NCBI GenBank assembly: GCA_004195615.1
Contig: PSPW01000007.1
Span: forward strand, 1-62,455
Source of the DNA: Methanobacteriota archaeon
GTDB taxonomy: Archaea > Thermoplasmatota > Poseidoniia > Poseidoniales > Thalassarchaeaceae
Reading direction: 5' to 3'
Length of the DNA stretch: 62,455 nt
In this document: in pieces, positions 1 through 62,455 of the stretch
Layout of the letters: every line of letters begins with the position of its first letter
How positions within the stretch are numbered: position 1 is the stretch's first letter
The notes under the pieces: model-generated
Seen by the model: the letters and a program-made list of their open reading frames with translations, nothing else
Database searches by the model: none
Told to the model about the DNA's origin: nothing
Translations under genes and position numbers: made by a program

Positions 1-111
1 TGATACGTTCTCGTGCAACCTTACCAGGCCATTTGCATGCATCTTTCTTGCGGTGCACTTCTTGGGGTCGTCCTGATCGAGATGAATCACGTGCAGGGAG
101 ACTTCTTCCAC
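1..111 (-). CDS. tsr3: Tsr3-like rRNA aminocarboxypropyltransferase, N-terminal fragment
   Basis: Only the first 37 codons lie in the window; the gene continues past the left edge. The translation reads VEEVSLHVIHLDQDDPKKCT and continues ARKMHANGLVRLHENVS. The DxDDPKKCTxxKM pattern matches the N-terminus of Tsr3 (DUF367/RLI-like). In that family the enzyme transfers the 3-amino-3-carboxypropyl group of SAM onto a modified uridine in helix 31 of small-subunit rRNA. The start is GTG at 111, preceded by GGAGATAGGG, a good Shine-Dalgarno sequence that overlaps the stop codon of the aMBF1 gene upstream on the same strand. The two are probably cotranscribed. The family call rests on a short match. 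Confidence 0.75.
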   Translation of the reverse strand, partial: MEEVSLHVIHLDQDDPKKCTARKMHANGLVRLHENVS

Positions 112-115
112 GTCC

Positions 116-682
116 CTATCTCCTTGAGCGTGCACCGGATCTGGAGACTCCTATCTTCCTTCCCTTCTTCTTGGCTATCTTATTCTTGGGGCTTTTTTCG
201 ATCTGTTTCTTGGCATCTGAGATGGTCATCTGTCTATCAGAATCCGATGTAACCATGGTGTGGCCGTGGGACATCGACTCCACGAAAAGGCGTACGTCAA
301 GTGCCTTTGCAAACTTGTTCACTAGCGAGTCAGTTGGTCTGATGCCGTTCTCGGCCTTCTGAATGACCCCAATCTTTTCGTTCATCTTTCTGGCGAGGTC
401 TTCCTGAGATAGGCCCCTATGCTCCCTAGCATTTCTAATTCTTGAATTAAAGTCGCTTGCTAGCTCCATCTCATCTTTCGTCATGATGTCTACTCCAGTA
501 ATCCCTTTCCCAGAGATATGGCTTCGTGGCTCTGCGGGGGCACTGACCCTCGGCCTCATCACTTGCTCAGCAATCAGACCCATGGAGCCAATGCATCCAT
601 TACAGCATTCAAGCAATGATTGTGATGCTCTGGCCATCTTTGTACTGACTCCCTCAGCTCCACAAAGTTCGCATGCACCCAT
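116..682 (-). CDS. aMBF1, archaeal multiprotein bridging factor-like HTH protein
   Basis: The protein has 188 residues from the ATG at 682. It opens with a zinc-ribbon-like region (MGACELCGAE at 1-10, then a CxxC about 25 residues on). A cro/C1-type helix-turn-helix follows in the middle (RIRNAREHRGLSQEDLARKM, then IGVIQKAENG), and the tail is very basic. This is the layout of archaeal MBF1, which binds the basal transcription machinery and ribosomal subunits. The frame stays open upstream to 769, but that would overlap the divergent pan start at 753, and the Cys motif normally sits at the N-terminus, so 682 is preferred. The family is clear; its exact role in this organism is unknown. Confidence 0.88.
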   Translation of the reverse strand: MGACELCGAEGVSTKMARASQSLLECCNGCIGSMGLIAEQVMRPRVSAPAEPRSHISGKGITGVDIMTKDEMELASDFNSRIRNAREHRGLSQEDLARKMNEKIGVIQKAENGIRPTDSLVNKFAKALDVRLFVESMSHGHTMVTSDSDRQMTISDAKKQIEKSPKNKIAKKKGRKIGVSRSGARSRR

Positions 683-752
683 GCATTGCCCACACGATTG
701 AGCATCATGAGTCCTTCGTAGAGGTCTTAAGTATCGGTTTAGTGCGGACAAC

Positions 753-1985
753 ATGGTGTCCGAGGCCAACGAAACACCAAGTGGGGGTGACCTTCACGAT
801 AACAAAGACCCCCATAAAGGGGCTCTAGACCGTCTTTCAAAGGACTATCAGGAGCTATCTGACAGGGCTCAACAACTACTGACGGAGAAGCTATTCTTGG
901 AGAATGAAATCACTCAGCTGAAGACGCGCTCCAACAGGCTTGAAGAGGAACTAAGCAACTTTCGAACTCCACCGCTAATCATAGGATACATTCAGGATAT
1001 GATTAACGAACAGGCTATCGTGAGGAGTTCCAACGGGACTGTCTTCCTAGTCTCGATCAATCCCCGTCTCGATAGTACAAAAATCAAACCAGGAACCAGA
1101 GTGGCGCTAAATCAGGATTCACTATCAGTAGTCGAAATCCTCTCTGACTCTTGGGATCCGTTAGTTAGCAACTCGGAGATAATCGAATCACCAGATGTTG
1201 ATTACTCTTCCATTGGGGGACTAGAGGAACAAATCAGGGAACTAAAGGAGGCCATTGAGCTCCCCTTCGAGAACCCCAAGGCATTCTCTGATTTCGGCAT
1301 CGATCCACCGAAAGGGGTGCTGCTGACAGGCCCTCCAGGGACTGGCAAGACTATGTTGGCAAAGGCAGTTGCAAATTCAACCAATGCTACATTCCTCGGG
1401 CTTGTAGGAGCAGAGCTAGCTCAGAAGTACATCGGTGAAGGTGGCAGGATGGTCAGAGAGCTGTTTGAGATGGCTAGGCAGAAGTCCCCATCAATCATCT
1501 TCATCGACGAAATCGATTCAATAGGCTCCAAGAGACTCGACGTCGCCACTTCAGGAGATCGTGAGGTTCAGAGGACGCTAATGCAACTTCTTTCCGAGCT
1601 AGATGGCTTCGAGAGTCTCGATAATGTCAAGGTCATCGCTGCTACCAATCGTCCGGAACTACTCGATGCAGCCCTCCTACGTCCCGGACGATTTGACCGA
1701 ATAATTGATATCCCAATTCCTGACTTGAGTGCTAGAGAGGCAATCTTCTCCGTTCACACAGGTTCAATGCCTCTGGGCAAGGGCGTGAACAACAAAATAT
1801 TGGCATCCATGTCAGGGGGATTTAGTGGAGCTGAAATTAAAGCCGCCGTTGTGGAGGCCGGTATTTCCGCTATCTCGAGTGACCGTAAGTCAGTTCAGAA
1901 GATCGACTTCATCAGGGCAATAAAGAAGGTTGAGAAGAATCGAAAGAGCCCTGGCGATACTAATTCTGAGGGAATCTACGCATAG
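753..1985 (+). CDS. pan: Proteasome-activating nucleotidase (PAN)
   Basis: This is a 410-residue hexameric AAA ATPase that unfolds substrates for the 20S proteasome. An N-terminal coiled coil (about 25-70) is followed by an OB domain (75-130). The AAA module shows Walker A GPPGTGKT at 193-200, pore loop KYIGEGG, Walker B SIIFIDEID around 247-255, and arginine fingers in LRPGRFD near 310. The last three residues are I-Y-A, an HbYX motif, the element that docks into the proteasome alpha ring and opens its gate. The gene is divergent from aMBF1, with about 70 bp between the starts. No proteasome subunit gene lies in the window. Confidence 0.96.
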   Translation: MVSEANETPSGGDLHDNKDPHKGALDRLSKDYQELSDRAQQLLTEKLFLENEITQLKTRSNRLEEELSNFRTPPLIIGYIQDMINEQAIVRSSNGTVFLVSINPRLDSTKIKPGTRVALNQDSLSVVEILSDSWDPLVSNSEIIESPDVDYSSIGGLEEQIRELKEAIELPFENPKAFSDFGIDPPKGVLLTGPPGTGKTMLAKAVANSTNATFLGLVGAELAQKYIGEGGRMVRELFEMARQKSPSIIFIDEIDSIGSKRLDVATSGDREVQRTLMQLLSELDGFESLDNVKVIAATNRPELLDAALLRPGRFDRIIDIPIPDLSAREAIFSVHTGSMPLGKGVNNKILASMSGGFSGAEIKAAVVEAGISAISSDRKSVQKIDFIRAIKKVEKNRKSPGDTNSEGIYA

Positions 1986-1987
1986 GC

Positions 1988-1994
1988 AAAATAT
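1988..1994 (+). promoter_or_regulatory. TATA-like box ahead of the hut operon
   Basis: AAAATAT is centred about 25 nt before the ftcD ATG at 2016. With normal archaeal TATA-to-start spacing, transcription would begin at or next to the start codon, so the histidine-utilisation operon would be leaderless. The spacing is seen directly; promoter activity is inferred. Confidence 0.4.
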
Positions 1995-2015
1995 CTTGAC
2001 GAGTAGACCCTTCCA

Positions 2016-3065
2016 ATGTCCATGCATGCATCACTCGTCGAGTGCGTACCAAATTTTAGTGAGGGTATTGACAAGGATATTATCGAGCAAATCACAAGGC
2101 CAGTTAGGGATGCAAATAGGGTTTCGCTCCTCGATATTGATATGGGCGCTGACTTCAATAGAACTGTAGTGACAATGGTTGGTGAACCCGAAGAAGTCCT
2201 CAATACAGTGATTGACTGTACCAGGATCGCACTCGAACTCATTGACATGAGAAATCACTCTGGCGAGCATGCTAGAATGGGGGCAGTGGACGTCGTCCCC
2301 TTCATACCGATTAAGGGTGTAACTATGGATGATTGCGTCAAACTCTCAGAAAGATACGCACGTGCTGTGTCTGAAGAATTCGGATTGCCAATATACCTCT
2401 ATGCCGAAGCAGCAAGAATGCCTCAGAGGGTCAGGCTACCCGATATTAGAAGAGGCGAGTACGAGGGTTTGGGAGACAAGATTTCCTCACCTGAATGGGC
2501 ACCTGACTTTGGGCCAGCGGAATTCAAGCCAAATATGGGGGCAACCGCTACTGGAGCACGTTCGATTCTGATTGCGTATAATGTAAATTTAGATACTGAT
2601 GACAAGTCAAAGGCGAATTCTATTGCGGCGAAGATTAGGACCAGTGGCTCACTAGTAAAGGATGAAAATGGAGAGAAGATTATTGGCGAGGACGGTAAAA
2701 CTCTGAGAAAGCCTGGCATATTCCAGTCACTGCAGGCTGCTGGATGGATGTACGATTCGTCTACCGCCCAGGTCTCGATGAACTTACTTAATTACGATAA
2801 AACTGGACTCCACGACGTCACTGAAGCAATTCGTCACGAGGCGAAAAAGATAGGACTCAATGCTACTGCGGGCGAATTAGTTGGACTGGTCCCATTGAAT
2901 GCCATGCTATCAGCCGGCCACTACTACCATGATGGAGAGAACGAATCAGATCAGAATATTCTTGTCGAAAAGGCAATTTCAGGACTAATGCTTGACCATT
3001 TGAGTGACTTTGAACCACGATCTTGCATTATTGAGTGGGCTATTGCCGAGGGGGTCGAATCATGA
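2016..3065 (+). CDS. ftcD: Glutamate formimidoyltransferase
   Basis: A 349-residue protein matching the formiminotransferase domain. It begins VECVPNFSEGID, carries the conserved NRTVVTMVG segment and RNHSGEHARMGAVDV-type region, and has KPNMGATATGAR in the middle. It moves the formimino group of N-formimino-L-glutamate, the end product of HutHUI, onto tetrahydrofolate and releases glutamate. In vertebrates this domain is fused to the cyclodeaminase; here the cyclodeaminase is the next gene, overlapping by ATGA at 3062-3065, so the two are translationally coupled. The chosen start (ATG 2016) lies one TATA spacing downstream of an AAAATAT box. The 30 bp after pan are too short for much else. 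Confidence 0.93.
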   Translation: MSMHASLVECVPNFSEGIDKDIIEQITRPVRDANRVSLLDIDMGADFNRTVVTMVGEPEEVLNTVIDCTRIALELIDMRNHSGEHARMGAVDVVPFIPIKGVTMDDCVKLSERYARAVSEEFGLPIYLYAEAARMPQRVRLPDIRRGEYEGLGDKISSPEWAPDFGPAEFKPNMGATATGARSILIAYNVNLDTDDKSKANSIAAKIRTSGSLVKDENGEKIIGEDGKTLRKPGIFQSLQAAGWMYDSSTAQVSMNLLNYDKTGLHDVTEAIRHEAKKIGLNATAGELVGLVPLNAMLSAGHYYHDGENESDQNILVEKAISGLMLDHLSDFEPRSCIIEWAIAEGVES

Positions 3066-3682
3066 ACGAAGGATACAGGGAGGTACTCAGTTCGATTGGC
3101 TCCTCTGAACCGACTCCTGGTGGTGGATCAGTTGCCGCACTATCCCTTGCTCACGCCCACTCCCTTGCTATGATGGTCGCACGATTAACTATCGGTAAAG
3201 AGAAGTGGGAGGAAGGCCATGAAGCAGCTCAATCTGTGATTTCCAAGTCTCAAATAGGCGTAGAAGAGGCCATACGACTAGCGGAAATAGATGCCGAGGC
3301 ATTTGACTCAGTCATGGCTGCTTATCGACTTCCGCGAGAGTCTGAGGACCAGAAAGAAGCGAGGAAATCGATTATTCGCGAAGCAACAATTGGTGCTGCC
3401 GAAGCTCCTCTTGCAACTGCCTCCAGTGCAAGCGAACTCCTTAGCAGTCTGGAGATAATGTGTACTTCCTGTAATTCTAATGCCCTTACTGATTTAGCAT
3501 CCGCATCAGAACTTGCCATTTCTGCAGTAAATATGGCTGCAATGAACGTACGGATCAACTTAGATTTTATCAAAGGCGAGGATGTAGAGAGATTGTCATC
3601 TCAAATCGATGAAGTTGTACTCAAATCAACTACTTCGGCCGATGCAATACGACTCAATGTGAATGAGAGGTTGGGCTGGTGA
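3062..3682 (+). CDS. fchA: Formimidoyl-tetrahydrofolate cyclodeaminase
   Basis: A 206-residue helical protein of the FTCD C-terminal/FchA family. It opens with the folate-site signature SSEPTPGGGSVAALSLA and is Ala/Ser/Ile rich throughout. It converts 5-formimino-THF into 5,10-methenyl-THF and ammonia, so the carbon taken from histidine enters the one-carbon pool. The start at 3062 (MNEGYREV) overlaps the ftcD stop by four bases; a longer in-frame start at 3035 would lie inside ftcD and adds only non-conserved residues. The downstream urocanase gene overlaps its stop. The position between ftcD and hutU supports the assignment. Confidence 0.92.
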   Translation: MNEGYREVLSSIGSSEPTPGGGSVAALSLAHAHSLAMMVARLTIGKEKWEEGHEAAQSVISKSQIGVEEAIRLAEIDAEAFDSVMAAYRLPRESEDQKEARKSIIREATIGAAEAPLATASSASELLSSLEIMCTSCNSNALTDLASASELAISAVNMAAMNVRINLDFIKGEDVERLSSQIDEVVLKSTTSADAIRLNVNERLGW

Positions 3683-5697
3683 TGAATTCCAATGATACTC
3701 GCTATGGGGGGATACCTAGTGACCTCCCGCCAAGTAAAGAAATCGACAAATCCATCCCCCACGCTCCTAAAAGGCCCCAAGTCCTATGCGACAAAGAGCG
3801 ACGACTCGCAATTGAGAACTCGTTGCGGTATTTTCCAAAGGACTGGCATCATGTGTTGGCTCCTGAGTTCCTCGACGAACTAGACCATCTCGGGCACATA
3901 TACATGCATAGATTCAGACCAGATTATGAGATGTATGCAAGGCCTATAGGGGAATATCAATGCACCAGTGAGAAAGCTGCTGCGATTATGCTAATGATTC
4001 AAAATAATCTAGATCCTAACGTTGCACAGTTCCCGCATGAGCTAATCACGTATGGGGGTAATGGGGGGGTATTCCAGAATTGGGCCCAGTACCTTATTAC
4101 TATCAACTATCTAAGAAAAATGAGGGATGACCAGACTTTAGTGATGTATTCCGGGCACCCACTGGGACTGTTCCCTTCTAACTCGGAATCCCCAATGGTC
4201 GTGGTCACAAATGGGATGGTGATACCAAATTACTCTACTCAGAATGACTACGAGAGAATGAGTGCCCTGGGGGTCTCTCAGTATGGACAGATGACTGCTG
4301 GTTCGTACATGTATATCGGTCCTCAGGGAATTGTACACGGGACTACAATTACAATTCTAAATGCAGCGCGGAAATATCTGGGCAAGACTTCGGAACAGGG
4401 TCTGGACGGGGTCATGTATGTCACTTCGGGCTTAGGAGGGATGTCCGGTGCCCAAGCCAAAGCCGCAGTAATTGCAGGAGCGGTTTGCATTATCGCAGAG
4501 ATAGACCCGGTTCCAGCACACAAGAGGCATTCACAAGGATGGCTGACAGAGCTATACGAGGATTTGGATGAATTGTGCAACCGTGCTGAGGATGCTGTGT
4601 CCAACAAAGAAGCAGTTTCACTAGGGTATCTGGGAAACATCGTCGACTTACTGGAATACTTGGCCGAGAGGGAGATTACTCCCGAACTCGCAAGCGATCA
4701 GACAAGCCTACACAATCCATGGTTGGGGGGCTATATGCCTGTTGGCTTATCTTTCGACGAGAGTTTGTCTCTGATACAGTCAGACCCCGCCGAATTCCGA
4801 ATATCCGTACAGAACTCCCTTAGAAGGCACGTTGATGCAATCAACACTCTAACTGGGCGGGGAACTAGATTCTGGGACTATGGCAACGCATTCCTCCTTG
4901 AATCGCGCAGGGCTGGCGCCGATGTGCTTTCTACTGATGGCTCCTTCAGATATCCCTCTTACGTGGAGGACATCATGGGTCCAATGTGCTTCGACTTCGG
5001 ATTCGGACCATTCCGATGGGTTTGCACTTCAGGCAGTGATGAGGATCTTCGTACTACGGACCGAATCGCCAAACAAGTTCTCGAGACTCTGTCCTCTGTT
5101 TGCACTGAAGATGTCAGGACTCAGTATCTGGACAATATCAAGTGGATTTCCGAAGCAGATAAACATGAACTTGTGGTCGGTAGTAAGGCACGGATTCTAT
5201 ATGCCGATGAAGTCGGCAGGAGAACCATTGCTAGTGAATTCAACAAGGCAATTTCCCATGGGTTAGTGAGTGCTCCGATAGTATTGGGTCGGGATCACCA
5301 TGATGTGGGGGGGACAGACAGCCCTTTCCGAGAGACTGCGAACATACACGACGGTTCGATGTTCACTGCAGACATGTCTGTACATAATTTCGTAGGCGAC
5401 TCTTTTCGGGGTGCGACTTGGATCAGCCTTCACAATGGAGGTGGTGTTGGATGGGGGGAAGTCATAAACGGTGGATTTGGACTGGTAATCGACGGTTCTG
5501 ATCAAGCACAGAGAAATATTGAATCAATGATTTCTTGGGATGTGAACAATGGAATCGCCCGCAGATCATGGGCTAGGAACAGTGGCGCCATTTCGGCAAT
5601 AACCCGTGCTATGAAATCCGATGATAGATTGGAAGTAACCATTCCCAATATTGTGGACAATAGCGTCTTAGATGGCATGTTTGATGACTCTCGATGA
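3679..5697 (+). CDS. hutU: Urocanate hydratase, long eukaryote-like form
   Basis: At 672 residues this is about 110 longer than the common bacterial HutU and close to animal UROC1 (about 676). It uses tightly bound NAD+ to hydrate urocanate to imidazolonepropionate. Visible family blocks include MYSGHPLGLFPS, VVTNGMVIPNYS, GQMTAGSYMYIGPQGIVHGT, VTSGLGGMSGAQ, VLGRDHHDVGGTDSP and SLHNGGGVGWGEVINGG. Several match animal urocanase nearly word for word from memory. The start is GTG at 3679 or ATG at 3682; both touch the fchA stop (TGA 3680-3682), so translation is coupled. A short hairpin lies between this gene and hutH. Confidence 0.95.
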   Translation: MMNSNDTRYGGIPSDLPPSKEIDKSIPHAPKRPQVLCDKERRLAIENSLRYFPKDWHHVLAPEFLDELDHLGHIYMHRFRPDYEMYARPIGEYQCTSEKAAAIMLMIQNNLDPNVAQFPHELITYGGNGGVFQNWAQYLITINYLRKMRDDQTLVMYSGHPLGLFPSNSESPMVVVTNGMVIPNYSTQNDYERMSALGVSQYGQMTAGSYMYIGPQGIVHGTTITILNAARKYLGKTSEQGLDGVMYVTSGLGGMSGAQAKAAVIAGAVCIIAEIDPVPAHKRHSQGWLTELYEDLDELCNRAEDAVSNKEAVSLGYLGNIVDLLEYLAEREITPELASDQTSLHNPWLGGYMPVGLSFDESLSLIQSDPAEFRISVQNSLRRHVDAINTLTGRGTRFWDYGNAFLLESRRAGADVLSTDGSFRYPSYVEDIMGPMCFDFGFGPFRWVCTSGSDEDLRTTDRIAKQVLETLSSVCTEDVRTQYLDNIKWISEADKHELVVGSKARILYADEVGRRTIASEFNKAISHGLVSAPIVLGRDHHDVGGTDSPFRETANIHDGSMFTADMSVHNFVGDSFRGATWISLHNGGGVGWGEVINGGFGLVIDGSDQAQRNIESMISWDVNNGIARRSWARNSGAISAITRAMKSDDRLEVTIPNIVDNSVLDGMFDDSR

Positions 5698-5709
5698 CTC
5701 TATTTGGCT

Positions 5710-5726
5710 GACTAGGTTCGCTAGTC
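5710..5726. repeat. Small perfect inverted repeat between hutU and hutH
   Basis: GACTAG-GTTCG-CTAGTC forms six-base arms around a five-base loop and ends four bases before the hutH ATG at 5730. In the mRNA it could form a hairpin at the ribosome-loading site of hutH; in DNA it could be a protein-binding palindrome. No T-run follows, so it is not a classical terminator. The repeat is seen directly; its function is open. Confidence 0.5.
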
Positions 5727-5729
5727 CTA

Positions 5730-7256
5730 ATGAGAGAGATAGCGATTGACGGTGAGTCTCTAACTTTGGAGCAGGCTTTGGCAATAGCAAAAGGCTCTGC
5801 TACTGCTTCCCTTTCTGCTTCTTCGAGAGGAAAAATGCAACAATCACGTGAAGCTGTAGACAAAGTGGTAGCTTCGGACGAGGTTGTTTATGGGATAAAT
5901 ACGGGATTCGGAGCCCTTTCCTCAGTAAGCATCGACAAAGACGAACTAGAGATTCTTCAAACAAATCTTGTCCGAAGCCATGCATGTGGAATCGGCAAAA
6001 GGATGGATCCAGAAAGTGTTCTTTTGATGATGGTAATTAGGGCAAATTCACTTGCCAAGGGAGTATCCGGAGCAAGACCGGAGTTAGTTGAACTGATGCT
6101 TTCGATGGCCAACTCAAGAATTGCTCCTGTAGTCCCCAGAATAGGCTCATTGGGGGCTTCCGGAGATTTAGCCCCACTTTCCCATATGACTATGGGGATG
6201 ATGGGGGAGGGTGATTGTCTAAGATTTGTGGAAGGAGAATGGTGCTGCATAGATAGTTTGACAGCATTGGAAGAAGCCTATTTGACTCCGATAAAACTAC
6301 AGGCCAAGGAGGGGCTTTCCCTGATCAATGGAACAAGTCAGATGTGTGCTTACCTCATTAGAACTGTACTCAATATGGAAATACTGACCCTAGTGGCCGA
6401 TGCATCAATCGCTTGTTCGTTGGAGGCAATTAGGGGCTCCCACAAGCCTTTCGACAAGAGAATCCACGAATCAAGGCCACAATTTGGACAGTCGATCTCT
6501 GCAGCCAGGATTTCTGAGCTACTCTCAAACTCTCAGATAGTGTTGTCTCACGTAGATTGCGACAGGGTTCAGGATGCATACTGCTTCAGATGTTCTCCAC
6601 AAGTTCATGGCCCAGTAATCGATCTTCTACGAGAGGTCCGTAGGATGTTGGAGATTGAGATTAACAGCGCTACTGATAATCCTCTGGTATTTGTAGATTC
6701 GAAAGGTAGTGCTGAAATTATCAGTGGAGGAAATTTCCATGGCCAGAATCTTGCCCTAGCAAGCGACTCAATTGCCATAGCCTGTCACGAGCTAGCTAGT
6801 ATCTCGGAAAGACGAATCAATCAGATATTAGACCCAAATTGGAGTGGCCAAAAGGCCTTCCTAGCAGAAAATGAGGGACTCGAGAGTGGTCTCATGATTG
6901 TTCAGTATGTTGCTGCCGCAGTTATCGCAGAGCTTCATCTTCTAGCAAACCCTGCAACAACCAGTAACATCCCAGTCAGTATGGGGAAAGAGGATCACGT
7001 TTCCATGGGCGCAACTGGGACTTACAGGGCGATGCAGTCCTCTCTATTGCTCTCGCAGGTTCTGGCAAATGAGTTGATTTGCTCTACTGAGGCACTAGAT
7101 GGAATTGACGAAGCCCCGGGCGGTGGCGTGAGTAAAGTAACAGCATGGGTTCGAAGCCACGTAGGAAAGCTGGATGGCGACAGGTCATTGACTGTGGAGT
7201 GTGAGAATCTGTCCGAAGCAATCCTGAATGGTGATATAACGAGTATTTTCGGGTGA
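5730..7256 (+). CDS. hutH: Histidine ammonia-lyase
   Basis: A 508-residue member of the aromatic amino acid ammonia-lyase family that deaminates L-histidine to trans-urocanate, the first step of the pathway. The self-cyclising Ala-Ser-Gly that builds the MIO electrophile is at residues 143-145 in GSLGASGDLAPLSH. YGINTGFG is near 54, SATDNPLVF in the middle, and SGGNFHGQNLALASD follows as in HutH. Length is normal. It sits last of the four hut genes on this strand, 32 bp after hutU; hutI is on the opposite strand 1.3 kb on. No hut-type regulator was recognised nearby. Confidence 0.96.
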   Translation: MREIAIDGESLTLEQALAIAKGSATASLSASSRGKMQQSREAVDKVVASDEVVYGINTGFGALSSVSIDKDELEILQTNLVRSHACGIGKRMDPESVLLMMVIRANSLAKGVSGARPELVELMLSMANSRIAPVVPRIGSLGASGDLAPLSHMTMGMMGEGDCLRFVEGEWCCIDSLTALEEAYLTPIKLQAKEGLSLINGTSQMCAYLIRTVLNMEILTLVADASIACSLEAIRGSHKPFDKRIHESRPQFGQSISAARISELLSNSQIVLSHVDCDRVQDAYCFRCSPQVHGPVIDLLREVRRMLEIEINSATDNPLVFVDSKGSAEIISGGNFHGQNLALASDSIAIACHELASISERRINQILDPNWSGQKAFLAENEGLESGLMIVQYVAAAVIAELHLLANPATTSNIPVSMGKEDHVSMGATGTYRAMQSSLLLSQVLANELICSTEALDGIDEAPGGGVSKVTAWVRSHVGKLDGDRSLTVECENLSEAILNGDITSIFG

Positions 7257-7278
7257 TTTTATTCAAGAAAAATTGCAT

Positions 7279-7983
7279 ATGAGCAGGCATCCTGGAACAA
7301 ATCCACCACCATTTACGACTAGGGTAGTTGCAACCCAACAAGACTCCTTGCTTCTGGAGGAAACACATTGCTATCCAAGGGGTGGTGGCCAACCAGGAGA
7401 TACGGGGGCAATTTACACTGACGATGGAAAATCAACAACTCTGCATGAGGTTCTACCGGGTGAAATGATAATCCACCCAGTAGGTGATACTGAGATCTTC
7501 AGACAAGGCCAAGAAGTAACTTGCGAGATCGATTTATCTCGTAGAAATGGACATACAAAGATGCATACGGCACAGCATATTTTTTCAGCACTGGCCGAAG
7601 ACTTATGGGGTTCAGAGACGGTTGGAAATCAAATCGGAGCTGAATATTCTAGGGTTGACCTTCTTTTCGAAGACAAGGGGGTATTCAACCCCGATGAACT
7701 TATTGAATCCGTAAATTCAGTACTTTCTGCCAACATCTCAGTAAATGTTCACGAATGGTCCAGGGAGAAGATATTGGGGCATGAGCAAATGAGGCACACC
7801 AAGTTCATGCATCGAATTCCGCAGTCCATTACACACTTACGAGTCGTTGAAGTTGAGGGGGTCGATCTATGCCCATGTGCTGGCACCCATGTTTCAAACA
7901 CCACCCAAATTCCCAAAGTCAAATATATCGGTAAGAAGAACAAGGGTAAGGGACGTCTAAGAGTCTCTTACGAATTTGAATAA
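7279..7983 (+). CDS. alaX: AlaX-type alanyl-tRNA editing protein
   Basis: A 234-residue free-standing homologue of the AlaRS editing domain, which hydrolyses mischarged Ser-tRNA(Ala) (and Gly-tRNA(Ala) in some families). The N-terminal part carries the glycine-rich YPRGGGQPGDTG. The zinc site is HTAQH (HxxxH) in the middle plus CAGTHV (CxxxH) near the C-terminus, all four ligands present. The ATG at 7279 follows an in-frame TTG at 7273; the ATG is preferred. It lies 22 bp after hutH and is probably read from the hut transcript, though it has no obvious link to histidine catabolism. Confidence 0.92.
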   Translation: MSRHPGTNPPPFTTRVVATQQDSLLLEETHCYPRGGGQPGDTGAIYTDDGKSTTLHEVLPGEMIIHPVGDTEIFRQGQEVTCEIDLSRRNGHTKMHTAQHIFSALAEDLWGSETVGNQIGAEYSRVDLLFEDKGVFNPDELIESVNSVLSANISVNVHEWSREKILGHEQMRHTKFMHRIPQSITHLRVVEVEGVDLCPCAGTHVSNTTQIPKVKYIGKKNKGKGRLRVSYEFE

Positions 7984-8007
7984 TATTCTAAATAGAATAG
8001 ATTCTAT

Positions 8008-8083
8008 TGGTGGGCTCGGCAGGAATTGAACCTGCGATCTTCGCCATGTCAAGGCGACGTCATAACCCCTAGACCACGAGCCC
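8008..8083 (-). tRNA. tRNA-Val (GAC anticodon)
   Basis: On the minus strand the molecule starts GGGCTCG at 8083 and ends CGAGCCC at 8012, a perfect seven-base acceptor stem. The anticodon loop TTGACAT (8046-8052) sits on a TCGCC/GGCGA stem, giving anticodon GAC (valine, codons GUC/GUU). The T arm is GCAGG-TTCAATT-CCTGC. Discriminator A is at 8011, and CCA is encoded at 8010-8008. No intron is seen. The gene is convergent with alaX, whose stop is 25 bp away. Confidence 0.96.
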
Positions 8084-8563
8084 GGCTCTTCTTCGAATTG
8101 CCAATCACTCAAGAATCATTCTGAACAGCTATGAAACAATCTTCGAGATACGTCCACCACATCCTTGGTTTGAGCATTCGCCGGCGACTCTTGTTCTACC
8201 ATTGCTCATCACGATCCTCTCAGGTCTATTGATTGCAACGTATGTTTTGCATTTCATACAGTACCCGTTGAATTCAGAGGCCATGCTACTACGTCTGGAT
8301 TCTAGCCTTCAATATTTCACTCATAGTAGGGGGGTTTGCGCGTTTTCCTCCTTTTTTTCGATAATCGCAATACTGAGAGGCTGTTTATCCAGATCGCGTA
8401 AATCCTATTTCTGATAACGTAGGTTATCGGTAAGAAATATCGCGAAATATTACTAGTTTTCATTACGTTCCGAATATTTTCTCTGAAAATCCAAGTTCAA
8501 CAATCAATGTTTATTGAATTACAGAATTTAGTGAATAAATATCATTAATTATTACTAATAGTT
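8084..8563. other. 480-bp intergenic region, no supported gene
   Basis: The region lies between the 5' end of tRNA-Val and the 3' end of hutI. A 70-codon ORF on the plus strand (8202-8414) has no recognisable features and no clear ribosome site. The half nearer hutI (about 8420-8563) is very AT-rich and probably includes the hutI 3' untranslated region. It carries a small palindrome GATAAC-GTAG-GTTATC around 8412-8427, and a T-run (CCTCCTTTTTTTCG) lies near 8350. I see no RNA gene or convincing protein gene here. Confidence 0.5.
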
Positions 8564-9859
8564 TCAATACACATAATTAGAATTTACAATATCACCATTT
8601 TTGAAAGTTAATTTCACTGGAGATGATCCAGGAGTCTGACACCATGAATCAGCGGATGAGGTCCAAAGTACATTCAAGTCTGCAACCCTCCCTTCTGCAA
8701 TTACTCCTCTAACTTCATCACTTTTCTGGAACATTGATGTTGCCGGGTTCCTAGTCACTGCAGCAAGTGCAGCAATTGGGTCGACCCCAATCCTGTGAGT
8801 AACCATACTACCTATCAGGGGTAGAGATATGATAGGGCAATTGGGATTGAAATCTGTGGCTAATGAAAATGGCCAATCCTCTTCAATACATTTTTTAATT
8901 GGCAAATCAAGCTCCTTTCCTAAGACATAAGGTGTCCCTGGGAGGAATGTCTGAACAGTGCCTGACTCAGCAGCGCTGATTCTCGAATCATCATTCGAGC
9001 AGGATACATGGTCGGCACTAACCGAACCAAGTTCAGAGGCTAACTGCAGACCACCACTGTCTACGAACTCGTCTACATGAAGTCTGGAACCAAGTCCGAA
9101 TGATTTTGCAGCAGTCACAATGTCTTCAGTTTGCTCATTTGTGAACCAACCTTCCTCGCAGAATACATCTACCCAATTTGCTAAGGATAACTCAGAAATT
9201 ACTGGCAGCTGTTCGGAGATTAGATGTTCTACGTACTGACTCCGAGTCATCTCCGAGGGAAAGTCGTGGGCTCCTAGCCAGGTAGAGCGGACATCACAGG
9301 GTGTTGATCTGCCAATATCCGAAATCGACTCCAGTAGTTTTACTTCTGAATCCAGATCCAAACCATATCCACTTTTTGCTTCCAATGATGTGGTTCCACT
9401 TCTTAATGCAATCTCCAAACGCCTGATGCCGCTATTCACGAGTTGATTTTTGGGGGCACTTCGAGTACTATTGACAGTCTTCATAATCCCTCCTCCAGAT
9501 TGCGCTATTTCTTTGTAGGACTTGCCCGTGATCCTCATGGATAGCTCATTTGACCTATCACCAGACCAAACTAGATGTGTGTGGCTATCCACGAATCCAG
9601 GGACGACAGACATCCCCTCGACGTCAATTACCTTGATTTCATCATTCTCATTCTTTGTTGGGTACCATGGAGTAAATTCTGTAATCAGTTCTTGCATAGG
9701 TTCAATCTTCGCAATCACTCCTGAATCAATAATGATACCCATTCCAGGCGGATAAACCAGTGAATTTCTGTCCAATAGTCTATTTCCGGATAGAGGATAT
9801 TCATCATCACCTGTTGAGAGATGAGCTACTTCCCCACAGTTGTACAAGAGCGTCTTCAT
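8564..9859 (-). CDS. hutI: Imidazolonepropionase
   Basis: A 431-residue amidohydrolase that opens 4-imidazolone-5-propionate to N-formimino-L-glutamate, the substrate of FtcD. It has the metal motif DSHTHLVWSGDR after the N-terminal beta-sandwich, EAKSGYGLDL, RSTWLGAHDFP, the third histidine in LHVDEFVDSGG, ADHVSC, and the late Asp in LATDFNPNCP. The start is taken at MKTLLYNCG (9859): the frame stays open to 9958, but that stretch overlaps the divergent kae1 start and has no family match. It completes HutHUI plus FtcD/FchA in the window, with hutI transcribed opposite to the rest. Confidence 0.95.
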   Translation of the reverse strand: MKTLLYNCGEVAHLSTGDDEYPLSGNRLLDRNSLVYPPGMGIIIDSGVIAKIEPMQELITEFTPWYPTKNENDEIKVIDVEGMSVVPGFVDSHTHLVWSGDRSNELSMRITGKSYKEIAQSGGGIMKTVNSTRSAPKNQLVNSGIRRLEIALRSGTTSLEAKSGYGLDLDSEVKLLESISDIGRSTPCDVRSTWLGAHDFPSEMTRSQYVEHLISEQLPVISELSLANWVDVFCEEGWFTNEQTEDIVTAAKSFGLGSRLHVDEFVDSGGLQLASELGSVSADHVSCSNDDSRISAAESGTVQTFLPGTPYVLGKELDLPIKKCIEEDWPFSLATDFNPNCPIISLPLIGSMVTHRIGVDPIAALAAVTRNPATSMFQKSDEVRGVIAEGRVADLNVLWTSSADSWCQTPGSSPVKLTFKNGDIVNSNYVY

Positions 9860-9909
9860 GGTGTCTGGAGATTCCGATAGTTGAAAGAACTCACGCTCAT
9901 GGGGGGCCC

Positions 9910-10917
9910 ATGGGAGGCATAATCCTAGGCATCGAAAGCACGGCGCACACCTTCTCATTCGGGAGAGTCAGCATTGATGGCGAACTGTTCCCTTCCTTTT
10001 CGTCACTATTCCGCCCTGAAGAGGGAGGGATTCATCCTCGTGAAGCTGCGGATCATCACTCTGAAACAACATCCCAACTTCTCGATAGTCTATCAAACAG
10101 TGAAAACTTCACTTGGGATTCAATTGTTGCAGTCGCCTTTAGTCAGGGGCCTGGCCTGGGTCCTTGCCTGCGTGTGGGGGCATCTGTAGCGAGAACACTT
10201 GCAACTAGACTTTCAGTCCCACTTCTTGGGGTGAATCATTGTGTTGCACACATAGAAGTTGGTAGAAATCAGACAGGTTGTATTGATCCAGTCCTACTCT
10301 ACGTAAGTGGGGGAAATACACAGGTTATTGCAAGAGCCAATGGCAGGTATCGAGTTTTGGGGGAGACCTTGGATATTGGTATTGGAAATATGCTTGACAA
10401 GTTTGCCAGATCTCAGGGAATACCGTTTCCCGGTGGCCCAGCGATTGAAAAACTAGCATTGGCACACCCTAGTAAGGGCATACAGTGCCTCGATTCGGTG
10501 CCTCTGCCATATGGTGTTCACGGAATGGATCTGGCATTCTCTGGCATGCTGACATCGGCTATTCAAAAAGTGTCAGAGGAAAATTCACTAGAACAAGTAT
10601 GCTGGTCTCTACAGGAGCATTCTTTTGCTACTTGTGTGGAAGTTGCTGAGAGGGCATTAGCACATACTGAGAAGTCAGAATTACTACTTGGAGGGGGTGT
10701 TGCCTGCAATGAAAGACTTAGAGAGATGAGCAAATTGATGTGCGAAGAAAGAGGTGCGAAATGTCACTGGCCCGACAAGCCATATTGCATCGACAATGGC
10801 ACAATGATAGCAGAGCTTGGTAGACGCATGCTTGAATGTGGAATAGAGACTGAAATCATGGATAGCGCCATTGACCCCACACTGAGAACAGACAATACTG
10901 CGGTCTTGTGGGACTGA
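9910..10917 (+). CDS. kae1: Kae1/TsaD tRNA N6-threonylcarbamoyltransferase subunit
   Basis: A 335-residue ASKHA-fold protein, the catalytic subunit of the KEOPS complex that makes t6A37 in ANN-decoding tRNAs. It begins GGIILGIESTAH, has the metal-binding NHCVAHIE, the phosphate loops YVSGGNTQV and LDIGIGNMLDKFAR, PGGPAIE, and ends LLGGGVACN...PYCIDNGTMIA. The ATG at 9910 fits the family N-terminus; the longer frame back to 9760 overlaps hutI. In several euryarchaea Kae1 is fused to the Bud32 kinase; here it stops after the Kae1 domain, and no Bud32 gene is visible in the window. Confidence 0.95.
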   Translation: MGGIILGIESTAHTFSFGRVSIDGELFPSFSSLFRPEEGGIHPREAADHHSETTSQLLDSLSNSENFTWDSIVAVAFSQGPGLGPCLRVGASVARTLATRLSVPLLGVNHCVAHIEVGRNQTGCIDPVLLYVSGGNTQVIARANGRYRVLGETLDIGIGNMLDKFARSQGIPFPGGPAIEKLALAHPSKGIQCLDSVPLPYGVHGMDLAFSGMLTSAIQKVSEENSLEQVCWSLQEHSFATCVEVAERALAHTEKSELLLGGGVACNERLREMSKLMCEERGAKCHWPDKPYCIDNGTMIAELGRRMLECGIETEIMDSAIDPTLRTDNTAVLWD

Positions 10918-10940
10918 TAAATCCCGAACTCTTATGAGAG

Positions 10941-10961
10941 TCAGTCTGACCGCCGGACTGA
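10941..10961. repeat. Inverted repeat between kae1 and the next gene
   Basis: TCAGTC and GACTGA are six-base perfect arms around nine bases, ending 14 bp before the GTG start at 10976. It could be a hairpin in the leader of the downstream gene or a binding site. No T-run follows it. Confidence 0.35.
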
Positions 10962-10975
10962 GGATTGATTAGACA

Positions 10976-11788
10976 GTGCAGAGGAGACGTAGGAAGAAGG
11001 CAGCCCCGAAGAACGTTTTCGGGTCATCATCCCAATCTCCTCAGAAATTCCAACTCAACAAATCAGCTAGGACTAAGACTCCAAGAAGTCGGACTCAGAT
11101 TGCACCGCCACCATCCGTACCAGGAGCCAAACCAAAGCCGAAGGTTATCCCTGTAGAGGCTCCTATTGAAGTGGTTGTAGAGCCCATTGTGGAACCGATT
11201 GTACAATCTCCGAGCAGTACTATCGAAGACAACAATACTGCCGAAGTGGAAAAACACAAAGAAGATGTTCTTGAGGGGCAATTACTGGGCAGGAAGAAAA
11301 GAAAAAGCATCGTCCTTGATGAGACAACAAAACAAGTCACCCCGACACAACCTCCTGTGGATTCGGGAAAGAGCCTGAAAGCTAGACAAATCATTCAAGA
11401 CAGCATGCTCAAAGCATCACTGGCAGCCCAAGCAGCAAAAATACAGAAGGCAATCGAAGCAAAACCAGCCGTCACCAAAGAGGCCCCTAAGAAACCACAG
11501 AGGAGGTTCCGAAAAAAGACCTCTTACCAACCAGCAAATAGGGCCCGAAGATTAGATAGAAGCAGGCATATGGAATACAAGTACGAAATGCGAGGACTCC
11601 TAGTGGATATCGGCATTGCAGAGGAGTATCGTTCTAACCTTTTAGCAGTAATCTGGGCTAGAGGTGAGAGGCAGACAACCAAGGAGGCCAAGGAATTCCT
11701 CGATGAGAAACTTAGTGAGGGTATTATCGATGAAGAACAAATGTCTTCCTTAGAAAGGATCGTCGAAGCATACACAGTTCGAAGATGA
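10976..11788 (+). CDS. Unrecognised Lys/Pro-rich protein with conserved-looking C-terminal domain
   Basis: 270 residues starting at a GTG. Residues 1-190 look disordered and low in complexity, rich in Lys, Pro, Ala, Val and Gln, with a run of VEPIV repeats around 65-75. The N-terminus is very basic (MQRRRRKKAAPKN), which suggests nucleic-acid or ribosome contact. The last ~75 residues (from about MEYKYEMRGLL) look like a compact helical domain. I do not recognise the family. The stop overlaps the mutase start (ATGA, 11785-11788), so the two are translated together. It lies between kae1 and the methylmalonyl-CoA genes. Confidence 0.7.
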   Translation: MQRRRRKKAAPKNVFGSSSQSPQKFQLNKSARTKTPRSRTQIAPPPSVPGAKPKPKVIPVEAPIEVVVEPIVEPIVQSPSSTIEDNNTAEVEKHKEDVLEGQLLGRKKRKSIVLDETTKQVTPTQPPVDSGKSLKARQIIQDSMLKASLAAQAAKIQKAIEAKPAVTKEAPKKPQRRFRKKTSYQPANRARRLDRSRHMEYKYEMRGLLVDIGIAEEYRSNLLAVIWARGERQTTKEAKEFLDEKLSEGIIDEEQMSSLERIVEAYTVRR

Positions 11789-13362
11789 AAGTTGAGAATG
11801 ATTCATGGCTTGTAACCGTCTGGACAATTCGAGGGAAAAAAATCGTCAGCAAGAAAGATGCTAATTCGCGTTCCGCCGGTAATCCTCCATATCGTCGTGG
11901 AATCCATCCAGGAATGTATAAGGACAGACTTTGGACAATGAGGCAGTATGCCGGTTTCTCTTCACCAACTAATACAAACAATCGATTCAAGAAATTACTG
12001 GACAGTGGACAGACTGGACTATCAATAGCATTTGACTTGCCAACTCAACTAGGTCTTGACTCCGACGATGAGCTATCATCTGGAGAGGTCGGAAAGGTAG
12101 GTGTGCCAATCGACTCGATTCACGATATGAGAGAGCTATTCGCAGACATCGATATGGGTTCAATTTCGACTTCAATGACAATCAACGCGCCAGCAACAAC
12201 CCTCCTGGCATTGTATGCTGCTGTGGCAGAAGAGCAAGGTGTCGAAAACAAGAATATATCCGGCACAGTCCAGAATGACATTCTGAAAGAGTATATCTCG
12301 AGAGGACTTTACATCTTCCCCCCAGAGCCCTCCATTCGACTAACTACAGATCTTATGTCTTGGTGCAATGACAACGCTCCACGCTGGAATACGATTTCTA
12401 TTAGTGGATACCACATGAGAGAAGCTGGATGCACAGCTCCGCAGGAAATTGCTCTTACCATAGCAAATGCAATTTTCTATGCTCGTAAGGCTATTGAGAT
12501 CGGTATGCAGATTGACGATTTTGCCCCTCGGATGTCATTTTTCTTCGCATGCCACAACAACTTCATCGAAGAGGTAAGCAAGTTCCGTGCAGCAAGACAA
12601 TTATGGTACGAATTGGTGGAGGAAGAATTCGCCCCAAAGAATCCAAAATCGTCACAGCTAAGATTTCATACACAGACGTCAGGCGTTACTCTCACAGCTC
12701 AACAACCATTGAACAATGCGATTAGAGTTGCATACCAAGCACTATCTGCAGTCCTCGGAGGAACTCAGTCTCTACACACAAACAGTTTCGATGAGGCTTT
12801 GGGACTGCCAACAGAAAACTCTGCAAGACTTGCATTAAGAACACAACAGATAATCGCCGAGGAATTAGGCATCACCGAGTATGTAGACCCATTAGGAGGG
12901 TCACCAACCATCGAGAAAACTACTGATGACTTGATTCTCCAAGCCCGTTCGATTATCCATGATATTGAAAACATGGGTGGCGCAATGGAGTGCGTGAAAG
13001 CGGGCCTTCAACAGAGAATAATCCATGAAAGTGCATGGGGTCAGCTGAGTAGGATAGAGAATGGGCTGGAACTAGTTGTGGGGGTAAACACTCATGTTGA
13101 TGAGGAAGAGCCAGATTTTGAGGGGCTAGTTCTTGACTCGAGTGAGGCAAATTCCAAGATATCTCATCTAATTGAAATGAAGACAAATAGGAACAACAAG
13201 TCAGTCAACGACTCACTTATCGAATTAAGGAAGTGCTGTAGAAATGGATCAAATGTAATGTATCCGATTATTTCAGCGGTGAAGGCAGAGGCAACAGTCG
13301 GCGAAGTCAACACAATTTTGAGGGAAGAGTTCGGAACATGGGTCGCCCCAAGTGGTGTTTGA
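11785..13362 (+). CDS. mcmA1: Methylmalonyl-CoA mutase, large (catalytic) subunit without B12 domain
   Basis: A 525-residue (beta/alpha)8 barrel of the adenosylcobalamin mutase family. Motifs include PPYRRGIHPGMY, TMRQYAGF, LSIAFDLPTQLG, ISGTVQNDILKEYI, ISISGYHMREAG, SFFFACHNNF, RFHTQTSGVTLTAQQP, GGTQSLHTNSFDEALGLP and EYVDPLGGSP. The chain stops where single-chain mutases continue into the cobalamin-binding domain (DxHxxG). It is therefore the split-subunit type and needs a separate B12-binding subunit not found in this window. With the epimerase next door it interconverts methylmalonyl-CoA and succinyl-CoA, linking branched-chain amino acid and odd-chain degradation to the TCA cycle. Confidence 0.94.
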   Translation: MKVENDSWLVTVWTIRGKKIVSKKDANSRSAGNPPYRRGIHPGMYKDRLWTMRQYAGFSSPTNTNNRFKKLLDSGQTGLSIAFDLPTQLGLDSDDELSSGEVGKVGVPIDSIHDMRELFADIDMGSISTSMTINAPATTLLALYAAVAEEQGVENKNISGTVQNDILKEYISRGLYIFPPEPSIRLTTDLMSWCNDNAPRWNTISISGYHMREAGCTAPQEIALTIANAIFYARKAIEIGMQIDDFAPRMSFFFACHNNFIEEVSKFRAARQLWYELVEEEFAPKNPKSSQLRFHTQTSGVTLTAQQPLNNAIRVAYQALSAVLGGTQSLHTNSFDEALGLPTENSARLALRTQQIIAEELGITEYVDPLGGSPTIEKTTDDLILQARSIIHDIENMGGAMECVKAGLQQRIIHESAWGQLSRIENGLELVVGVNTHVDEEEPDFEGLVLDSSEANSKISHLIEMKTNRNNKSVNDSLIELRKCCRNGSNVMYPIISAVKAEATVGEVNTILREEFGTWVAPSGV

Positions 13363-13770
13363 ATGACAAATGGCACCGTTAATCACATTGGAATAGCGAC
13401 ACTTTCACTAGATAAATCGGAAGAATTGTGGTCTAAATTGGGATTCTCACCATCTGTTGACCAGATTAACCAAGAGCAAGGAGTCAAAATCAGATACATG
13501 GAGGGGATGGGCCGTACTCGCATAGAACTTCTAGAACCAATAGATGAGGAATCGCCAGTAGGACGCTTCATTGAAAGTAGTGGTCCAGGGGTCCAGCAGA
13601 TCGCTGTAAACGTAGCAGACATTAAGTCAACAATTTCCGAATTGACAGAAATCGGGGTTAGAATGGTCTCAGACGATCCAATTATTGGTTCAGAGGGTCA
13701 CAGAATAGCCTTCATCCATCCATCATCTGCTGGTGGTGTCCTCATCGAGCTCGTTGAATCGTCTAAGTGA
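13363..13770 (+). CDS. mce: Methylmalonyl-CoA epimerase
   Basis: A 135-residue glyoxalase/VOC-fold protein that interconverts the (S) and (R) forms of methylmalonyl-CoA. It shows the metal His near the N-terminus (VNHIGIAT), the middle ESSGPGVQQIAVNV (normally GxGxHHxA; here the two His are replaced by Gln-Gln), and the terminal metal Glu in GGVLIELVE. The ATG at 13363 follows the mutase stop directly. The neighbour makes the assignment secure, but the HH-to-QQ change at a usual metal-ligand position is odd. Confidence 0.88.
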   Translation: MTNGTVNHIGIATLSLDKSEELWSKLGFSPSVDQINQEQGVKIRYMEGMGRTRIELLEPIDEESPVGRFIESSGPGVQQIAVNVADIKSTISELTEIGVRMVSDDPIIGSEGHRIAFIHPSSAGGVLIELVESSK

Positions 13771-13804
13771 GAATCATCAAAAAGGGTCTCTAACTCGGAT
13801 AACT

Positions 13805-14107
13805 ATGATTACATCATTGGAGAGATTTGTGAAACTAGACCCAACTTGTATGGGCGAAATTAAATCTGAAAGAAATTTCATTAGGGACACTCTGGAGGTG
13901 CTTAGGGCAACTGGGGAAATTTCTAATGATGCATTTCTGGATGCAGGAACAATCCAAGGAGGATTATCACTACTTCTAAACTTGTTATCCCATGGAATCT
14001 CAGAGAAAGAGGCTTCTGGGCAACTAACCAGCCTCAAGGCTAGGGCCGAAGTCCTCAATGAGACTTATCCCGATCTCGATAGAAAAGTAGAGAATATGCG
14101 AAAATAA
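13805..14107 (+). CDS. Unrecognised 100-residue protein
   Basis: Starts MITSLERFVKLDPTCMGE at ATG 13805; the frame extends upstream into the epimerase gene but without plausible start context. The protein is predicted soluble and mostly helical with a single Cys, and has no motif I recognise. It follows the epimerase by 34 bp and ends immediately before the operator-like repeats of the RHH/folE operon. Codon use and composition look like the neighbours, so it is probably a real lineage-specific gene. Confidence 0.6.
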   Translation: MITSLERFVKLDPTCMGEIKSERNFIRDTLEVLRATGEISNDAFLDAGTIQGGLSLLLNLLSHGISEKEASGQLTSLKARAEVLNETYPDLDRKVENMRK

Positions 14108-14137
14108 TACTCTAGTATTACTCCAGTAATATTATAT
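14108..14137 (+). promoter_or_regulatory. Operator-like tandem palindromes plus TATA box for the RHH-folE-que operon
   Basis: Two copies of TACTNNAGTA lie at 14108-14117 and 14119-14128, 11 bp apart (one helical turn), each itself palindromic. Together they also make the inverted repeat TATTAC-TCCA-GTAATA (14116-14131). A TATA-like TTATAT follows directly (14132-14137), about 25 bp before the ATG at 14160. Tandem short palindromes one turn apart overlapping the BRE region are what a ribbon-helix-helix repressor would bind, and the first gene encodes an RHH protein. The sequence pattern is seen; autoregulation is inferred. Confidence 0.6.
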
Positions 14138-14159
14138 CCATATCAATTTCGGCAGGAAC

Positions 14160-14330
14160 ATGCCAAAGATCAGTCTTGACATGCCAAATGAAATCGTCGT
14201 GGATTTGAAGGAGCATATTGGCGACTCGAAGAAGTTCGTTAGCCTCGCTGATGCTATTAGAACTGCATGCAGGAAGATGCTGGATCAACTTGATGAAATT
14301 GATCATAGGCATGGGAGGTTGGACGAATGA
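14160..14330 (+). CDS. Small ribbon-helix-helix (CopG/NikR-like) DNA-binding protein
   Basis: A 56-residue protein. It opens MPKISLDMPNEIVVDLKEHI, a short beta strand followed by an amphipathic helix, then SKKFVSLADAIRTACRKM as the second helix. This is the minimal RHH fold, in which two chains pair their strands and insert them into the DNA major groove. The tail DEIDHRHGRLDE is charged. It overlaps folE by ATGA (14327-14330), so it is cotranscribed and coupled with the preQ0 genes. Tandem palindromes just upstream of its TATA box suggest that it represses its own operon. No metal-sensing C-terminal domain like that of NikR is present. Confidence 0.8.
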   Translation: MPKISLDMPNEIVVDLKEHIGDSKKFVSLADAIRTACRKMLDQLDEIDHRHGRLDE

Positions 14331-14914
14331 ATATCCCTGAAAGGAATGAGGCAGTGAAAGCAGTAGAGGTACTCATCAGGTACATCGAGAAGTGTAATTC
14401 TAGTCTCAGGGAGGGGTTGCAAAATACCCCCGATAGGGTAATCGAATCATTCGATGAGATATTCTCCGGATACTCCAATGATGCAAACGATATCCTTGAC
14501 TCCACATTCAACGCCGAGGGATATGATGGGATTGTCCTTCTACGAGATATCGAGTTCCAAAGCACCTGCGAGCACCATCTCCAACCATTCACTGGTCGTG
14601 GCCATGTAGCATATATCCCTGTAGATAGAATAGTGGGAATTAGCAAACTCGCACGACTTCTTGACATGCACTCCAAGCGACTTCAGAACCAAGAGAGAAT
14701 TACTCATTCAGTCGCCAACGACCTTGAGTCTATTCTCAAACCCCTTGGTTGTGCGGTGATTATTGAGGCACAGCACGGTTGTATGAAATGCCGTGGTGTG
14801 CAAAAACAGAATTCAGTAATGACAACCAGTTCAATGAGGGGAGTCTTCTTTGAGAAGTCCGAGGCTAGAACTGAGCTTCTGCAGTTAATTCGATCCGAAC
14901 CCGTCCAGGGGTGA
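14327..14914 (+). CDS. folE: GTP cyclohydrolase I (type IA)
   Basis: A 195-residue zinc enzyme that converts GTP to 7,8-dihydroneopterin triphosphate. Zinc ligands are C81 and the following His in QSTCEHHLQPF, and C152 in HGCMKCRGV; the usual GHVAYIPVDRIVGISKLAR block is complete. Most archaea instead use the MptA (type IB) enzyme, so a classical FolE is notable. It heads an operon folE-queE-queC-msrB-queD, which points to 7-deazaguanine (preQ0, then archaeosine) synthesis rather than folate. It is coupled to the RHH gene by a four-base overlap. Confidence 0.95.
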   Translation: MNIPERNEAVKAVEVLIRYIEKCNSSLREGLQNTPDRVIESFDEIFSGYSNDANDILDSTFNAEGYDGIVLLRDIEFQSTCEHHLQPFTGRGHVAYIPVDRIVGISKLARLLDMHSKRLQNQERITHSVANDLESILKPLGCAVIIEAQHGCMKCRGVQKQNSVMTTSSMRGVFFEKSEARTELLQLIRSEPVQG

Positions 14915-14918
14915 AAAT

Positions 14919-15515
14919 TTGTCGAAGTATCCTATAGTCGAGATTTTCCACTCTGTTCAGGGAGAAGGGTTTCACGTAGGCGTTCCTCACGTATTCGTTC
15001 GATTCGGAAATTGTAATCTTCGCTGCGATTGGTGCGACACTGACTTCATGAAATTCGAAGAGATGGACTTGGATGAAGTCATACATAGGGTTCTTTCGTT
15101 CAATTGTGACAGAGTAATTTTCACTGGTGGAGAGCCGGCAATGCAGGATCTCTCAACAATTGGAACAGTCTTGAAGGAGCACGGTCTCACACTCTCCATA
15201 GAATCCAATGGGACTCTCGCTATTGATCCAATAATCGACTGGATTTGCATTAGTCCAAAGGACCAACTATATCCAAATGTGTCAATTATGCAACGAACTG
15301 GAGATGAGTTGAAAGTAGTTTATTGCGGCCAAGACTTGGGGATGTATGACGATCTCAAGTCTGGATTCGATCACCACTTCATACAACCATGTTACATCGA
15401 GGAAGATTCAGTAGAGCAAAACGGATTCTCGTTCAGGCAAGTTGAGCTAGTCGTGAAGAGCAATCCTGGTTGGAGACTGAGTCTTCAGACTCACAAGTGG
15501 ATGGGGGTGCTCTAA
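14919..15515 (+). CDS. queE: 7-carboxy-7-deazaguanine synthase (radical SAM)
   Basis: A 198-residue radical SAM enzyme that turns 6-carboxytetrahydropterin (QueD product) into CDG. The [4Fe-4S] cysteines are C32, C36 and C39 (NCNLRCDWCD). The family N-terminus VEIFHSVQGEGFHVGVP is present, and FTGGEPAMQ is the SAM-binding region. The start is TTG at 14919 with a GGGGTG ribosome site; no ATG lies nearby in frame. It follows folE by 4 bp. A late IQPCY-like segment completes the short QueE fold. Confidence 0.94.
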   Translation: MSKYPIVEIFHSVQGEGFHVGVPHVFVRFGNCNLRCDWCDTDFMKFEEMDLDEVIHRVLSFNCDRVIFTGGEPAMQDLSTIGTVLKEHGLTLSIESNGTLAIDPIIDWICISPKDQLYPNVSIMQRTGDELKVVYCGQDLGMYDDLKSGFDHHFIQPCYIEEDSVEQNGFSFRQVELVVKSNPGWRLSLQTHKWMGVL

Positions 15516-15516
15516 T

Positions 15517-16296
15517 TTGCGTGCATTGATGTCTCTCTCAGGAGGAATGGACAGCACGTCCCTCCTGATGAGGATGCTAGCTGATGGCTACGAGATTACC
15601 TGTCTGACTTACGATTACGGACAGAAGCACTCGATAGAGATCGACAGAGCTAAGGCAAATATCGAATATCTGCAAAATAATGGAATTTCTGTCGATCACA
15701 TCGTTATTGATCTAAAATCTGCCATGCGTTCACTAAATTCTGCTCTGACTAGTGACGAAATTATAGTCCCGGAGGGGCATTACGAGTCCGAACAGATGAA
15801 GCAGACTGTTGTACCCAACAGAAATGCAATTTTCTCATCTATTATGTATGGGCACGCACTAAGCATTTCGAATAGCGAACAAACCGACGTGACCATAGCA
15901 CTTGGAGTACATAGCGGCGATCACGAGATTTATCCAGACTGCAGGCCAGAGTTCTACGAAGCGCTCGAGAAAGCCCTTTCGTTAGGTAACTGGGGCAGTG
16001 AGCGCGTATCTTTCCTCCTGCCATACATCGAGGAGACAAAAATCACCATCCTTAAAGATGCCAGCGACTCAATAACATCTCTTGATTTGGACTTCGACAC
16101 TGTATTCAGGAACACAAATACATCATACAACCCAGATGATATGGGAAGGAGTTCAGGGAAGTCTGGTGCTGATGTCGAGAGGATACTGGCCTTCCACACT
16201 ATTGGGCGGGAGGATCCAGTCCAATACATCAGTGGTTGGGAAGCAGCACTTGCAAACGCACAATTTGAACAGAGGAAACACGAGGCTTCACCATGA
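15517..16296 (+). CDS. queC: QueC-like 7-cyano-7-deazaguanine synthase lacking the zinc cysteines
   Basis: A 259-residue PP-loop ATPase. The loop is LSGGMDSTSL at residues 7-16, and the QueC blocks LTYDYGQKHSIEI, VPNRNAIFSSI, LGVHSGDHEIYPDCRPEF and REDPVQYIS are all present. QueC makes preQ0 from CDG, ammonia and ATP. In known QueC a structural zinc is held by four Cys (SCY, then CGxCxxC). Here the same region reads NTSYNPDDMGRSSGKSGADV: the backbone pattern is kept, but every Cys is replaced by Thr, Ser or Asp. The start is TTG at 15517, just after the queE stop. The operon context supports preQ0 synthesis. Confidence 0.9.
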   Translation: MRALMSLSGGMDSTSLLMRMLADGYEITCLTYDYGQKHSIEIDRAKANIEYLQNNGISVDHIVIDLKSAMRSLNSALTSDEIIVPEGHYESEQMKQTVVPNRNAIFSSIMYGHALSISNSEQTDVTIALGVHSGDHEIYPDCRPEFYEALEKALSLGNWGSERVSFLLPYIEETKITILKDASDSITSLDLDFDTVFRNTNTSYNPDDMGRSSGKSGADVERILAFHTIGREDPVQYISGWEAALANAQFEQRKHEASP

Positions 16297-16718
16297 GTGC
16301 CAAGCGTCCGAGATTAGATCCGGAGAGAGATTCTGAGTGGCGGCGGCGTCTTACGGAACTCCAATATTTTGTAACTCGTGAAGCTGGTACTGAGAGGCCA
16401 AACACTGGCGTGTATACCCTTGAGGATAGGGGTGGCGATTATCATTGTATTTGCTGCGGTCACTTGCTATTCACATCGGAGATGAAATTCCTTTCTCAAT
16501 GTGGATGGCCCGCATTCCACACCGAGCACGCAGATGCTGGGATAAGAAGACTAGAAGACACGACCCTAGGGATGCTAAGAATAGAGGTCAGATGTGGAAG
16601 TTGTGATGCACACTTGGGGCATATATTTGATGACGGACCATTGGAATTCGGAGGGAAGAGGTACTGCATTAATTCAGCGAGCGTTGACTTCAAACTGGAG
16701 GAAGGTAATGGCAACTAG
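16293..16718 (+). CDS. msrB: MsrB-type methionine-R-sulfoxide reductase
   Basis: A 141-residue protein. It has the structural zinc pairs CICCGHLLF and RCGSCDAHLGHIF, the substrate loop QCGWPAFH, and the catalytic RYCINSASVDF near the C-terminus. It reduces the R epimer of methionine sulfoxide in proteins. It is placed inside the preQ0 operon, overlapping queC by ATGA (16293-16296) and queD by 11 bp, so coexpression is certain at the sequence level even though no metabolic link is obvious. The GWPAF variant of the usual GWPSF is minor. Confidence 0.93.
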   Translation: MSAKRPRLDPERDSEWRRRLTELQYFVTREAGTERPNTGVYTLEDRGGDYHCICCGHLLFTSEMKFLSQCGWPAFHTEHADAGIRRLEDTTLGMLRIEVRCGSCDAHLGHIFDDGPLEFGGKRYCINSASVDFKLEEGNGN

Positions 16719-17157
16719 AATTAGAAGATGGATAGAGACCGATACCGGTCACAGGGTTCCGAACCACAAGAGTAAGTGTCAACACATCCATGGGCACAGA
16801 TATAGGTGGGAAGCCGAGTTAGAGGGTGATGTAGTATCCGCAAGGGGAGTTTCAGAAGAAGGAATGCTGATGGACTTCTCTGATGTATCTGCAATTCTCA
16901 CCAAGTACATCCACGACGTCGTGGATCATGCCTTCATTGTTTACGAGGGAGATAATGATGTCATAGAAGCCTTATCATCAATGGGGGATAGTCATCGCAC
17001 AGTCATTGTACCATTTATCCCAACTGCCGAGAATCTGGCTAGGTGGGCATTTGAGCAAGTCGACAAACACATCACGTCATCGTACGGAAATAATTTGCGT
17101 CTACACTCTTTTCATGTAAGAGAGACTCCTAAATCCTGGGCTACATGGAGTGGATAA
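16708..17157 (+). CDS. queD: 6-carboxy-5,6,7,8-tetrahydropterin synthase (QueD/PTPS family)
   Basis: 149 residues from ATG 16708, which lies inside the end of msrB. The zinc histidines are in TGHRVPNH and HIHGHRY, and the catalytic Cys sits just before the HGH in KSKCQHIHGH. The partner His is in DVVDHAF, and the pterin-binding Glu in PTAENLARW. It converts dihydroneopterin triphosphate (from FolE) to 6-carboxytetrahydropterin for QueE. It is the last gene of the operon and convergent with trmJ one base later. A longer frame upstream (16594) is a shadow within msrB. Confidence 0.92.
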   Translation: MATRIRRWIETDTGHRVPNHKSKCQHIHGHRYRWEAELEGDVVSARGVSEEGMLMDFSDVSAILTKYIHDVVDHAFIVYEGDNDVIEALSSMGDSHRTVIVPFIPTAENLARWAFEQVDKHITSSYGNNLRLHSFHVRETPKSWATWSG

Positions 17158-17158
17158 A

Positions 17159-17926
17159 TTAAGACTCATCCAAATCGGAGTCCTCGAAAGAATCAGCGGC
17201 TTCAGAGATTATTCCGATTAATCTGTGTATCTCGTCATCCTTTGGAAGTCCTCTCATTATTACTCGAATCAACGTCTCTTCGATACCTCTTCTCTTATGT
17301 TCCTTCGTAGGAATTGATTTGGAAAGTCTAATCACTTCATCCCGGAACCTATCTCTCAAGGCAGGTTCCAATAGACGCCCCCCTGCCCCCGAAGGTGCTC
17401 CAGTATGGGAATTTATGAACCATGAGAAGCAGATTATGGCTACAGCATGGCTGAGATTCAGTATCGGGTAACCCTCCCAAGTTGGAATCGTCAATAGTAG
17501 GTCGCACATTCGTAATTGTTCGTTCAGGAGACCCTTTCCCTCGGGTCCAAACACAACGGCAACTCTTCCATCGACGCCCTTGAGACGCTCAGGGAGCTCA
17601 TCCGGTAGAAGGAAATGTCTCATAGCGGTCTTTTCACCTTCTTCCCTCTTTCCCGATGTACCTATCACCAAGGAGCAATCTGAACATGCATCCCTCAGCG
17701 AATCTACAAGTATGGCCCGATCAAGAACTACCTGAGCATTCTTTGCACGCCTCCTCGCCTCCTCTGACCATTCTCCTTTCCTACCAACAACCCTGAGGTC
17801 GGTGATACCGAAATTCATCATAGAACGAGCAACAGCACCGACATTACCATCATGCTCCGGCTCAACTAATACAATGCTGACTTTTTCATTGAATATTGGC
17901 AGAGAGTCTCCTCGCCTTTCACCCAT
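17159..17926 (-). CDS. trmJ: TrmJ-like SPOUT tRNA 2'-O-methyltransferase
   Basis: A 255-residue SpoU/TrmH-superfamily enzyme. It starts with VSIVLVEPEHDGNVGAVARS and has the trefoil-knot SAM motifs VVFGPEGKGL and IPTWEGYPILNLSHAVAI. These match archaeal TrmJ, which methylates the ribose at tRNA position 32. The C-terminal extension (about 165-255) is helical, as in TrmJ, and ends in an acidic tail. It is the last gene of the ribosomal-protein run on this strand, 36 bp after eS17. Other 2'-O targets are possible. Confidence 0.88.
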   Translation of the reverse strand: MGERRGDSLPIFNEKVSIVLVEPEHDGNVGAVARSMMNFGITDLRVVGRKGEWSEEARRRAKNAQVVLDRAILVDSLRDACSDCSLVIGTSGKREEGEKTAMRHFLLPDELPERLKGVDGRVAVVFGPEGKGLLNEQLRMCDLLLTIPTWEGYPILNLSHAVAIICFSWFINSHTGAPSGAGGRLLEPALRDRFRDEVIRLSKSIPTKEHKRRGIEETLIRVIMRGLPKDDEIHRLIGIISEAADSFEDSDLDES

Positions 17927-17962
17927 AGTCTAGCGACCCCATACTAGGTGATGAGTGGTGCG

Positions 17963-18154
17963 CTAGTCCACTCTGCGTTGCTTATACCTAGTTATGTAAC
18001 CAGCTATCCAGTTACGCATTCTTTTGCTGTCAACATCTGTGAACTCAGAGACAAGATGTTTGTTGGTGTCAAAGTCATCTGTGAACTGCTCCGGATACAT
18101 TTCCACTAACCTCAGTGCTCTTGTTTTGATGAATGATGGTCTAATGTTGCCCAT
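17963..18154 (-). CDS. rps17e: Small-subunit ribosomal protein eS17
   Basis: A 63-residue archaeal/eukaryotic-type ribosomal protein. It opens [20 protein letters not shown], then [34 protein letters not shown], the complete short archaeal eS17. It follows eL31 by two bases in an eS19-eL39-eL31-eS17-trmJ run. Confidence 0.95.
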
Positions 18155-18156
18155 AT

Positions 18157-18420
18157 TTAATCCTCCAGTAGCTTGACTTCCAGAGGAAAGCCCTCTTCGC
18201 GAGTACAGACAACCTTGATCTTACGAGGAGGATTCTGCATACCTCTAGCCCAAATGGCGTGGTTTACAGACTCGTCAATCCAGATTTCCTCTTCTTCAGT
18301 CTTCTTCATGTGTCTAGAAACATGAATTTTTATTTCCGCCATAGCTCTCTTAGCCCTGTTTGTTCTAGGGACTTTCCATGCAGCCCTTAGTGGAATTGTA
18401 ATCTCCCTTACCTCAGCCAT
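18157..18420 (-). CDS. rpl31e: Large-subunit ribosomal protein eL31
   Basis: An 87-residue archaeal/eukaryotic-type protein. Recognisable parts are [34 protein letters not shown] and [21 protein letters not shown]. The length is typical. It starts four bases after the eL39 stop on the same strand and is certainly cotranscribed with it. Confidence 0.95.
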
Positions 18421-18424
18421 TTAT

Positions 18425-18580
18425 TCACCTCTGTAACTTTGAACGACGCCACATATGACGCTTGGGGTGAGAATTAGTTTTCCTGTTTGTTCTCATTACA
18501 ACCCAAACAGGGACCCTTTTATTCTGTTTAGTCACCTTGTTCAGGCGCTTCTTCTTGGCGAAGGGTTTGTTTCGAGCCAT
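18425..18580 (-). CDS. rpl39e: Large-subunit ribosomal protein eL39
   Basis: A 51-residue very basic protein, easily missed because of its size. It reads [20 protein letters not shown] and ends [17 protein letters not shown], with the conserved [12 protein letters not shown] in the middle. eL39 lines the peptide exit tunnel in archaea and eukaryotes. It sits between eS19 (10 bp upstream) and eL31. Confidence 0.95.
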
Positions 18581-18589
18581 TATTCTCCC

Positions 18590-19060
18590 TCAGTACCTCT
18601 CCAAACCCGGATACTTCTCCTCTGCTTCTCCTCGAACAGAATGTGCAATCAGGTCTAGAAGCGCGTGTCCTTTAGAACTGATTATCCTTCCATGGTTCAC
18701 TGTTCCTGAAGAATTCATAGAATTTTCGATAAGTCCAGATTCGGCTAGTTGCTGCAATATTTTGCGAGCAACGTTCCTCGAGCCTGCAACCGCCTTGTTC
18801 TTCTTCACTCCACGATCTTTAGCGCCACCAAATTCCTGTGAAATCCGATTTGTACCGATTGGTCCCTTCATTGCTACTTTCCTAAGTATCGAAGCTGCTC
18901 TTGTGTGCCACCAGTCATCCTGAACGGGGGGCCTTTCCCGATGAGTTCCAGTCTTGATTTGGGATGCCCACTCGGGTGCGGAAATCTTGTCATACGACTG
19001 CATTTTCTCGGCTAGACTCGAAATAAGTAGGCCCGCTGGTACGTCGTAGTATGTCGTCAT
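18590..19060 (-). CDS. rps19e: Small-subunit ribosomal protein eS19
   Basis: 156 residues from ATG 19060 (MTTYYDVPAGLLISSLAEKM). The family pattern is clear: WWHTRAASILRKVAMKGPIG, GGAKDRGVKKNKAVAGSRN and a C-terminal winged-helix part KILQQLAESGLIE. The frame is open back to 19156, but a TATA-like TTAAATA on this strand lies 36-42 bp upstream of 19060, so the shorter start is right. It is first in the ribosomal operon eS19-eL39-eL31-eS17-trmJ. Confidence 0.95.
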   Translation of the reverse strand: MTTYYDVPAGLLISSLAEKMQSYDKISAPEWASQIKTGTHRERPPVQDDWWHTRAASILRKVAMKGPIGTNRISQEFGGAKDRGVKKNKAVAGSRNVARKILQQLAESGLIENSMNSSGTVNHGRIISSKGHALLDLIAHSVRGEAEEKYPGLERY

Positions 19061-19095
19061 AGGTTCACCGTGTGTGCCGCCCGTCCAACAGACCG

Positions 19096-19118
19096 TATTT
19101 AACCGTAATGAAACGGTT
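19096..19118 (-). promoter_or_regulatory. Promoter of the eS19 ribosomal operon with adjoining inverted repeat
   Basis: On the minus strand TTAAATA (19102-19096) is a TATA-like box 36-42 bp before the eS19 ATG, giving a leader of roughly a dozen bases. Overlapping its upstream edge is AACCGT-AATGAA-ACGGTT (19101-19118), a perfect six-base inverted repeat covering the BRE position. It may be an operator or an extended BRE. The boxes are seen; their use is inferred. Confidence 0.5.
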
Positions 19119-19184
19119 TTTCTACAGTATGCCTCACTAATTTGCACAACAAGCATTCAATAATTACTCTGTACTCGAAAATAC

Positions 19185-19985
19185 GTGAAGAGATCGCTCT
19201 CAAAGAATCCCAACATGCTTCGCACCATGGTGGGCACCGGATTAACTTTGATTATTCTCCTCTCGTACGCCGTTTACTCAAATACAGTTGACTCTGAGTA
19301 CTATGCATATACCACGACTAACGATCACCAGATCATGGAAATTACATCTGAATCTGAGGGCCATGCTCAATGGTACTATACGACAAATTCAGCGATAACA
19401 TGGGTCAATTTTTCTGTCGACGGCGCACCACCCGGGGCGACTCTAACGATTGAAGCCGAGGGAACCAATTGGTCACATTCACCGAGCCTTGGGTTACAGG
19501 ACCAGAGTTACATATGCAATGAGCCAGACTCTGATTACTCGAAGTACCTGGAAACATGCGAATTTAGTAGAATACATTCAATTGAACTCGAAAATGGTAG
19601 TGGCACACTTCGCGGAAGGGTTTCACTAGAGCTTCCAATCAAGGGCAAGGGATATCTGGAAAGTGAGAATCTCGAAAATGCTCAAAGTGAAGCCAGTGAA
19701 TTGATAAATTCGGCAAAAAAGACAATCACGTGGAAAATCAAGGTTGAGGATGATGGAGAAATTACATCCAGTGCTGGGATGCTGATAGAATCCGAGTATT
19801 CTTCCCATGAACTAGTAAACTTGGAGAAATTCACACTCAACCCCGTCCAAGAGACAGTATACAGCTTCTCCGCATTAGTTGGTTGCTTCTTCTTGGTACT
19901 AGTAATACCACTCTTGATCTTCTTTTCCGCTAAATACAGGGAGAATATGAACGAGGGGCTACGAACCGCGGTCGAAGAAGAGTGA
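19185..19985 (+). CDS. Unrecognised membrane-anchored extracellular protein
   Basis: 266 residues from a GTG. One N-terminal membrane segment lies at about 14-32 (TMVGTGLTLIILLSYAVYS), then an extracellular beta-rich region with several NxS/T sites and two Cys (C115 and C128 roughly). A second membrane helix is near the C-terminus (about 233-252) with a short charged cytoplasmic end. The two Cys could form a disulfide. No family recognised. It is divergent from the eS19 operon, with 124 bp between the starts. Confidence 0.65.
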   Translation: MKRSLSKNPNMLRTMVGTGLTLIILLSYAVYSNTVDSEYYAYTTTNDHQIMEITSESEGHAQWYYTTNSAITWVNFSVDGAPPGATLTIEAEGTNWSHSPSLGLQDQSYICNEPDSDYSKYLETCEFSRIHSIELENGSGTLRGRVSLELPIKGKGYLESENLENAQSEASELINSAKKTITWKIKVEDDGEITSSAGMLIESEYSSHELVNLEKFTLNPVQETVYSFSALVGCFFLVLVIPLLIFFSAKYRENMNEGLRTAVEEE

Positions 19986-19997
19986 ACTCTTTCTGAG

Positions 19998-20354
19998 CTA
20001 TTCGCTCTCATTCTCAAACCTTTCTCGATTTAATGTGATAAAGCCCAATTCAACAAATTTCGCAATAGACCGACTAACTCTCTCTGAGGCGGGTGCAATT
20101 TTTTCATCGAAGAAGTAATCCATTTCGAATATGATTTGCCCCAAAGTCCTAGTTCCGTCCATCAATATCCAAAGTTTACTATTCATTTCATCTAGCGGCC
20201 TTCGAACAACAGTCGGTGCGCTAAGTAAATTTGCAACTTTCTTCTCAATCCCTCTCAAGCCCTTGTCCACAATAATTTCAATATTCTCGGAATCTGTCAT
20301 AATCCATTCAATTTCCCCTCTAGTTGGAAAAATATCACCAGGCATAATCACCAC
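19998..20354 (-). CDS. PqqD-like small protein
   Basis: 118 residues. The middle, VVRRPLDEMNSKLWILMDGT then RTLGQIIFEMDYFF and an end VELGFITLNRE, follows the PqqD/RRE fold pattern (R..LDE.GS.LW...DG.RT). PqqD-like domains bind leader peptides of RiPPs or serve as small chaperones. No radical SAM partner or precursor peptide lies beside it, so PQQ synthesis is unlikely. Start uncertain: MPGDIFP (20345) or MTDSENIE (20300) are also possible. Convergent with the gene ending at 19985. Confidence 0.55.
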   Translation of the reverse strand: MVIMPGDIFPTRGEIEWIMTDSENIEIIVDKGLRGIEKKVANLLSAPTVVRRPLDEMNSKLWILMDGTRTLGQIIFEMDYFFDEKIAPASERVSRSIAKFVELGFITLNRERFENESE

Positions 20355-20397
20355 AATGAAAACAATACTTGTGCTGACAGTGTTGCAGCAGTCACTT

Positions 20398-20961
20398 CTA
20401 ACTCCTCAATTTGGTTGTGTTTTCAACAATTGATGATGCTAGCTCGATAACCCTGCTATTGATATCATCACTAACGAGAGATCCATCTTCATTGAATGCT
20501 TCTTTTATGTTTGGAACCGCTATCTGCTCCGGAGTAACCCACCCATGAATCCACCTTGCGGCTATCCTCATATGATTGAGCGTATTGTTGCTAGTCTGCC
20601 CTCCAAGTGTAGATATTAGGCCGAAAACCTTCCCGGAAGTGTGTTTTGAGTATACGCAGTCGAGGCTATTCTTCATGACTCCACTCATAGTTCCGTGATA
20701 TTCTGGACTTGAAAGAACAAATGCATCAGCGGAAATTACCATCTCCTGAAAATCCTTCACATTGGAATCATCCCAGCACCCTTCAGCACCAACTAGGGGC
20801 AATGGACGAGCACCATGATCCCAGATTACTGTTTCAGCACCTAGCTCTTTACACTCATTGAGGACTATCTCTAGCATTCTACCATTCGCCGAGTCTAGGT
20901 CATAGGACCCGCAAATTCCCATAACAACAATTGGCTCACTCACGATACGCTCAGGCGACAC
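20398..20961 (-). CDS. NADPH-dependent FMN reductase family protein
   Basis: A 187-residue flavodoxin-like protein. It has the FMN phosphate loop GICGSYDLDSANGRM and the family motif SSPEYHGTMSGVMKNSLDC, as in the ArsH/ChrR/SsuE-type NAD(P)H:FMN or quinone reductases. The true start may be MGICGSY (14th residue). Physiological substrate cannot be told: quinone, azo or chromate reduction and reduced-flavin supply all occur in the family. It lies 43 bp upstream of the PqqD-like gene on the same strand. Confidence 0.8.
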   Translation of the reverse strand: MSPERIVSEPIVVMGICGSYDLDSANGRMLEIVLNECKELGAETVIWDHGARPLPLVGAEGCWDDSNVKDFQEMVISADAFVLSSPEYHGTMSGVMKNSLDCVYSKHTSGKVFGLISTLGGQTSNNTLNHMRIAARWIHGWVTPEQIAVPNIKEAFNEDGSLVSDDINSRVIELASSIVENTTKLRS

Positions 20962-21028
20962 CTAGTCTTCAATTGTCCCTCTTCAGGGGTTGCGAATACT
21001 TATTCATCAGATTTTCTTCGAAGTGAAT

Positions 21029-22207
21029 ATGGGAACTAGCTTAGCCGAGATTCTCATGGAGGCTGCGGCCCTTTCCAAGGAAGGAAATGACTCTGAGGCC
21101 ATTGAGTCCTATCTATCTGCGATAAGAATCGACTCAGATCATGCAACTGCTTGGTATTGTCTTGGCGTTCTATATTCTAGGACTGGATTAATGGAAGAAG
21201 CAGTACAGGCGTTTGAGCAATCGGACAAAATCATTCCTAACCACCCACCAACTCTAGCAAATCTGACTTACCTGTTGGCTGATCAAAATCCAATGGATGC
21301 TTCTGAATATGCAAGATCCGCAATGACATCAATATCTGACGATGAAAAATTGGCCTCGATAGCAGGATATTCCGAACCTTCCGAAGAACCAAAGAGAATA
21401 TTCGTTGAGGCTAGGCAGATTGAAGAAGATTTACTACCATTCCATCAAGATTTGGCTCTTGAAGAAAATATAGATAGATTCGATGAGGCCCGTTCTCTAA
21501 CATCAACGGGAGATCATTCTCGTGCCGTGACTATCTGGAAAGCTCTCCTCGAGGACTCTCCCAATTCGCCAGAGGTATGGAGGGGGCTTGGTGAGGCTTT
21601 GCGCGCCGCTGGATACGATGACCGAGCCAATCAATGCCTGAAGAGGGCCGTGGCCATAGAATCCGAGCCTCCAGTGAAAGCAATCGATGTAGATGTTGTT
21701 GATGAAGCCTCAACTGAAGCGCTTATCCTTGCAGCTGAGGCGGCCCAGTCAAATTCCCCCACAGAACCCGAGCGAGGGGATCTAGATGAGGCAGTTGGGT
21801 GGTACAACATGGGAATCAACCTTCTGAGTGAGGGAAAAAACGACGAGGCAATTTCCAGTTTTGAGAAGGCGATTGGCGGATGCCCTGCCACGGAGATAGA
21901 GTTGAAGGTGAAGGCCCAAAATGGTCGAGGTAACGCTTTGTATAACTCTGGCAGATACTCCGAGAGCGTTGTAGCATACCACACAGCGATAGGAATTGAT
22001 CCAAACAGTGTTTCCGGGCGGACTCTTTTCAACATGGGTTCTTCGTATGCCGCAGTGGAAATGTTCGATGACGCCATCAAGTGTTTCATTCAGGCTCTAG
22101 AGCGAGGCCTGGACAAGCAGGACTCCGAATTATGCGAGAAGCAGATCAGTCGATGTCGACTTCTTTCACGTGAGCAAGCAAAACGACAATCACGCACTAG
22201 TGCATAG
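21029..22207 (+). CDS. TPR-repeat protein
   Basis: 392 residues from ATG 21029. At least six tetratricopeptide units can be seen, e.g. ATAWYCLGVLYSRTGLMEEA, EVWRGLGEALRAAGYDDRA, GWYNMGINLLSEGKNDEA, KAQNGRGNALYNSGRYSES and GRTLFNMGSSYAAVEMFDDA. No signal peptide or membrane helix; probably a cytoplasmic scaffold. The two halves are joined by an acidic linker (about 225-260). The end overlaps the convergent molybdopterin oxidoreductase gene by 11 bp. Confidence 0.85.
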   Translation: MGTSLAEILMEAAALSKEGNDSEAIESYLSAIRIDSDHATAWYCLGVLYSRTGLMEEAVQAFEQSDKIIPNHPPTLANLTYLLADQNPMDASEYARSAMTSISDDEKLASIAGYSEPSEEPKRIFVEARQIEEDLLPFHQDLALEENIDRFDEARSLTSTGDHSRAVTIWKALLEDSPNSPEVWRGLGEALRAAGYDDRANQCLKRAVAIESEPPVKAIDVDVVDEASTEALILAAEAAQSNSPTEPERGDLDEAVGWYNMGINLLSEGKNDEAISSFEKAIGGCPATEIELKVKAQNGRGNALYNSGRYSESVVAYHTAIGIDPNSVSGRTLFNMGSSYAAVEMFDDAIKCFIQALERGLDKQDSELCEKQISRCRLLSREQAKRQSRTSA

Positions 22208-24479
22208 GTGCTATTGAGACGACAACGGACTTGCTAGTCGGCGTATTACTCCTATCTGCAACGCTATCAAGTGGTATGAGAACATTGGATTCCGGGAAAT
22301 ACGTAGCAACATTTCCCGGAGGGATATCATATTCAATGACAGACCACGCATGAGAGGAAATCTCTCTCCTCTGAAAATGTGAGGTAATAGTAACCTTCTG
22401 AAATTCTTTCCATCCACGAGAGTCGATATCTATCTGACTCATTAGGACGACCCTTCTACTGCCCGAAATCCCCCTGTATCTATCATTGGTGCTGTATATT
22501 GTCGTATTGTACTGATCATGAGACCTAATTGTCATCATTAGAAACTTATCTTCATCTACGAAAATCGGTTGTAATTTATGAGTAATGAAATTGGCCATCC
22601 CCGATTCGGTATTGAATTCTCGATTGTCACGTGGAGGATTTGGCAAGTAGAAACCACCATCAATTCTACACCTCTTATTGTATGACTCGAATCCTGGAAT
22701 GGTCCTCTCGATACTCTCACGAATATTATCATAATCTCCAATTAGACCTTTCCAGGGGATGCCCGTTGAACCTCTTATATCCTCAATTGCCATGGCCAAT
22801 CCACCTACGATGCTGCATTCCGATAATAGGTGAGGACTGGCGGGTTTCCTATTCCCTATAGATCTGTGAACCACGCCCATCGAGTTCTCCACTGTGACAA
22901 ATTGCGAATGACCCCCTGTTTCATCTCTCTCCGTTCTGCCCAGACAAGGCAGGATGATAGCCGTCTTCCCAGAAATTAGGTGTGATCTATTTGGCTTTGT
23001 AGAGATCTGTACTGTCAAGCTACAATTCTGCAAACCTTCCGCTGTAGAATTTGTGTCTGACATTGCTGAAAGGAAGTTACCCCCCATCGAAACAAATACT
23101 CGAGCCCCCCCATCTCTCATCACTCTCACTGATTCAACGGCATCCAAACCCTTCTTACTAACAGGTTCAATACCAAACTCGAGATTTAGGGATTCCAGGA
23201 ATTCCATCGATGGATTGTGGTTAATCCCAACTGTCCTGTCTCCTTGGACGTTTGAGTGACCTCTAACCGGGCAAACTCCGGCTCCATCCCTGCCCATATG
23301 ACCCCCAAGTAGAAGCACATTTGCAATCTCTTGTATTGTAGCAACAGAGTTCTTGTGCTGGGTCAGGCCCATTGCCCAGCAACAGATAGTCGATTTTGAC
23401 TTGCCAATCAATCCTCCAATCCTTTCAATTTCTGATTGCTCAATCCCACTAATCTCCGATATCTCTGTCAATGAACTGCCTAATACTTCAGTACGATAAT
23501 TTTCATAACCGTTAGTATGCCTTTCAATGAAATCGACGTCTTCATCATTATTGGATATAATCGCCTTAGCAAAACCCCTGAATAGTGCTTGATCCCCATT
23601 AATTCTGACTCTAATATGATCGTCCGATATTGTAGTGCCACGACCTAAGACCTCTAGTGGATTTTGAGGGTGTTTGAATCTAACCATGCCAGTTTCCATT
23701 AGTGGATTAATACTAATGACCGATGCTCCGGAACGTTTTGCGTCCCTCAGAGCTGTAAGCATCCGAGGGTGATTAGTTCCTGGATTCTGTCCAACGACAA
23801 TGATTAGATCAGCCTTATCAAAGTCCTCAAGCTTTACCGTACCCTTACTAATCCCAATACTTTGCAATAATGCAACGCCAGATGATTCGTGACACATATT
23901 TGAGCAATCGGGCAAATTGTTTGTCCCAAAACTCCTGGCAAGTAATTGCCATAGGTATGCCGCTTCATTGCTAGTCCTCCCAGAGGTGTAGAAAATAGCC
24001 TCATTTGGGGAATTAAGCTTTGATAGCTCAAGAGCGATTGTATTGAACGCCTCATCCCATGATAGTTGCTCGTAGTATTCGGAACCTTCCTTCAGTACAA
24101 GTGGGTGAGTTAGTCTTCCTTGACTGTTGAGCCAATTATCTGGTTTCTTGGATAATTCAGCTACACTCCACTTGGACCAGAAAGTAGGGCCTGCTCTTCT
24201 CTTAGTAGCCTCATCTGCAATGGCCTTTGCACCATTCTCGCAGAATTCAGCGAAAGTTCTTTTTGAGTCTGAATCTGGCCATGCACAGCCAGGACAGTCA
24301 AAGCCATAGAATTTGTTGACTCTGGAAAAATTGGAAAGGCTTGCTATTATCCCCATTTTTGAGACTCCGTGTTTGACGGTAGAAATTATCGCCGGCAAAC
24401 CCGCAGCCGATGTTCTTGGCACGCTTTTAATCGGTGGATTTTCCTCAAGAGGAGTTGTCGCTTCTGGAGTTACTCGCAC
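22197..24479 (-). CDS. FdhF/YdeP-type molybdopterin oxidoreductase
   Basis: 760 residues of the formate-dehydrogenase-like (YdeP, TIGR01701-type) family. The N-terminal iron-sulfur segment is the short FDCPGCAWPD typical of that subfamily. Molybdopterin-binding blocks follow: GRTSNEAAYLWQLLARSFGT, NMCHESSGVAL, VGQNPGTNHPRMLTAL, GGHMGRDGAGVCPVRGHSNV and, at the end, MTIRSHDQYNTTIYSTNDRY. Formate is not established as substrate for this subfamily. The maturation protein FdhD lies 1 kb away on the same strand, which supports a real bis-MGD enzyme. Confidence 0.87.
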   Translation of the reverse strand: MRVTPEATTPLEENPPIKSVPRTSAAGLPAIISTVKHGVSKMGIIASLSNFSRVNKFYGFDCPGCAWPDSDSKRTFAEFCENGAKAIADEATKRRAGPTFWSKWSVAELSKKPDNWLNSQGRLTHPLVLKEGSEYYEQLSWDEAFNTIALELSKLNSPNEAIFYTSGRTSNEAAYLWQLLARSFGTNNLPDCSNMCHESSGVALLQSIGISKGTVKLEDFDKADLIIVVGQNPGTNHPRMLTALRDAKRSGASVISINPLMETGMVRFKHPQNPLEVLGRGTTISDDHIRVRINGDQALFRGFAKAIISNNDEDVDFIERHTNGYENYRTEVLGSSLTEISEISGIEQSEIERIGGLIGKSKSTICCWAMGLTQHKNSVATIQEIANVLLLGGHMGRDGAGVCPVRGHSNVQGDRTVGINHNPSMEFLESLNLEFGIEPVSKKGLDAVESVRVMRDGGARVFVSMGGNFLSAMSDTNSTAEGLQNCSLTVQISTKPNRSHLISGKTAIILPCLGRTERDETGGHSQFVTVENSMGVVHRSIGNRKPASPHLLSECSIVGGLAMAIEDIRGSTGIPWKGLIGDYDNIRESIERTIPGFESYNKRCRIDGGFYLPNPPRDNREFNTESGMANFITHKLQPIFVDEDKFLMMTIRSHDQYNTTIYSTNDRYRGISGSRRVVLMSQIDIDSRGWKEFQKVTITSHFQRREISSHAWSVIEYDIPPGNVATYFPESNVLIPLDSVADRSNTPTSKSVVVSIAPMH

Positions 24480-24552
24480 GAACTGATTTTATGTGTCGCA
24501 CATTTCAAAGTACTGAGAGTAAGATAATGTCTAACTCCTAGTCTCAGAGGGT

Positions 24553-25527
24553 GTGAATGAAGGGTTTCACGTAGTGACTGGTGCGTTTGGATATTCGGGA
24601 AGATGGATTGCGAAGGAGCTAATATCTAGAGGCAAGAAGGTCAGGACACTCACCAATGCTATTGGCCGAGACGACCCGTTTAAGGGGCAAGTCGAAGTCT
24701 TGCCAATTGATTTCTCTGATCATGAGTCTCTTGTATCATCTTTGAAAGGTGCCGAGGTTCTATACAACACATACTGGGTACGTTACAAGGATCGGAAAGG
24801 TGACTATGCTCATGATTTAGCGGTCGAGAACATCAGAAAATTATTTTTCGCTGCAGAGGAAGCTGGCGTCAAAAGGGTCGTACATTTTTCCGTAGCCCAT
24901 CCTCACAAAGCACCAGATTGGTCATATTTCAGAGGAAAGGTCGAAGTTGAGAGAATCCTCACAGAGTCATCTCTATCGTATGCAATACTAAGGCCCACCG
25001 TTTTCTATGGGGGTGAAAGAGACGTTCTGATTAACAATATGGCATGGCTGATACGTAAGTTTCCGATTTTCGGTGTTTTCGGCATGGGGAATTACCCTAT
25101 CCAACCTATCCATATTGCCGATGTAGCAATGGTTGCAGTTAACCAGGGAGAATCTACGAGAGATATTGTTTTGGACGTTGCAGGACCTGAGACTTTCTCG
25201 TACAGAGACTACGTTAGACTACTCGCTAAGTCACTAGGTGTTCGTAGAATGATAATTCCGATTCCACCATTTATTGGGTTGCTCGTAGGAAAGATTGTGG
25301 GCATCTTCCTTCAAGACATAGTCATTACCAATGCAGAGATCAAAGGCTTGATGAAGGGCCTTATGGCTACTGACGAAAAACCACAAGGCTCAATCAAGTT
25401 TTCCGAATGGATTACTAGCAATGGCGTAAATTTGGGGGTGAAATACCATAATGATATGAAGGAGAGGAGATATAGAAATCCCCGTCCATCCAAACTATTG
25501 CAGGATTCTCCTAACTCCACTAAATAA
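24553..25527 (+). CDS. NAD(P)-binding epimerase/NmrA-like SDR protein
   Basis: A 324-residue atypical short-chain dehydrogenase. Rossmann motif is VVTGAFGYSGRWIAKEL near the N-terminus, then VVHFSVAHPHKAPDWSYFRG and the ILRPTVFYGG segment. The usual YxxxK appears as YFRGK. It resembles the complex I 39-kDa/NDUFA9-like and NmrA-like proteins, which often bind NAD(P)H without catalysis. Start GTG 24553. Its C-terminus overlaps fdhD tail to tail by 33 bp. Substrate unknown. Confidence 0.75.
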   Translation: MNEGFHVVTGAFGYSGRWIAKELISRGKKVRTLTNAIGRDDPFKGQVEVLPIDFSDHESLVSSLKGAEVLYNTYWVRYKDRKGDYAHDLAVENIRKLFFAAEEAGVKRVVHFSVAHPHKAPDWSYFRGKVEVERILTESSLSYAILRPTVFYGGERDVLINNMAWLIRKFPIFGVFGMGNYPIQPIHIADVAMVAVNQGESTRDIVLDVAGPETFSYRDYVRLLAKSLGVRRMIIPIPPFIGLLVGKIVGIFLQDIVITNAEIKGLMKGLMATDEKPQGSIKFSEWITSNGVNLGVKYHNDMKERRYRNPRPSKLLQDSPNSTK

Positions 25528-26298
25528 TTTAATCGAATCATCCTTCGCAAAACAACCTAGTGTCATTCCATGCTCCTTAGCCAGGTCAACGGCAAGGCTA
25601 CTGGGGGCACCGATTGCAATCATTATTGGAAATCCTGCACGAATAGATTTCTGAACGAGCTCAAATGAGGCCCTGCCTGAGACAAAAGCCCCCAATTCAG
25701 CCTGCGGGATACTCCCCTCATCAATATATGACCCTACTAATTTGTCAAATGCATTGTGCCTTCCGACATCCTCAAAAATCCTCTCTATTGAGCCATTACT
25801 GGTGAAACTAGCACACGCATGAGATCCTCCTGTTTGTGCGAAAATTAACTGTTTACGAGTAACCGTCTCTAGACAATTTGCTATAGTATCCAAACCAATC
25901 TTCATTCGTTCATCCAATTCGTTAGTTCCCCTCAACATGCCCCCTTCGATACTTGCCCTCCCGCATATCCCACATGACGATGTCACTGTACTGCTCCTAC
26001 AGTGCTTTATGGGGTCAAAATATGCGTTTTTGAATAATTTTATTGTTGCGCAATCATTGCCAATTTCAATTTTATACACATCATCTATGGTCGAAATAAT
26101 ACCTTCAGAGTAAATGAAACCTAGAACTAGTAGCCTGTCATGTCCGCCAGTCCTCATTGTAATTCCAAGTTCATGTCTACCGTGTAATTCATGTTCGATA
26201 ATTATTGATAGGGGACTTTCACATGCAACACAGTCAGTTCCCCTGGTTATACCTTCGTTGGTCAACTTAGCAATTTCTCGCGATTCAAGCCCCTCCAT
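25495..26298 (-). CDS. fdhD: FdhD sulfurtransferase for formate-dehydrogenase-like enzymes
   Basis: A 267-residue protein that transfers sulfur to the molybdenum cofactor of FDH-family enzymes. It has the active-site loop SSCGICGRAS with both Cys, IFAQTGGSHACA, the conserved EDVGRHNAFDKLVG and FVSGRASFELVQK. The N-terminal part has the TDCVACESPL segment seen in the family. Its likely client is the molybdopterin oxidoreductase at 22197-24479 on the same strand, separated by an opposite-strand gene. Confidence 0.95.
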   Translation of the reverse strand: MEGLESREIAKLTNEGITRGTDCVACESPLSIIIEHELHGRHELGITMRTGGHDRLLVLGFIYSEGIISTIDDVYKIEIGNDCATIKLFKNAYFDPIKHCRSSTVTSSCGICGRASIEGGMLRGTNELDERMKIGLDTIANCLETVTRKQLIFAQTGGSHACASFTSNGSIERIFEDVGRHNAFDKLVGSYIDEGSIPQAELGAFVSGRASFELVQKSIRAGFPIMIAIGAPSSLAVDLAKEHGMTLGCFAKDDSIKLFSGVRRILQ

Positions 26299-26335
26299 GG
26301 CCCCTGGAGATGAGCATGATTGATATGTGTGACGA

Positions 26336-26767
26336 GTGATTATAGGAACCGTTGAAATAGAACCATTTCAACAGCAATTCATGGGCATACTCGGTGGTGA
26401 AGGGTTTTCCCTCCCCGTAGTCACAGAAACTGAAGTAGTAAACGTCGAGCTCAACTTTACTGAAGCTGCAATAGGAGCACTTCGGCAAAACATGTCTGGA
26501 GACGAAGAATCTCATGTAATGGTGATTAGTGCACAATCGGGCGGCTGCTCAGGGTATCTTTACGATATGAAAATCATTGAGGATCCCGGAGATGATGGGT
26601 TCCAGCGAATCGATATAGGCGATTTTGATGTTTTAGTACACAACAAGGATAGTTCAATGTTGAATGGAATAAATATTGATTTCAAGGAAACTCTAATGGG
26701 GGGTGGCTTCCAAATTGAGAATCCCAATGCCGATCGATCCTGTGGTTGTGGACAATCATTCGGCTGA
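26336..26767 (+). CDS. A-type iron-sulfur carrier (IscA/ErpA-like)
   Basis: 143 residues from GTG 26336. The HesB/IscA fold starts at about residue 37 (VELNFTEAAIGALRQNM). The three cluster cysteines are present in QSGGCSGYLYDM and in the C-terminal SCGCGQSF. A ~35-residue N-terminal extension precedes it; a later start (e.g. the ATG of MGILGG) would shorten it. The next gene is a YgfZ-type protein, another iron-sulfur assembly factor, which supports the role. Confidence 0.85.
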   Translation: MIIGTVEIEPFQQQFMGILGGEGFSLPVVTETEVVNVELNFTEAAIGALRQNMSGDEESHVMVISAQSGGCSGYLYDMKIIEDPGDDGFQRIDIGDFDVLVHNKDSSMLNGINIDFKETLMGGGFQIENPNADRSCGCGQSFG

Positions 26768-26776
26768 GGTCGTTTT

Positions 26777-27685
26777 TTGTCACTATCAAACCCACTTTCG
26801 GAATATATTGTCCGAGACAATGCGGTGACCCTGATTCAAGGGAGCGATTCTCTCAATGTTCTAGACAGAATGGTATCTACCAATATAATCGACATGCCAA
26901 ACCTGACCAGTAGAGATGCACTATTCTGCGATTATAATGGTCGAATATCTGACTATGGAACAATATATACCATTTCTGGCAAAGTCCTCCTAATCTCTTC
27001 TGCTGCGCAGAACGAGATCACACGTAGAACACTGGTAGATGGCACTTCATGGGACGAAGATTGTGAAATTTTGATTGCCGATAATGCAATTTTCCGAATA
27101 TCCATATTCTCTAGAGATTGCCATGACATGTTCTCAGAATTAGGAATTAATTATCAAGCCGCAGAAGTTAATCAGTTAATTGAGTCTGGTGACCATCTTT
27201 TCGTAAAGTACGAATCATCATTAAGTGAAAGACTCGATATTCTTGTAAAATCGGACAATGTTAATTCTATCAAATCACTTCTTAGTGAATTAGACTATGT
27301 GGAAATGAGCTCCGAAAGATGGGAAATATACAGAATTATGCTTGGCGATGTTACCATAAATGATGCATTGGGTAATCTCCCAGAAGAAATGGGCTTGGGC
27401 ACCCTTGTTAGCAACGATAAGGGATGCTATCCGGGCCAAGAAGTCCACGCTAGAATAGAGAGCCGAGGCAGGACCGTCAAGAATTTTTGTAGGCTCACTG
27501 GGAATTCCCCTCTCGAGATTGGCAAGCATTCCATTACTAATTTCGGTTCTATTTCGGTAAGCTCATCAATTTTCAAAGATGGAATCACTCATGCACTTGC
27601 ATTGATACGACTAGGGGAATCGCCAACAGAAGTTGTACAGATTGATGGAAACAACTTCTCAATGGAGTTACTCAGTTATCCGTGA
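26777..27685 (+). CDS. ygfZ: YgfZ/GcvT-like folate-binding iron-sulfur assembly protein
   Basis: 302 residues; the diagnostic YgfZ signature KGCYPGQEVHARIESRG is present at about 215-231, and the N-terminal half has the GcvT-like beta barrel (LNVLDRMVSTNI, LFCDYNGRISD). YgfZ family members use a folate and the conserved Cys to help maintain certain Fe-S enzymes. Start TTG 26777, nine bp after the IscA-like gene; the two form a pair. The C-terminus overlaps the convergent membrane protein by 14 bp. Confidence 0.88.
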   Translation: MSLSNPLSEYIVRDNAVTLIQGSDSLNVLDRMVSTNIIDMPNLTSRDALFCDYNGRISDYGTIYTISGKVLLISSAAQNEITRRTLVDGTSWDEDCEILIADNAIFRISIFSRDCHDMFSELGINYQAAEVNQLIESGDHLFVKYESSLSERLDILVKSDNVNSIKSLLSELDYVEMSSERWEIYRIMLGDVTINDALGNLPEEMGLGTLVSNDKGCYPGQEVHARIESRGRTVKNFCRLTGNSPLEIGKHSITNFGSISVSSSIFKDGITHALALIRLGESPTEVVQIDGNNFSMELLSYP

Positions 27686-28745
27686 TTATTGCATCATAAT
27701 CCTCATCGGATTCTAGCCAGACGGAAAGTGGCATCAATGGAATTAGCCTTAGAGAACCCATATTTCTATTGAACAGATAAACATCTGGATTGAAAACCTC
27801 AACCATCTGTTTTTGGAAGGCCATTCTAACTCTAATGCCCCTATTCCTGAAGAATAGAATCTCTACGGTTATACCAATTATTGTTGCTGTATATAGGACT
27901 AGCAGTACGCTTATAGAAAATGGGACTGGATCAATCAGTAGTTCGCCAGTACGTATCTTTGAACCATACATCAATTGCCTAGATAGTAGGAATAACAGAC
28001 CTACTCCTACCCAGGGGCCAAGCTTCTCATCAACATACGACTCCATAGGAATTATCCTCCTGTTAGTTGGATCTGCGAATGTAAGTGTACTTTCAGTTGC
28101 TGCCCTAATGACAGAAATTGCTGAAACTAATATGATGTAAACCAATGCACTCAGCAGTAGTACGTGGAAAGAACTCATTGGCGAGTATGAAACTATCAGA
28201 TACGCAAATAATCCAAGAAACACAGTAGTCGGCATTCTATGAATTGATGCTAGTGCCTTACCAAACTGCTTCGAACCGTCATCCAGCCTGGGAATGCCAA
28301 TTATCTCCCAGCGAGTATACTTCTGAATCACTATTGCTACAGAAGAGAGCACCTTCTTGTCAATTAGTATCCACTCCACAAGCCTCAGGAACGGCATCAT
28401 TGGAATACTGATGATAGCTGCAAAAATACCCACCAATGGCCATAGAATAAGACTCGGGAAAAGTAGGAAGTGCTGAACCCTTAGTCTATGCAGCAGATCA
28501 GACTCAATCCTAGTCTGTCTTTCTGACGACAGGTGAACCCTTCTCGCTTCGGAATCTAGCTCACCCCTGTACCGAACTAGCGGCATTCCTGCATCCAATA
28601 CTCTACGCACTTTTTCCCTGTAATGCTCGTGCTCAGGTTCGATACCAACCCACCACCTCCATGCGATAGATACTGGAAGAGCAAAAAATACGGGAGATAC
28701 GAGAATCAGAACAGATGTAAGTAACGCCTCGTAATCATCGGTCAC
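27672..28745 (-). CDS. Unrecognised multi-pass membrane protein
   Basis: 357 residues. Hydrophobic segments lie at about 10-30, 90-120, 170-215 (two), 250-265 and 280-300, with a basic cytoplasmic region at 40-85 (EHEHYREKVRRVLDAGM). The C-terminal ~60 residues are soluble. No motif suggests a transporter or enzyme. It stands alone between the YgfZ gene (convergent) and SOD. Confidence 0.65.
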   Translation of the reverse strand: MTDDYEALLTSVLILVSPVFFALPVSIAWRWWVGIEPEHEHYREKVRRVLDAGMPLVRYRGELDSEARRVHLSSERQTRIESDLLHRLRVQHFLLFPSLILWPLVGIFAAIISIPMMPFLRLVEWILIDKKVLSSVAIVIQKYTRWEIIGIPRLDDGSKQFGKALASIHRMPTTVFLGLFAYLIVSYSPMSSFHVLLLSALVYIILVSAISVIRAATESTLTFADPTNRRIIPMESYVDEKLGPWVGVGLLFLLSRQLMYGSKIRTGELLIDPVPFSISVLLVLYTATIIGITVEILFFRNRGIRVRMAFQKQMVEVFNPDVYLFNRNMGSLRLIPLMPLSVWLESDEDYDAIITDN

Positions 28746-28802
28746 GCCTTCGCGTGCAGTTTCGCCACTATAATGAAATTGTATTTATGCGAAAAATAAT
28801 TG

Positions 28803-29396
28803 CTAAATTGCACCTTCGTAATTAGTAGCGACCGTCTTCCAATCCACTACGTTCCACCATGCTTGGATGTAGTTGGCTCTTCCGGGGCCGTAGCTCTTGT
28901 AGTAAGCGTGCTCCCAGATATCAATGCCAAGAATTGGAATGCCGTCACCGGTCATCAGAGGGTTATCCTGGTTCGGTGTTGAACAAATGCATAATGTGTC
29001 ATTTGTTACACATAGCCATGCCCAACCACTACCAAATCGAGTCATTGCAGCGTTAGCGAATTGTTCTTTCATTGAGTCAAATGATCCAAATGTGTCGGTA
29101 ATAGCATTAGCAAGGTCCCCACTGGGTTCTCCTCCGCCATTAGGACACATGATTTTCCAGAACATCTGGTGATTCCAGTATCCCCCGCCGTTATTCCTGA
29201 CGGCTGCATTATCGAAATGCGCAGTCATCAGTTCCTCAATGCCCAATCCATCCATTTCAGTCCCTTCTATTGCTGCATTCAGATTGGCAGTATATCCAGC
29301 GTGATGCTTGGAATAGTGTAATTCCATTGTCTCTGTATCAATGTGCGGCTCTAGTGCATCATAATCATATTCAAGTTCAGGCAATTCAAATCCCAT
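28803..29396 (-). CDS. sod: Fe/Mn superoxide dismutase
   Basis: 197 residues from ATG 29396 ([20 protein letters not shown]). Metal ligands are the His in HYSKHHAGY, the His in YWNHQMFW, and Asp and His in [16 protein letters not shown] is also present. It dismutates superoxide in the cytoplasm. Fe versus Mn cannot be decided by eye. The longer frame to 29468 has no family match and would run almost to the divergent serA start. Confidence 0.95.
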
Positions 29397-29486
29397 AGTA
29401 TCTAATTCCGTATTTGGGGTGGTAGATATCAATCCACCGGAACCAAATCTCACAATGTTGATGCACATCGTTCCTCAGGTTGTATC

Positions 29487-30455
29487 ATGGTTCGCATAGC
29501 CGTGACGGACGGCATGTCCCCCCAAGCGATCGCAATGCTCGAGAATGAAGGCTATGAAGTCGTAGTGAGGCATCATGAACCAGAAGAGATTTCTAACGGT
29601 TCACTTGCTCGATTTGATGCTGTTGTAATTCGAAGTGCTACAAAGCTAACAGCCCAACAGATTTCGTCATCGTTAACTGCGGAAGGAGGGATTCGCTTCA
29701 TTGGTAGGGCTGGTGTCGGGGTAGACAACATAGACGTTGATGAAGCTACAATAAATGGAATTGTTGTATGCAACACTCCAGATGCCTCAACCCGAAGTGT
29801 TGTAGAATTGACGATGGGCCACCTAATTGCTTCGACTCGGAATATCGCTACTGCGGACAGAAATCTGCGTTCCGGTGATTGGGCTAAGAAGAGACTCAGA
29901 GGCTCGGAGATTGGCGGTAAAAGACTCGGACTACTCGGGTTCGGAAGGATCTCACGAGGGGTAGCTCAGACTGCTAGGTCATTTGGAATGGAAATCCATG
30001 CATACGATCCATATGTGAGTGGTGAAATTAGTGAGGTCGTAATGCACGATGATGTGGATGAAATTTTTCGCCACTGTACCCATGTATCGGTCCATTGCAA
30101 CCTCACAGATGAAACACGAAATTTAGTTAACTTGGATAGGATATCATTGATGCCCGGGATAGGGGCCGATGGCATAGAATGTGGCAACCATATTGTAAGC
30201 TGCGCAAGGGGAGGAATTGTCGATGAAGAAGATGCAGTGAAGGCTTTGGAAACCGGTCAACTGCGATCCCTTGCACTGGATGTATTCGATAATGAACCCT
30301 TAGGCGATAGCCCCCTTCTTGATTTCGAATCTTTTCATGGAAGCCCCCACATAGCCGCATCCACGTTGGAAGCCCAAGCCAGAATCGGTATCGAGATGGC
30401 AACATTGCTGGTCGAGTTCTTCGAGACCGGTGAAACTAGTACTTCACTCAACTAA
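29487..30455 (+). CDS. serA: D-3-phosphoglycerate dehydrogenase-like D-2-hydroxyacid dehydrogenase
   Basis: A 322-residue member of the D-isomer 2-hydroxyacid dehydrogenase family. It shows the substrate region RAGVGVDNIDVDEAT, nucleotide-binding LGLLGFGRISRGVAQ, the catalytic Arg in CARGGIVDEEDAV, Glu in LALDVFDNEPL, and His in GSPHIAASTLEAQ. These match SerA, first step of serine synthesis, in its short form without an ACT regulatory domain. Other hydroxyacid substrates cannot be excluded. It is divergent from sod. Confidence 0.85.
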   Translation: MVRIAVTDGMSPQAIAMLENEGYEVVVRHHEPEEISNGSLARFDAVVIRSATKLTAQQISSSLTAEGGIRFIGRAGVGVDNIDVDEATINGIVVCNTPDASTRSVVELTMGHLIASTRNIATADRNLRSGDWAKKRLRGSEIGGKRLGLLGFGRISRGVAQTARSFGMEIHAYDPYVSGEISEVVMHDDVDEIFRHCTHVSVHCNLTDETRNLVNLDRISLMPGIGADGIECGNHIVSCARGGIVDEEDAVKALETGQLRSLALDVFDNEPLGDSPLLDFESFHGSPHIAASTLEAQARIGIEMATLLVEFFETGETSTSLN

Positions 30456-30471
30456 CCTTGCATAATGAGTA

Positions 30472-32952
30472 TCATTCCAAGTTATGCATTTGTGTAAGGG
30501 CACTAGCAAAGGGTGTCAGCTTCTCAGGCATATCAATGCCAGAAATTGGTGATTTCAGAGATATTCCGAGATCCTTCTTTGCCTTCCAGACCATTGAATT
30601 ATACTTCTCTAGAGTACTCGTAAGAGAACGTAATTCATCGAATCGATCGACTCCACATGAGGGTGGTAATTGGGGGAAGTCCCTCACATCGACAGAGCTA
30701 CGGCCATATAGAGTGGTGCTGAGGTAATGGGTGAAGAATGGGCATATCGGCGAGAAGGCACTCATCAGATCCCGGACAATCCTGTGCAGGGTCCATGTGG
30801 CAGATTTGTTCTCACCATAAAGTCTCGATTTGGACATCTCCAACCAGTGGCTTGGGAAAATCCCGGTACCAAACGACTTGATTGACTGTGCTGCAGTGTA
30901 TATGTCAATATCCTCCCATGCAGCCCGAACGTCTGAAAGAGTAGAGTCGAACTCAGCGAGTATCCAGATGTCTTCAATTTCTAGTTCGGACGGCGATTCA
31001 AGATTTTTTGGCGCATCGAACTGACTTGCAAACCTGGCGATGTTGAAAATCTTCGTTAGTACTCCGTAATACTTGGTTTCAATTTCTTCTGGATTGATGT
31101 GGAAGTCATCTCCTACCTGTGCATCACACGCCTTCCAGAGTCGAAAGCATTCACTCCCAATCTTATTCGCCTTGAGGATAACTTGCTTTCCATCGGCCCC
31201 CTTGATTTTCCAAGAGCCGGTACGCCCGCCAGCTCCGCATTCAAGAACACTATCTGCGTCAATCCCATTACCTAGAGACTTCGACATCTTCCTTCCCCAT
31301 GGGTCCATCCCAAGTCCATCGATCCAAATATTCTGGAAAGCTGGTTTGTCAAATAGTAAGGCACTCTTTAGTAGAGTGTAGTACAGCCAAGTTCTGACAA
31401 TCTCCTTGCCTTGGGGGCGGATAGATGTGGGAAATGAGCGATCGAACAGATCTGGTTGGTTCAGATAACCCGAAACAAACAGGTTGGAGTTCGACGAGTC
31501 CATCCACGTGTCGAAAACCTTCTCTTCGCCGGAAATTTTTCCCAGACTTCCCTTTAGTTTAGAAAACTCACCTACAGAATCCTTCGTTTCCCTGTCAATT
31601 ACCTCAGAACCAGGCGGGGGCCCCTCTCTCCAAGGTTGGACGTATACTCCTTTAGGTGGGACGATTACTTTTGTTCTATCTTCAGAGTACCATATTGGGA
31701 TCTCGGTGTGGTACCATCTCCTTCGACTGATTGGCCAATCAATGGAAATGCCATCAACCCAATCATGAAGGTACTGCCTATTTCTCTCTGGAATGAATCG
31801 GCTACTCTTTGATAGATCTACTAGTCTGTCTAGAACATGGGTTTGCCTAACATACCATTCCTTGAGAAGGATGATTTCGATTGGGTTTCCACCTCTCTCA
31901 CTCACTGGAATTTCCTGATCTCTTTCCTCGGTTGACTCCAAGCGGTTAGAGTCCTGCAGTAGTTTAGTCGCCTCGATCCTTGCATCATTGACCTTCATCC
32001 CTCTAAGTGGGCCTGAGATTGAAGTCATTTCACCTTCTAAATCAATTGCTACAAATGGCCTTAGACCGAGTTCTCTGAATATTACCACGTCATTCTGGTC
32101 TCCAAAAGAACAGACCATCAGAATTCCGCTGCCAAAATCCATCTTCACAGATGGATGTGCCATGACCTCGACATTCTCCCCTCTTTCGGAGACGGGCAAG
32201 GGGAGATTCACCCTCTTCCCAACTAAGTGAGAGTATCTTGGATCTTCGGGGTGAACCATCACGACGCCACATGCGCATATCATTTCAGGTCTAGTTGTTG
32301 AAATGGTAATGTCCTCGCCATCTTCAGTTGTCCAAATCACATGACATAACTTTGTTCTGCGTTGAATTCTTTGAACCTCTGCATCGGCAATTGTAGTGCC
32401 TTCCACGGGATCGTAGATATTGGGTCTCAAATCTTCTACAATATCGCCGCTCTTGAATAAATCAACAAAAATTGCCTGTGAAACAGCGCGATACTCAGGC
32501 GAATCAGTTAGGTACTCATTATCATAGTCGCAAGATAAACCCACTCTTTTTGCAGTTTTGCGCATTGCTTGAGTGTATTCTTCTATAGTATGGGAACAAA
32601 TATCTAGGAACTCTGCTCTATCGAATGTCCTCATCTTTTTCCCAGTTTTCTTCTCGACCGTAAACTCGATGTTGATGCCGTTTCGATCTACTCCCCATGG
32701 GAATTTGACTTCCTTTCCCAGTAAACGTTGACTTCTTGCTATGACATCGATCATGCTGTACTGAGCTACGGCACCAATATGCCATGTCCCACTAGGATAT
32801 GGGGGTGGAGTATCAATTACGAAAATCTCTCTTTCGCTACGAGGATCAAAACTATATCTTTCGCGATATGACTCTTCGGAGAAGTGTGACTCTTGTATGC
32901 GCTTCTCAAGGTCCACGCTCCATCTCTTATCAGAAATTCTTGGTTCACTCAC
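30472..32952 (-). CDS. valS: Valyl-tRNA synthetase
   Basis: An 826-residue class I synthetase starting at GTG. The first signature reads PPPYPSGTWHIGA (HIG at 58-60), so the usual final His of HIGH is Ala. The second is GRKMSKSLGN. The CP1 editing domain carries ISTTRPEM and the DWPISRRRWYHTEIPIWYSE segment of valine/isoleucine enzymes; the overall pattern fits archaeal ValRS better than IleRS. An insertion follows KMSKS (about 605-640). A tRNA-Val gene is present elsewhere in the window. The promoter region is shared with the divergent RND gene. Confidence 0.9.
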   Translation of the reverse strand: MSEPRISDKRWSVDLEKRIQESHFSEESYRERYSFDPRSEREIFVIDTPPPYPSGTWHIGAVAQYSMIDVIARSQRLLGKEVKFPWGVDRNGINIEFTVEKKTGKKMRTFDRAEFLDICSHTIEEYTQAMRKTAKRVGLSCDYDNEYLTDSPEYRAVSQAIFVDLFKSGDIVEDLRPNIYDPVEGTTIADAEVQRIQRRTKLCHVIWTTEDGEDITISTTRPEMICACGVVMVHPEDPRYSHLVGKRVNLPLPVSERGENVEVMAHPSVKMDFGSGILMVCSFGDQNDVVIFRELGLRPFVAIDLEGEMTSISGPLRGMKVNDARIEATKLLQDSNRLESTEERDQEIPVSERGGNPIEIILLKEWYVRQTHVLDRLVDLSKSSRFIPERNRQYLHDWVDGISIDWPISRRRWYHTEIPIWYSEDRTKVIVPPKGVYVQPWREGPPPGSEVIDRETKDSVGEFSKLKGSLGKISGEEKVFDTWMDSSNSNLFVSGYLNQPDLFDRSFPTSIRPQGKEIVRTWLYYTLLKSALLFDKPAFQNIWIDGLGMDPWGRKMSKSLGNGIDADSVLECGAGGRTGSWKIKGADGKQVILKANKIGSECFRLWKACDAQVGDDFHINPEEIETKYYGVLTKIFNIARFASQFDAPKNLESPSELEIEDIWILAEFDSTLSDVRAAWEDIDIYTAAQSIKSFGTGIFPSHWLEMSKSRLYGENKSATWTLHRIVRDLMSAFSPICPFFTHYLSTTLYGRSSVDVRDFPQLPPSCGVDRFDELRSLTSTLEKYNSMVWKAKKDLGISLKSPISGIDMPEKLTPFASALTQMHNLE

Positions 32953-33080
32953 AATGTCACCAAATTATTGGAAAAGTCTGGCGTTCTTGATAATTGTCAT
33001 GTCATTGTAAAAATACACATCACGAATCATGTCTTCCGAGGGGTTGAAGGTATGCCGTTTCACGTCGTAGTAGGAGCGAC

Positions 33081-36053
33081 ATGGCGAAGAAGCGTATCGG
33101 CGACTCATTAGGCACGTCAGTCAACACAATAATCGATGGTGCACGAACGAGTATTTCTAATACAGATTCAGAGCAGATCAAAGGTTCAATTGCAAAGTTT
33201 ATCAACCGTATCCGAAGGAAATTCAGGGAGTCAAATAGCACCAGCATCCTCACGATGTTCCCAATTTGGGCTGTTCTAATATCGCTGGGTTTCACTCTGT
33301 CACTACTGCCTCACTCTGGGGTATTGGACTGCAGGGATAGTTTTGACAATCCAGCATTCTGCAACGAAGAGCCTGCTCTAAACGTGAACGGTGACCTAGA
33401 GGTTTACCTACCGACCGATGATGATCCGCGCAGCGTAAAAAATCTCATTGCTCAAGTGGAGGAGGACTGGACTACCAACGTTATGGTGATATACGTAGAA
33501 TCGTATCAAAACAATGTCACTCAGATAAACATACTTGACCAGATCGATCATGTCGAGAGGGTGATTAATAACCATACGAACGATAAAGGGGCCAATGACA
33601 ACGTCATCTACGTCCTATCAATTTCTACTGTGATTAAGGAAGTTAACTCAAGCGGGGGTCGAGTGGTCAAGGCTTTCTTTTCCGGTCTCGCAGAAGCTAC
33701 GGGTAACCAACAACTATCGGATGAGATAAATGAGACGATAGATTCTCAGAGCGATCTGATTGGGAACTATGCAATTCCCGATGAACAACAGAGAGTCAAT
33801 CAGATCCTACAGGAAATGCCCCAGAACGCCTTAGACAAACTGGTTAGAGATGTGGGGACACCAACGGAGGAAAGGAGCCCACATGGATGGAATCGAGCAG
33901 TGATAATCATAGGAATTGCCGATGATACTGGCGACATGTCAGTAGGAGATATTGTCTCAAAAACCCAAGACAAGATTGATGAAATCGGTATGAACAACAA
34001 CTGGGGCACTCCCGATTCCCAGGGCAAGTGCCCCATCGGAGAGGACACCTTATGCCTAAGGATGACACTAACGGGTCCCGCACCACTAACTAATGCCGTA
34101 ACCGAAGAGTCATTCAAGCTGTTCTGGGAGGTTTTTCCGATTGGATGTATTATCGTAGCATCAATGCTGTTCATATTCCATTGCGACCTACTCCAAACCG
34201 GACGGATTCGTTTCGTCCAAGGCATCAAGGTCGTAATCATCGCTGGTTTACCTACTCTTTGTGCTGTCTGGGTTACTCTAGGATTAATCGGTTTAATCGA
34301 TTATGAAGTCACTATGACTGTAATTCTTGTGGGCCCCATTATCCTCTCGTTAGGGGTTTCTTATGGGCTTCATATCACAAACAGGTATGCCGAATCCAAA
34401 GGCACGCCACATGAGAAGATGGCCGCTGCTCTGAACTCCACGGGCCGGGCGGTATTCCTGTCTGCAATGACCACGATAATTGGATTTATTTCACTCACCT
34501 TTGCACCCATGAAGCCCATTCAAACCGTTGGTTGGGCTTTGGCGGGTGGGATTGTAGTGGTTTACTTAATGACCATGATAATGGTGCCCAACCTAACAAT
34601 TCTACTGGATCTGAAAAAACCCTCGCATCCTCCGCCGAAAGTCTTCGTTGCAGCAGTAAACATGCCAGTGAAGTGGTCTAGAATCACAATAGCATTTTTC
34701 CTAATACTAATGCTTATCTCAGCTGGATATAATCGACCGAACGTCGAGGAAAATATCGATCTCCTGAAAATGGCCCCCTATGAGGTTGAGGCAGTTCAGA
34801 AAATGGGTGTCTACTCAGATGAGTTCGAGGCAGGCCAACCTGGATTCTTGCTCGTGGAGGCCAACATTCAGGCAGAGCCAGAATTTGGCATAGGTTCGAT
34901 TACAGCAGAACATCCCTATGCTAATCTCGAAGGAATCGAGAATCTCGAATCAAAATGCAACGACGTAGAAAACGCTACTGCCGTGTCAATAGTTTTCCTA
35001 ATGAAGGCAATAGCCGTGGGTGTAAACGTCTCTGGATCACCCATCAATGACATTATTCAAGATGACGATTGGTCCCCAATCCCTATTCCTGAGCCAATCA
35101 AGGAGGTTGCAGAGCTAATATTTGACCGTGAACAGTCAGGAAACGTCTCTTTCTGGACTATCCTTGACACCCTTGATGCCCAAGAGGACGATGGTGGGAG
35201 ACAGGCTCAGAATTTCCTTCTATACGTTTTCTATAACAGCATGACAGAAGAAATGCGGGAACTCTTCATATCATCCGATTATCAGAGGACATTGATCTAC
35301 ATCGATATGCCATTCATGGACGTCAAAGCCACTACCGTGACTGTTGAACAAATCAATAATTGGGCTAAGGCCGCCGGAGACTCAGAGAACCCAATTTCTG
35401 TACTTGGAGACACCCTAATCGGGGTTGCTTCCATCACAATCGAGGTGAATAACCTAATTGTTGATTCCCAATGGACATCGCTTGCCTTCGCCCTAGGTTT
35501 CACTGTGGTCACACTAGCACTAGTTTTCAGAGATATCCGATTTGCACTTCTTACTACAATTCCGGTTGGCTTCACGGTCACAATGCAATGGCTAGTTATG
35601 GACACAGGAGGGGTCACTCTATCGCTCGTGACGGTGATGATAGGCTCAATTCTAGTCGGTGTTGGAATTGATTTTTCTATTCACATTGCTAACAGGGTAA
35701 AGGAATTGGGCAATTCGTTGGATGCGATTCGCACAGCCTGTGCCAGTACAGGGATGAGTCTTTTCGAAGCAACAACTGTTACGGCTGCTGGATTGACCTG
35801 TGCTTATGGGATTAAAATCGAGGCAATCGCGCCATTCGTTACAGTGGTCATCATACTACTCATTGTCGCAGCATTGTCAGCATTACTATTGTTGCCAGCC
35901 ATATACTCCTTCATGGTGACTTCGAATCTTGGGCTCACTGGGGGGATGTCAGCAATGGTGAAAACAGCAGGTTTGAACAATATCGCAACTAGTAAAGGTG
36001 CCGAGATTGCGAGAGACGCAGTTGTTTTCGATCAAACTAGGGATGCATGGTGA
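33081..36053 (+). CDS. RND-superfamily exporter (MMPL/SSD type)
   Basis: 990 residues with the duplicated RND layout: one helix (about 53-72), a large extracellular domain, five to six helices (about 345-515), then the same again (helix about 535-552, extracellular loop, helices about 790-960). The two halves carry matching SLGVSYGLHITNRY and GVGIDFSIHIANRV motifs; only the second keeps the Asp normally used for proton coupling. This resembles the HAE3/hopanoid- or lipid-exporting group and sterol-sensing-domain proteins. Cargo unknown; a membrane lipid or hydrophobic compound is likely. Confidence 0.88.
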   Translation: MAKKRIGDSLGTSVNTIIDGARTSISNTDSEQIKGSIAKFINRIRRKFRESNSTSILTMFPIWAVLISLGFTLSLLPHSGVLDCRDSFDNPAFCNEEPALNVNGDLEVYLPTDDDPRSVKNLIAQVEEDWTTNVMVIYVESYQNNVTQINILDQIDHVERVINNHTNDKGANDNVIYVLSISTVIKEVNSSGGRVVKAFFSGLAEATGNQQLSDEINETIDSQSDLIGNYAIPDEQQRVNQILQEMPQNALDKLVRDVGTPTEERSPHGWNRAVIIIGIADDTGDMSVGDIVSKTQDKIDEIGMNNNWGTPDSQGKCPIGEDTLCLRMTLTGPAPLTNAVTEESFKLFWEVFPIGCIIVASMLFIFHCDLLQTGRIRFVQGIKVVIIAGLPTLCAVWVTLGLIGLIDYEVTMTVILVGPIILSLGVSYGLHITNRYAESKGTPHEKMAAALNSTGRAVFLSAMTTIIGFISLTFAPMKPIQTVGWALAGGIVVVYLMTMIMVPNLTILLDLKKPSHPPPKVFVAAVNMPVKWSRITIAFFLILMLISAGYNRPNVEENIDLLKMAPYEVEAVQKMGVYSDEFEAGQPGFLLVEANIQAEPEFGIGSITAEHPYANLEGIENLESKCNDVENATAVSIVFLMKAIAVGVNVSGSPINDIIQDDDWSPIPIPEPIKEVAELIFDREQSGNVSFWTILDTLDAQEDDGGRQAQNFLLYVFYNSMTEEMRELFISSDYQRTLIYIDMPFMDVKATTVTVEQINNWAKAAGDSENPISVLGDTLIGVASITIEVNNLIVDSQWTSLAFALGFTVVTLALVFRDIRFALLTTIPVGFTVTMQWLVMDTGGVTLSLVTVMIGSILVGVGIDFSIHIANRVKELGNSLDAIRTACASTGMSLFEATTVTAAGLTCAYGIKIEAIAPFVTVVIILLIVAALSALLLLPAIYSFMVTSNLGLTGGMSAMVKTAGLNNIATSKGAEIARDAVVFDQTRDAW

Positions 36054-36090
36054 GGCCAATGTTGATTGCCTACCTATGACTACGATTTTC

Positions 36091-36579
36091 ATGGTAAATT
36101 ATTGGCTGATGAAAAGCGAACCTCATGTTTATCCTTGGGCGCAACTCGTTACTGATGGGTCGACACATTGGGATGGAGTTAGAAACTATCAAGCACGGAA
36201 TATTATGAGGGACAATATGGCCTTGGGTGACTTTGTTCTTTTCTACCATTCAAATTGTAAACCCCCACACGTGGCCGGTGTAGCCAAAGTCTGCAAGGAG
36301 GGGTATCAAGACTTTACCGCTCTGGATGTGCATTCCAAGTATTTTGATCCCAAGGCAACACCGGATAACCCCCGATGGATGATGGTCGATATAGAACCGA
36401 TATCGACTCTCGTTGCTATTGGCCTGCCTGATTTGAGAGCCAATGGCGATTTAGAAGGGATGCCTCTATTGCAGAGGGGTCAAAGATTGTCAGTACAGCC
36501 GGTTTCCGAAGAACACTTCAGGATAGTGTGTTCGATGGGCGGCATGGATGCCGATGGAATTTCGAGACTATCGTCCTGA
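36091..36579 (+). CDS. EVE-domain protein
   Basis: 162 residues from ATG 36091 (MVNYWLMKSEP); an in-frame ATG at 36076 is an alternative. The EVE fold pattern is clear: YWLMKSEPHVYPW, WDGVRNYQARNIMRDNM, GDFVLFYHSNCKPPHVAGVAKV and the final LPLLQRGQRLSVQPVSEEHF-like part (here MPLLQRGQRLSVQPV). EVE domains read modified bases in DNA or RNA (5-methylcytosine and others). No restriction partner is present; this is the stand-alone thymocyte-nuclear-protein-1 type. It is convergent with the SRP RNA. Confidence 0.9.
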   Translation: MVNYWLMKSEPHVYPWAQLVTDGSTHWDGVRNYQARNIMRDNMALGDFVLFYHSNCKPPHVAGVAKVCKEGYQDFTALDVHSKYFDPKATPDNPRWMMVDIEPISTLVAIGLPDLRANGDLEGMPLLQRGQRLSVQPVSEEHFRIVCSMGGMDADGISRLSS

Positions 36580-36589
36580 GCACTGATTG

Positions 36590-36896
36590 GTGGGCATGTC
36601 CTCGGTGGACGCTCGTCATCAATGGAACTTGCACGCCAGTCTTCTCCGTCCCGAAGTCCCAAGGCATCCAGCATCCCCGGTCGGGCTGCTCGCTTCCGCG
36701 CCTGACCTGGTTCCCGGGCGTAAGACGCTTGGCAAATCCCTCCGGATTTGCTTCCCGCCAACCTGGATCTCTTGGGGGCGAGACATCGCAGTCAACTGGA
36801 GTAATTCCAGAGGTTCGTTTGCGCCGCCCTCGGACTTCGGGTCACCATTTTCGACGATTTGTGAAAAATAGAGCACGTCAACTCTCCCCCTAGCCC
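36590..36896 (-). ncRNA. Archaeal 7S signal recognition particle RNA
   Basis: The minus strand carries the universally conserved SRP helix-8 core at 36707-36684: GGTCAGGCGCGGAAGCGAGC followed by AGCC, with GTCAGG, the GGAA tetraloop and AGCAG in the right order. The Alu end resembles archaeal 7S RNA: GGGCTAGGGGG at 36896, then the CGTCGA and CCGAAGTCCGAGGGCGG blocks about 45-75 bases on. GGGC at the 5' end can pair with GCCC at about 36595, giving ~305 nt, typical for archaea. Ends are approximate to ten bases or so. ORFs on both strands here are spurious. Confidence 0.92.
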
Positions 36897-36925
36897 ATAA
36901 TTAGCGCACAGAGGTCACGTATGAA

Positions 36926-36942
36926 CATGACCAGTGGTCATG
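36926..36942. repeat. 17-bp perfect palindrome over the ccmE stop, upstream of SRP RNA
   Basis: CATGACCA-G-TGGTCATG has eight-base arms around a single base. It covers the ccmE stop codon (TGA, 36940-36938) and ends 30 bp before the predicted 5' end of the SRP RNA. It could be a protein-binding site for SRP RNA expression or a 3' end hairpin for ccmE; the one-base spacer favours a DNA site. Confidence 0.5.
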
Positions 36943-37318
36943 ACTCGTATTTTGAAGGGCATCCCGTCTGAATTTCATACGAGTCAATGATCCAGACCCC
37001 ATTCTGAAGATCCAAATTGCCTCGGACAGCTATGGTGCGACCTTCGTCAAAGCCATCTGGTATCGGAGTATCAGCAAAGTCAACCAATATCTCGTGGGAA
37101 ATACCATCGAGAATGAAGCTCATATCTGCATGGTCCATTGAGTCTGGAGATACAACTCCTCTGACGAAAACCTTTCTATCTTGAAAATTTTCAGGCTCGT
37201 TCATTATCTCATCTACTGAATACTGAACCTCTGGATCTACGCTTGCCATCATTAGTCCCAGTATGGCCATTGATGAGCCGAATACTAATGCAAGTCGTGT
37301 GATTCTAGTTAGTGCCAC
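36938..37318 (-). CDS. ccmE: CcmE-type haem chaperone with CxxxY motif
   Basis: 126 residues. An N-terminal membrane anchor (about 7-27) is followed by an OB-fold domain: VQYSVDEIMNEPENFQDRKV, FVRGVVSPDS, MSFILDGISHEILVDF, GFDEGRTIAVRGNLD. CcmE normally binds haem covalently through HxxxY; here the end reads IQTGCPSKYES, i.e. CxxxY, the variant described for archaeal and some sulfate-reducer CcmE (system I*). It should pass haem to apocytochrome c outside the membrane. No other ccm gene is in the window. It follows pyrD on the same strand. Confidence 0.82.
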   Translation of the reverse strand: MALTRITRLALVFGSSMAILGLMMASVDPEVQYSVDEIMNEPENFQDRKVFVRGVVSPDSMDHADMSFILDGISHEILVDFADTPIPDGFDEGRTIAVRGNLDLQNGVWIIDSYEIQTGCPSKYES

Positions 37319-37340
37319 GACATATTCTCGCGACCCTTCG

Positions 37341-38444
37341 CTAAATGTGTTTGTATCCCACGGCTTCGCTAATAGAAGAGAAGCCAGACTCGCTGACTCT
37401 CTTCTTCAGGCCCTTGACGATAGATGACACTACTGTAGGGCCATTGAACACAAGTGCAGAATAAAGTTGAATTAGCGACGCTCCAGAGATTATTGCCTCC
37501 CAAGCCGAGTCCTTTGAGTCAATTCCTCCTACGCCGACGATTGGTAACTTTCCGCCGGTTTCATCGTACACCAAATTGATTACTTCCAACGCCCGAGAAT
37601 TCAATGGCCTACCAGACAGCCCCCCGTCACTCGAGAATGTTTTGCGTGACTGAGTTGATAGTGGAATAGGTCTTTTGATCGTAGTATTGGTAGCTACTAT
37701 GCCGTCAATTCCCATTTGCTGTGAAAATGAAACAGTACTCCTAATGTCATCATCATTGGTGTCCGGAGACAGCTTCAATAGGATTGGTTTTGAGTCTCCC
37801 TTCATGGATCTAATGGAATTGCAGGAATTTAATATCGATTCGAGGTATTCTTGACCTTGGAGATCCCTAAGTCCGGGGGTATTGGGCGAAGAAATGTTCA
37901 GTACAAACATGTCCGCATGATCCCACAGTAACTCTAGTGTTGCTGCATAATCATCAGCTGCGTGTTCATTTGGGACCTTCTTAGAACGGCCAATATTAGC
38001 GGCAACTGGGGATTTTGGCCAGCGGTTTGCAGACTTCCTTGCACTGAGTCTTTTGCGTATTTCAGAAGCACCGGGGTTATTCAAACCCATTTTGTTTACT
38101 AGTGCGTGGTGTTTGTTGGCCCTGAACATCCTGGGTTTTGCATTTCCTTTCTGCGGATACCTAGTGACGCCGCCATATTCGCACCATGAGAATCCCATTG
38201 CTGACCATGACAAAAGTGCCTCTGCACCTTTATCAAAACCTGCAGCTAATCCGAGAGGATGGTGGAATAACTTGCCAAACACCTCAATTGGCATCTCTGG
38301 AGACTTGTATAACGCATTAAGCAATGATTGCCCCGATTGAGTCTCACCAATGGACTTCAGAGCTTTCATGGAGATTGAATGGGCCTTTTCTGAGTCAATA
38401 AAACGAAGTGCGGGATTTCCGAAAAGCCTCCATGCCACTCCCAT
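37341..38444 (-). CDS. pyrD: Dihydroorotate dehydrogenase, class 2 (quinone-linked)
   Basis: 367 residues from ATG 38444 (a TTG at 38456 adds four residues). The N-terminal membrane-associating segment of class 2 enzymes is followed by LGLAAGFDKGAEAL, YGGVTRYPQKGNAKPRMFR, NKMGLNNPG, the base Ser in LNISSPNTPGLRDLQ, VATNTT and GVGGIDSKDSAWEAIISGAS. It oxidises dihydroorotate to orotate with FMN and passes electrons to a quinone, presumably the menaquinone implied by mqnC in this window. Confidence 0.94.
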   Translation of the reverse strand: MGVAWRLFGNPALRFIDSEKAHSISMKALKSIGETQSGQSLLNALYKSPEMPIEVFGKLFHHPLGLAAGFDKGAEALLSWSAMGFSWCEYGGVTRYPQKGNAKPRMFRANKHHALVNKMGLNNPGASEIRKRLSARKSANRWPKSPVAANIGRSKKVPNEHAADDYAATLELLWDHADMFVLNISSPNTPGLRDLQGQEYLESILNSCNSIRSMKGDSKPILLKLSPDTNDDDIRSTVSFSQQMGIDGIVATNTTIKRPIPLSTQSRKTFSSDGGLSGRPLNSRALEVINLVYDETGGKLPIVGVGGIDSKDSAWEAIISGASLIQLYSALVFNGPTVVSSIVKGLKKRVSESGFSSISEAVGYKHI

Positions 38445-38532
38445 CAATATTGGCAATCGAATCTATTCTTCAATAGTTACGCATGAAATATAAAAAAAAT
38501 CCATTTTTCATAGTCCTTAATTACATTCGGAT

Positions 38533-38560
38533 ACGCACGCGAGCGCGCGAGCGCGCGCGT
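38533..38560. repeat. Alternating purine-pyrimidine (CG)n tract upstream of topA
   Basis: Twenty-eight bases of CG/CA steps, with only two short interruptions (GAG), stand out in otherwise AT-rich sequence. Such tracts favour left-handed Z-DNA under negative supercoiling. It lies 70-95 bp before the topA start and after the pyrD start region. Composition is seen; structural role inferred. Confidence 0.6.
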
Positions 38561-38628
38561 TACCATCCGTCTCATCACTCATGTTTATACAGGGTATGTT
38601 ACGGCGTTTTAAATTCAGAGGAGTAACA

Positions 38629-40905
38629 TTGAAACTCGTAATTCTTGAGTCTGGTGCCAAGGCTCGAACTATCAAAAAGTATCTTGGAAAGGGTTGGATA
38701 GTAGATGCATGCAATGGCCACGTTCAAGATCTGCCCTCGAACAGGAAGAGCAAGGATAGCTCCAAAGCAATGTGGGCTTCGAATCCTGGAGAACTGCCCA
38801 ACCCACCATGGTCGTGGACAGATAGGGCCGAGAGAGTCATGTCGAAAATCACTTCTAAGGCTAAAAAATCAGGCGTAGATGAAGTATACATCGCAACCGA
38901 TCCAGATCGAGAAGGCGAGTTTATTGCATGGCGACTGAGTGAGATAATGTCTGATTTTGATTCAGTGCATAGAGTTTCATTTAATGAAATCACCAAGGAT
39001 GCTGTGATTTCGGCAATTTCCAATCCACAAGAACTGGATATGGATTTAGTCGATGCTGCAATTGTAAGGAGGTTAATGGATAGGCTTGTGGGATATCGAT
39101 GCTCAAAATTTTGCCGCTCGTGGAAACTCAGATCCATGGGCAGAGTTCAAACTCCAACACTAGGATATATCGTGGAAAGGGAACTAGAAAGAGAAGCTCA
39201 CGTACCCAAGGAGTACAACTCAGTTAGCGCATTTTCAAATGGTATCGAACTCAAGGTGAGGTTTCATGAATCTGATGATTCCAGCGCCTGGTTTGATGAC
39301 GATGGGAAGCATTTCCCCGATCGAACTTCCAATACCGATGAAGCAAAGGTTACATTAGAAGTTATCAATTCAGAACGTTCACTGAAGCTAGAATCTGTCA
39401 AGGATGGTACCGTTAGTAGACGTCCAAAAGCTCCCTTTTCCACTGACACAATGCTTCAGACTTCCAGCTCAACACTAGGTTGGTCAATATCAAAAACCAG
39501 TAAAATTGCTTCAACACTATACCAATCTGGTCATATAACATACATTAGAACGGATTCAACGAGAACGAATGTATCTGCTAGAAATGACGTGAGAAAACAC
39601 ATCGAATCAAAATTTGGTAAAAATTACCTAGGCGATGGAGTTGGAGAATCAGGAAAGAAGAAGGGTAACGCCGGAAAGAAGAAGGGTAACGTACAAGACG
39701 CTCACGAAGCAATTAGGCCTACGAATCCAACTATGGAAATCGCAGGCGATGATCGTGATGAAAAGGCCCTCTATACTCTGATATGGTCTCGTTTTGCTGC
39801 TAGCCAGATGTCCAACTCGATTCGAGAAAGGCGGAGCATGACATTCTCGTGTAACGGATTGGATGTCCCAGTTACTGGCACCTCCTCATGGAGAACACAT
39901 TCTGGATGGGAAGAGGTTTTCTCATGGTCATCTAATGTAGTTCAAACTCATCCTCCAGAAATTGGTTTCAGCGTCGGGAACTCATGGGGTATCGATGTTG
40001 ACGCCAATATGACTACAGATTTCACTAAACCTCCAAGGAGATTCTCCGAAAGCTCGATTATTCAACAAATGAAGAAAGATGGAATTGGAAGACCTTCTAC
40101 ATACGTATCGACCGTAACTAAGTTAGTTGACCGCAAGTACGTCGAAAAGGATGGTTCGTCTTTGATTCCAACGGTAAACGGGAGAACTCTATGGATTGAA
40201 GTGGCACCTTTTTACAATCAAACTGAGGTTTATGGGCAGGGATTGTTTTCATATGACTTTACTTCCAATATGGAAGAAAAATTAGACCTAATTGAGGCGG
40301 GTGAAGCAAGCGCATCTGACCAGTGGTCACAATTTGTTGATATATTCAGAGACATGCATAACATAGCCCTGGAAAAGCGTCGTGAAAAGCCAACAGTAAG
40401 GCAGATTCAGTATCTACAGGCGATATTGAATAGGATGACTGATGAAGACAGAAACGCAGTCATCGGAGATAAATTAGTGGAAGAACTGACCGGGGAGGAA
40501 GTGAGAACCATAATCGATGGCCTCAGTGACTCAGCGCAATCAAATATCCCGCCTAGCGAAAAGCAAATTGCTACTATACTGAAACTAGTTGACCGGTTAA
40601 ATATTGACTTGAGCAAATTCTTGAATGATATCGGCGAATCGGATATTAGTGAGTTAACAGGTGGAAGGGGGGGCTCTGCAAGTAATGCAATCGGGTCTCT
40701 AATCGAGTTAGACAAAGATTCTCCCGCTACCGAAAAGCAGGTTGCTACAATAATCTCTATGACTGATTCCCTAGAAATGCCAATCGAAGAAGCCATGGAT
40801 GCAGTCAAAACCGAATCTATTGGCGTCATTACCAAATCCGATGCAAGCATTCTCATTGGAAATCTTAAGAAAACAATAAATTCGAAACGCCGGTCGAAAA
40901 AGTAG
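38629..40905 (+). CDS. topA: DNA topoisomerase I, bacterial type IA, with C-terminal repeats
   Basis: 758 residues from TTG 38629, preceded by a strong GAGGAG six bases away; upstream ATGs at 38581 and 38596 lack this. TOPRIM motifs are ILESGAKARTI and TDPDREGEF (about 90-97); the catalytic Tyr is Y305 in GHITYIRTDSTR, and KDGIGRPSTYVSTV is present. The enzyme relaxes negative supercoils. In place of zinc fingers the last ~190 residues hold three related units beginning PTVRQIQYLQ, PSEKQIATIL and ATEKQVATII. The protein is bacterial TopA-like rather than archaeal Topo III or reverse gyrase. Confidence 0.92.
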   Translation: MKLVILESGAKARTIKKYLGKGWIVDACNGHVQDLPSNRKSKDSSKAMWASNPGELPNPPWSWTDRAERVMSKITSKAKKSGVDEVYIATDPDREGEFIAWRLSEIMSDFDSVHRVSFNEITKDAVISAISNPQELDMDLVDAAIVRRLMDRLVGYRCSKFCRSWKLRSMGRVQTPTLGYIVERELEREAHVPKEYNSVSAFSNGIELKVRFHESDDSSAWFDDDGKHFPDRTSNTDEAKVTLEVINSERSLKLESVKDGTVSRRPKAPFSTDTMLQTSSSTLGWSISKTSKIASTLYQSGHITYIRTDSTRTNVSARNDVRKHIESKFGKNYLGDGVGESGKKKGNAGKKKGNVQDAHEAIRPTNPTMEIAGDDRDEKALYTLIWSRFAASQMSNSIRERRSMTFSCNGLDVPVTGTSSWRTHSGWEEVFSWSSNVVQTHPPEIGFSVGNSWGIDVDANMTTDFTKPPRRFSESSIIQQMKKDGIGRPSTYVSTVTKLVDRKYVEKDGSSLIPTVNGRTLWIEVAPFYNQTEVYGQGLFSYDFTSNMEEKLDLIEAGEASASDQWSQFVDIFRDMHNIALEKRREKPTVRQIQYLQAILNRMTDEDRNAVIGDKLVEELTGEEVRTIIDGLSDSAQSNIPPSEKQIATILKLVDRLNIDLSKFLNDIGESDISELTGGRGGSASNAIGSLIELDKDSPATEKQVATIISMTDSLEMPIEEAMDAVKTESIGVITKSDASILIGNLKKTINSKRRSKK

Positions 40906-40921
40906 CAAGTGTGGCGAAACC

Positions 40922-42130
40922 ATGGCCCAAGAATTCGATGTCATTGTAGTTGGAGCCGGGCCAATAGGCGGCTATCTCTCTAAGAAACTGAATGAATATG
41001 GGCACAGCGTGCTTCTTTTAGAAGAACATAATGAAATTGGTAGGCCATTCCAGTGTGCGGGTCTAGTAAATCCAGCTGCTATGGAAACTATTGGCCTTGA
41101 GAATTCAATTCTATCAACTATCTGGGGGGCAAATATCCACAGCCCATCTGGAAAAATGGTTACTATAGGAGATCCAAAAGTGCCCAGAACCTATTCTGTA
41201 TGTAGGAAGATATTCGACGAGGTTGTTGTTATGCAGTCAATTGCCACAGGAACGGAAATTATGCTTTCTACTAAGCCCGTCTCGGCAAATATCGAAAGCG
41301 ATTACGTTGAAGTGAAGATTGACGGAGCAAATGGCGCCGATACAATTCGATGTAAGCTACTCTGCGGTGCCGACGGAGCACACTCATGGGTTCGTAGGAA
41401 ATTCAGAATGGGCACTCCAACAGAGACGATGATCGGATTTCAAATCGAGGTTACTGGGTACGCTGGAGACGAGGGAATGCTCGATATGTACACTGGAATG
41501 GGAATTGCTCCCGGATTTTTTAGCTGGGCAATACCCACAGGTGAGACAACAAGACTGGGGACATGGTCAAAGGTGCAACTGATGGATGGGGTTTCTAGTG
41601 AAGAATACATGTCTCGATTAATGAGCAATGATTCCCTAAATACTCGATTCTCGGATTGCTCAGAAGTTGGACGTTTCTGCGGTCCGGTTCCAAGTGGAAT
41701 TGTCAGACGACCGATGAGGGAGAGGGTAGCGCTGTTTGGTGATGCTGCAGGCATATGCAAGCCTACTACCGGAGGTGGGATTGGTCCAGGATTCAAACAA
41801 GTTGACATGTTGGTACCATTGTTAAGCAAGTCAATAATTGACAATGATCTGAGCGATGTAAAGATGCAGAAGTTATCAGGTACTCTCAAAGAAATGAAGA
41901 GAGACCAAAGGAAGAAGAGAGCACTAAGGGATGCTTTCCTTACTGAGATGGATGACTCAGAGCTCGAAAGAATATTTTCTGTTTGGGCCAGGCCAGAAGT
42001 AACTCAACTAATCAATGAATTTGGTGACATTGAGAATCCAATTCTTCTGGGCATAAAGATGCTCAGAGAGGTTCCTGAATTCAGGAGACTGGTTGGCCGG
42101 GCAGCAAAGGCTGTTCTGTGGGGCAAATGA
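40922..42130 (+). CDS. Geranylgeranyl reductase family FAD protein
   Basis: 402 residues. FAD motif DVIVVGAGPIGGYLSKKL, then GRPFQCAGLVNP, CGADGAHSWVRR, and the late FAD loop VALFGDAAGICKPTTGGGIG, as in the GGR group. In archaea these saturate the isoprenoid chains of ether lipids (digeranylgeranylglycerophospholipid reductase) or quinone tails. It follows topA by 16 bp and overlaps the next membrane protein by ATGA (42127-42130). Confidence 0.88.
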   Translation: MAQEFDVIVVGAGPIGGYLSKKLNEYGHSVLLLEEHNEIGRPFQCAGLVNPAAMETIGLENSILSTIWGANIHSPSGKMVTIGDPKVPRTYSVCRKIFDEVVVMQSIATGTEIMLSTKPVSANIESDYVEVKIDGANGADTIRCKLLCGADGAHSWVRRKFRMGTPTETMIGFQIEVTGYAGDEGMLDMYTGMGIAPGFFSWAIPTGETTRLGTWSKVQLMDGVSSEEYMSRLMSNDSLNTRFSDCSEVGRFCGPVPSGIVRRPMRERVALFGDAAGICKPTTGGGIGPGFKQVDMLVPLLSKSIIDNDLSDVKMQKLSGTLKEMKRDQRKKRALRDAFLTEMDDSELERIFSVWARPEVTQLINEFGDIENPILLGIKMLREVPEFRRLVGRAAKAVLWGK

Positions 42131-43215
42131 TGCGTCGAACACTCCAGAGTATCAGGTATCCACCATTCGAACTAGGTCATATGGAACCCAGAAATGTACC
42201 CGTTTCAGAGATAGTAGTCGATGTTAATGACGACAGCCTCAGAAATTTCAAAATTGGAACCGATGATGGATGGTTCGTACAATGGCGAGATTTTAGTGAC
42301 GAAGATGCCGGCAAGCTTCACTTGGAGTGCGAAATTAGTGACACTACTCCAGAGTTTCTGACCAGATCACGCATGGGTTGGTTTGTAAATCCGGACCCTC
42401 TTCACAATATCTCTAGGAGGTTGATTAAGCCCACAGTAGTGCTCCTGATTGTTTCACTTTTTGTTCATGCCATAGAACCTGGACTTGTGGAATATGGAAT
42501 TATTGGCACTATTGTAGCAGGATCAGTCACCATAGGCCCGTTGGAATACCCCAGGCTCCTATTCTACACATTCCCCCTTTTTCTCCTCCCTCTTTTATTT
42601 CGAACTATTGCTAATTTCAGAGATATTGCTAGGCAATCATCAATCGCTAGAACACCATATCAAGATCCTAAGTTTTCTATTCATATCGATAGAGATACTT
42701 CGGAAGTAACGATTGGAGAAATCGATATTGGCATTTCGCTATCACGAGCTAGGATTCAGGTCGGAGTGCCAATTCCCGAGAGGAGTACTTTGCTAGCCTC
42801 GCTGGGCAGGAATGAGGGAGGACAACCGTCACCGGGATTGTCCACAAAACTCCCTGATAAACGTGTTTCACCGGGTGATGAGATAGGTGCTGGCGTGGGC
42901 GAATCCACGCCAATGCAATCTACATCAAAGAAATCCGTTATTCTTGAGCCACTTAGAATCATGAGTCATGGCTCATGGACATACGATATTGATGTGGGTT
43001 CTCCCTTCAAACTAACCTTACCTGAGGGACAATGGCCCGGATCAGTTTACTCATCACTTATCGCAATACATTGGGAGATAATGATTGAGTTCGTTGGAAC
43101 TGACGGTAAAAAAATTATGTGGGTATCACCTGTAATAATGCCTCATTCTAAAACTGATACAGTAATCGAAGTTGCGCCTGTAATCAGCGGTAGGGCCGAA
43201 CTTTCAAACTTCTAG
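42127..43215 (+). CDS. Unrecognised membrane protein downstream of the reductase
   Basis: 362 residues from the ATG overlapping the reductase stop. Two hydrophobic spans lie at about 98-125 and 135-160 (LIKPTVVLLIVSLFVHA; LFYTFPLFLLPLLFRTI). Soluble domains on both sides follow, the second rich in Pro/Ser/Gly around 220-260. The C-terminal ~100 residues look beta-rich. No family recognised. The four-base overlap ties it to the lipid reductase, so a lipid or membrane role is possible. It overlaps mqnC tail to tail by 12 bp. Confidence 0.65.
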   Translation: MMRRTLQSIRYPPFELGHMEPRNVPVSEIVVDVNDDSLRNFKIGTDDGWFVQWRDFSDEDAGKLHLECEISDTTPEFLTRSRMGWFVNPDPLHNISRRLIKPTVVLLIVSLFVHAIEPGLVEYGIIGTIVAGSVTIGPLEYPRLLFYTFPLFLLPLLFRTIANFRDIARQSSIARTPYQDPKFSIHIDRDTSEVTIGEIDIGISLSRARIQVGVPIPERSTLLASLGRNEGGQPSPGLSTKLPDKRVSPGDEIGAGVGESTPMQSTSKKSVILEPLRIMSHGSWTYDIDVGSPFKLTLPEGQWPGSVYSSLIAIHWEIMIEFVGTDGKKIMWVSPVIMPHSKTDTVIEVAPVISGRAELSNF

Positions 43216-44373
43216 TGCAACTTCTTTTACACCAATATGATCCAGTAAATTATACTCCGAATCACGAAGTGCGGGGGTGAATCCACTGTCAATTATTGAA
43301 TTTTTTAGTTCTTCTACAGTAGTCATGGTTTTCTTAGTTCCCGACGCAGAAACCACGTTCTCCTCCATCATCGTAGAGCCAATATCATCTGCACCGGCAG
43401 ACAATGCAATCTGAGCCACACCTAGCCCCATTGTAGGCCATGACGATTGAATATGGTCAATATTGTTCATGAATATCCTCGATACGGCGACATGTCGCAG
43501 ATATTCGACTGCCCCGGCGCCAAGACCCGTCGATTTTCTCCGACGTCCGATTTTTCCAAAGTTATTGTTTTCGAGCATCACAGGCCACGAGATGAAGGAG
43601 GTAAATCCAGGAAATCCAGATGATAACGAGTTATCTTGGAGACTTCTGATTTTCTCCATATGTTCCACACGTTGGAAGTAGCTTTCTCCGAATCCGAATA
43701 CATTAGTTGCAGAAGTAATTAATCCTAGGGACTGCGCCTCCTTCATGACTTTGAGCCAATTATTGGAAGAGCCTTTGCGAGGTGAAATACCACTTCGGAC
43801 ACTATCAACCAACATCTCAGCACCGCCACCTGGCAGGCCATGTAAGCCGGAGTCTCGAAATTTAGAGAGAACTTCAAGAGTAGAAAATCCTGATACTTCT
43901 GCAATACCCTCTATCTCGATGGGTGAGAAACAATCCAATGAAATACTGGGATGCCTAATTGACAGTTCAGATAGGAGGTCAGTATACCACTCAAATGGAA
44001 GTGACGGGTTCACCCCTCCCTGCATCAATATCCTGCTACCACCCAGACTTTCTAGCTCTCCAATGCGCTCACTAATCTCGTCTACTGTCTGTGTATAGCT
44101 TTCCTCATGCCCAGGAGTTCTATAGAAGGAACAGAAATGGCAGTTTATGGTGCAAACATTTGTGTAATTGATATTTCGATCGATCAAGAATGTGACTAAG
44201 TTACCTGGTACTTGTGCCTGCCTCCTTTCCATTGCAACAAACATTAGGTCATTTAATGAAGCATCAGAATATAGGATGGCGGCGTCTTTTACAGAGATAG
44301 GAGGAGGAAATGTTTCAAGTTGCTTCTCCAGAATATCCTGCCAGTTTGCCAAATTATACACCAGAACCAACAA
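43204..44373 (-). CDS. mqnC: Dehypoxanthine futalosine cyclase (radical SAM)
   Basis: About 389 residues. Radical SAM Cys are in NYTNVCTINCHFCSFYR (CxxxCxxC), followed by TPGHEESYT. MqnC-like blocks are LMQGGVNPSLPFEWY, LPGGGAEMLVD, MEKIRSLQD, FISWP, SSWPTMGLGVAQIALSAGAD and GSTMMEENVVSASG. It cyclises dehypoxanthine futalosine in the futalosine route to menaquinone. The 5' end overlaps pepP by up to 20 bp; TTG at 44352 is an alternative start. Related CofH/MqnE enzymes differ in the YTNxC...FYR and STMMEENVVS segments. No other mqn genes are in the window. Confidence 0.88.
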   Translation of the reverse strand: MLVLVYNLANWQDILEKQLETFPPPISVKDAAILYSDASLNDLMFVAMERRQAQVPGNLVTFLIDRNINYTNVCTINCHFCSFYRTPGHEESYTQTVDEISERIGELESLGGSRILMQGGVNPSLPFEWYTDLLSELSIRHPSISLDCFSPIEIEGIAEVSGFSTLEVLSKFRDSGLHGLPGGGAEMLVDSVRSGISPRKGSSNNWLKVMKEAQSLGLITSATNVFGFGESYFQRVEHMEKIRSLQDNSLSSGFPGFTSFISWPVMLENNNFGKIGRRRKSTGLGAGAVEYLRHVAVSRIFMNNIDHIQSSWPTMGLGVAQIALSAGADDIGSTMMEENVVSASGTKKTMTTVEELKNSIIDSGFTPALRDSEYNLLDHIGVKEVALEV

Positions 44374-45658
44374 TCATCTCTATTTCGTGAATTTCTTTGG
44401 GACATGATGAAGATAGGATCACTGGACCTTCTTCAGTAATGAGGATGTCATCTTCTATGCGAATTGCGATACCTGAGTACCTTTCTGGAATTTCAACATC
44501 TGTTCTCCAACTACCAAAGTAAAGCCCTGGTTCTACAGTTAGAACCATTCCAGGCTGTAATATTGGCCCTTTGTCATCATCATCCCCTTGCCTACCGCCA
44601 CCAACGTCGTGGACATCTAGGCCTAGGAAATGCCCGGTTCCATGCATGAAGAAGTTCCTATATGGACCATCGAATTTGACTGGATCGCCTATTGCTTCTT
44701 CTAGAGAGCAATCTAAGATACCAAGTTCGATAAGACCAGTGGCAAGAACTTGGGACGTCGCAGTGTGTATAGAAACCCAAGTAGAGTCATTTTGGCATGC
44801 CTCAATCCCAGCAAGTTCGGCCTTGAGGACCAACTCGTAAATTTCCCTTTGAGGATCCGTGAACTTACCATTAACCGGCCATGTCCTAGTGATATCAGAT
44901 GCGTAACCATGTACTTCACATCCAGCATCAACTAGAACTAGTTCTCCATCATTTACTACAGATTTATTTGTATTGTAATGTAAAATAGTGCCATTTTCAC
45001 CACCTCCAACAATTGATGGGTAACTCCATTGGCTCTTGCAATTCATGAAATTCCCCTCTACAGCAGACTGAATCTGCCACTCACCTATGCCGGGGAATGT
45101 TATCTCCATGGCATGAATATGGGCTTCTGATCCTATTCTTGCAGCTTCTTGCATGTGTTCAATCTCTCTGGACGATTTTATTCGCCGCATTGAATCCAGT
45201 ATACCTTTTGGATCAGAAATGTCATCACGATTGATTAACATCTCATCTATAATCCTAGAAACGCCTAGTATAGCAAATATGTTTTGGGAATCAGAAATTT
45301 TTTCTGAAATATATGATTCGACACTTTCGATGGAATCTGTAGCATTTACTGGCCAAGATGTAGCGCCATCTACACCTATTCTTATTCCCTCCCATATCTC
45401 TTTCTTCGTATCACGTGGTGGTACGAAGAGAATGGTTTTCCAGCTACCAGATGTGTTATTGGCAACAAATATGCCTTCTTCCTCCTCCCAGCCACATAAG
45501 TACAGCATGTATGAATTGCCCCTGTAAGGGTAGCCAACATCGTTGGATCGGAATTTTCTGTCATTGGTCGGGATGATTAGTACACTAGATTCGGGCAACT
45601 TTGCAAACAGCCTTTCTTGACGGTTAATGTACTCTGATGTTTTGAAAGGCAGGATCAT
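44354..45658 (-). CDS. pepP: Xaa-Pro aminopeptidase (M24B, PepP)
   Basis: 434 residues. An N-terminal aminopeptidase-P domain (GNSYMLYLCGWEEEEGIF) is followed by the pita-bread catalytic fold. Metal ligands are in LVDAGCEVHGYASDITRTWP (two Asp), MHGTGHFLGLDVHD (His), LTVEPGLYF (Glu) and RIEDDILI (Glu). It removes an N-terminal residue before proline and is cytoplasmic (no signal peptide). It fits a peptide-degrading lifestyle and sits head to tail with mqnC. Confidence 0.94.
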   Translation of the reverse strand: MILPFKTSEYINRQERLFAKLPESSVLIIPTNDRKFRSNDVGYPYRGNSYMLYLCGWEEEEGIFVANNTSGSWKTILFVPPRDTKKEIWEGIRIGVDGATSWPVNATDSIESVESYISEKISDSQNIFAILGVSRIIDEMLINRDDISDPKGILDSMRRIKSSREIEHMQEAARIGSEAHIHAMEITFPGIGEWQIQSAVEGNFMNCKSQWSYPSIVGGGENGTILHYNTNKSVVNDGELVLVDAGCEVHGYASDITRTWPVNGKFTDPQREIYELVLKAELAGIEACQNDSTWVSIHTATSQVLATGLIELGILDCSLEEAIGDPVKFDGPYRNFFMHGTGHFLGLDVHDVGGGRQGDDDDKGPILQPGMVLTVEPGLYFGSWRTDVEIPERYSGIAIRIEDDILITEEGPVILSSSCPKEIHEIEMIVGSGV

Positions 45659-45698
45659 GTATCACCCCTCCGGATTCTGCCTTTTGGTCTTTTTACGA

Positions 45699-47231
45699 CT
45701 AAGCCCATTTAGGAATTTCAGACTCGTTGGTTTGATCCCGGAACTTGACTGCAGAATAGGTCAAAAATACTGCTGATAAAATTAATACAATTATCGGTAG
45801 TGGAAATGTACCATTTGTGTCGATATCCTTAATCAATATTGAAATCATTGACGAGTTCGAGTCATCATCAATCACTTCGATGGTAAGTATGAATTCATCA
45901 TCAACCCCCTCCGGCCAAAAAAACTCCCTAGATGCACCTTCGTAAGTAGGGATGTTATTGACTCTCCAGATATAGCGCAAATTATCTACATCATTTGGCG
46001 TATCAATAGAACCTGATGCATCGATAAGACATGTAGAATCCTTCGGAAGTATGAATTCATCATTATTCGAAATTGGAACGCCATCGATTGACAACCTGAC
46101 AATTGGAGCAATATTCTGAACTTCAATAATTATAGAACTGCGACCAATATTTCCGGCTTGGTCCGTAATGGCCAATTTGATCTCATAGGTTCCCGAACTA
46201 TTAGGATTAATGGAGATGCTTCTCCCATCGCTGTCCACAATAAAATCCGCACCGGACACAGAACCTGCTTCGACTTCAATTACAGACCAAATGTAAGTTA
46301 GACCTTGGATTCCCCAGTTCATATCATACGATGAAGATCCGTCTATCACTACCCCCTCCATTCCTTCCTGAATAGTACTCGGGCCTTCGATAAGTGCCAC
46401 GGGTGCTGTGTTGTCTACCCTGATACTGGTACAGTCATGTGAGATTTCTTGATTCAAAGGATTAGTCGCGTATAATATTAGGTCATACCAACCATCAGAG
46501 AATTGGGCCAAGTCTATCTCGAAAGATAATGGCCCCACAGGGTTTCCATCCATGCTCACTCCAAATGATATCTGAGATGAATTTAGCGTTATTACATCGT
46601 CTGGCATATCAGACATATCCTGACTTGCTACATCTGAGCACTTCACAATTGTTGAGTTCCTGAAGGTGTATTCAAAAATTGGTTCTGCGTGGTGAACGGT
46701 CCTGGAAAGTGCATTTACTATATGCTCTTGGCTGGACCATGTGTCGGTAGATTCTCCATAGATATGGATAGTCGGAGGTAACTGGTGAGTATTAGGGGAA
46801 ATGAAAATAGACATCAATTCTGTATGCGTATTTCCGGAGACATCTATTGCTGTAACGACAATTGTGCATGCGCATGGACCAACAACAAGGGGATTAATTT
46901 CTATGTCAAATGACCACTCGTTCCAGAGACCAGTTTCAGATGCGCTTACTAGATCATCTGTGAAATCGACGTAATGCCTTGTACCCGATGAATCCAGTAA
47001 TTCCCATGTTGCAGAATCCGGAACCGTCTCATCCTGTATTGTGCCGGATACAATTGTACTAGACCCGTCAATCATTTCATAGATATAGGTCCCGTCAGCA
47101 ATTTCAAGTGTAATTTGCGCAGGATAATCATCCCCTCCATCATCTGCAAAAGAGGTTGATTGCAAGATAGTCACTACCAGAAAGGCTGCGATGATGGGCA
47201 ACATGCGGCCTCGAGATATTGCGGTGAACAC
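45699..47231 (-). CDS. Secreted, C-terminally anchored Ig/PKD-like surface protein
   Basis: 510 residues. Signal peptide at 1-29 (MLPIIAAFLVVTILQSTSFA is the core), three to four beta-sandwich domains, and a C-terminal helix (PLPIIVLILSAVFLTYSAV) with a short tail. The domain at about 255-345 has the PKD/CARDB-style pattern IEGPSTIQEGMEGVVIDGSS, the next one VRLSIDGVPISNNDEF. These are typical adhesive or spacer domains of archaeal surface proteins. The start may be ten codons later (MLPII). No catalytic motif. Confidence 0.78.
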   Translation of the reverse strand: MFTAISRGRMLPIIAAFLVVTILQSTSFADDGGDDYPAQITLEIADGTYIYEMIDGSSTIVSGTIQDETVPDSATWELLDSSGTRHYVDFTDDLVSASETGLWNEWSFDIEINPLVVGPCACTIVVTAIDVSGNTHTELMSIFISPNTHQLPPTIHIYGESTDTWSSQEHIVNALSRTVHHAEPIFEYTFRNSTIVKCSDVASQDMSDMPDDVITLNSSQISFGVSMDGNPVGPLSFEIDLAQFSDGWYDLILYATNPLNQEISHDCTSIRVDNTAPVALIEGPSTIQEGMEGVVIDGSSSYDMNWGIQGLTYIWSVIEVEAGSVSGADFIVDSDGRSISINPNSSGTYEIKLAITDQAGNIGRSSIIIEVQNIAPIVRLSIDGVPISNNDEFILPKDSTCLIDASGSIDTPNDVDNLRYIWRVNNIPTYEGASREFFWPEGVDDEFILTIEVIDDDSNSSMISILIKDIDTNGTFPLPIIVLILSAVFLTYSAVKFRDQTNESEIPKWA

Positions 47232-47277
47232 GATAATCGTGCTGAACCAACACTATTCAATGCCATGGGCTTCTGCT

Positions 47278-48330
47278 CTATCTATCTGAGATTCTCATTT
47301 GCCAAACCAGCTCATCTAGCCATAATCTCAGTGTTTCGCGATCGATGTAGTCTTGTCCGGAATTTGCCGATAAAACGCATTCACATGCTGCCGAAGCCAA
47401 TAATGCTGCATCAAATAGAGATAGCCCAGAGCCCAGTGCTGCGGCTAAGGACGTAGCAGCTGCATCATGCATCCCAATCTGTTGGTCGGCTGAAGGAGCC
47501 ATGCATGGTATGTGGATGCTGGCATCTTCTCTTTGATGCAGAATGACACCATGAATTCCACCTAGTACGAGAATTCCGTCCCATGAGTACTCATCCATCA
47601 GTTGCTTTGCAGCATTATCATCATCCAATCCAATCCTTCTAGACAAAAGAGCCATTCCCCTCTTCTCAAATATAACAACCGTCGCCCCTCTACTCTTTTC
47701 CAGACCGGTCAATTTCGGATCCACTATCGCAGGGATTCCCAATTCATTTGCAGCGGATATCAGAGTCTGGGCCCCATCTAGTGTAACGACTCCCTTATCA
47801 TAATCTGAGATAACTAAGGCGCAACTATTGGATATGGAAGAGTGGGCTGATTCTGTAAGAGAGTTAGAAATCTCCAAACTAAGAGTTTTGTTAGGGCCTC
47901 TGTCTGCCTGAAGTAGAAGCTGTCTTCTATCAAGAAGGCTTTCCCTACTGCCGAAGAATCTAATCTTAGTCAATGTCTTTCTATCTGATACTTCCATAAC
48001 ATTATCAAGGCTGATTTTCATATTCTTGAGAGTGGACATAATTGATTCGCCCTCGTTGTCATCCCCAATTGCTGTGTGAAATGAGACCTTCATTCCGAAT
48101 GATGTTAGTCCAATAGCAATGTGAGCCGAAGCACCGGGCGATTCATCGGATCGGATTATCTTCAGCACTGGCACCGGTGCAGTAGAATTCAAATTGTTCG
48201 CGAAACCATGGTGATATCTATCCAGCATGGTATCACCGATTAGAGTGACCTGGGGACCATCTATCGATTCCAGTAAGACCTGCAGTCTCACTAAACTTTC
48301 CTCTCTGAGGGCAGTGGGATCGTTGCTCAT
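47278..48330 (-). CDS. PfkB-family sugar kinase, RfaE/HldE-like
   Basis: 350 residues. It follows the N-terminal kinase part of HldE (D-glycero-beta-D-manno-heptose-7-phosphate kinase): VTLIGDTMLDRYHHG, STAPVPVLKI, ESPGASAHIAIGLTSFG, RKTLTKIRFFGSRESLLDR, ISDYDKGVV, VDPKLTG. The usual catalytic GAGDT loop reads IGMHDAAATSLAAAL; the Asp is kept but the glycines are not, so activity may be altered. No nucleotidyltransferase domain follows. It could act in surface-glycan sugar synthesis. Confidence 0.8.
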   Translation of the reverse strand: MSNDPTALREESLVRLQVLLESIDGPQVTLIGDTMLDRYHHGFANNLNSTAPVPVLKIIRSDESPGASAHIAIGLTSFGMKVSFHTAIGDDNEGESIMSTLKNMKISLDNVMEVSDRKTLTKIRFFGSRESLLDRRQLLLQADRGPNKTLSLEISNSLTESAHSSISNSCALVISDYDKGVVTLDGAQTLISAANELGIPAIVDPKLTGLEKSRGATVVIFEKRGMALLSRRIGLDDDNAAKQLMDEYSWDGILVLGGIHGVILHQREDASIHIPCMAPSADQQIGMHDAAATSLAAALGSGLSLFDAALLASAACECVLSANSGQDYIDRETLRLWLDELVWQMRISDR

Positions 48331-48403
48331 AATGTTCGGGAGGGGGTTCGATGAAATGATATTTGGGGATAGCGTCTAATTTGTTAGCGTCTTGCATTGG
48401 GAC

Positions 48404-49534
48404 ATGAAGTCCGGGGATCGAAGGAGGCTATACGATGGTCCGGCCTATAGCAGGCTTTGGGAGAAGTCTGCAATCGGACTACTGACCGGGGATCAGGGAC
48501 TTCTTCTCACCGATTCAGAAGTGATCTTCTGTAGAGAACATAGAGGTGTTGAGTTCGAAGATATTTTTGACCAGCGATCATTCGCATTATGGCTTTCAGA
48601 ACGAGTTAGATTAAATCGAAATATTCTCAGAGAAGCAGCAGTCCTAGAGGCTCTAAGAGTTCCGGGAAACAAGGTTGTTCTATCGGAAAACTTTGAGCCA
48701 TTGGGTCTTGAAAGCTCAGATTCCTGGGCCATGAGATGGTCTTCCGACAACCACCCCAGCAGAGATTCCCCCGTTTCTGAAATCCTATGGTATGAATCAA
48801 AGGATGTCTTACATGATGCTAACCAGGAACCTGAGAACACATTGGAAAACCTACTCTATTGGTGCGACGAGGTGACTAGGAGGGGGAGGTTGCCAGAAGT
48901 ACTTGTCATTGACGAGGAACAATCAGTAGTCACATATCGCCTCAGTGAAGCTGATCCCAATGGTGATATGAATCAACCAACGGCACAAGTGTTTGAAAGC
49001 ATATCAGAGAAGAGCGCTGAAAGCCTTGGCTGGAATGGTATTTTCATATCCGATGCAATCAATTGGCCGCTTGAGTCAATTGGCATCCCCCTCCACGACG
49101 GAAGACAATTGGATATTACTGAGGCGGAAATCGTCCGATTAATGGGGAAGAATGTACGGTCTACTAGAGAAGTTGAGATTTCAATATCGCATTTATCCAC
49201 AATTAGAGATGATGAAATCGGGTTTCTTTCGGTATCGGCAAGCATACTACTCGATTTGTGGATGAGAGGTTTGAATACCAGATCCGGATTCAAGTATGGA
49301 ACGGCTTGGAGGTGCTATTCGGGAGACATTGGAGAGGGGCATGCTCCGTGGTTGGTAGTCGATCCATCCAAGGAGGGACCTGCAAACTGGGCTGAGGCCT
49401 GTCTATCGTCTAGGCTTGCATCAGGCGTAAACAAGCACTGGCTTTACCCAATACACGATGGGGAAAGATGGAGGTATCTGCAGATCTCACGGCCACCATC
49501 GGATTCCCGATGGAGCAATCCCAAGCGCATCTAG
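48404..49534 (+). CDS. endA: tRNA-splicing endonuclease, fused two-repeat form
   Basis: 376 residues from ATG 48404. The C-terminal ~90 residues are the EndA catalytic domain. RGLNTRSGFKYGTAWRCYSG holds the catalytic Tyr (about Y305), GEGHAPWLVV the His (H313), and SGVNKHWLYPI the Lys (K344); the His-to-Lys spacing of 31 is as in known EndA. The length and an EndA-like N-terminal half (TGDQGLLLTDSEVIF) point to the tandem-repeat type that works as a homodimer. It excises introns at bulge-helix-bulge sites in precursor RNA. The first half appears to lack the triad, as expected for a structural repeat. Confidence 0.85.
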   Translation: MKSGDRRRLYDGPAYSRLWEKSAIGLLTGDQGLLLTDSEVIFCREHRGVEFEDIFDQRSFALWLSERVRLNRNILREAAVLEALRVPGNKVVLSENFEPLGLESSDSWAMRWSSDNHPSRDSPVSEILWYESKDVLHDANQEPENTLENLLYWCDEVTRRGRLPEVLVIDEEQSVVTYRLSEADPNGDMNQPTAQVFESISEKSAESLGWNGIFISDAINWPLESIGIPLHDGRQLDITEAEIVRLMGKNVRSTREVEISISHLSTIRDDEIGFLSVSASILLDLWMRGLNTRSGFKYGTAWRCYSGDIGEGHAPWLVVDPSKEGPANWAEACLSSRLASGVNKHWLYPIHDGERWRYLQISRPPSDSRWSNPKRI

Positions 49535-49541
49535 ATGAGTC

Positions 49542-49700
49542 CTAGCTTGGTGGAATCCAATCGGAATAGGCTATGTGGGCTGGATGGATATTCTTCCCCG
49601 CGTTGAATTCAATAATCCTCTCGGCTAGCCATTGGAACCACTCAAAATCACTCTCAACTCTCGATTGTTCCCTACTCTGGCTTAGAGACTTTTCCGACAA
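49542..49700 (-). CDS. 52-residue ORF after the M6 protease gene
   Basis: Starts at a TTG two bases after the protease stop codon (TAA 49705-49703) and ends eight bases from the endA stop. It reads MSEKSLSQSREQSRVESDFE then WFQWLAERIIEFN and ends HIAYSDWIPPS. The sequence is Trp- and charge-rich, with a likely amphipathic helix in the middle, and uses normal codons. Tight coupling and protein-like composition suggest a real small gene; no family recognised. Confidence 0.5.
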   Translation of the reverse strand: MSEKSLSQSREQSRVESDFEWFQWLAERIIEFNAGKNIHPAHIAYSDWIPPS

Positions 49701-49702
49701 AA

Positions 49703-51667
49703 TTACAGATCTGGTGACTCTTTCCTATTTCCTGTAGCTATTGACAGGGCCAAGAGCACAAGAACAGTTGAGATTGCATTCGAAGGAATTGCTAGCCAAT
49801 TTAGGGGCCCGAATGGAAGATCTCCTTCAGAGTTTAGCACGATTGGTATTCTTTGCTCGATATTGTTTGAATCTACTATGACCAGCTCGCCCCTTGCTAC
49901 CATTCTTGGTTCAAGCAGTCCAGCCGGCTCAATATTCAATATTATTGGGTCCCCAGGATAGAATTGTCCAGATGTCGGGGAATCAGAAATTCGTCCTGCT
50001 GGACCTTCAACTGTGATCGTGTAAATTCGAGGACCATTGCCTTCAGTATCAGGGAACATCCTCACGGTTGATGGTTCATCCCATGCAACCGTAGATTCCA
50101 AAGTATCGCTGGTGAATCTGTGGTTAACAACACGCCATTCGAGAGAGACTCTGGTCATGGGTCGATCGTGGCAACCTATTGTTCCCGAAATAGTGCCTTT
50201 CCTTGGTGATGAGTCGGATAATTCTAGTATTGGAATCGGGTTCGAATCATTTGTGGATGGAATCAATAAATCACCTGTAGTAGATAATTGAGACACAATC
50301 TGACAACCCGAATCGGTAATTACCTCTCCGTAAACAGACTCATTTGGCAGTAAAACGATTGGATTTCTTGGCATCGATACTATTGCATTTGCATCACCTA
50401 CGAAGTCATATTCTAACGTTGCCGAATCATTTCCAACTGATGTGATGGTGATCGTCCATGGGGCTAATCGACCATGATTGTCCCAGATCTGCTTTCCAGT
50501 GTGGCCGAATCTATCGCCAACGGTGAACGTATCCCCTGCGGATCCATAGTCTCTCGCTCTCAGTAATGCATCGTTGCCATCTGCTTCGATGATCTTTACC
50601 CATGGCTTAAGTGGGTCGGTATTGACAAGGTTTGAGTCAATATCGCCGAATCCGAGATCCTGCTGTTCCACCAATATTCCATGTCCTGGCAATCCACTGT
50701 CAAACCCAACATCTGACCTTAGTGAAACCCAAATGTACTCTCCTTGGGCAATTTCAATCTTCAGTGGCGACCCACCTTGGGAAACAGGGTGCAAAGTGAA
50801 GTTTCCATCTAGATGAAGACTTGGTAGAATTGGGCTGACTGCCCCAATAAGATCCAAAGTAGAAGAAGACGGCAGCGATGGCCTGGCGCCGTCTCCAATC
50901 CAGTTTCCACTAGCCATAATGTCCCAGTCACCAAGCCCATACCAGCTATTCGTCGGAGACTCGCTATGTACGTCATAGAGGTCGACTGCTCCCATTTGAT
51001 GGAGCATCTCATGGATCGTAACACCGAGGCCTCCGTGCACTGATGCCATGGTGTAGTGCTCAAACCTGTAGTCACCAATGACAACCGGATCGTGAAATAG
51101 TGAGAAATGACTCCAGATTGTGCTAGATGGACCACCCTCTTCCTGGGGCTGACCAGAATGTAGTATTAGGAGTCGGTCGACCACATAATCTCCATCCAGA
51201 TCCCATCGGGAAGGGTCCTGGTCCTGCAATAATCCCATTATAGCCTGAGTTGCAAGCTCCCTAGCACCTTCTGAATCACTACCAGAATCCCTCTCTAAAT
51301 CAGAATCCTCTCCCCAGTACGACTCATCATATTGAGACTCCCAGACTCCTTCTACTATGGTTGGATCTAGTTGTGACAGGCCACCACTCATTTCTGAGAT
51401 ATACTGCTGGGCTGACAAGTCTCCATCAAAGAGATCACCTAGCAGAGAATTCGGGAATGGCTTTCCGGGGAAGCTGATGCGAAGTACGGGCCATTTCTCC
51501 TCCATAGAGAGCCCTACCATCTCATAATCCACATGTTCTTGATCCCCAACTGTAGATGCTATTGCTTCATTTACCTTGGATGAGTTCATGGATACGAATA
51601 CGGAGCTGACTAACAAAATGACTGTTACAACAACTCTGAGATAATGTGTTGATGATAGTTTGCCCAC
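49703..51667 (-). CDS. Secreted M6-family metalloprotease
   Basis: 654 residues from GTG. N-terminal signal/anchor (about 10-27), then a zinc protease domain with TIHEMLHQMGAVDLYD (HExxH) and the following GDWDIMASGNWIG, as in immune-inhibitor-A/M6 peptidases. After that come beta-rich domains and a C-terminal helix (STVLVLLALSIATGN) with a short basic tail. It probably degrades proteins at the cell surface. It is preceded by tatC on the same strand, so Tat export is possible, but the N-terminus lacks a clear twin-arginine motif. Confidence 0.87.
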   Translation of the reverse strand: MGKLSSTHYLRVVVTVILLVSSVFVSMNSSKVNEAIASTVGDQEHVDYEMVGLSMEEKWPVLRISFPGKPFPNSLLGDLFDGDLSAQQYISEMSGGLSQLDPTIVEGVWESQYDESYWGEDSDLERDSGSDSEGARELATQAIMGLLQDQDPSRWDLDGDYVVDRLLILHSGQPQEEGGPSSTIWSHFSLFHDPVVIGDYRFEHYTMASVHGGLGVTIHEMLHQMGAVDLYDVHSESPTNSWYGLGDWDIMASGNWIGDGARPSLPSSSTLDLIGAVSPILPSLHLDGNFTLHPVSQGGSPLKIEIAQGEYIWVSLRSDVGFDSGLPGHGILVEQQDLGFGDIDSNLVNTDPLKPWVKIIEADGNDALLRARDYGSAGDTFTVGDRFGHTGKQIWDNHGRLAPWTITITSVGNDSATLEYDFVGDANAIVSMPRNPIVLLPNESVYGEVITDSGCQIVSQLSTTGDLLIPSTNDSNPIPILELSDSSPRKGTISGTIGCHDRPMTRVSLEWRVVNHRFTSDTLESTVAWDEPSTVRMFPDTEGNGPRIYTITVEGPAGRISDSPTSGQFYPGDPIILNIEPAGLLEPRMVARGELVIVDSNNIEQRIPIVLNSEGDLPFGPLNWLAIPSNAISTVLVLLALSIATGNRKESPDL

Positions 51668-51711
51668 GGCATTAGGCCAATAGCACAGCCTTTCAAGTCA
51701 ATGCCAAACTG

Positions 51712-52485
51712 CTAGATAGTTGAGTCATTATTTCCATAGGGGCTCCATAGCGACATCTTCACAGGTGCTGTTTGTGAAATCACATCCGCGAGGAGAGCCA
51801 TCATAATGGCGATTATCAATTTCAGACCATCGTATTCGACTGGTAGAGTTAGTATTATGATGCCTGAAGAAATAGTCAGCAATCTGTTCCTGAATCTGGT
51901 CTTTCCGGATGATACCATTCCGAATATCCTTGACAGGGAAAGGGTGATTGTTGTAATTGACCATACCACCATGACCCAAGTGACCCCCAAACCGAGAGAC
52001 AAAATTGAAGCAGCGTCGTATCGAACGAGAATCCCTTCTGGGGTACCAGAAATTCTAGAGAAATCAATTAGTGCTGGAATACCAAATGCCCAAATAATGA
52101 TTATTGAAACCGGCACAACCGTAGTCGTAAGGATTAGCACCGCTGTGAGCCAATTCCTCTCTCTAGGGAATAGACCCGATTTAGCGAAATTGTAAGTCAT
52201 AACTGAAACCATTGGCAGCATTGTTAACATCGAAAGTAGAATTACGACGCTCCAACGCATCTGAATCCAGTCAAATGGCCCATAAACGGATAAATTCTCG
52301 TTGTTCGGACCAATTGGCAAGGGGACTATCTCCAACCACATAGATACAACCTGATTGGCAGTGAATGACCAGAAGATGCATAGTAGTAACATCACAAATG
52401 CAGCTTTTCTGGCAATTGAGTTGAGTTCCTCCAAATGTACAACAAATCGTCCAGGATCCACCTTAGGGTTATGATCTGGGGTCAC
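51712..52485 (-). CDS. tatC: TatC-like twin-arginine translocase subunit
   Basis: 257 residues, six hydrophobic segments. The cytoplasmic N-terminus has VVHLEELNSIARKAAFV, matching the HLxELRxR motif that contacts the signal peptide, and KSGLFPRERN matches the conserved loop between helices 2 and 3. Divergent at other positions but the topology fits. It exports folded proteins with twin-Arg signals. Its start overlaps the Reeler-like gene by ATGA (52482-52485). No TatA gene is visible here. Confidence 0.82.
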   Translation of the reverse strand: MTPDHNPKVDPGRFVVHLEELNSIARKAAFVMLLLCIFWSFTANQVVSMWLEIVPLPIGPNNENLSVYGPFDWIQMRWSVVILLSMLTMLPMVSVMTYNFAKSGLFPRERNWLTAVLILTTTVVPVSIIIIWAFGIPALIDFSRISGTPEGILVRYDAASILSLGLGVTWVMVVWSITTITLSLSRIFGMVSSGKTRFRNRLLTISSGIIILTLPVEYDGLKLIIAIMMALLADVISQTAPVKMSLWSPYGNNDSTI

Positions 52486-53504
52486 ATTACATCCTTCACT
52501 TCGGGTTTCGATCTAGCTGCAAGGATAGTTCGGTATACCCCGTAAGCCGCCCATGCACTGATGAAGAATGCAGTTCCAGTAACGAAATCAGTGAAATCGA
52601 CGCCTTGGAAGGTGATTGAGTTCTCTGAATTTGCCCAACCAACCGCGAAATAGAATGAAAGTGCGCATACAACGGCCCTGCGAAAGCTCTGAGGGTATGC
52701 CAGCTCACTAGCTAGGAACTCAGGCCCATCTTCGTATTTCCTCTCAAGAATCTCCTTCTGCAGAACGGCTCCGATGATTAGTGCAGTCAAACTTGTCCAG
52801 AAGAAAAGATTCCCCTGAGAGAAAACCCTGTGAGACAGTGCATCTTGTCTTTCTTGCTCGAGTTGTTCTTCAGACACCTCAATGAGGAACAGAGAGTCGT
52901 AGGTTCCGACGGAAATGGTCCTTGTCTCCAAAGTAGAACCGCTCTCGTCAGTAGTAATGGTCCCGGGGGGGTTTATCGAGAAGGATAGGAGGTTCCAGTA
53001 ATCCATGTCGTCAGGTATTCCAGCACCATCGACAGAATTGCCAGCAAGCCAGAATTGTACCGCTCCGACGTCTTCGCTGGGAGACATCCAATTAATCGTC
53101 CAAATCCCTTCCAGACTTGGATCCGAGTGAGAGACGTCATCTGAGCGACCCTCAGCATAACGAATCTCTTCACTCTCGTCCCATGAGAAGTTTCCAATCG
53201 AGTCAGAGGATATCAGGAATCCTGCATGGGTATTTCCATCTGCTCCTGAGAGGGTGAGGGAGTCGGCCACACGTATGGTCAGTTGGTACTCCTCTGACGT
53301 ATCGTACATCAGGGGGACGCCAGTGACCATTACCACTGCCCTATCTGATGGTGCGCCATTATTGTGGCAAGTGCATCCATACTTCACGGTTAGGTCGTCA
53401 TTGGAATTGGATGCAGTAGGACCCTTGCTCATTCCCAAGGCTGGAAGTGATACTGCGACGACTACAACAAGACATGCCAAGACCCTTCTGGTATTCACTC
53501 GCAC
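52482..53504 (-). CDS. Reeler-like exported protein with CxCH site and C-terminal membrane helices
   Basis: 340 residues. Signal peptide (1-25), then VKYGCTCHNNGAPSDRAVVM and a beta-sandwich resembling Reeler/DOMON-like domains (EYQLTIRVADSLTLSGADGN, HAGFLIS, IWTINWMSPSEDVGAVQFWL). Three hydrophobic segments follow at about 235-250, 280-295 and 305-325. Proteins of this layout in other organisms have CxxCH haem sites; here only one residue separates the Cys (C-T-C-H), so covalent haem is doubtful. It lies between pntB and tatC on one transcript. Confidence 0.65.
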   Translation of the reverse strand: MRVNTRRVLACLVVVVAVSLPALGMSKGPTASNSNDDLTVKYGCTCHNNGAPSDRAVVMVTGVPLMYDTSEEYQLTIRVADSLTLSGADGNTHAGFLISSDSIGNFSWDESEEIRYAEGRSDDVSHSDPSLEGIWTINWMSPSEDVGAVQFWLAGNSVDGAGIPDDMDYWNLLSFSINPPGTITTDESGSTLETRTISVGTYDSLFLIEVSEEQLEQERQDALSHRVFSQGNLFFWTSLTALIIGAVLQKEILERKYEDGPEFLASELAYPQSFRRAVVCALSFYFAVGWANSENSITFQGVDFTDFVTGTAFFISAWAAYGVYRTILAARSKPEVKDVM

Positions 53505-53561
53505 GATATCACCAATCCTTTCTCGAAGTCGATATCAAATAACGGTTGGGGGGACTTAACC

Positions 53562-55007
53562 TCAGAACTCCTTGATAGCACTATTTAGTTCGTTCATCAT
53601 CTTCTTCCCATCACCGAATAGCATCATTGTCTTATCTTCAAAGAACAAGTCGTTATCGACACCCGCATATCCCACCGATAGGCTCCTCTTAATGATCACA
53701 ACTACTCTGGCCTTATCCACGTCAATTATGGGCATCCCTCCGAGTGGCCCCTCACCGGACCTGGCAACTGGATTGATTGTATCATTCGCCCCGATTACCA
53801 GGGCGACGTCTGTCTCCGGGAGCTCTGAATTAATATCATCCATCTCAATCAATTGCTCATATGGAACGCTGGCCTCGGCGAGTAGTACGTTCATATGGCC
53901 AGGCATCCTTCCTGCTACAGGGTGGATGCCGTATGATATCTCGACACCTTGAGCTTCCATCAGATCGGCAAATTCCTTCACTGCGTGCTGTGCTTGGCTT
54001 ACGGCCATTCCGTAGCCTGGTACGATGACGCATTTGGTGATGCCATCACAGACCATTGCAATCTCCACAGGATCACTGCCGATTTTGGTTCTAGTTACTG
54101 ATTCCCTGCCTCCACCTCCGAAGGACATGAAGAGTACCGCCATCAGTGTCCTATTCATCGCCTTACACATGATGAATGTTAGAATAAGACCAGCTGCACC
54201 GACCATAGACCCGGCTATGATTAGGACATTATTCCCGATTACGAAACCAGTGAATGCCGCGGCAATCCCTGACATCGAGTTTAGCAAACTTACGACTACT
54301 GGCATATCAGCACCGCCGATCGGAATCACAAATAGTACACCGAGTATGCAGGAAAGAATTACGAGGGAATATATGTAGTCATAGTTGTGAGGATTCTGGA
54401 CGGTCAGTCCAATGAGGGAGATACATGCTAGAAGCACCGCTCCTTTGACGAAGTTCATCCACGGTGGCCCCCATGTTGGGAAGTTTACCCACTTTCTTCT
54501 ACCTCTATCGTCCTTCTTAGTGAAGGGGATATAGAATCCACCCCTGAGTTTTCCCATTGCCATGAGGCTGCCGGTCAAAGTAGCCCAACCAATAATTCCC
54601 GAAAGCCCAATTGCCACCCAAGTAGCATACAATTCTACGCCAGGATCGGGAACGTTAGAATTCTGAAGTCTCTTGAGGACCTCCGACAGGCCGACAAGAG
54701 CCGATGCCCCTCCCCCAAATCCATTGAATAGTGCCACAAGTTCAGGCATCTCAGTCATCTCAACACGTGTAGCCATGACGTAACCAATTAGTGTACCAAT
54801 AGCCAAACCACTGATAATCAACTCATAGCCGATAATTCCTTCTGTGTACATCTTGACCAGTGTAACAAGTACGGCCAGTAGCATCCCATATGCTCCCAAT
54901 CTGTTTCCCTGGGGTGCAGTCCTAGGGCTAGATAGTCGTTTAATTCCTAGGATGAACATTGCTGCAGAGACAAGATATCCAATGTCCCAAATAACTGGAT
55001 CAACCAT
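53562..55007 (-). CDS. pntB: NAD(P) transhydrogenase beta subunit
   Basis: 481 residues: an N-terminal membrane part with about nine helices, and a C-terminal NADP(H)-binding domain III with VIVPGYGMAVSQAQHAVKE, YGIHPVAGRMPGHMNVLLAEA, ALVIGANDTINP and FGDGKKMMNEL. The proton-translocating enzyme couples hydride transfer from NADH to NADP+ to proton entry. Starts with a one-base overlap at the pntA2 stop (55007). Confidence 0.95.
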   Translation of the reverse strand: MVDPVIWDIGYLVSAAMFILGIKRLSSPRTAPQGNRLGAYGMLLAVLVTLVKMYTEGIIGYELIISGLAIGTLIGYVMATRVEMTEMPELVALFNGFGGGASALVGLSEVLKRLQNSNVPDPGVELYATWVAIGLSGIIGWATLTGSLMAMGKLRGGFYIPFTKKDDRGRRKWVNFPTWGPPWMNFVKGAVLLACISLIGLTVQNPHNYDYIYSLVILSCILGVLFVIPIGGADMPVVVSLLNSMSGIAAAFTGFVIGNNVLIIAGSMVGAAGLILTFIMCKAMNRTLMAVLFMSFGGGGRESVTRTKIGSDPVEIAMVCDGITKCVIVPGYGMAVSQAQHAVKEFADLMEAQGVEISYGIHPVAGRMPGHMNVLLAEASVPYEQLIEMDDINSELPETDVALVIGANDTINPVARSGEGPLGGMPIIDVDKARVVVIIKRSLSVGYAGVDNDLFFEDKTMMLFGDGKKMMNELNSAIKEF

Positions 55008-55324
55008 CAGTTGCCACCTCTGCGTTTCTTTCCAGCTATCATTTCTAACATCTTATTCGTAACCATGAATCCTCCGACTACATTGATGGTCGCCATTATC
55101 AGTGCGATGAACGCGAGCCAGGACGCAGTGCCTGGATCTCCACTGTTAAATTGGGCATTTGATAGAATCAGTGCACCGACAATAGTAATTCCAGAAATCG
55201 CATTTGCACCAGACATCAAGGGAGTATGCAAGGTTGGTGGTACTTTGCTGATAAGTTCGAATCCAAGGAAAATTGCCAGTACGAAAACTGTAATACTGGC
55301 CACAAGGGTTGCCAATGTCAGCAT
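55007..55324 (-). CDS. pntA2: NAD(P) transhydrogenase alpha-2 subunit
   Basis: 105 residues with three or four membrane helices. The sequence TLHTPLMSGANAISGITIVGA is the conserved end of the PntA membrane domain. It is split from the NAD-binding alpha-1 subunit, as in many bacteria with three-gene transhydrogenases. It shares one base with the pntA1 stop and one with the pntB start. Confidence 0.95.
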   Translation of the reverse strand: MLTLATLVASITVFVLAIFLGFELISKVPPTLHTPLMSGANAISGITIVGALILSNAQFNSGDPGTASWLAFIALIMATINVVGGFMVTNKMLEMIAGKKRRGGN

Positions 55325-56487
55325 TATCCGACCACCTCCGAAAGTTTTGTCTGCTTTGGATGGATCTCTCCAGCGTGGCAGAGAAGTACCCCGCCCATCC
55401 CAGTAACGTAGAAATCATCGCCTTCTGGGGGACCGACAAGAATTGCATCATCCATATCGATTCTAAGTTCGCCATCATTAACCAATGTAGACAGAAAAGT
55501 CGTCATGTTGTTCGAAAAGAGCATGCTTGCAGTGGTGGCTAACTCTCCTGCGAGATTTTTTGTGCCAACTATGGTCACTCCGTTTTCGGTTGTGATTATT
55601 TCACCCGGAACAGTTAACTCGCAGTTTCCGCCCACATCTGCATTCATATCGACAACAACAGAACCTGGCTTGAACTTAGAAATTGCACTCGAAGGTACGG
55701 TAATAGGTGCCGGCCGACCGAATATTCTGGCGGTTGTCACAATAACATCTGCATCGCTTGCAACCTCGCAAACAGCATCGTTGACTTTCTGAATAAACTC
55801 TGGAGTTAGTGGTTTCGCATAGCCTGACTCGTCCTCGAAATCGTCCATCCCATCGACTTCAATAAATCTCCCTCCAACTGATTCAATCTGCTCAGCAGCT
55901 GATTTCCGAACATCAGATGCATAAACAACTGCACCCAGTCTCTTAGCTGTTGCAATTGCTTGTAGGCCAGCGACACCGGAACCCATGATTACGAATTTCG
56001 AAGGCCTAACAGTCCCTGCGCTTGTAGTCATCATGGGGATTCCTCGAGGAACGTGAGCAGCCCCGAGTAATACGGCCTTGTATCCAGCAAGGTTGTCTTG
56101 ACTTGAGTTGACATCCATGGCCTGTGCCCTTGAGAGTCGCCGTGGAATCATGTCCATGCTGATCAAAGTAATTCCTGCATTTACAGATTCCTTCACCCTT
56201 TCTGGGTTCCTAAATGGGTCTGCTACACAGGCTACAATCTGCCCCTCCTTTGCATTGGAGATATCGGGCATAGATATTGATACCACTATGTCACAGGACA
56301 TTGCATCCTCATGACTTGATACCGTACATCCTGCGGCATCGTAGTCACCATCAGTATTGTGAGAAATTGTGCCAGCACCAGTTTCAACAACTACTTCAAA
56401 GCCAAATTTATTCAACTTCTTTAACGAGCCAGGAACGATGGATACCCTGTTTTCTCCTTCTGCCTCTTTCAACACTCCTACTCTCAT
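55324..56487 (-). CDS. pntA1: NAD(P) transhydrogenase alpha-1 subunit
   Basis: 387 residues from ATG 56487 (MRVGVLKEAEGENRVSIVPG); three extra codons upstream are possible. It is homologous to alanine dehydrogenase: VVVETGAGTISHNTDGDY, RRLSRAQAMDVNSSQDNLAGY, VIMGSGVAGLQAIATAKRLG (NAD fold), VYASDVRKSA and SVVVDMNADVGGNCELT. First gene of the pntA1-pntA2-pntB run. With malate dehydrogenase 0.9 kb away it suggests attention to NADPH supply. Confidence 0.95.
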   Translation of the reverse strand: MRVGVLKEAEGENRVSIVPGSLKKLNKFGFEVVVETGAGTISHNTDGDYDAAGCTVSSHEDAMSCDIVVSISMPDISNAKEGQIVACVADPFRNPERVKESVNAGITLISMDMIPRRLSRAQAMDVNSSQDNLAGYKAVLLGAAHVPRGIPMMTTSAGTVRPSKFVIMGSGVAGLQAIATAKRLGAVVYASDVRKSAAEQIESVGGRFIEVDGMDDFEDESGYAKPLTPEFIQKVNDAVCEVASDADVIVTTARIFGRPAPITVPSSAISKFKPGSVVVDMNADVGGNCELTVPGEIITTENGVTIVGTKNLAGELATTASMLFSNNMTTFLSTLVNDGELRIDMDDAILVGPPEGDDFYVTGMGGVLLCHAGEIHPKQTKLSEVVG

Positions 56488-56569
56488 TTGAAACACCTAA
56501 CTGATAATATGGATGAATCCAATTGAAGGCTGTTATTGAAACCGTCGGCCAGAAAATTTCACACTAGAG

Positions 56570-57256
56570 TCAGCCGAAAATTAGGATATATCCTATGCCA
56601 AAAACAGCCACATCACATATCGCATGAGATAACCAGCATACCCAGATTGATTTGTGTCGGAAGTACAACCACGACCAAATGGCGGCTGCAGAAAGTAGGC
56701 CAAAACATGCCATAATGGTTTGCCACCAAATGAAACCGTAGTAGTGCAGGGCTATTGCGTGATGAAGCGTGAATAGAGTGGCAGACAAGATGATAGCTGC
56801 AATTTCGCTACCGAGTAAATCGAGGCCCTTTGTGGTGACAAACCACCTGAAGACATATTCCTCAAGCAGGCTATTGAGGAAAATCCAGTATATTATTCCT
56901 GCAACGTAGATCCTAATGTCAGTTAATCCCGTTGTTTCCATTTCTGCTAACATGGCATCAGCATCAATGGTATCTCCGAACAAAAGCCACATTACAACAA
57001 TAATGCTCGACATTACAATACCTGTGATGGCGCCCAGAATCAGCCCTTCCCTGTTTGGCATAGACCATGAAATGACATTTCCCTCAACACGAAGGAACCA
57101 GTATGCAGGGGCAATTAGGAGCCAAAATTTGCAAGCCATGAAGAACACTTGTGATGTCAATTCATCATCATTATAGTTCAACGTGAATAGGATGGAGATG
57201 GTCGGAACGAAGGCAACTAAACTGATTCCGATTAGTGGATTTGCCTGCTTTTGCAT
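56570..57256 (-). CDS. CPBP-family intramembrane protease
   Basis: 228 residues, about seven helices. Catalytic motifs of the CAAX-protease/bacteriocin-processing (Abi) family are visible: NSLLEEYVFRWFV (EExxxR), ATLFTLHHA (His) and WLSHAICDVAVF (HxxxD). Role in archaea is unknown. It stands alone, 83 bp upstream of pntA1 on the same strand and divergent from mdh. Confidence 0.85.
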   Translation of the reverse strand: MQKQANPLIGISLVAFVPTISILFTLNYNDDELTSQVFFMACKFWLLIAPAYWFLRVEGNVISWSMPNREGLILGAITGIVMSSIIVVMWLLFGDTIDADAMLAEMETTGLTDIRIYVAGIIYWIFLNSLLEEYVFRWFVTTKGLDLLGSEIAAIILSATLFTLHHAIALHYYGFIWWQTIMACFGLLSAAAIWSWLYFRHKSIWVCWLSHAICDVAVFGIGYILIFG

Positions 57257-57350
57257 GATTTTCTGAGTAAGGACAACTAGAATACGCTTGCTACGTTAAT
57301 GCACATTCTAACCAGCAAAGGGCTAAGACTGGTGCCACAGGCGCACAGTC

Positions 57351-58289
57351 ATGACCAATGGGGCAAGGAAAGTTGCTGTAATCGGTGCTGGAAACGTTGG
57401 AGCTACATGCGCCTTCGTTTTGGCCGAGAGAAAGGTAGGGGAAGTCGTTCTTCTTGACATCTTCGAGGGCTTTGCGAAAGGTAAGGCACTAGATATGAGC
57501 CAGGGGGGAAGAATTCTGAACTATGATGGCAGAATTACGGGAACCAAAGACTATGCCGACATTGCTGGATCAGATGTTGTGGTCGTGACTTCGGGTTTCC
57601 CCCGGCAACCGGGCATGAGTAGAGAGGACCTCATTGGGAAAAATGCAGACATCATCTCACAAGTTGGCGAGGGAATTAGGGACAATGCTCCAGATGCTGT
57701 GATAGTTATGGTCACAAACCCACTGGATCTGATGACTTACCATATGCAGAAGATTACTGGATTTCCACACAGTCGCGTAGTAGGACAGGCGGGCATCCTA
57801 GATAGTGCTAGGATGACTCACTTCATCGCACAGGCTGTTGGCTGCAGCAATGAGGATGTGCAGGCAATGGTCCTAGGAGGTCATGGAGATACAATGGTTC
57901 CTTTGCCAAGGTACACGACGGTGAATGGGATCCCAGTCACCCAACTGCTCAGCGAGGACGAAGTCAAGGCAATCTGCGAGAGAACTGCTAGCGGCGGTGG
58001 GGAGATAGTGAAGCTGCTTGAAAGGGGCAGCGCTTTCTACGCCCCGGGTAGTGCTGCTGCGATAATGGCAGAGGCAATACTGGATGACAGGAAGAGGGTG
58101 CTGCCATGTAGCACATATCTCAGTGGAGAGTATGGAATGGAAGACGTATACATAGGAGTTCCTGTAGTATTGGGCAAAGACGGCGTTGAGAGAATCATAG
58201 AACTGGAACTTGAGGCCAACGAGCTTGAGAGTCTCCAAGGTTCGGGGTCATTCTACAAAGAGCAGTTGAGTACAATACTCGGATATTGA
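57351..58289 (+). CDS. mdh: Malate dehydrogenase
   Basis: 312 residues of the LDH/MDH family, [LDH-like] MDH type. NAD-fold VAVIGAGNVGATCAFVLA, mobile-loop FPRQPGMSREDLIGKN (Arg at the position reading the malate carboxylate), VTNPLDLMTYHM, RVVGQAGILDSARM, and the catalytic His in LGGHGDTMVPLPRY. It interconverts malate and oxaloacetate in the TCA cycle. Isolated promoter region of about 94 bp shared with the CPBP gene. Confidence 0.95.
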   Translation: MTNGARKVAVIGAGNVGATCAFVLAERKVGEVVLLDIFEGFAKGKALDMSQGGRILNYDGRITGTKDYADIAGSDVVVVTSGFPRQPGMSREDLIGKNADIISQVGEGIRDNAPDAVIVMVTNPLDLMTYHMQKITGFPHSRVVGQAGILDSARMTHFIAQAVGCSNEDVQAMVLGGHGDTMVPLPRYTTVNGIPVTQLLSEDEVKAICERTASGGGEIVKLLERGSAFYAPGSAAAIMAEAILDDRKRVLPCSTYLSGEYGMEDVYIGVPVVLGKDGVERIIELELEANELESLQGSGSFYKEQLSTILGY

Positions 58290-58304
58290 GATGTTACAAC
58301 TGAG

Positions 58305-59081
58305 TTGAACAGAGTGGCTACGGAATATTTGCATCTCGAACATGATGGGAAGTTGCTTCTCGTAGACAAATCCGGTAATGGCCCGGTGAAACCCCAGATG
58401 GGGAGAAATTTTGTTCGGCCTGGTGATGAAACAATCAGGCTACCGACTCCCGAAGAAGTCGAAGGAATGGGCATTGAATGGACGTTGAGAAGGGTGAATC
58501 GAATAAGTCTAGGTTCATTTGACTACATTGTCACATATGGGGTACCAGATATTGCATGGCCAGAAAACTGGGCGTGGAAGGATTCGGTAATTAGTGATAG
58601 TACAGTAGATCCATTAGTTTGTGAGTCTGTCTATCGAACTCTTCACAGGGTTGTGAGCAAGGTCGTAATTACGAACTCAAATAATGAAATTCTGATGGTT
58701 AGGGCTTCTCGTGGATTCTTCTCTGGTTGTTGGACTCTACCGGGTGGTTTTGTCGATTATGGGGAACATCCAAGAGAGGCGGCACAGAGAGAAGCTAAGG
58801 AAGAGTTAGGCATCACAATTGTGATTCCAGACCCATTGGGTGAGAGTGGTGGTGTTGTCCTAGGTGATGATGGTGCCATCATTCAGAATGAGATTTTCAA
58901 CGAAGAGGGAATAAATTGGCTTTCTTTTACCTATACTTGTCAAACGGACTTAGAGGGGCAGGAGATTATTCCAAAGGAAGGAGAAATAGATGAAGCTAGG
59001 TGGTTCTCGTTCGAGAAGGCTTTAGAATCAGCCGTATCCAAATTCGATATCAGTGCGATAAACAGAATCAGGAGCAGTTGA
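58305..59081 (+). CDS. NUDIX hydrolase with N-terminal extension
   Basis: 258 residues from TTG 58305. The Nudix box [20 protein letters not shown] followed by ELGI is complete (GX5EX7REUXEEXGU) at about residues 146-168. The first ~110 residues form a separate, unrecognised domain ([20 protein letters not shown]). Such fusions occur in NADH pyrophosphatase-like enzymes, but the zinc Cys of NudC are absent. Substrate unknown. It follows mdh by 15 bp. Confidence 0.85.
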
Positions 59082-59099
59082 GGAGTTAGTGGGACTGCT

Positions 59100-59354
59100 T
59101 CAATGATCTTCTAACCACTCTGATAACTCATCGTTGAGATAGTTGATTTCAGTCTTGAGATCGGTTATTTGAGCGCTTGAAGCAGCTATATTGTCCAATT
59201 TCCTTACCATCGCTTGATAGGCATCACTGTGGTTTTCACAGGTAAAGGGGCCACCTTGGCAAATCCATCCTTCGTCGATCAAACTCTGAACCTTAGATTC
59301 GAGAGTCTCACCTACTTTGGGGTTGAGGCCCCCCGCCACTATCTTGTACTTCAT
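59100..59354 (-). CDS. DUF1737-like small protein
   Basis: 84 residues from ATG 59354. MKYKIVAGGLNPKVGETLES then VQSLIDEGWICQGGPFTCEN match the DUF1737 pattern (a ~50-residue fold ending in GW..QGGP). The rest is a coiled coil (TDLKTEINYLNDELSEWLED). It is led by repeat element R1, whose near end lies 10 bases upstream, the third in a series of small genes each with that leader. The longer frame back to 59705 merges unrelated sequence and is not the gene. Confidence 0.72.
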   Translation of the reverse strand: MKYKIVAGGLNPKVGETLESKVQSLIDEGWICQGGPFTCENHSDAYQAMVRKLDNIAASSAQITDLKTEINYLNDELSEWLEDH

Positions 59355-59364
59355 AATCATCGAA

Positions 59365-59394
59365 GGGGGTGTCAGCCTTGAACGGTTGGTTCGA
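59365..59394 (-). repeat. Repeat element R1 (leader of the DUF1737 gene)
   Basis: Shares 26 identical bases with R3 (59722-59752); the core on the minus strand is ACCGTTCAAGGCTGACAC followed by a C-run. The element holds a short GAAC/GTTC inverted repeat. It ends 10 bases before the ATG at 59354. Confidence 0.8.
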
Positions 59395-59406
59395 GGAGTG
59401 AAGGGG

Positions 59407-59529
59407 CTACGCCAAGATGCCACTAAGGGGGTTGTCTCGGAGCATGGAAGTCCTGCTGAAGATGATAAAGAGAATGAACAGGAAGATGAAAACGAGTCTT
59501 CCCACATTGAGGATTGACCTGATGTCCAT
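59407..59529 (-). CDS. 40-residue single-span membrane peptide
   Basis: Reads MDIRSILNVGRLVFIFLFIL then FIIFSRTSMLRDNPLSGILA. One membrane helix at about 11-25 with a basic residue on each side. Starts 12 bases after repeat R2 and ends just before R1. No family recognised. The position relative to the repeat, equal to that of its two neighbours, argues that it is translated. Confidence 0.5.
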   Translation of the reverse strand: MDIRSILNVGRLVFIFLFILFIIFSRTSMLRDNPLSGILA

Positions 59530-59541
59530 GATTTGCAAAGA

Positions 59542-59571
59542 GGGGTACCAGTCTTGAACGGTTTGTCCAAA
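59542..59571 (-). repeat. Repeat element R2 (diverged copy)
   Basis: Keeps the CTTGAACGGTT core (plus strand), a neighbouring TTTGTCC in place of TTGGTTC, and the G-run; on the minus strand it reads ACCGTTCAAGACTGGTACCC. It ends 12 bases before the ATG at 59529. About 180 bp lie between successive elements. Confidence 0.7.
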
Positions 59572-59574
59572 CGT

Positions 59575-59712
59575 CTAATGTTCAACGTAAAAGAGGTCCA
59601 AAATCCAAGGAAGAATTCGCCCCATGAACAGACTATAAAACAGCACAACAGCCAACACCAAGCCGCAAGATTCAGCGAATCCGAGACTGAAACCGGCAAA
59701 TTCACCGCTCAC
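59575..59712 (-). CDS. 45-residue single-span membrane peptide
   Basis: Reads MSGEFAGFSLGFAESCGLVL then AVVLFYSLFMGRILPWILDL and ends FYVEH. Strongly hydrophobic from about 17 to 43. GTG start, nine bases after repeat R3. It ends four bases before R2. Unrelated in sequence to the next small membrane peptide apart from size and hydrophobicity. Confidence 0.5.
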   Translation of the reverse strand: MSGEFAGFSLGFAESCGLVLAVVLFYSLFMGRILPWILDLFYVEH

Positions 59713-59721
59713 GACTCTCGA

Positions 59722-59752
59722 GGGGTGTGTCAGCCTTGAACGGTTGGTTCGA
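59722..59752 (-). repeat. Repeat element R3 (leader of the 45-residue gene)
   Basis: Near-identical to R1 over 26 bases. It begins only eight bases after the GIY-YIG gene's stop codon on the minus strand and ends nine bases before the GTG at 59712. Confidence 0.8.
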
Positions 59753-59759
59753 TATGAGG

Positions 59760-60437
59760 TCAGAAGTCGCGCTTGTAGCGGTCATTGAGCAATTCGTAGT
59801 ACGGGAGGTTGGCCTTCATCCACTTCACGGACTTGCCCCTCGCAGTCCCGTACACCTTCCGCCGCACCTTCAGAGCGAACTTCTCGGGATTGGTCAGTTT
59901 GGCCTTCGGTTTCTTGATTATGTGTCGACGAACCCCGCTAGCAATGGTCCGCCTCCTGCTTCTTGGAAATTCGGCACTTTCCTCCGCCTTCAGGGGACGA
60001 AAGACCCAGGACTTCGTCGTGATTTTGACCCCGTCAATAGTCGTCTTGGCGTAGCACTTAGACCGCCCGTGAGTGTCCCTGCCGCATCGATTACAGGGTC
60101 CCGAGGACATCTTTTCGGTCTTCTTCACCAGGTCCCGATATGTCTCCTCGGGGAGTCGGGCTTGGCACCACTTCCCGCCTCGGACGTTGGCGACCCCGTA
60201 CTTCGCCATCATCTCCAGGGTGATCCGGTCCTCGTCGGAGAGTTTCATGCCGGACTCGACCCTCTCGTAGTCCACCGGGCGGTGCTTCTTGGTCCATGCC
60301 GCGCCCTTCCCGGCGATGTGGGCCTCAACTCTGTTCATCGCATTTCGAGACATCCCGACGTAGTACTTGCCGCCCTCCAACTCCAGGCAGTAAATCGTGA
60401 CCACGTAAGGGGGAGAGTGAGTGCAGGCATAAGCCAT
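59760..60437 (-). CDS. GIY-YIG nuclease with CCHC zinc knuckle
   Basis: 225 residues from ATG 60437 (an in-frame ATG at 60515 gives a longer form). The GIY-YIG core is VVTIYCLELEGGKYYVGMSR at about 12-31, then RVEAHIAGKGAAWTKKHRP and the catalytic-Glu region TLEMMAKYGVANVRGG (E75). A zinc knuckle CNRCGRDTHGRSKC (CX2CX4HX4C) lies at 115-128. The rest is basic. GC content is visibly higher than the flanking genes, suggesting transfer from a virus or other host. Zinc-knuckle GIY-YIG proteins are usually mobile-element or virus encoded. No intron or intein host gene is adjacent. Confidence 0.85.
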   Translation of the reverse strand: MAYACTHSPPYVVTIYCLELEGGKYYVGMSRNAMNRVEAHIAGKGAAWTKKHRPVDYERVESGMKLSDEDRITLEMMAKYGVANVRGGKWCQARLPEETYRDLVKKTEKMSSGPCNRCGRDTHGRSKCYAKTTIDGVKITTKSWVFRPLKAEESAEFPRSRRRTIASGVRRHIIKKPKAKLTNPEKFALKVRRKVYGTARGKSVKWMKANLPYYELLNDRYKRDF

Positions 60438-60533
60438 CCGAGAGGGCTTATCTTGACCCTCTTGAGAAAACAACGTGGAATTATTATGGGAAATATGATG
60501 GAAAAATACATCCATATTAATTGATTAATAACA

Positions 60534-62455
60534 TTATTCCTCTTCGTCTTCTTCATCACTTCTTCGGCCAATACCAGTTTTGGTACCGGCCAGTAAAATA
60601 ATAGATATAACTACAAGAATTGGTGCAATTATAATAAGTGAATTCTTTTCAACATCTTTCTTAATACAATCAGAAGCATCGGAGGCTCCATAATTTGAAC
60701 TATATGTTCCTTTAGCACATTCAGTTTGAATAATAGATGCACTAGTATCAACGTAGTATCCTGGATCTGCTTCGTTACAGAGTATTTGACCAGTCATATT
60801 TTGATACGTTCCTAGAGCACATGCAGTTTGATTTGTGGAAGAATTAGTGTCAACGTAGTATCCTGCATCTGTATCCTTACAAAAATTCTGACCAGTCTGA
60901 TTTTGATATGTACCTAATTCACACGGAATTTGAGAAGTCTGCCCTATTGAATCGGTATAGTATCCAATTGATGCATCTTCACAGGATAATTGCCCTATAC
61001 TCGCCTGATAAGTTCCTGTTGCACATACAGTTTGATTAGATTGGCCAGTTGATCCAACATAATATCCTGCATCTGCATTATCACAGGATGTTTGGGCCGT
61101 ATCGGCCTGATATGTACCTGGAGCACATGCAGTTTGAGTAGTGGATGCATTAGTATCAATGAAATATCCTGCTGAAGCATCAGTGCAAGATGATTGTCCT
61201 GTAGACGCTTGGTATGTTCCTATTGCACAGGGTATTTGATTTGCGGATGCATCAGTATCAATGTAATATCCTACATCTGCATCGCCACAAGATGATTGTC
61301 CTGTTGCAGATTGGTATGTTCCTGCTGCACATGCAGTTTGATTAGATTGACCAGTTGATCGAACGTAGTATCCTGCTGAAGCATCAGTGCAAGATGTTTG
61401 TCCAGTAACTGCTTGGTATGTTCCTGCTGCACATGCAGTTTGAGTGGTGGATGCATTAGTATCAACGTAATATCCTGCATCTGCATCGCCACAAGATGAT
61501 TGCCCTGTTGCAGATTGGTATGTTCCTGCTGCACATTCTGTTTGTGATATTTGTCCGGTTGAAGGAACGTAGTATCCTGCAACTGCTTCGATGCAAGATG
61601 TTTGGCCTGTATTTGGTTGGTATGTCCCCAGAGAACATGCAATTTGATTTGTAGATGCGTTATTATCCATATAATATCCTGCATCTGCATAACCACAGGA
61701 AGTTTGTCCAGTATCTGGTTGGTATGTTCCTGCTGCACATTCTGTTTGTGATATTTGGCCGGTTGAAGGGACGTAATATCCTGCTGAAGCATCAGTGCAA
61801 GATGATTGTCCAGTAGCTGCTTGGTATGTTCCTGCTGCACATTCTGTTTGGGATATTTGTCCGGTTGAAGGAACGTAATAACCTGCATCTGCATCATCAC
61901 AGGAGGTTTGTCCTGTTGCAGATTGGTAGGTTCCTGTGGCGCATTCAATTTGAGCAGTTTGAGCAGTTGATCCAACATAATTTCCTGCATCTGCATCGTC
62001 ACAAGATAATTGTCCTGTGGCAGATTGGTATGCCCCTACTGCACATGCAGTTTGAGCAGTGGATGCGTTGGTATCAACGTAGAATCCTGCAGAAGCATCA
62101 GTGCAAGATGATTGCCCTGTAGATGGCTGGTATGTTCCTGCTGCACATTCTGTTTGTGTGATAGAAGCTGTAGAATCTACATAATATCCTGCATCTGCAA
62201 TATCACAAGATGATTGTCCATTATTTGGTTGGTATGTTCCTAATGCACAGGGTATTTGATTTGTGGAAGAATTAGCGTCAACATAATATCCTGCATCTGC
62301 ATCATCACAAGAGGTTTGTCCTGTTGCAGATTGGTATGTTCCTGGAACACATGCAGTTTGATTAGATTGGCCAGTTGATCCAACGTAGTATCCTGCTGAA
62401 GCATCAGTGCAAGATGATTGCCCTGTAGATGGCTGGTATGTTCCTGCTGCACATG
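60534..62455 (-). CDS. Giant Cys-rich repeat surface protein, C-terminal part
   Basis: The frame is open from the right edge to 60534 with no stop; the 5' end is outside. It holds 17 complete 34-residue repeats (102 bp each) plus a degenerate eighteenth. Consensus: CAxGTYQxxTGQxSCxDAxA then GYYVxxxxSxxQTx, two Cys per unit. This matches the ephrin-receptor-like/GCC2-GCC3 (PF07699) type. At the end is a membrane helix (NSLIIIAPILVVISIILLAG) and an acidic tail DEEDEEE. The Cys presumably form one disulfide per unit, giving a stiff stalk. DNA identity between units is high, so copy number may vary and assemblies may collapse here. Confidence 0.88.
   Translation of the reverse strand, partial: CAAGTYQPSTGQSSCTDASAGYYVGSTGQSNQTACVPGTYQSATGQTSCDDADAGYYVDANSSTNQIPCALGTYQPNNGQSSCDIADAGYYVDSTASITQTECAAGTYQPSTGQSSCTDASAGFYVDTNASTAQTACAVGAYQSATGQLSCDDADAGNYVGSTAQTAQIECATGTYQSATGQTSCDDADAGYYVPSTGQISQTECAAGTYQAATGQSSCTDASAGYYVPSTGQISQTECAAGTYQPDTGQTSCGYADAGYYMDNNASTNQIACSLGTYQPNTGQTSCIEAVAGYYVPSTGQISQTECAAGTYQSATGQSSCGDADAGYYVDTNASTTQTACAAGTYQAVTGQTSCTDASAGYYVRSTGQSNQTACAAGTYQSATGQSSCGDADVGYYIDTDASANQIPCAIGTYQASTGQSSCTDASAGYFIDTNASTTQTACAPGTYQADTAQTSCDNADAGYYVGSTGQSNQTVCATGTYQASIGQLSCEDASIGYYTDSIGQTSQIPCELGTYQNQTGQNFCKDTDAGYYVDTNSSTNQTACALGTYQNMTGQILCNEADPGYYVDTSASIIQTECAKGTYSSNYGASDASDCIKKDVEKNSLIIIAPILVVISIILLAGTKTGIGRRSDEEDEEE

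Follow-up and report, generated by a model that had tools for sequence, protein, structure and literature searches.

Genes and repeated elements at the locus

The window, i.e. the whole stretch of 62,455 nucleotides that was analysed, originates from Ca. Thalassarchaeaceae (Marine Group IIb archaea). Three small genes occupy 59.1-59.75 kb on its minus strand, and one copy of a short repeated element lies 5' of each of them. Read 5' to 3' on this strand, the order is a GIY-YIG gene, the element R3, a 45-residue ORF, R2, a 40-residue ORF, R1 and an 84-residue ORF. Downstream of the last ORF a NUDIX gene is located in convergent orientation (58305-59081, plus strand), which forms the conserved right border of a variable slot, and past it follows a further conserved neighbour, the malate/lactate dehydrogenase gene (57351-58289, plus strand). 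On the other side, directly upstream of R3, the minus strand encodes a GIY-YIG nuclease-like protein (59760-60515) containing a zinc knuckle of the CCHC type; its occurrence is patchy in the genus. The stop codon of this gene is followed by TGACCTCATATCGAACC, and the same was found after two other genes. A conserved 3' tail, TTCTGACCTCATATCGRACC, was considered as a second cassette boundary and was rejected, as it follows three genes (in the window, in L056 and in L135) and is not general. The region 60534-62455 (minus strand) codes for a Cys-rich protein with 102-bp repeats (Ephrin_rec-like), which runs off the contig end; a 1627-residue protein resembling it adjoins an element-led unit in G068 (L135 5100-9983).

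R1 (CGAACCAACCGTTCAAGGCTGACACCCCC) with its 11-nt spacer to the ATG covers 59352-59393 (repeat copy 59360-59394; profile E 4.2e-10), its two boxes being TTCAAG at 59382-59377 and CACCCC at 59371-59366. R2 with a 12-nt spacer to the ATG covers 59527-59569 (repeat copy 59536-59570; profile E 9.8e-5) and has TTCAAG at 59558-59553 and TACCCC at 59547-59542, while R3 with an 11-nt spacer to a GTG covers 59710-59752 (repeat copy 59718-59752; profile E 1.3e-8) and has TTCAAG at 59740-59735 and CACACC at 59729-59724, all on the minus strand. The original prediction had described three genes, each led by the same element ending 9-12 bases before the start codon, with a spacing of about 180 bp between the elements. 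Mechanical repeat finding reproduced this arrangement: the three copies form one repeat family (identity of R1 to R2 69%, to R3 94%) spaced by 176 and 182 bp, and the CACCCC box and the start codon are 11, 12 and 11 nt apart in R1, R2 and R3, respectively. The 26 identical bases predicted for R1 and R3 were also recovered, as a consecutive run (TCGAACCAACCGTTCAAGGCTGACAC), and R2 retains the core as AACCGTTCAAG. The 11-base core CTTGAACGGTT occurs three times in the 1.63-Mb genome, each time within the array; its expectation in the window at up to one mismatch is 0.78. Chance repetition of 11-mers was ruled out by the whole-genome counts together with a reversed-pattern control; the 26 identical bases and the recurrence of the element throughout the genus likewise set it aside.

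The 84-residue gene, the last of the array (59100-59354, minus strand), shares 98% amino acid identity with its counterpart in G021 and 59% with that in G017, with dN/dS values of 0.09-0.16. The DUF1737 label given to it earlier holds by way of a 54-residue relative, which scores above the Pfam cut-off for PF08410 (E 3.4e-6) and is similar to the window protein over 49 residues (35% in pairwise comparison); the window protein itself stays below the gathering cut-off, with no PF08410 match, and the G017 homologue reaches E 0.21, so that the similarity is a remote one. About 12 genomes in the genus contain an orthologue of the 40-residue gene (MDIRSILN...RTSMLRDNPLSGILA; 59407-59529, minus strand), the pooled pN/pS being 0.12. 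For the 45-residue ORF, which has a GTG start (59575-59712, minus strand), no homologue was detected in the genus; the hydrophobicity of its product is 2.13 (KD19). As had been proposed, the products of these two ORFs appear from their sequences to be single-span membrane peptides, each having one strong hydrophobic segment. With regard to the toxin, phage or stress modules to which they had been compared, neither a PHROGs match nor a virus contig with the element was found.

Distribution and geometry of the element

A DNA search of the relatives revealed pieces of the array scattered among genomes of the same genus, and a pattern of 18-22 bases detected 20 sites, distributed over 13 of the 28 genomes, compared with a single match of the reversed-pattern control. 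With a sequence profile the element was found in further genera of the Thalassarchaeaceae (G062, G068, G109 and G064), while the sister family gave weak matches alone (about E 0.01 or worse). A scan of 84,980 species with the exact pattern returned Thalassarchaeaceae and six bacterial matches; since this number is close to the prior chance estimate, occurrence in unrelated taxa was rejected.

Altogether about 38 element sites were collected in 17 genomes, and nearly all of them precede ORFs of 30-109 residues (a range that omits one ORF cut by a contig end), a clear membrane segment being present in 23 of 38. The element-led genes belong to at least ten families with dN/dS values mostly of 0.09-0.35, higher in two young pairs, and this purifying selection argues that the genes are real; the 45-residue ORF alone has no relative. 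The 40-residue and DUF1737-like ORFs, the conservation of which the original prediction had counted on, are likewise kept in relatives under purifying selection. The single long gene in the element scan was purH, with a weak match. This gene (PurH-like, about 528 residues; L138 3228, L150 4978) carries at the promoter position AACCATTCAAGGCCACC, which matches the element in part. At two elements that are decayed or solo (G017 C36:1195 and :1518) no ORF begins where a start would be expected.

In the consensus, numbered from the start codon, TTCAAG at -28 to -23 is followed by five variable bases and CACCCC at -17 to -12, and the start codon comes almost always 11 nt further on. The logo additionally contains AACMAACC at -37 to -30, CT at -11/-10 and C at -1; the invariance of TTCAAG in it is partly due to the search having been seeded on this box. 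When 579 kb of loci were scanned for TTCAAG-N5-CACCCC with up to one mismatch, 51 sites were obtained, not independent where orthologous, of which 35 have a start codon at +11 and 8 at +12, the other offsets being represented by about two each. Thus 43 of the 51 sites have a start codon at one of these two offsets, and the elements are not placed at random relative to genes. Together with the conservation of the short ORFs, this lets the cassette/leader idea pass the refutation test that the original prediction had set for it. A second variant of the element, GGACCTCRCTACRTTCAAG...YACCCCC, was noticed (L054 4720-4790 and 4970-5030; L144 4890; L048 5446), in which the boxes and their spacing are unchanged and the upstream part is different.

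In leaderless archaeal promoters the message begins with the start codon, a TATA-like box precedes its first base by about 22-30 bp, and a BRE lies upstream of the box. De novo (EM) motif search in the upstream regions of long ORFs gave T[CG]A[AT] with a peak at -28, from a few hundred upstream regions with uncertain starts. TT[CG]AAA was found 8 times at -30/-29 of ordinary genes against 0.6 expected, and AACC is raised at -34/-33. TTCAAG of the element at -28 to -23 thus occupies the position of the general motif, which would place the transcription start at the start codon. The BRE-like AACMAACC at -37 to -30 is common, and a second variant of it, GGACCTCRCTAC, is also present. In the 40-residue family the TATA spot holds either AACCGTTCAAG or CTCATAG/CTAATAG, and such alternative boxes at one spot suggest that this gene has switched promoters while their position remained the same. 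CCCC was not enriched in ordinary boxed promoters, which marks the -17 box as the special part of the element.

The hairpin proposed in the original prediction, to be checked by covariation, was not borne out: the element has 0 consensus pairs, with neither conserved nor covarying ones, and a hypothetical RNA hairpin is 62% paired without compensatory changes. Since TTCAAG stands at the TATA position of leaderless genes, no RNA hairpin was found, and ordinary genes as well as the 40-residue orthologues carry other boxes at the same place, we read the element as a promoter rather than as the shared translation-controlling leader that had been suggested. The length of its conserved stretch, about 27 bp, exceeds that of a usual TATA promoter and counts against this model.

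The variable slot and the break points

The array fills a slot bounded by tRNA-Pro(TGG) on one side and by the NUDIX gene on the other. This gap is empty in seven relatives (32-101 bp), while elsewhere it measures 224-2655 bp and contains one to three element-led units. In four genomes no more than about 20 bp separate the end of tRNA-Pro from the start of the element. In G000 the tRNA-Pro gene is on another contig, which breaks 72 bp past the tRNA, and G000 and G021 have about 25 bp in common after tRNA-Pro and then diverge. Hypervariable sites tend to fall near contig ends, and 14 of 30 element loci lie at most 2 kb from one, against 3.0 expected.

Downstream, copies of a unit are 93-96% alike; 40-53 bp ahead of the start codon, at the outer edge of the element, all homology between them abruptly ends. 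Between G000 and G021 it begins at -40 (93% over 5.8 kb downstream), between G000 and G007 at -48 (95% over 5.2 kb) and between G022 and G006 at -44 (96%); in the last pair an 868-bp stretch with a 168-residue gene is present in one genome and missing in the other. G062 and G068, members of different genera, are homologous from -53 on; the identity is 95% along 666 bp, and the sequences flanking this stretch on either side are unrelated. This stretch (L134 about 4842-5460, L136 about 3060-3725) consists of the element, a 43-residue gene and a GNAT acetyltransferase gene overlapping it by ATGA, and the sequence comparison indicates that the pair has moved between genera as one 666-bp unit. Compared with G011, G023 has an extra 139-bp stretch that is exactly one element plus one 30-residue gene. 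In G021 (L054 5165-5190) the element is fused to a 20-bp antisense tRNA-Pro fragment at TTCGAACCA, which looks like recombination at a short shared sequence. All genomes are MAGs, and assembly joins could account for some of these break points. The suggestion that the element acts as a cassette boundary was supported for the 5' side, where homology between copies repeatedly ends at the upstream limit of the element.

Proposed explanation and its alternatives

The explanation that we consider probable is that of a specialised leaderless promoter of the Thalassarchaeaceae, combined with the exchange of promoter/mini-ORF units that break at its upstream edge. The promoter would be composed of the BRE-like AACMAACC (-37 to -30), TTCAAG as the equivalent of TATA (-28 to -23) and the second box CACCCC(C)T (-17 to -10), with transcription presumably beginning at the start codon 11 nt after the second box. 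It would drive tiny, mostly single-span membrane proteins, and since each promoter serves one gene, promoter and mini-ORF would make a self-sufficient unit. Such units would pile up in tandem behind tRNA-Pro(TGG) and stand singly at other loci, and they would be gained, lost and exchanged by recombination, for which the promoter sequence that they share is itself the probable homology handle. That no recombinase was identified counts against this explanation. As to the CACCCC box, it probably either binds a common regulator or makes an additional core-promoter contact. The taxonomic range, the gene sizes and the fixed geometry, the break points, the purifying selection and the filled and empty slots are observed; promoter activity, co-regulation, leaderless transcription and the way of recombination are inferred.

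It is rather unlikely that the element is instead mainly the attachment or cassette site of a site-specific recombinase, the 11-nt distance to the start codon being a by-product of the cassette structure. tRNA genes are common targets of integration, and the tandem arrays adjoin tRNA-Pro, with the element close to the tRNA end in four genomes and fused to a fragment of it in G021; homology breaks at the edge of the element, and R1 and R3 hold an inverted repeat, TCGAAC-CAACC-GTTCAA, which resembles recombinase core sites. However, the inverted repeat is not conserved, as seen from the pairing figures above, and conservation is seen in TTCAAG and CACCCC, which stand at promoter distance. No second copy of the tRNA 3' end lies at the other end of the array, and a match to the GIY-YIG neighbour was found in 3 of 28 genomes of the genus, its own included, the other two having no element near it.

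That the element serves a dedicated transcription factor as its operator, superimposed on an ordinary promoter, and so defines a regulon of co-regulated membrane mini-proteins in which homology up to the break point reflects selection on the site, we regard as unlikely when taken as the whole explanation. Archaeal repressors often bind between the TATA position and the start, which is where the CACCCC box, absent from ordinary promoters, is situated, and the element is common to unrelated gene families. This reading leaves unexplained the abrupt upstream loss of homology in pairs 93-96% identical downstream and the 666-bp unit common to two genera; it is nevertheless compatible with the specialised promoter, into which it fits as one part.

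An origin in a virus or satellite that integrated at tRNA-Pro and left remnants there, bringing a viral promoter family, is improbable and only weakly open. The slot adjacent to a tRNA, the many small ORFs, the patchy distribution and the GIY-YIG neighbour, which has weak similarity to phage GIY-YIG proteins, would all suit it. Against this, two patterns of the element had no match in the 2.9 million viral contigs of IMG/VR, nor had the GIY-YIG and DUF1737-like proteins; no PHROGs matches were obtained, the element was absent from the phage DNA searched, and solitary units stand at many ordinary chromosomal loci. Least probable is a translated-leader or 5'-UTR element controlling translation, for which the close and fixed distance to the start codon speaks, as in the Start Associated Sequences of mycobacteriophages (PMC3203893), and against which stand the lack of conserved structure and of a Shine-Dalgarno-like sequence in the element, TTCAAG at the TATA position and the TATA-like alternatives in orthologues.

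Of the known systems, two come closest to the element, in function the promoter-early stem-loops that T4-type phages carry (PeSLs; Arbiol et al. 2010; Comeau et al. 2014, cited in PMC4503421) and in layout the Start Associated Sequences, and it is a member of neither. As far as PeSLs are described in PMC4503421, they are repeated promoter-bearing cassettes between small variable ORFs at sites of gene shuffling, and the coincidence with shuffling break points between small ORFs is found here too. The order of promoter and then stem-loop is not (0 consensus pairs), and the present element differs in belonging to a cellular archaeal chromosome, in its archaeal rather than sigma-70 promoter geometry, and in its units of one mini-gene with a slot beside a tRNA gene. 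The SAS/ESAS of Cluster K mycobacteriophages, for which a function was proposed from position, share with it the short repeat at a fixed short distance from the starts of many unrelated genes, in one orientation (PMC3203893). They are 13 bp long (GGGATAGGAGCCC) and lie 3-7 bp before the start with a Shine-Dalgarno core, so that sequence and distance differ from those of the element, which has its boxes at -28 and -17, no Shine-Dalgarno-like core and a cellular genome as host. Integron cassettes, including those of archaeal integrons, are likewise one-orientation arrays of small one-gene units that are gained and lost, but their attC sites lie 3' of the gene and fold as imperfect hairpins (PMC9668308), while the element lies 5' of its genes, has promoter features and shows no conserved fold. 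No integron integrase was found among the scanned proteins of the window end, and by the features tested the array is not an integron. In its box and the spacing of this box to the start codon, the element appears to agree with archaeal leaderless promoters, from which it differs by the extra, strongly conserved CACCCC box and its near-exclusive tie to mini-genes.

A further possibility, put forward tentatively, is a cell-encoded archaeal promoter-cassette system, in which the dedicated two-box promoter would serve for expression and at the same time as the recombination handle for a pool of mini-genes, circulating in one family of marine archaea and stockpiled at one tRNA-Pro slot, a role like that of integrons in bacteria without an attC-type hairpin. 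For Marine Group II archaea, which are abundant and uncultured, the open literature searched yielded no paper on promoters; the element would supply a concrete promoter model for them. It is also a simple genomic signature, the start sites of which can reveal unannotated membrane mini-proteins. Gene units with their own promoters would be exchanged across species and genera in cells as PeSLs are in phages, and the acquisition and expression of orphan small genes becomes testable from existing ocean metatranscriptomes.

A 22-bp palindromic repeat was considered as the carrier of the units and rejected, as it is limited to a few genomes. As a repeat of 22-36 bp (TCGTGAGTCCGGAAGCTCAGGGGTTTAGATCCACGA) it lies close to several elements (L046 1402-1423; upstream in L132 and L135), and three copies of it are present on contig C15 of G000.
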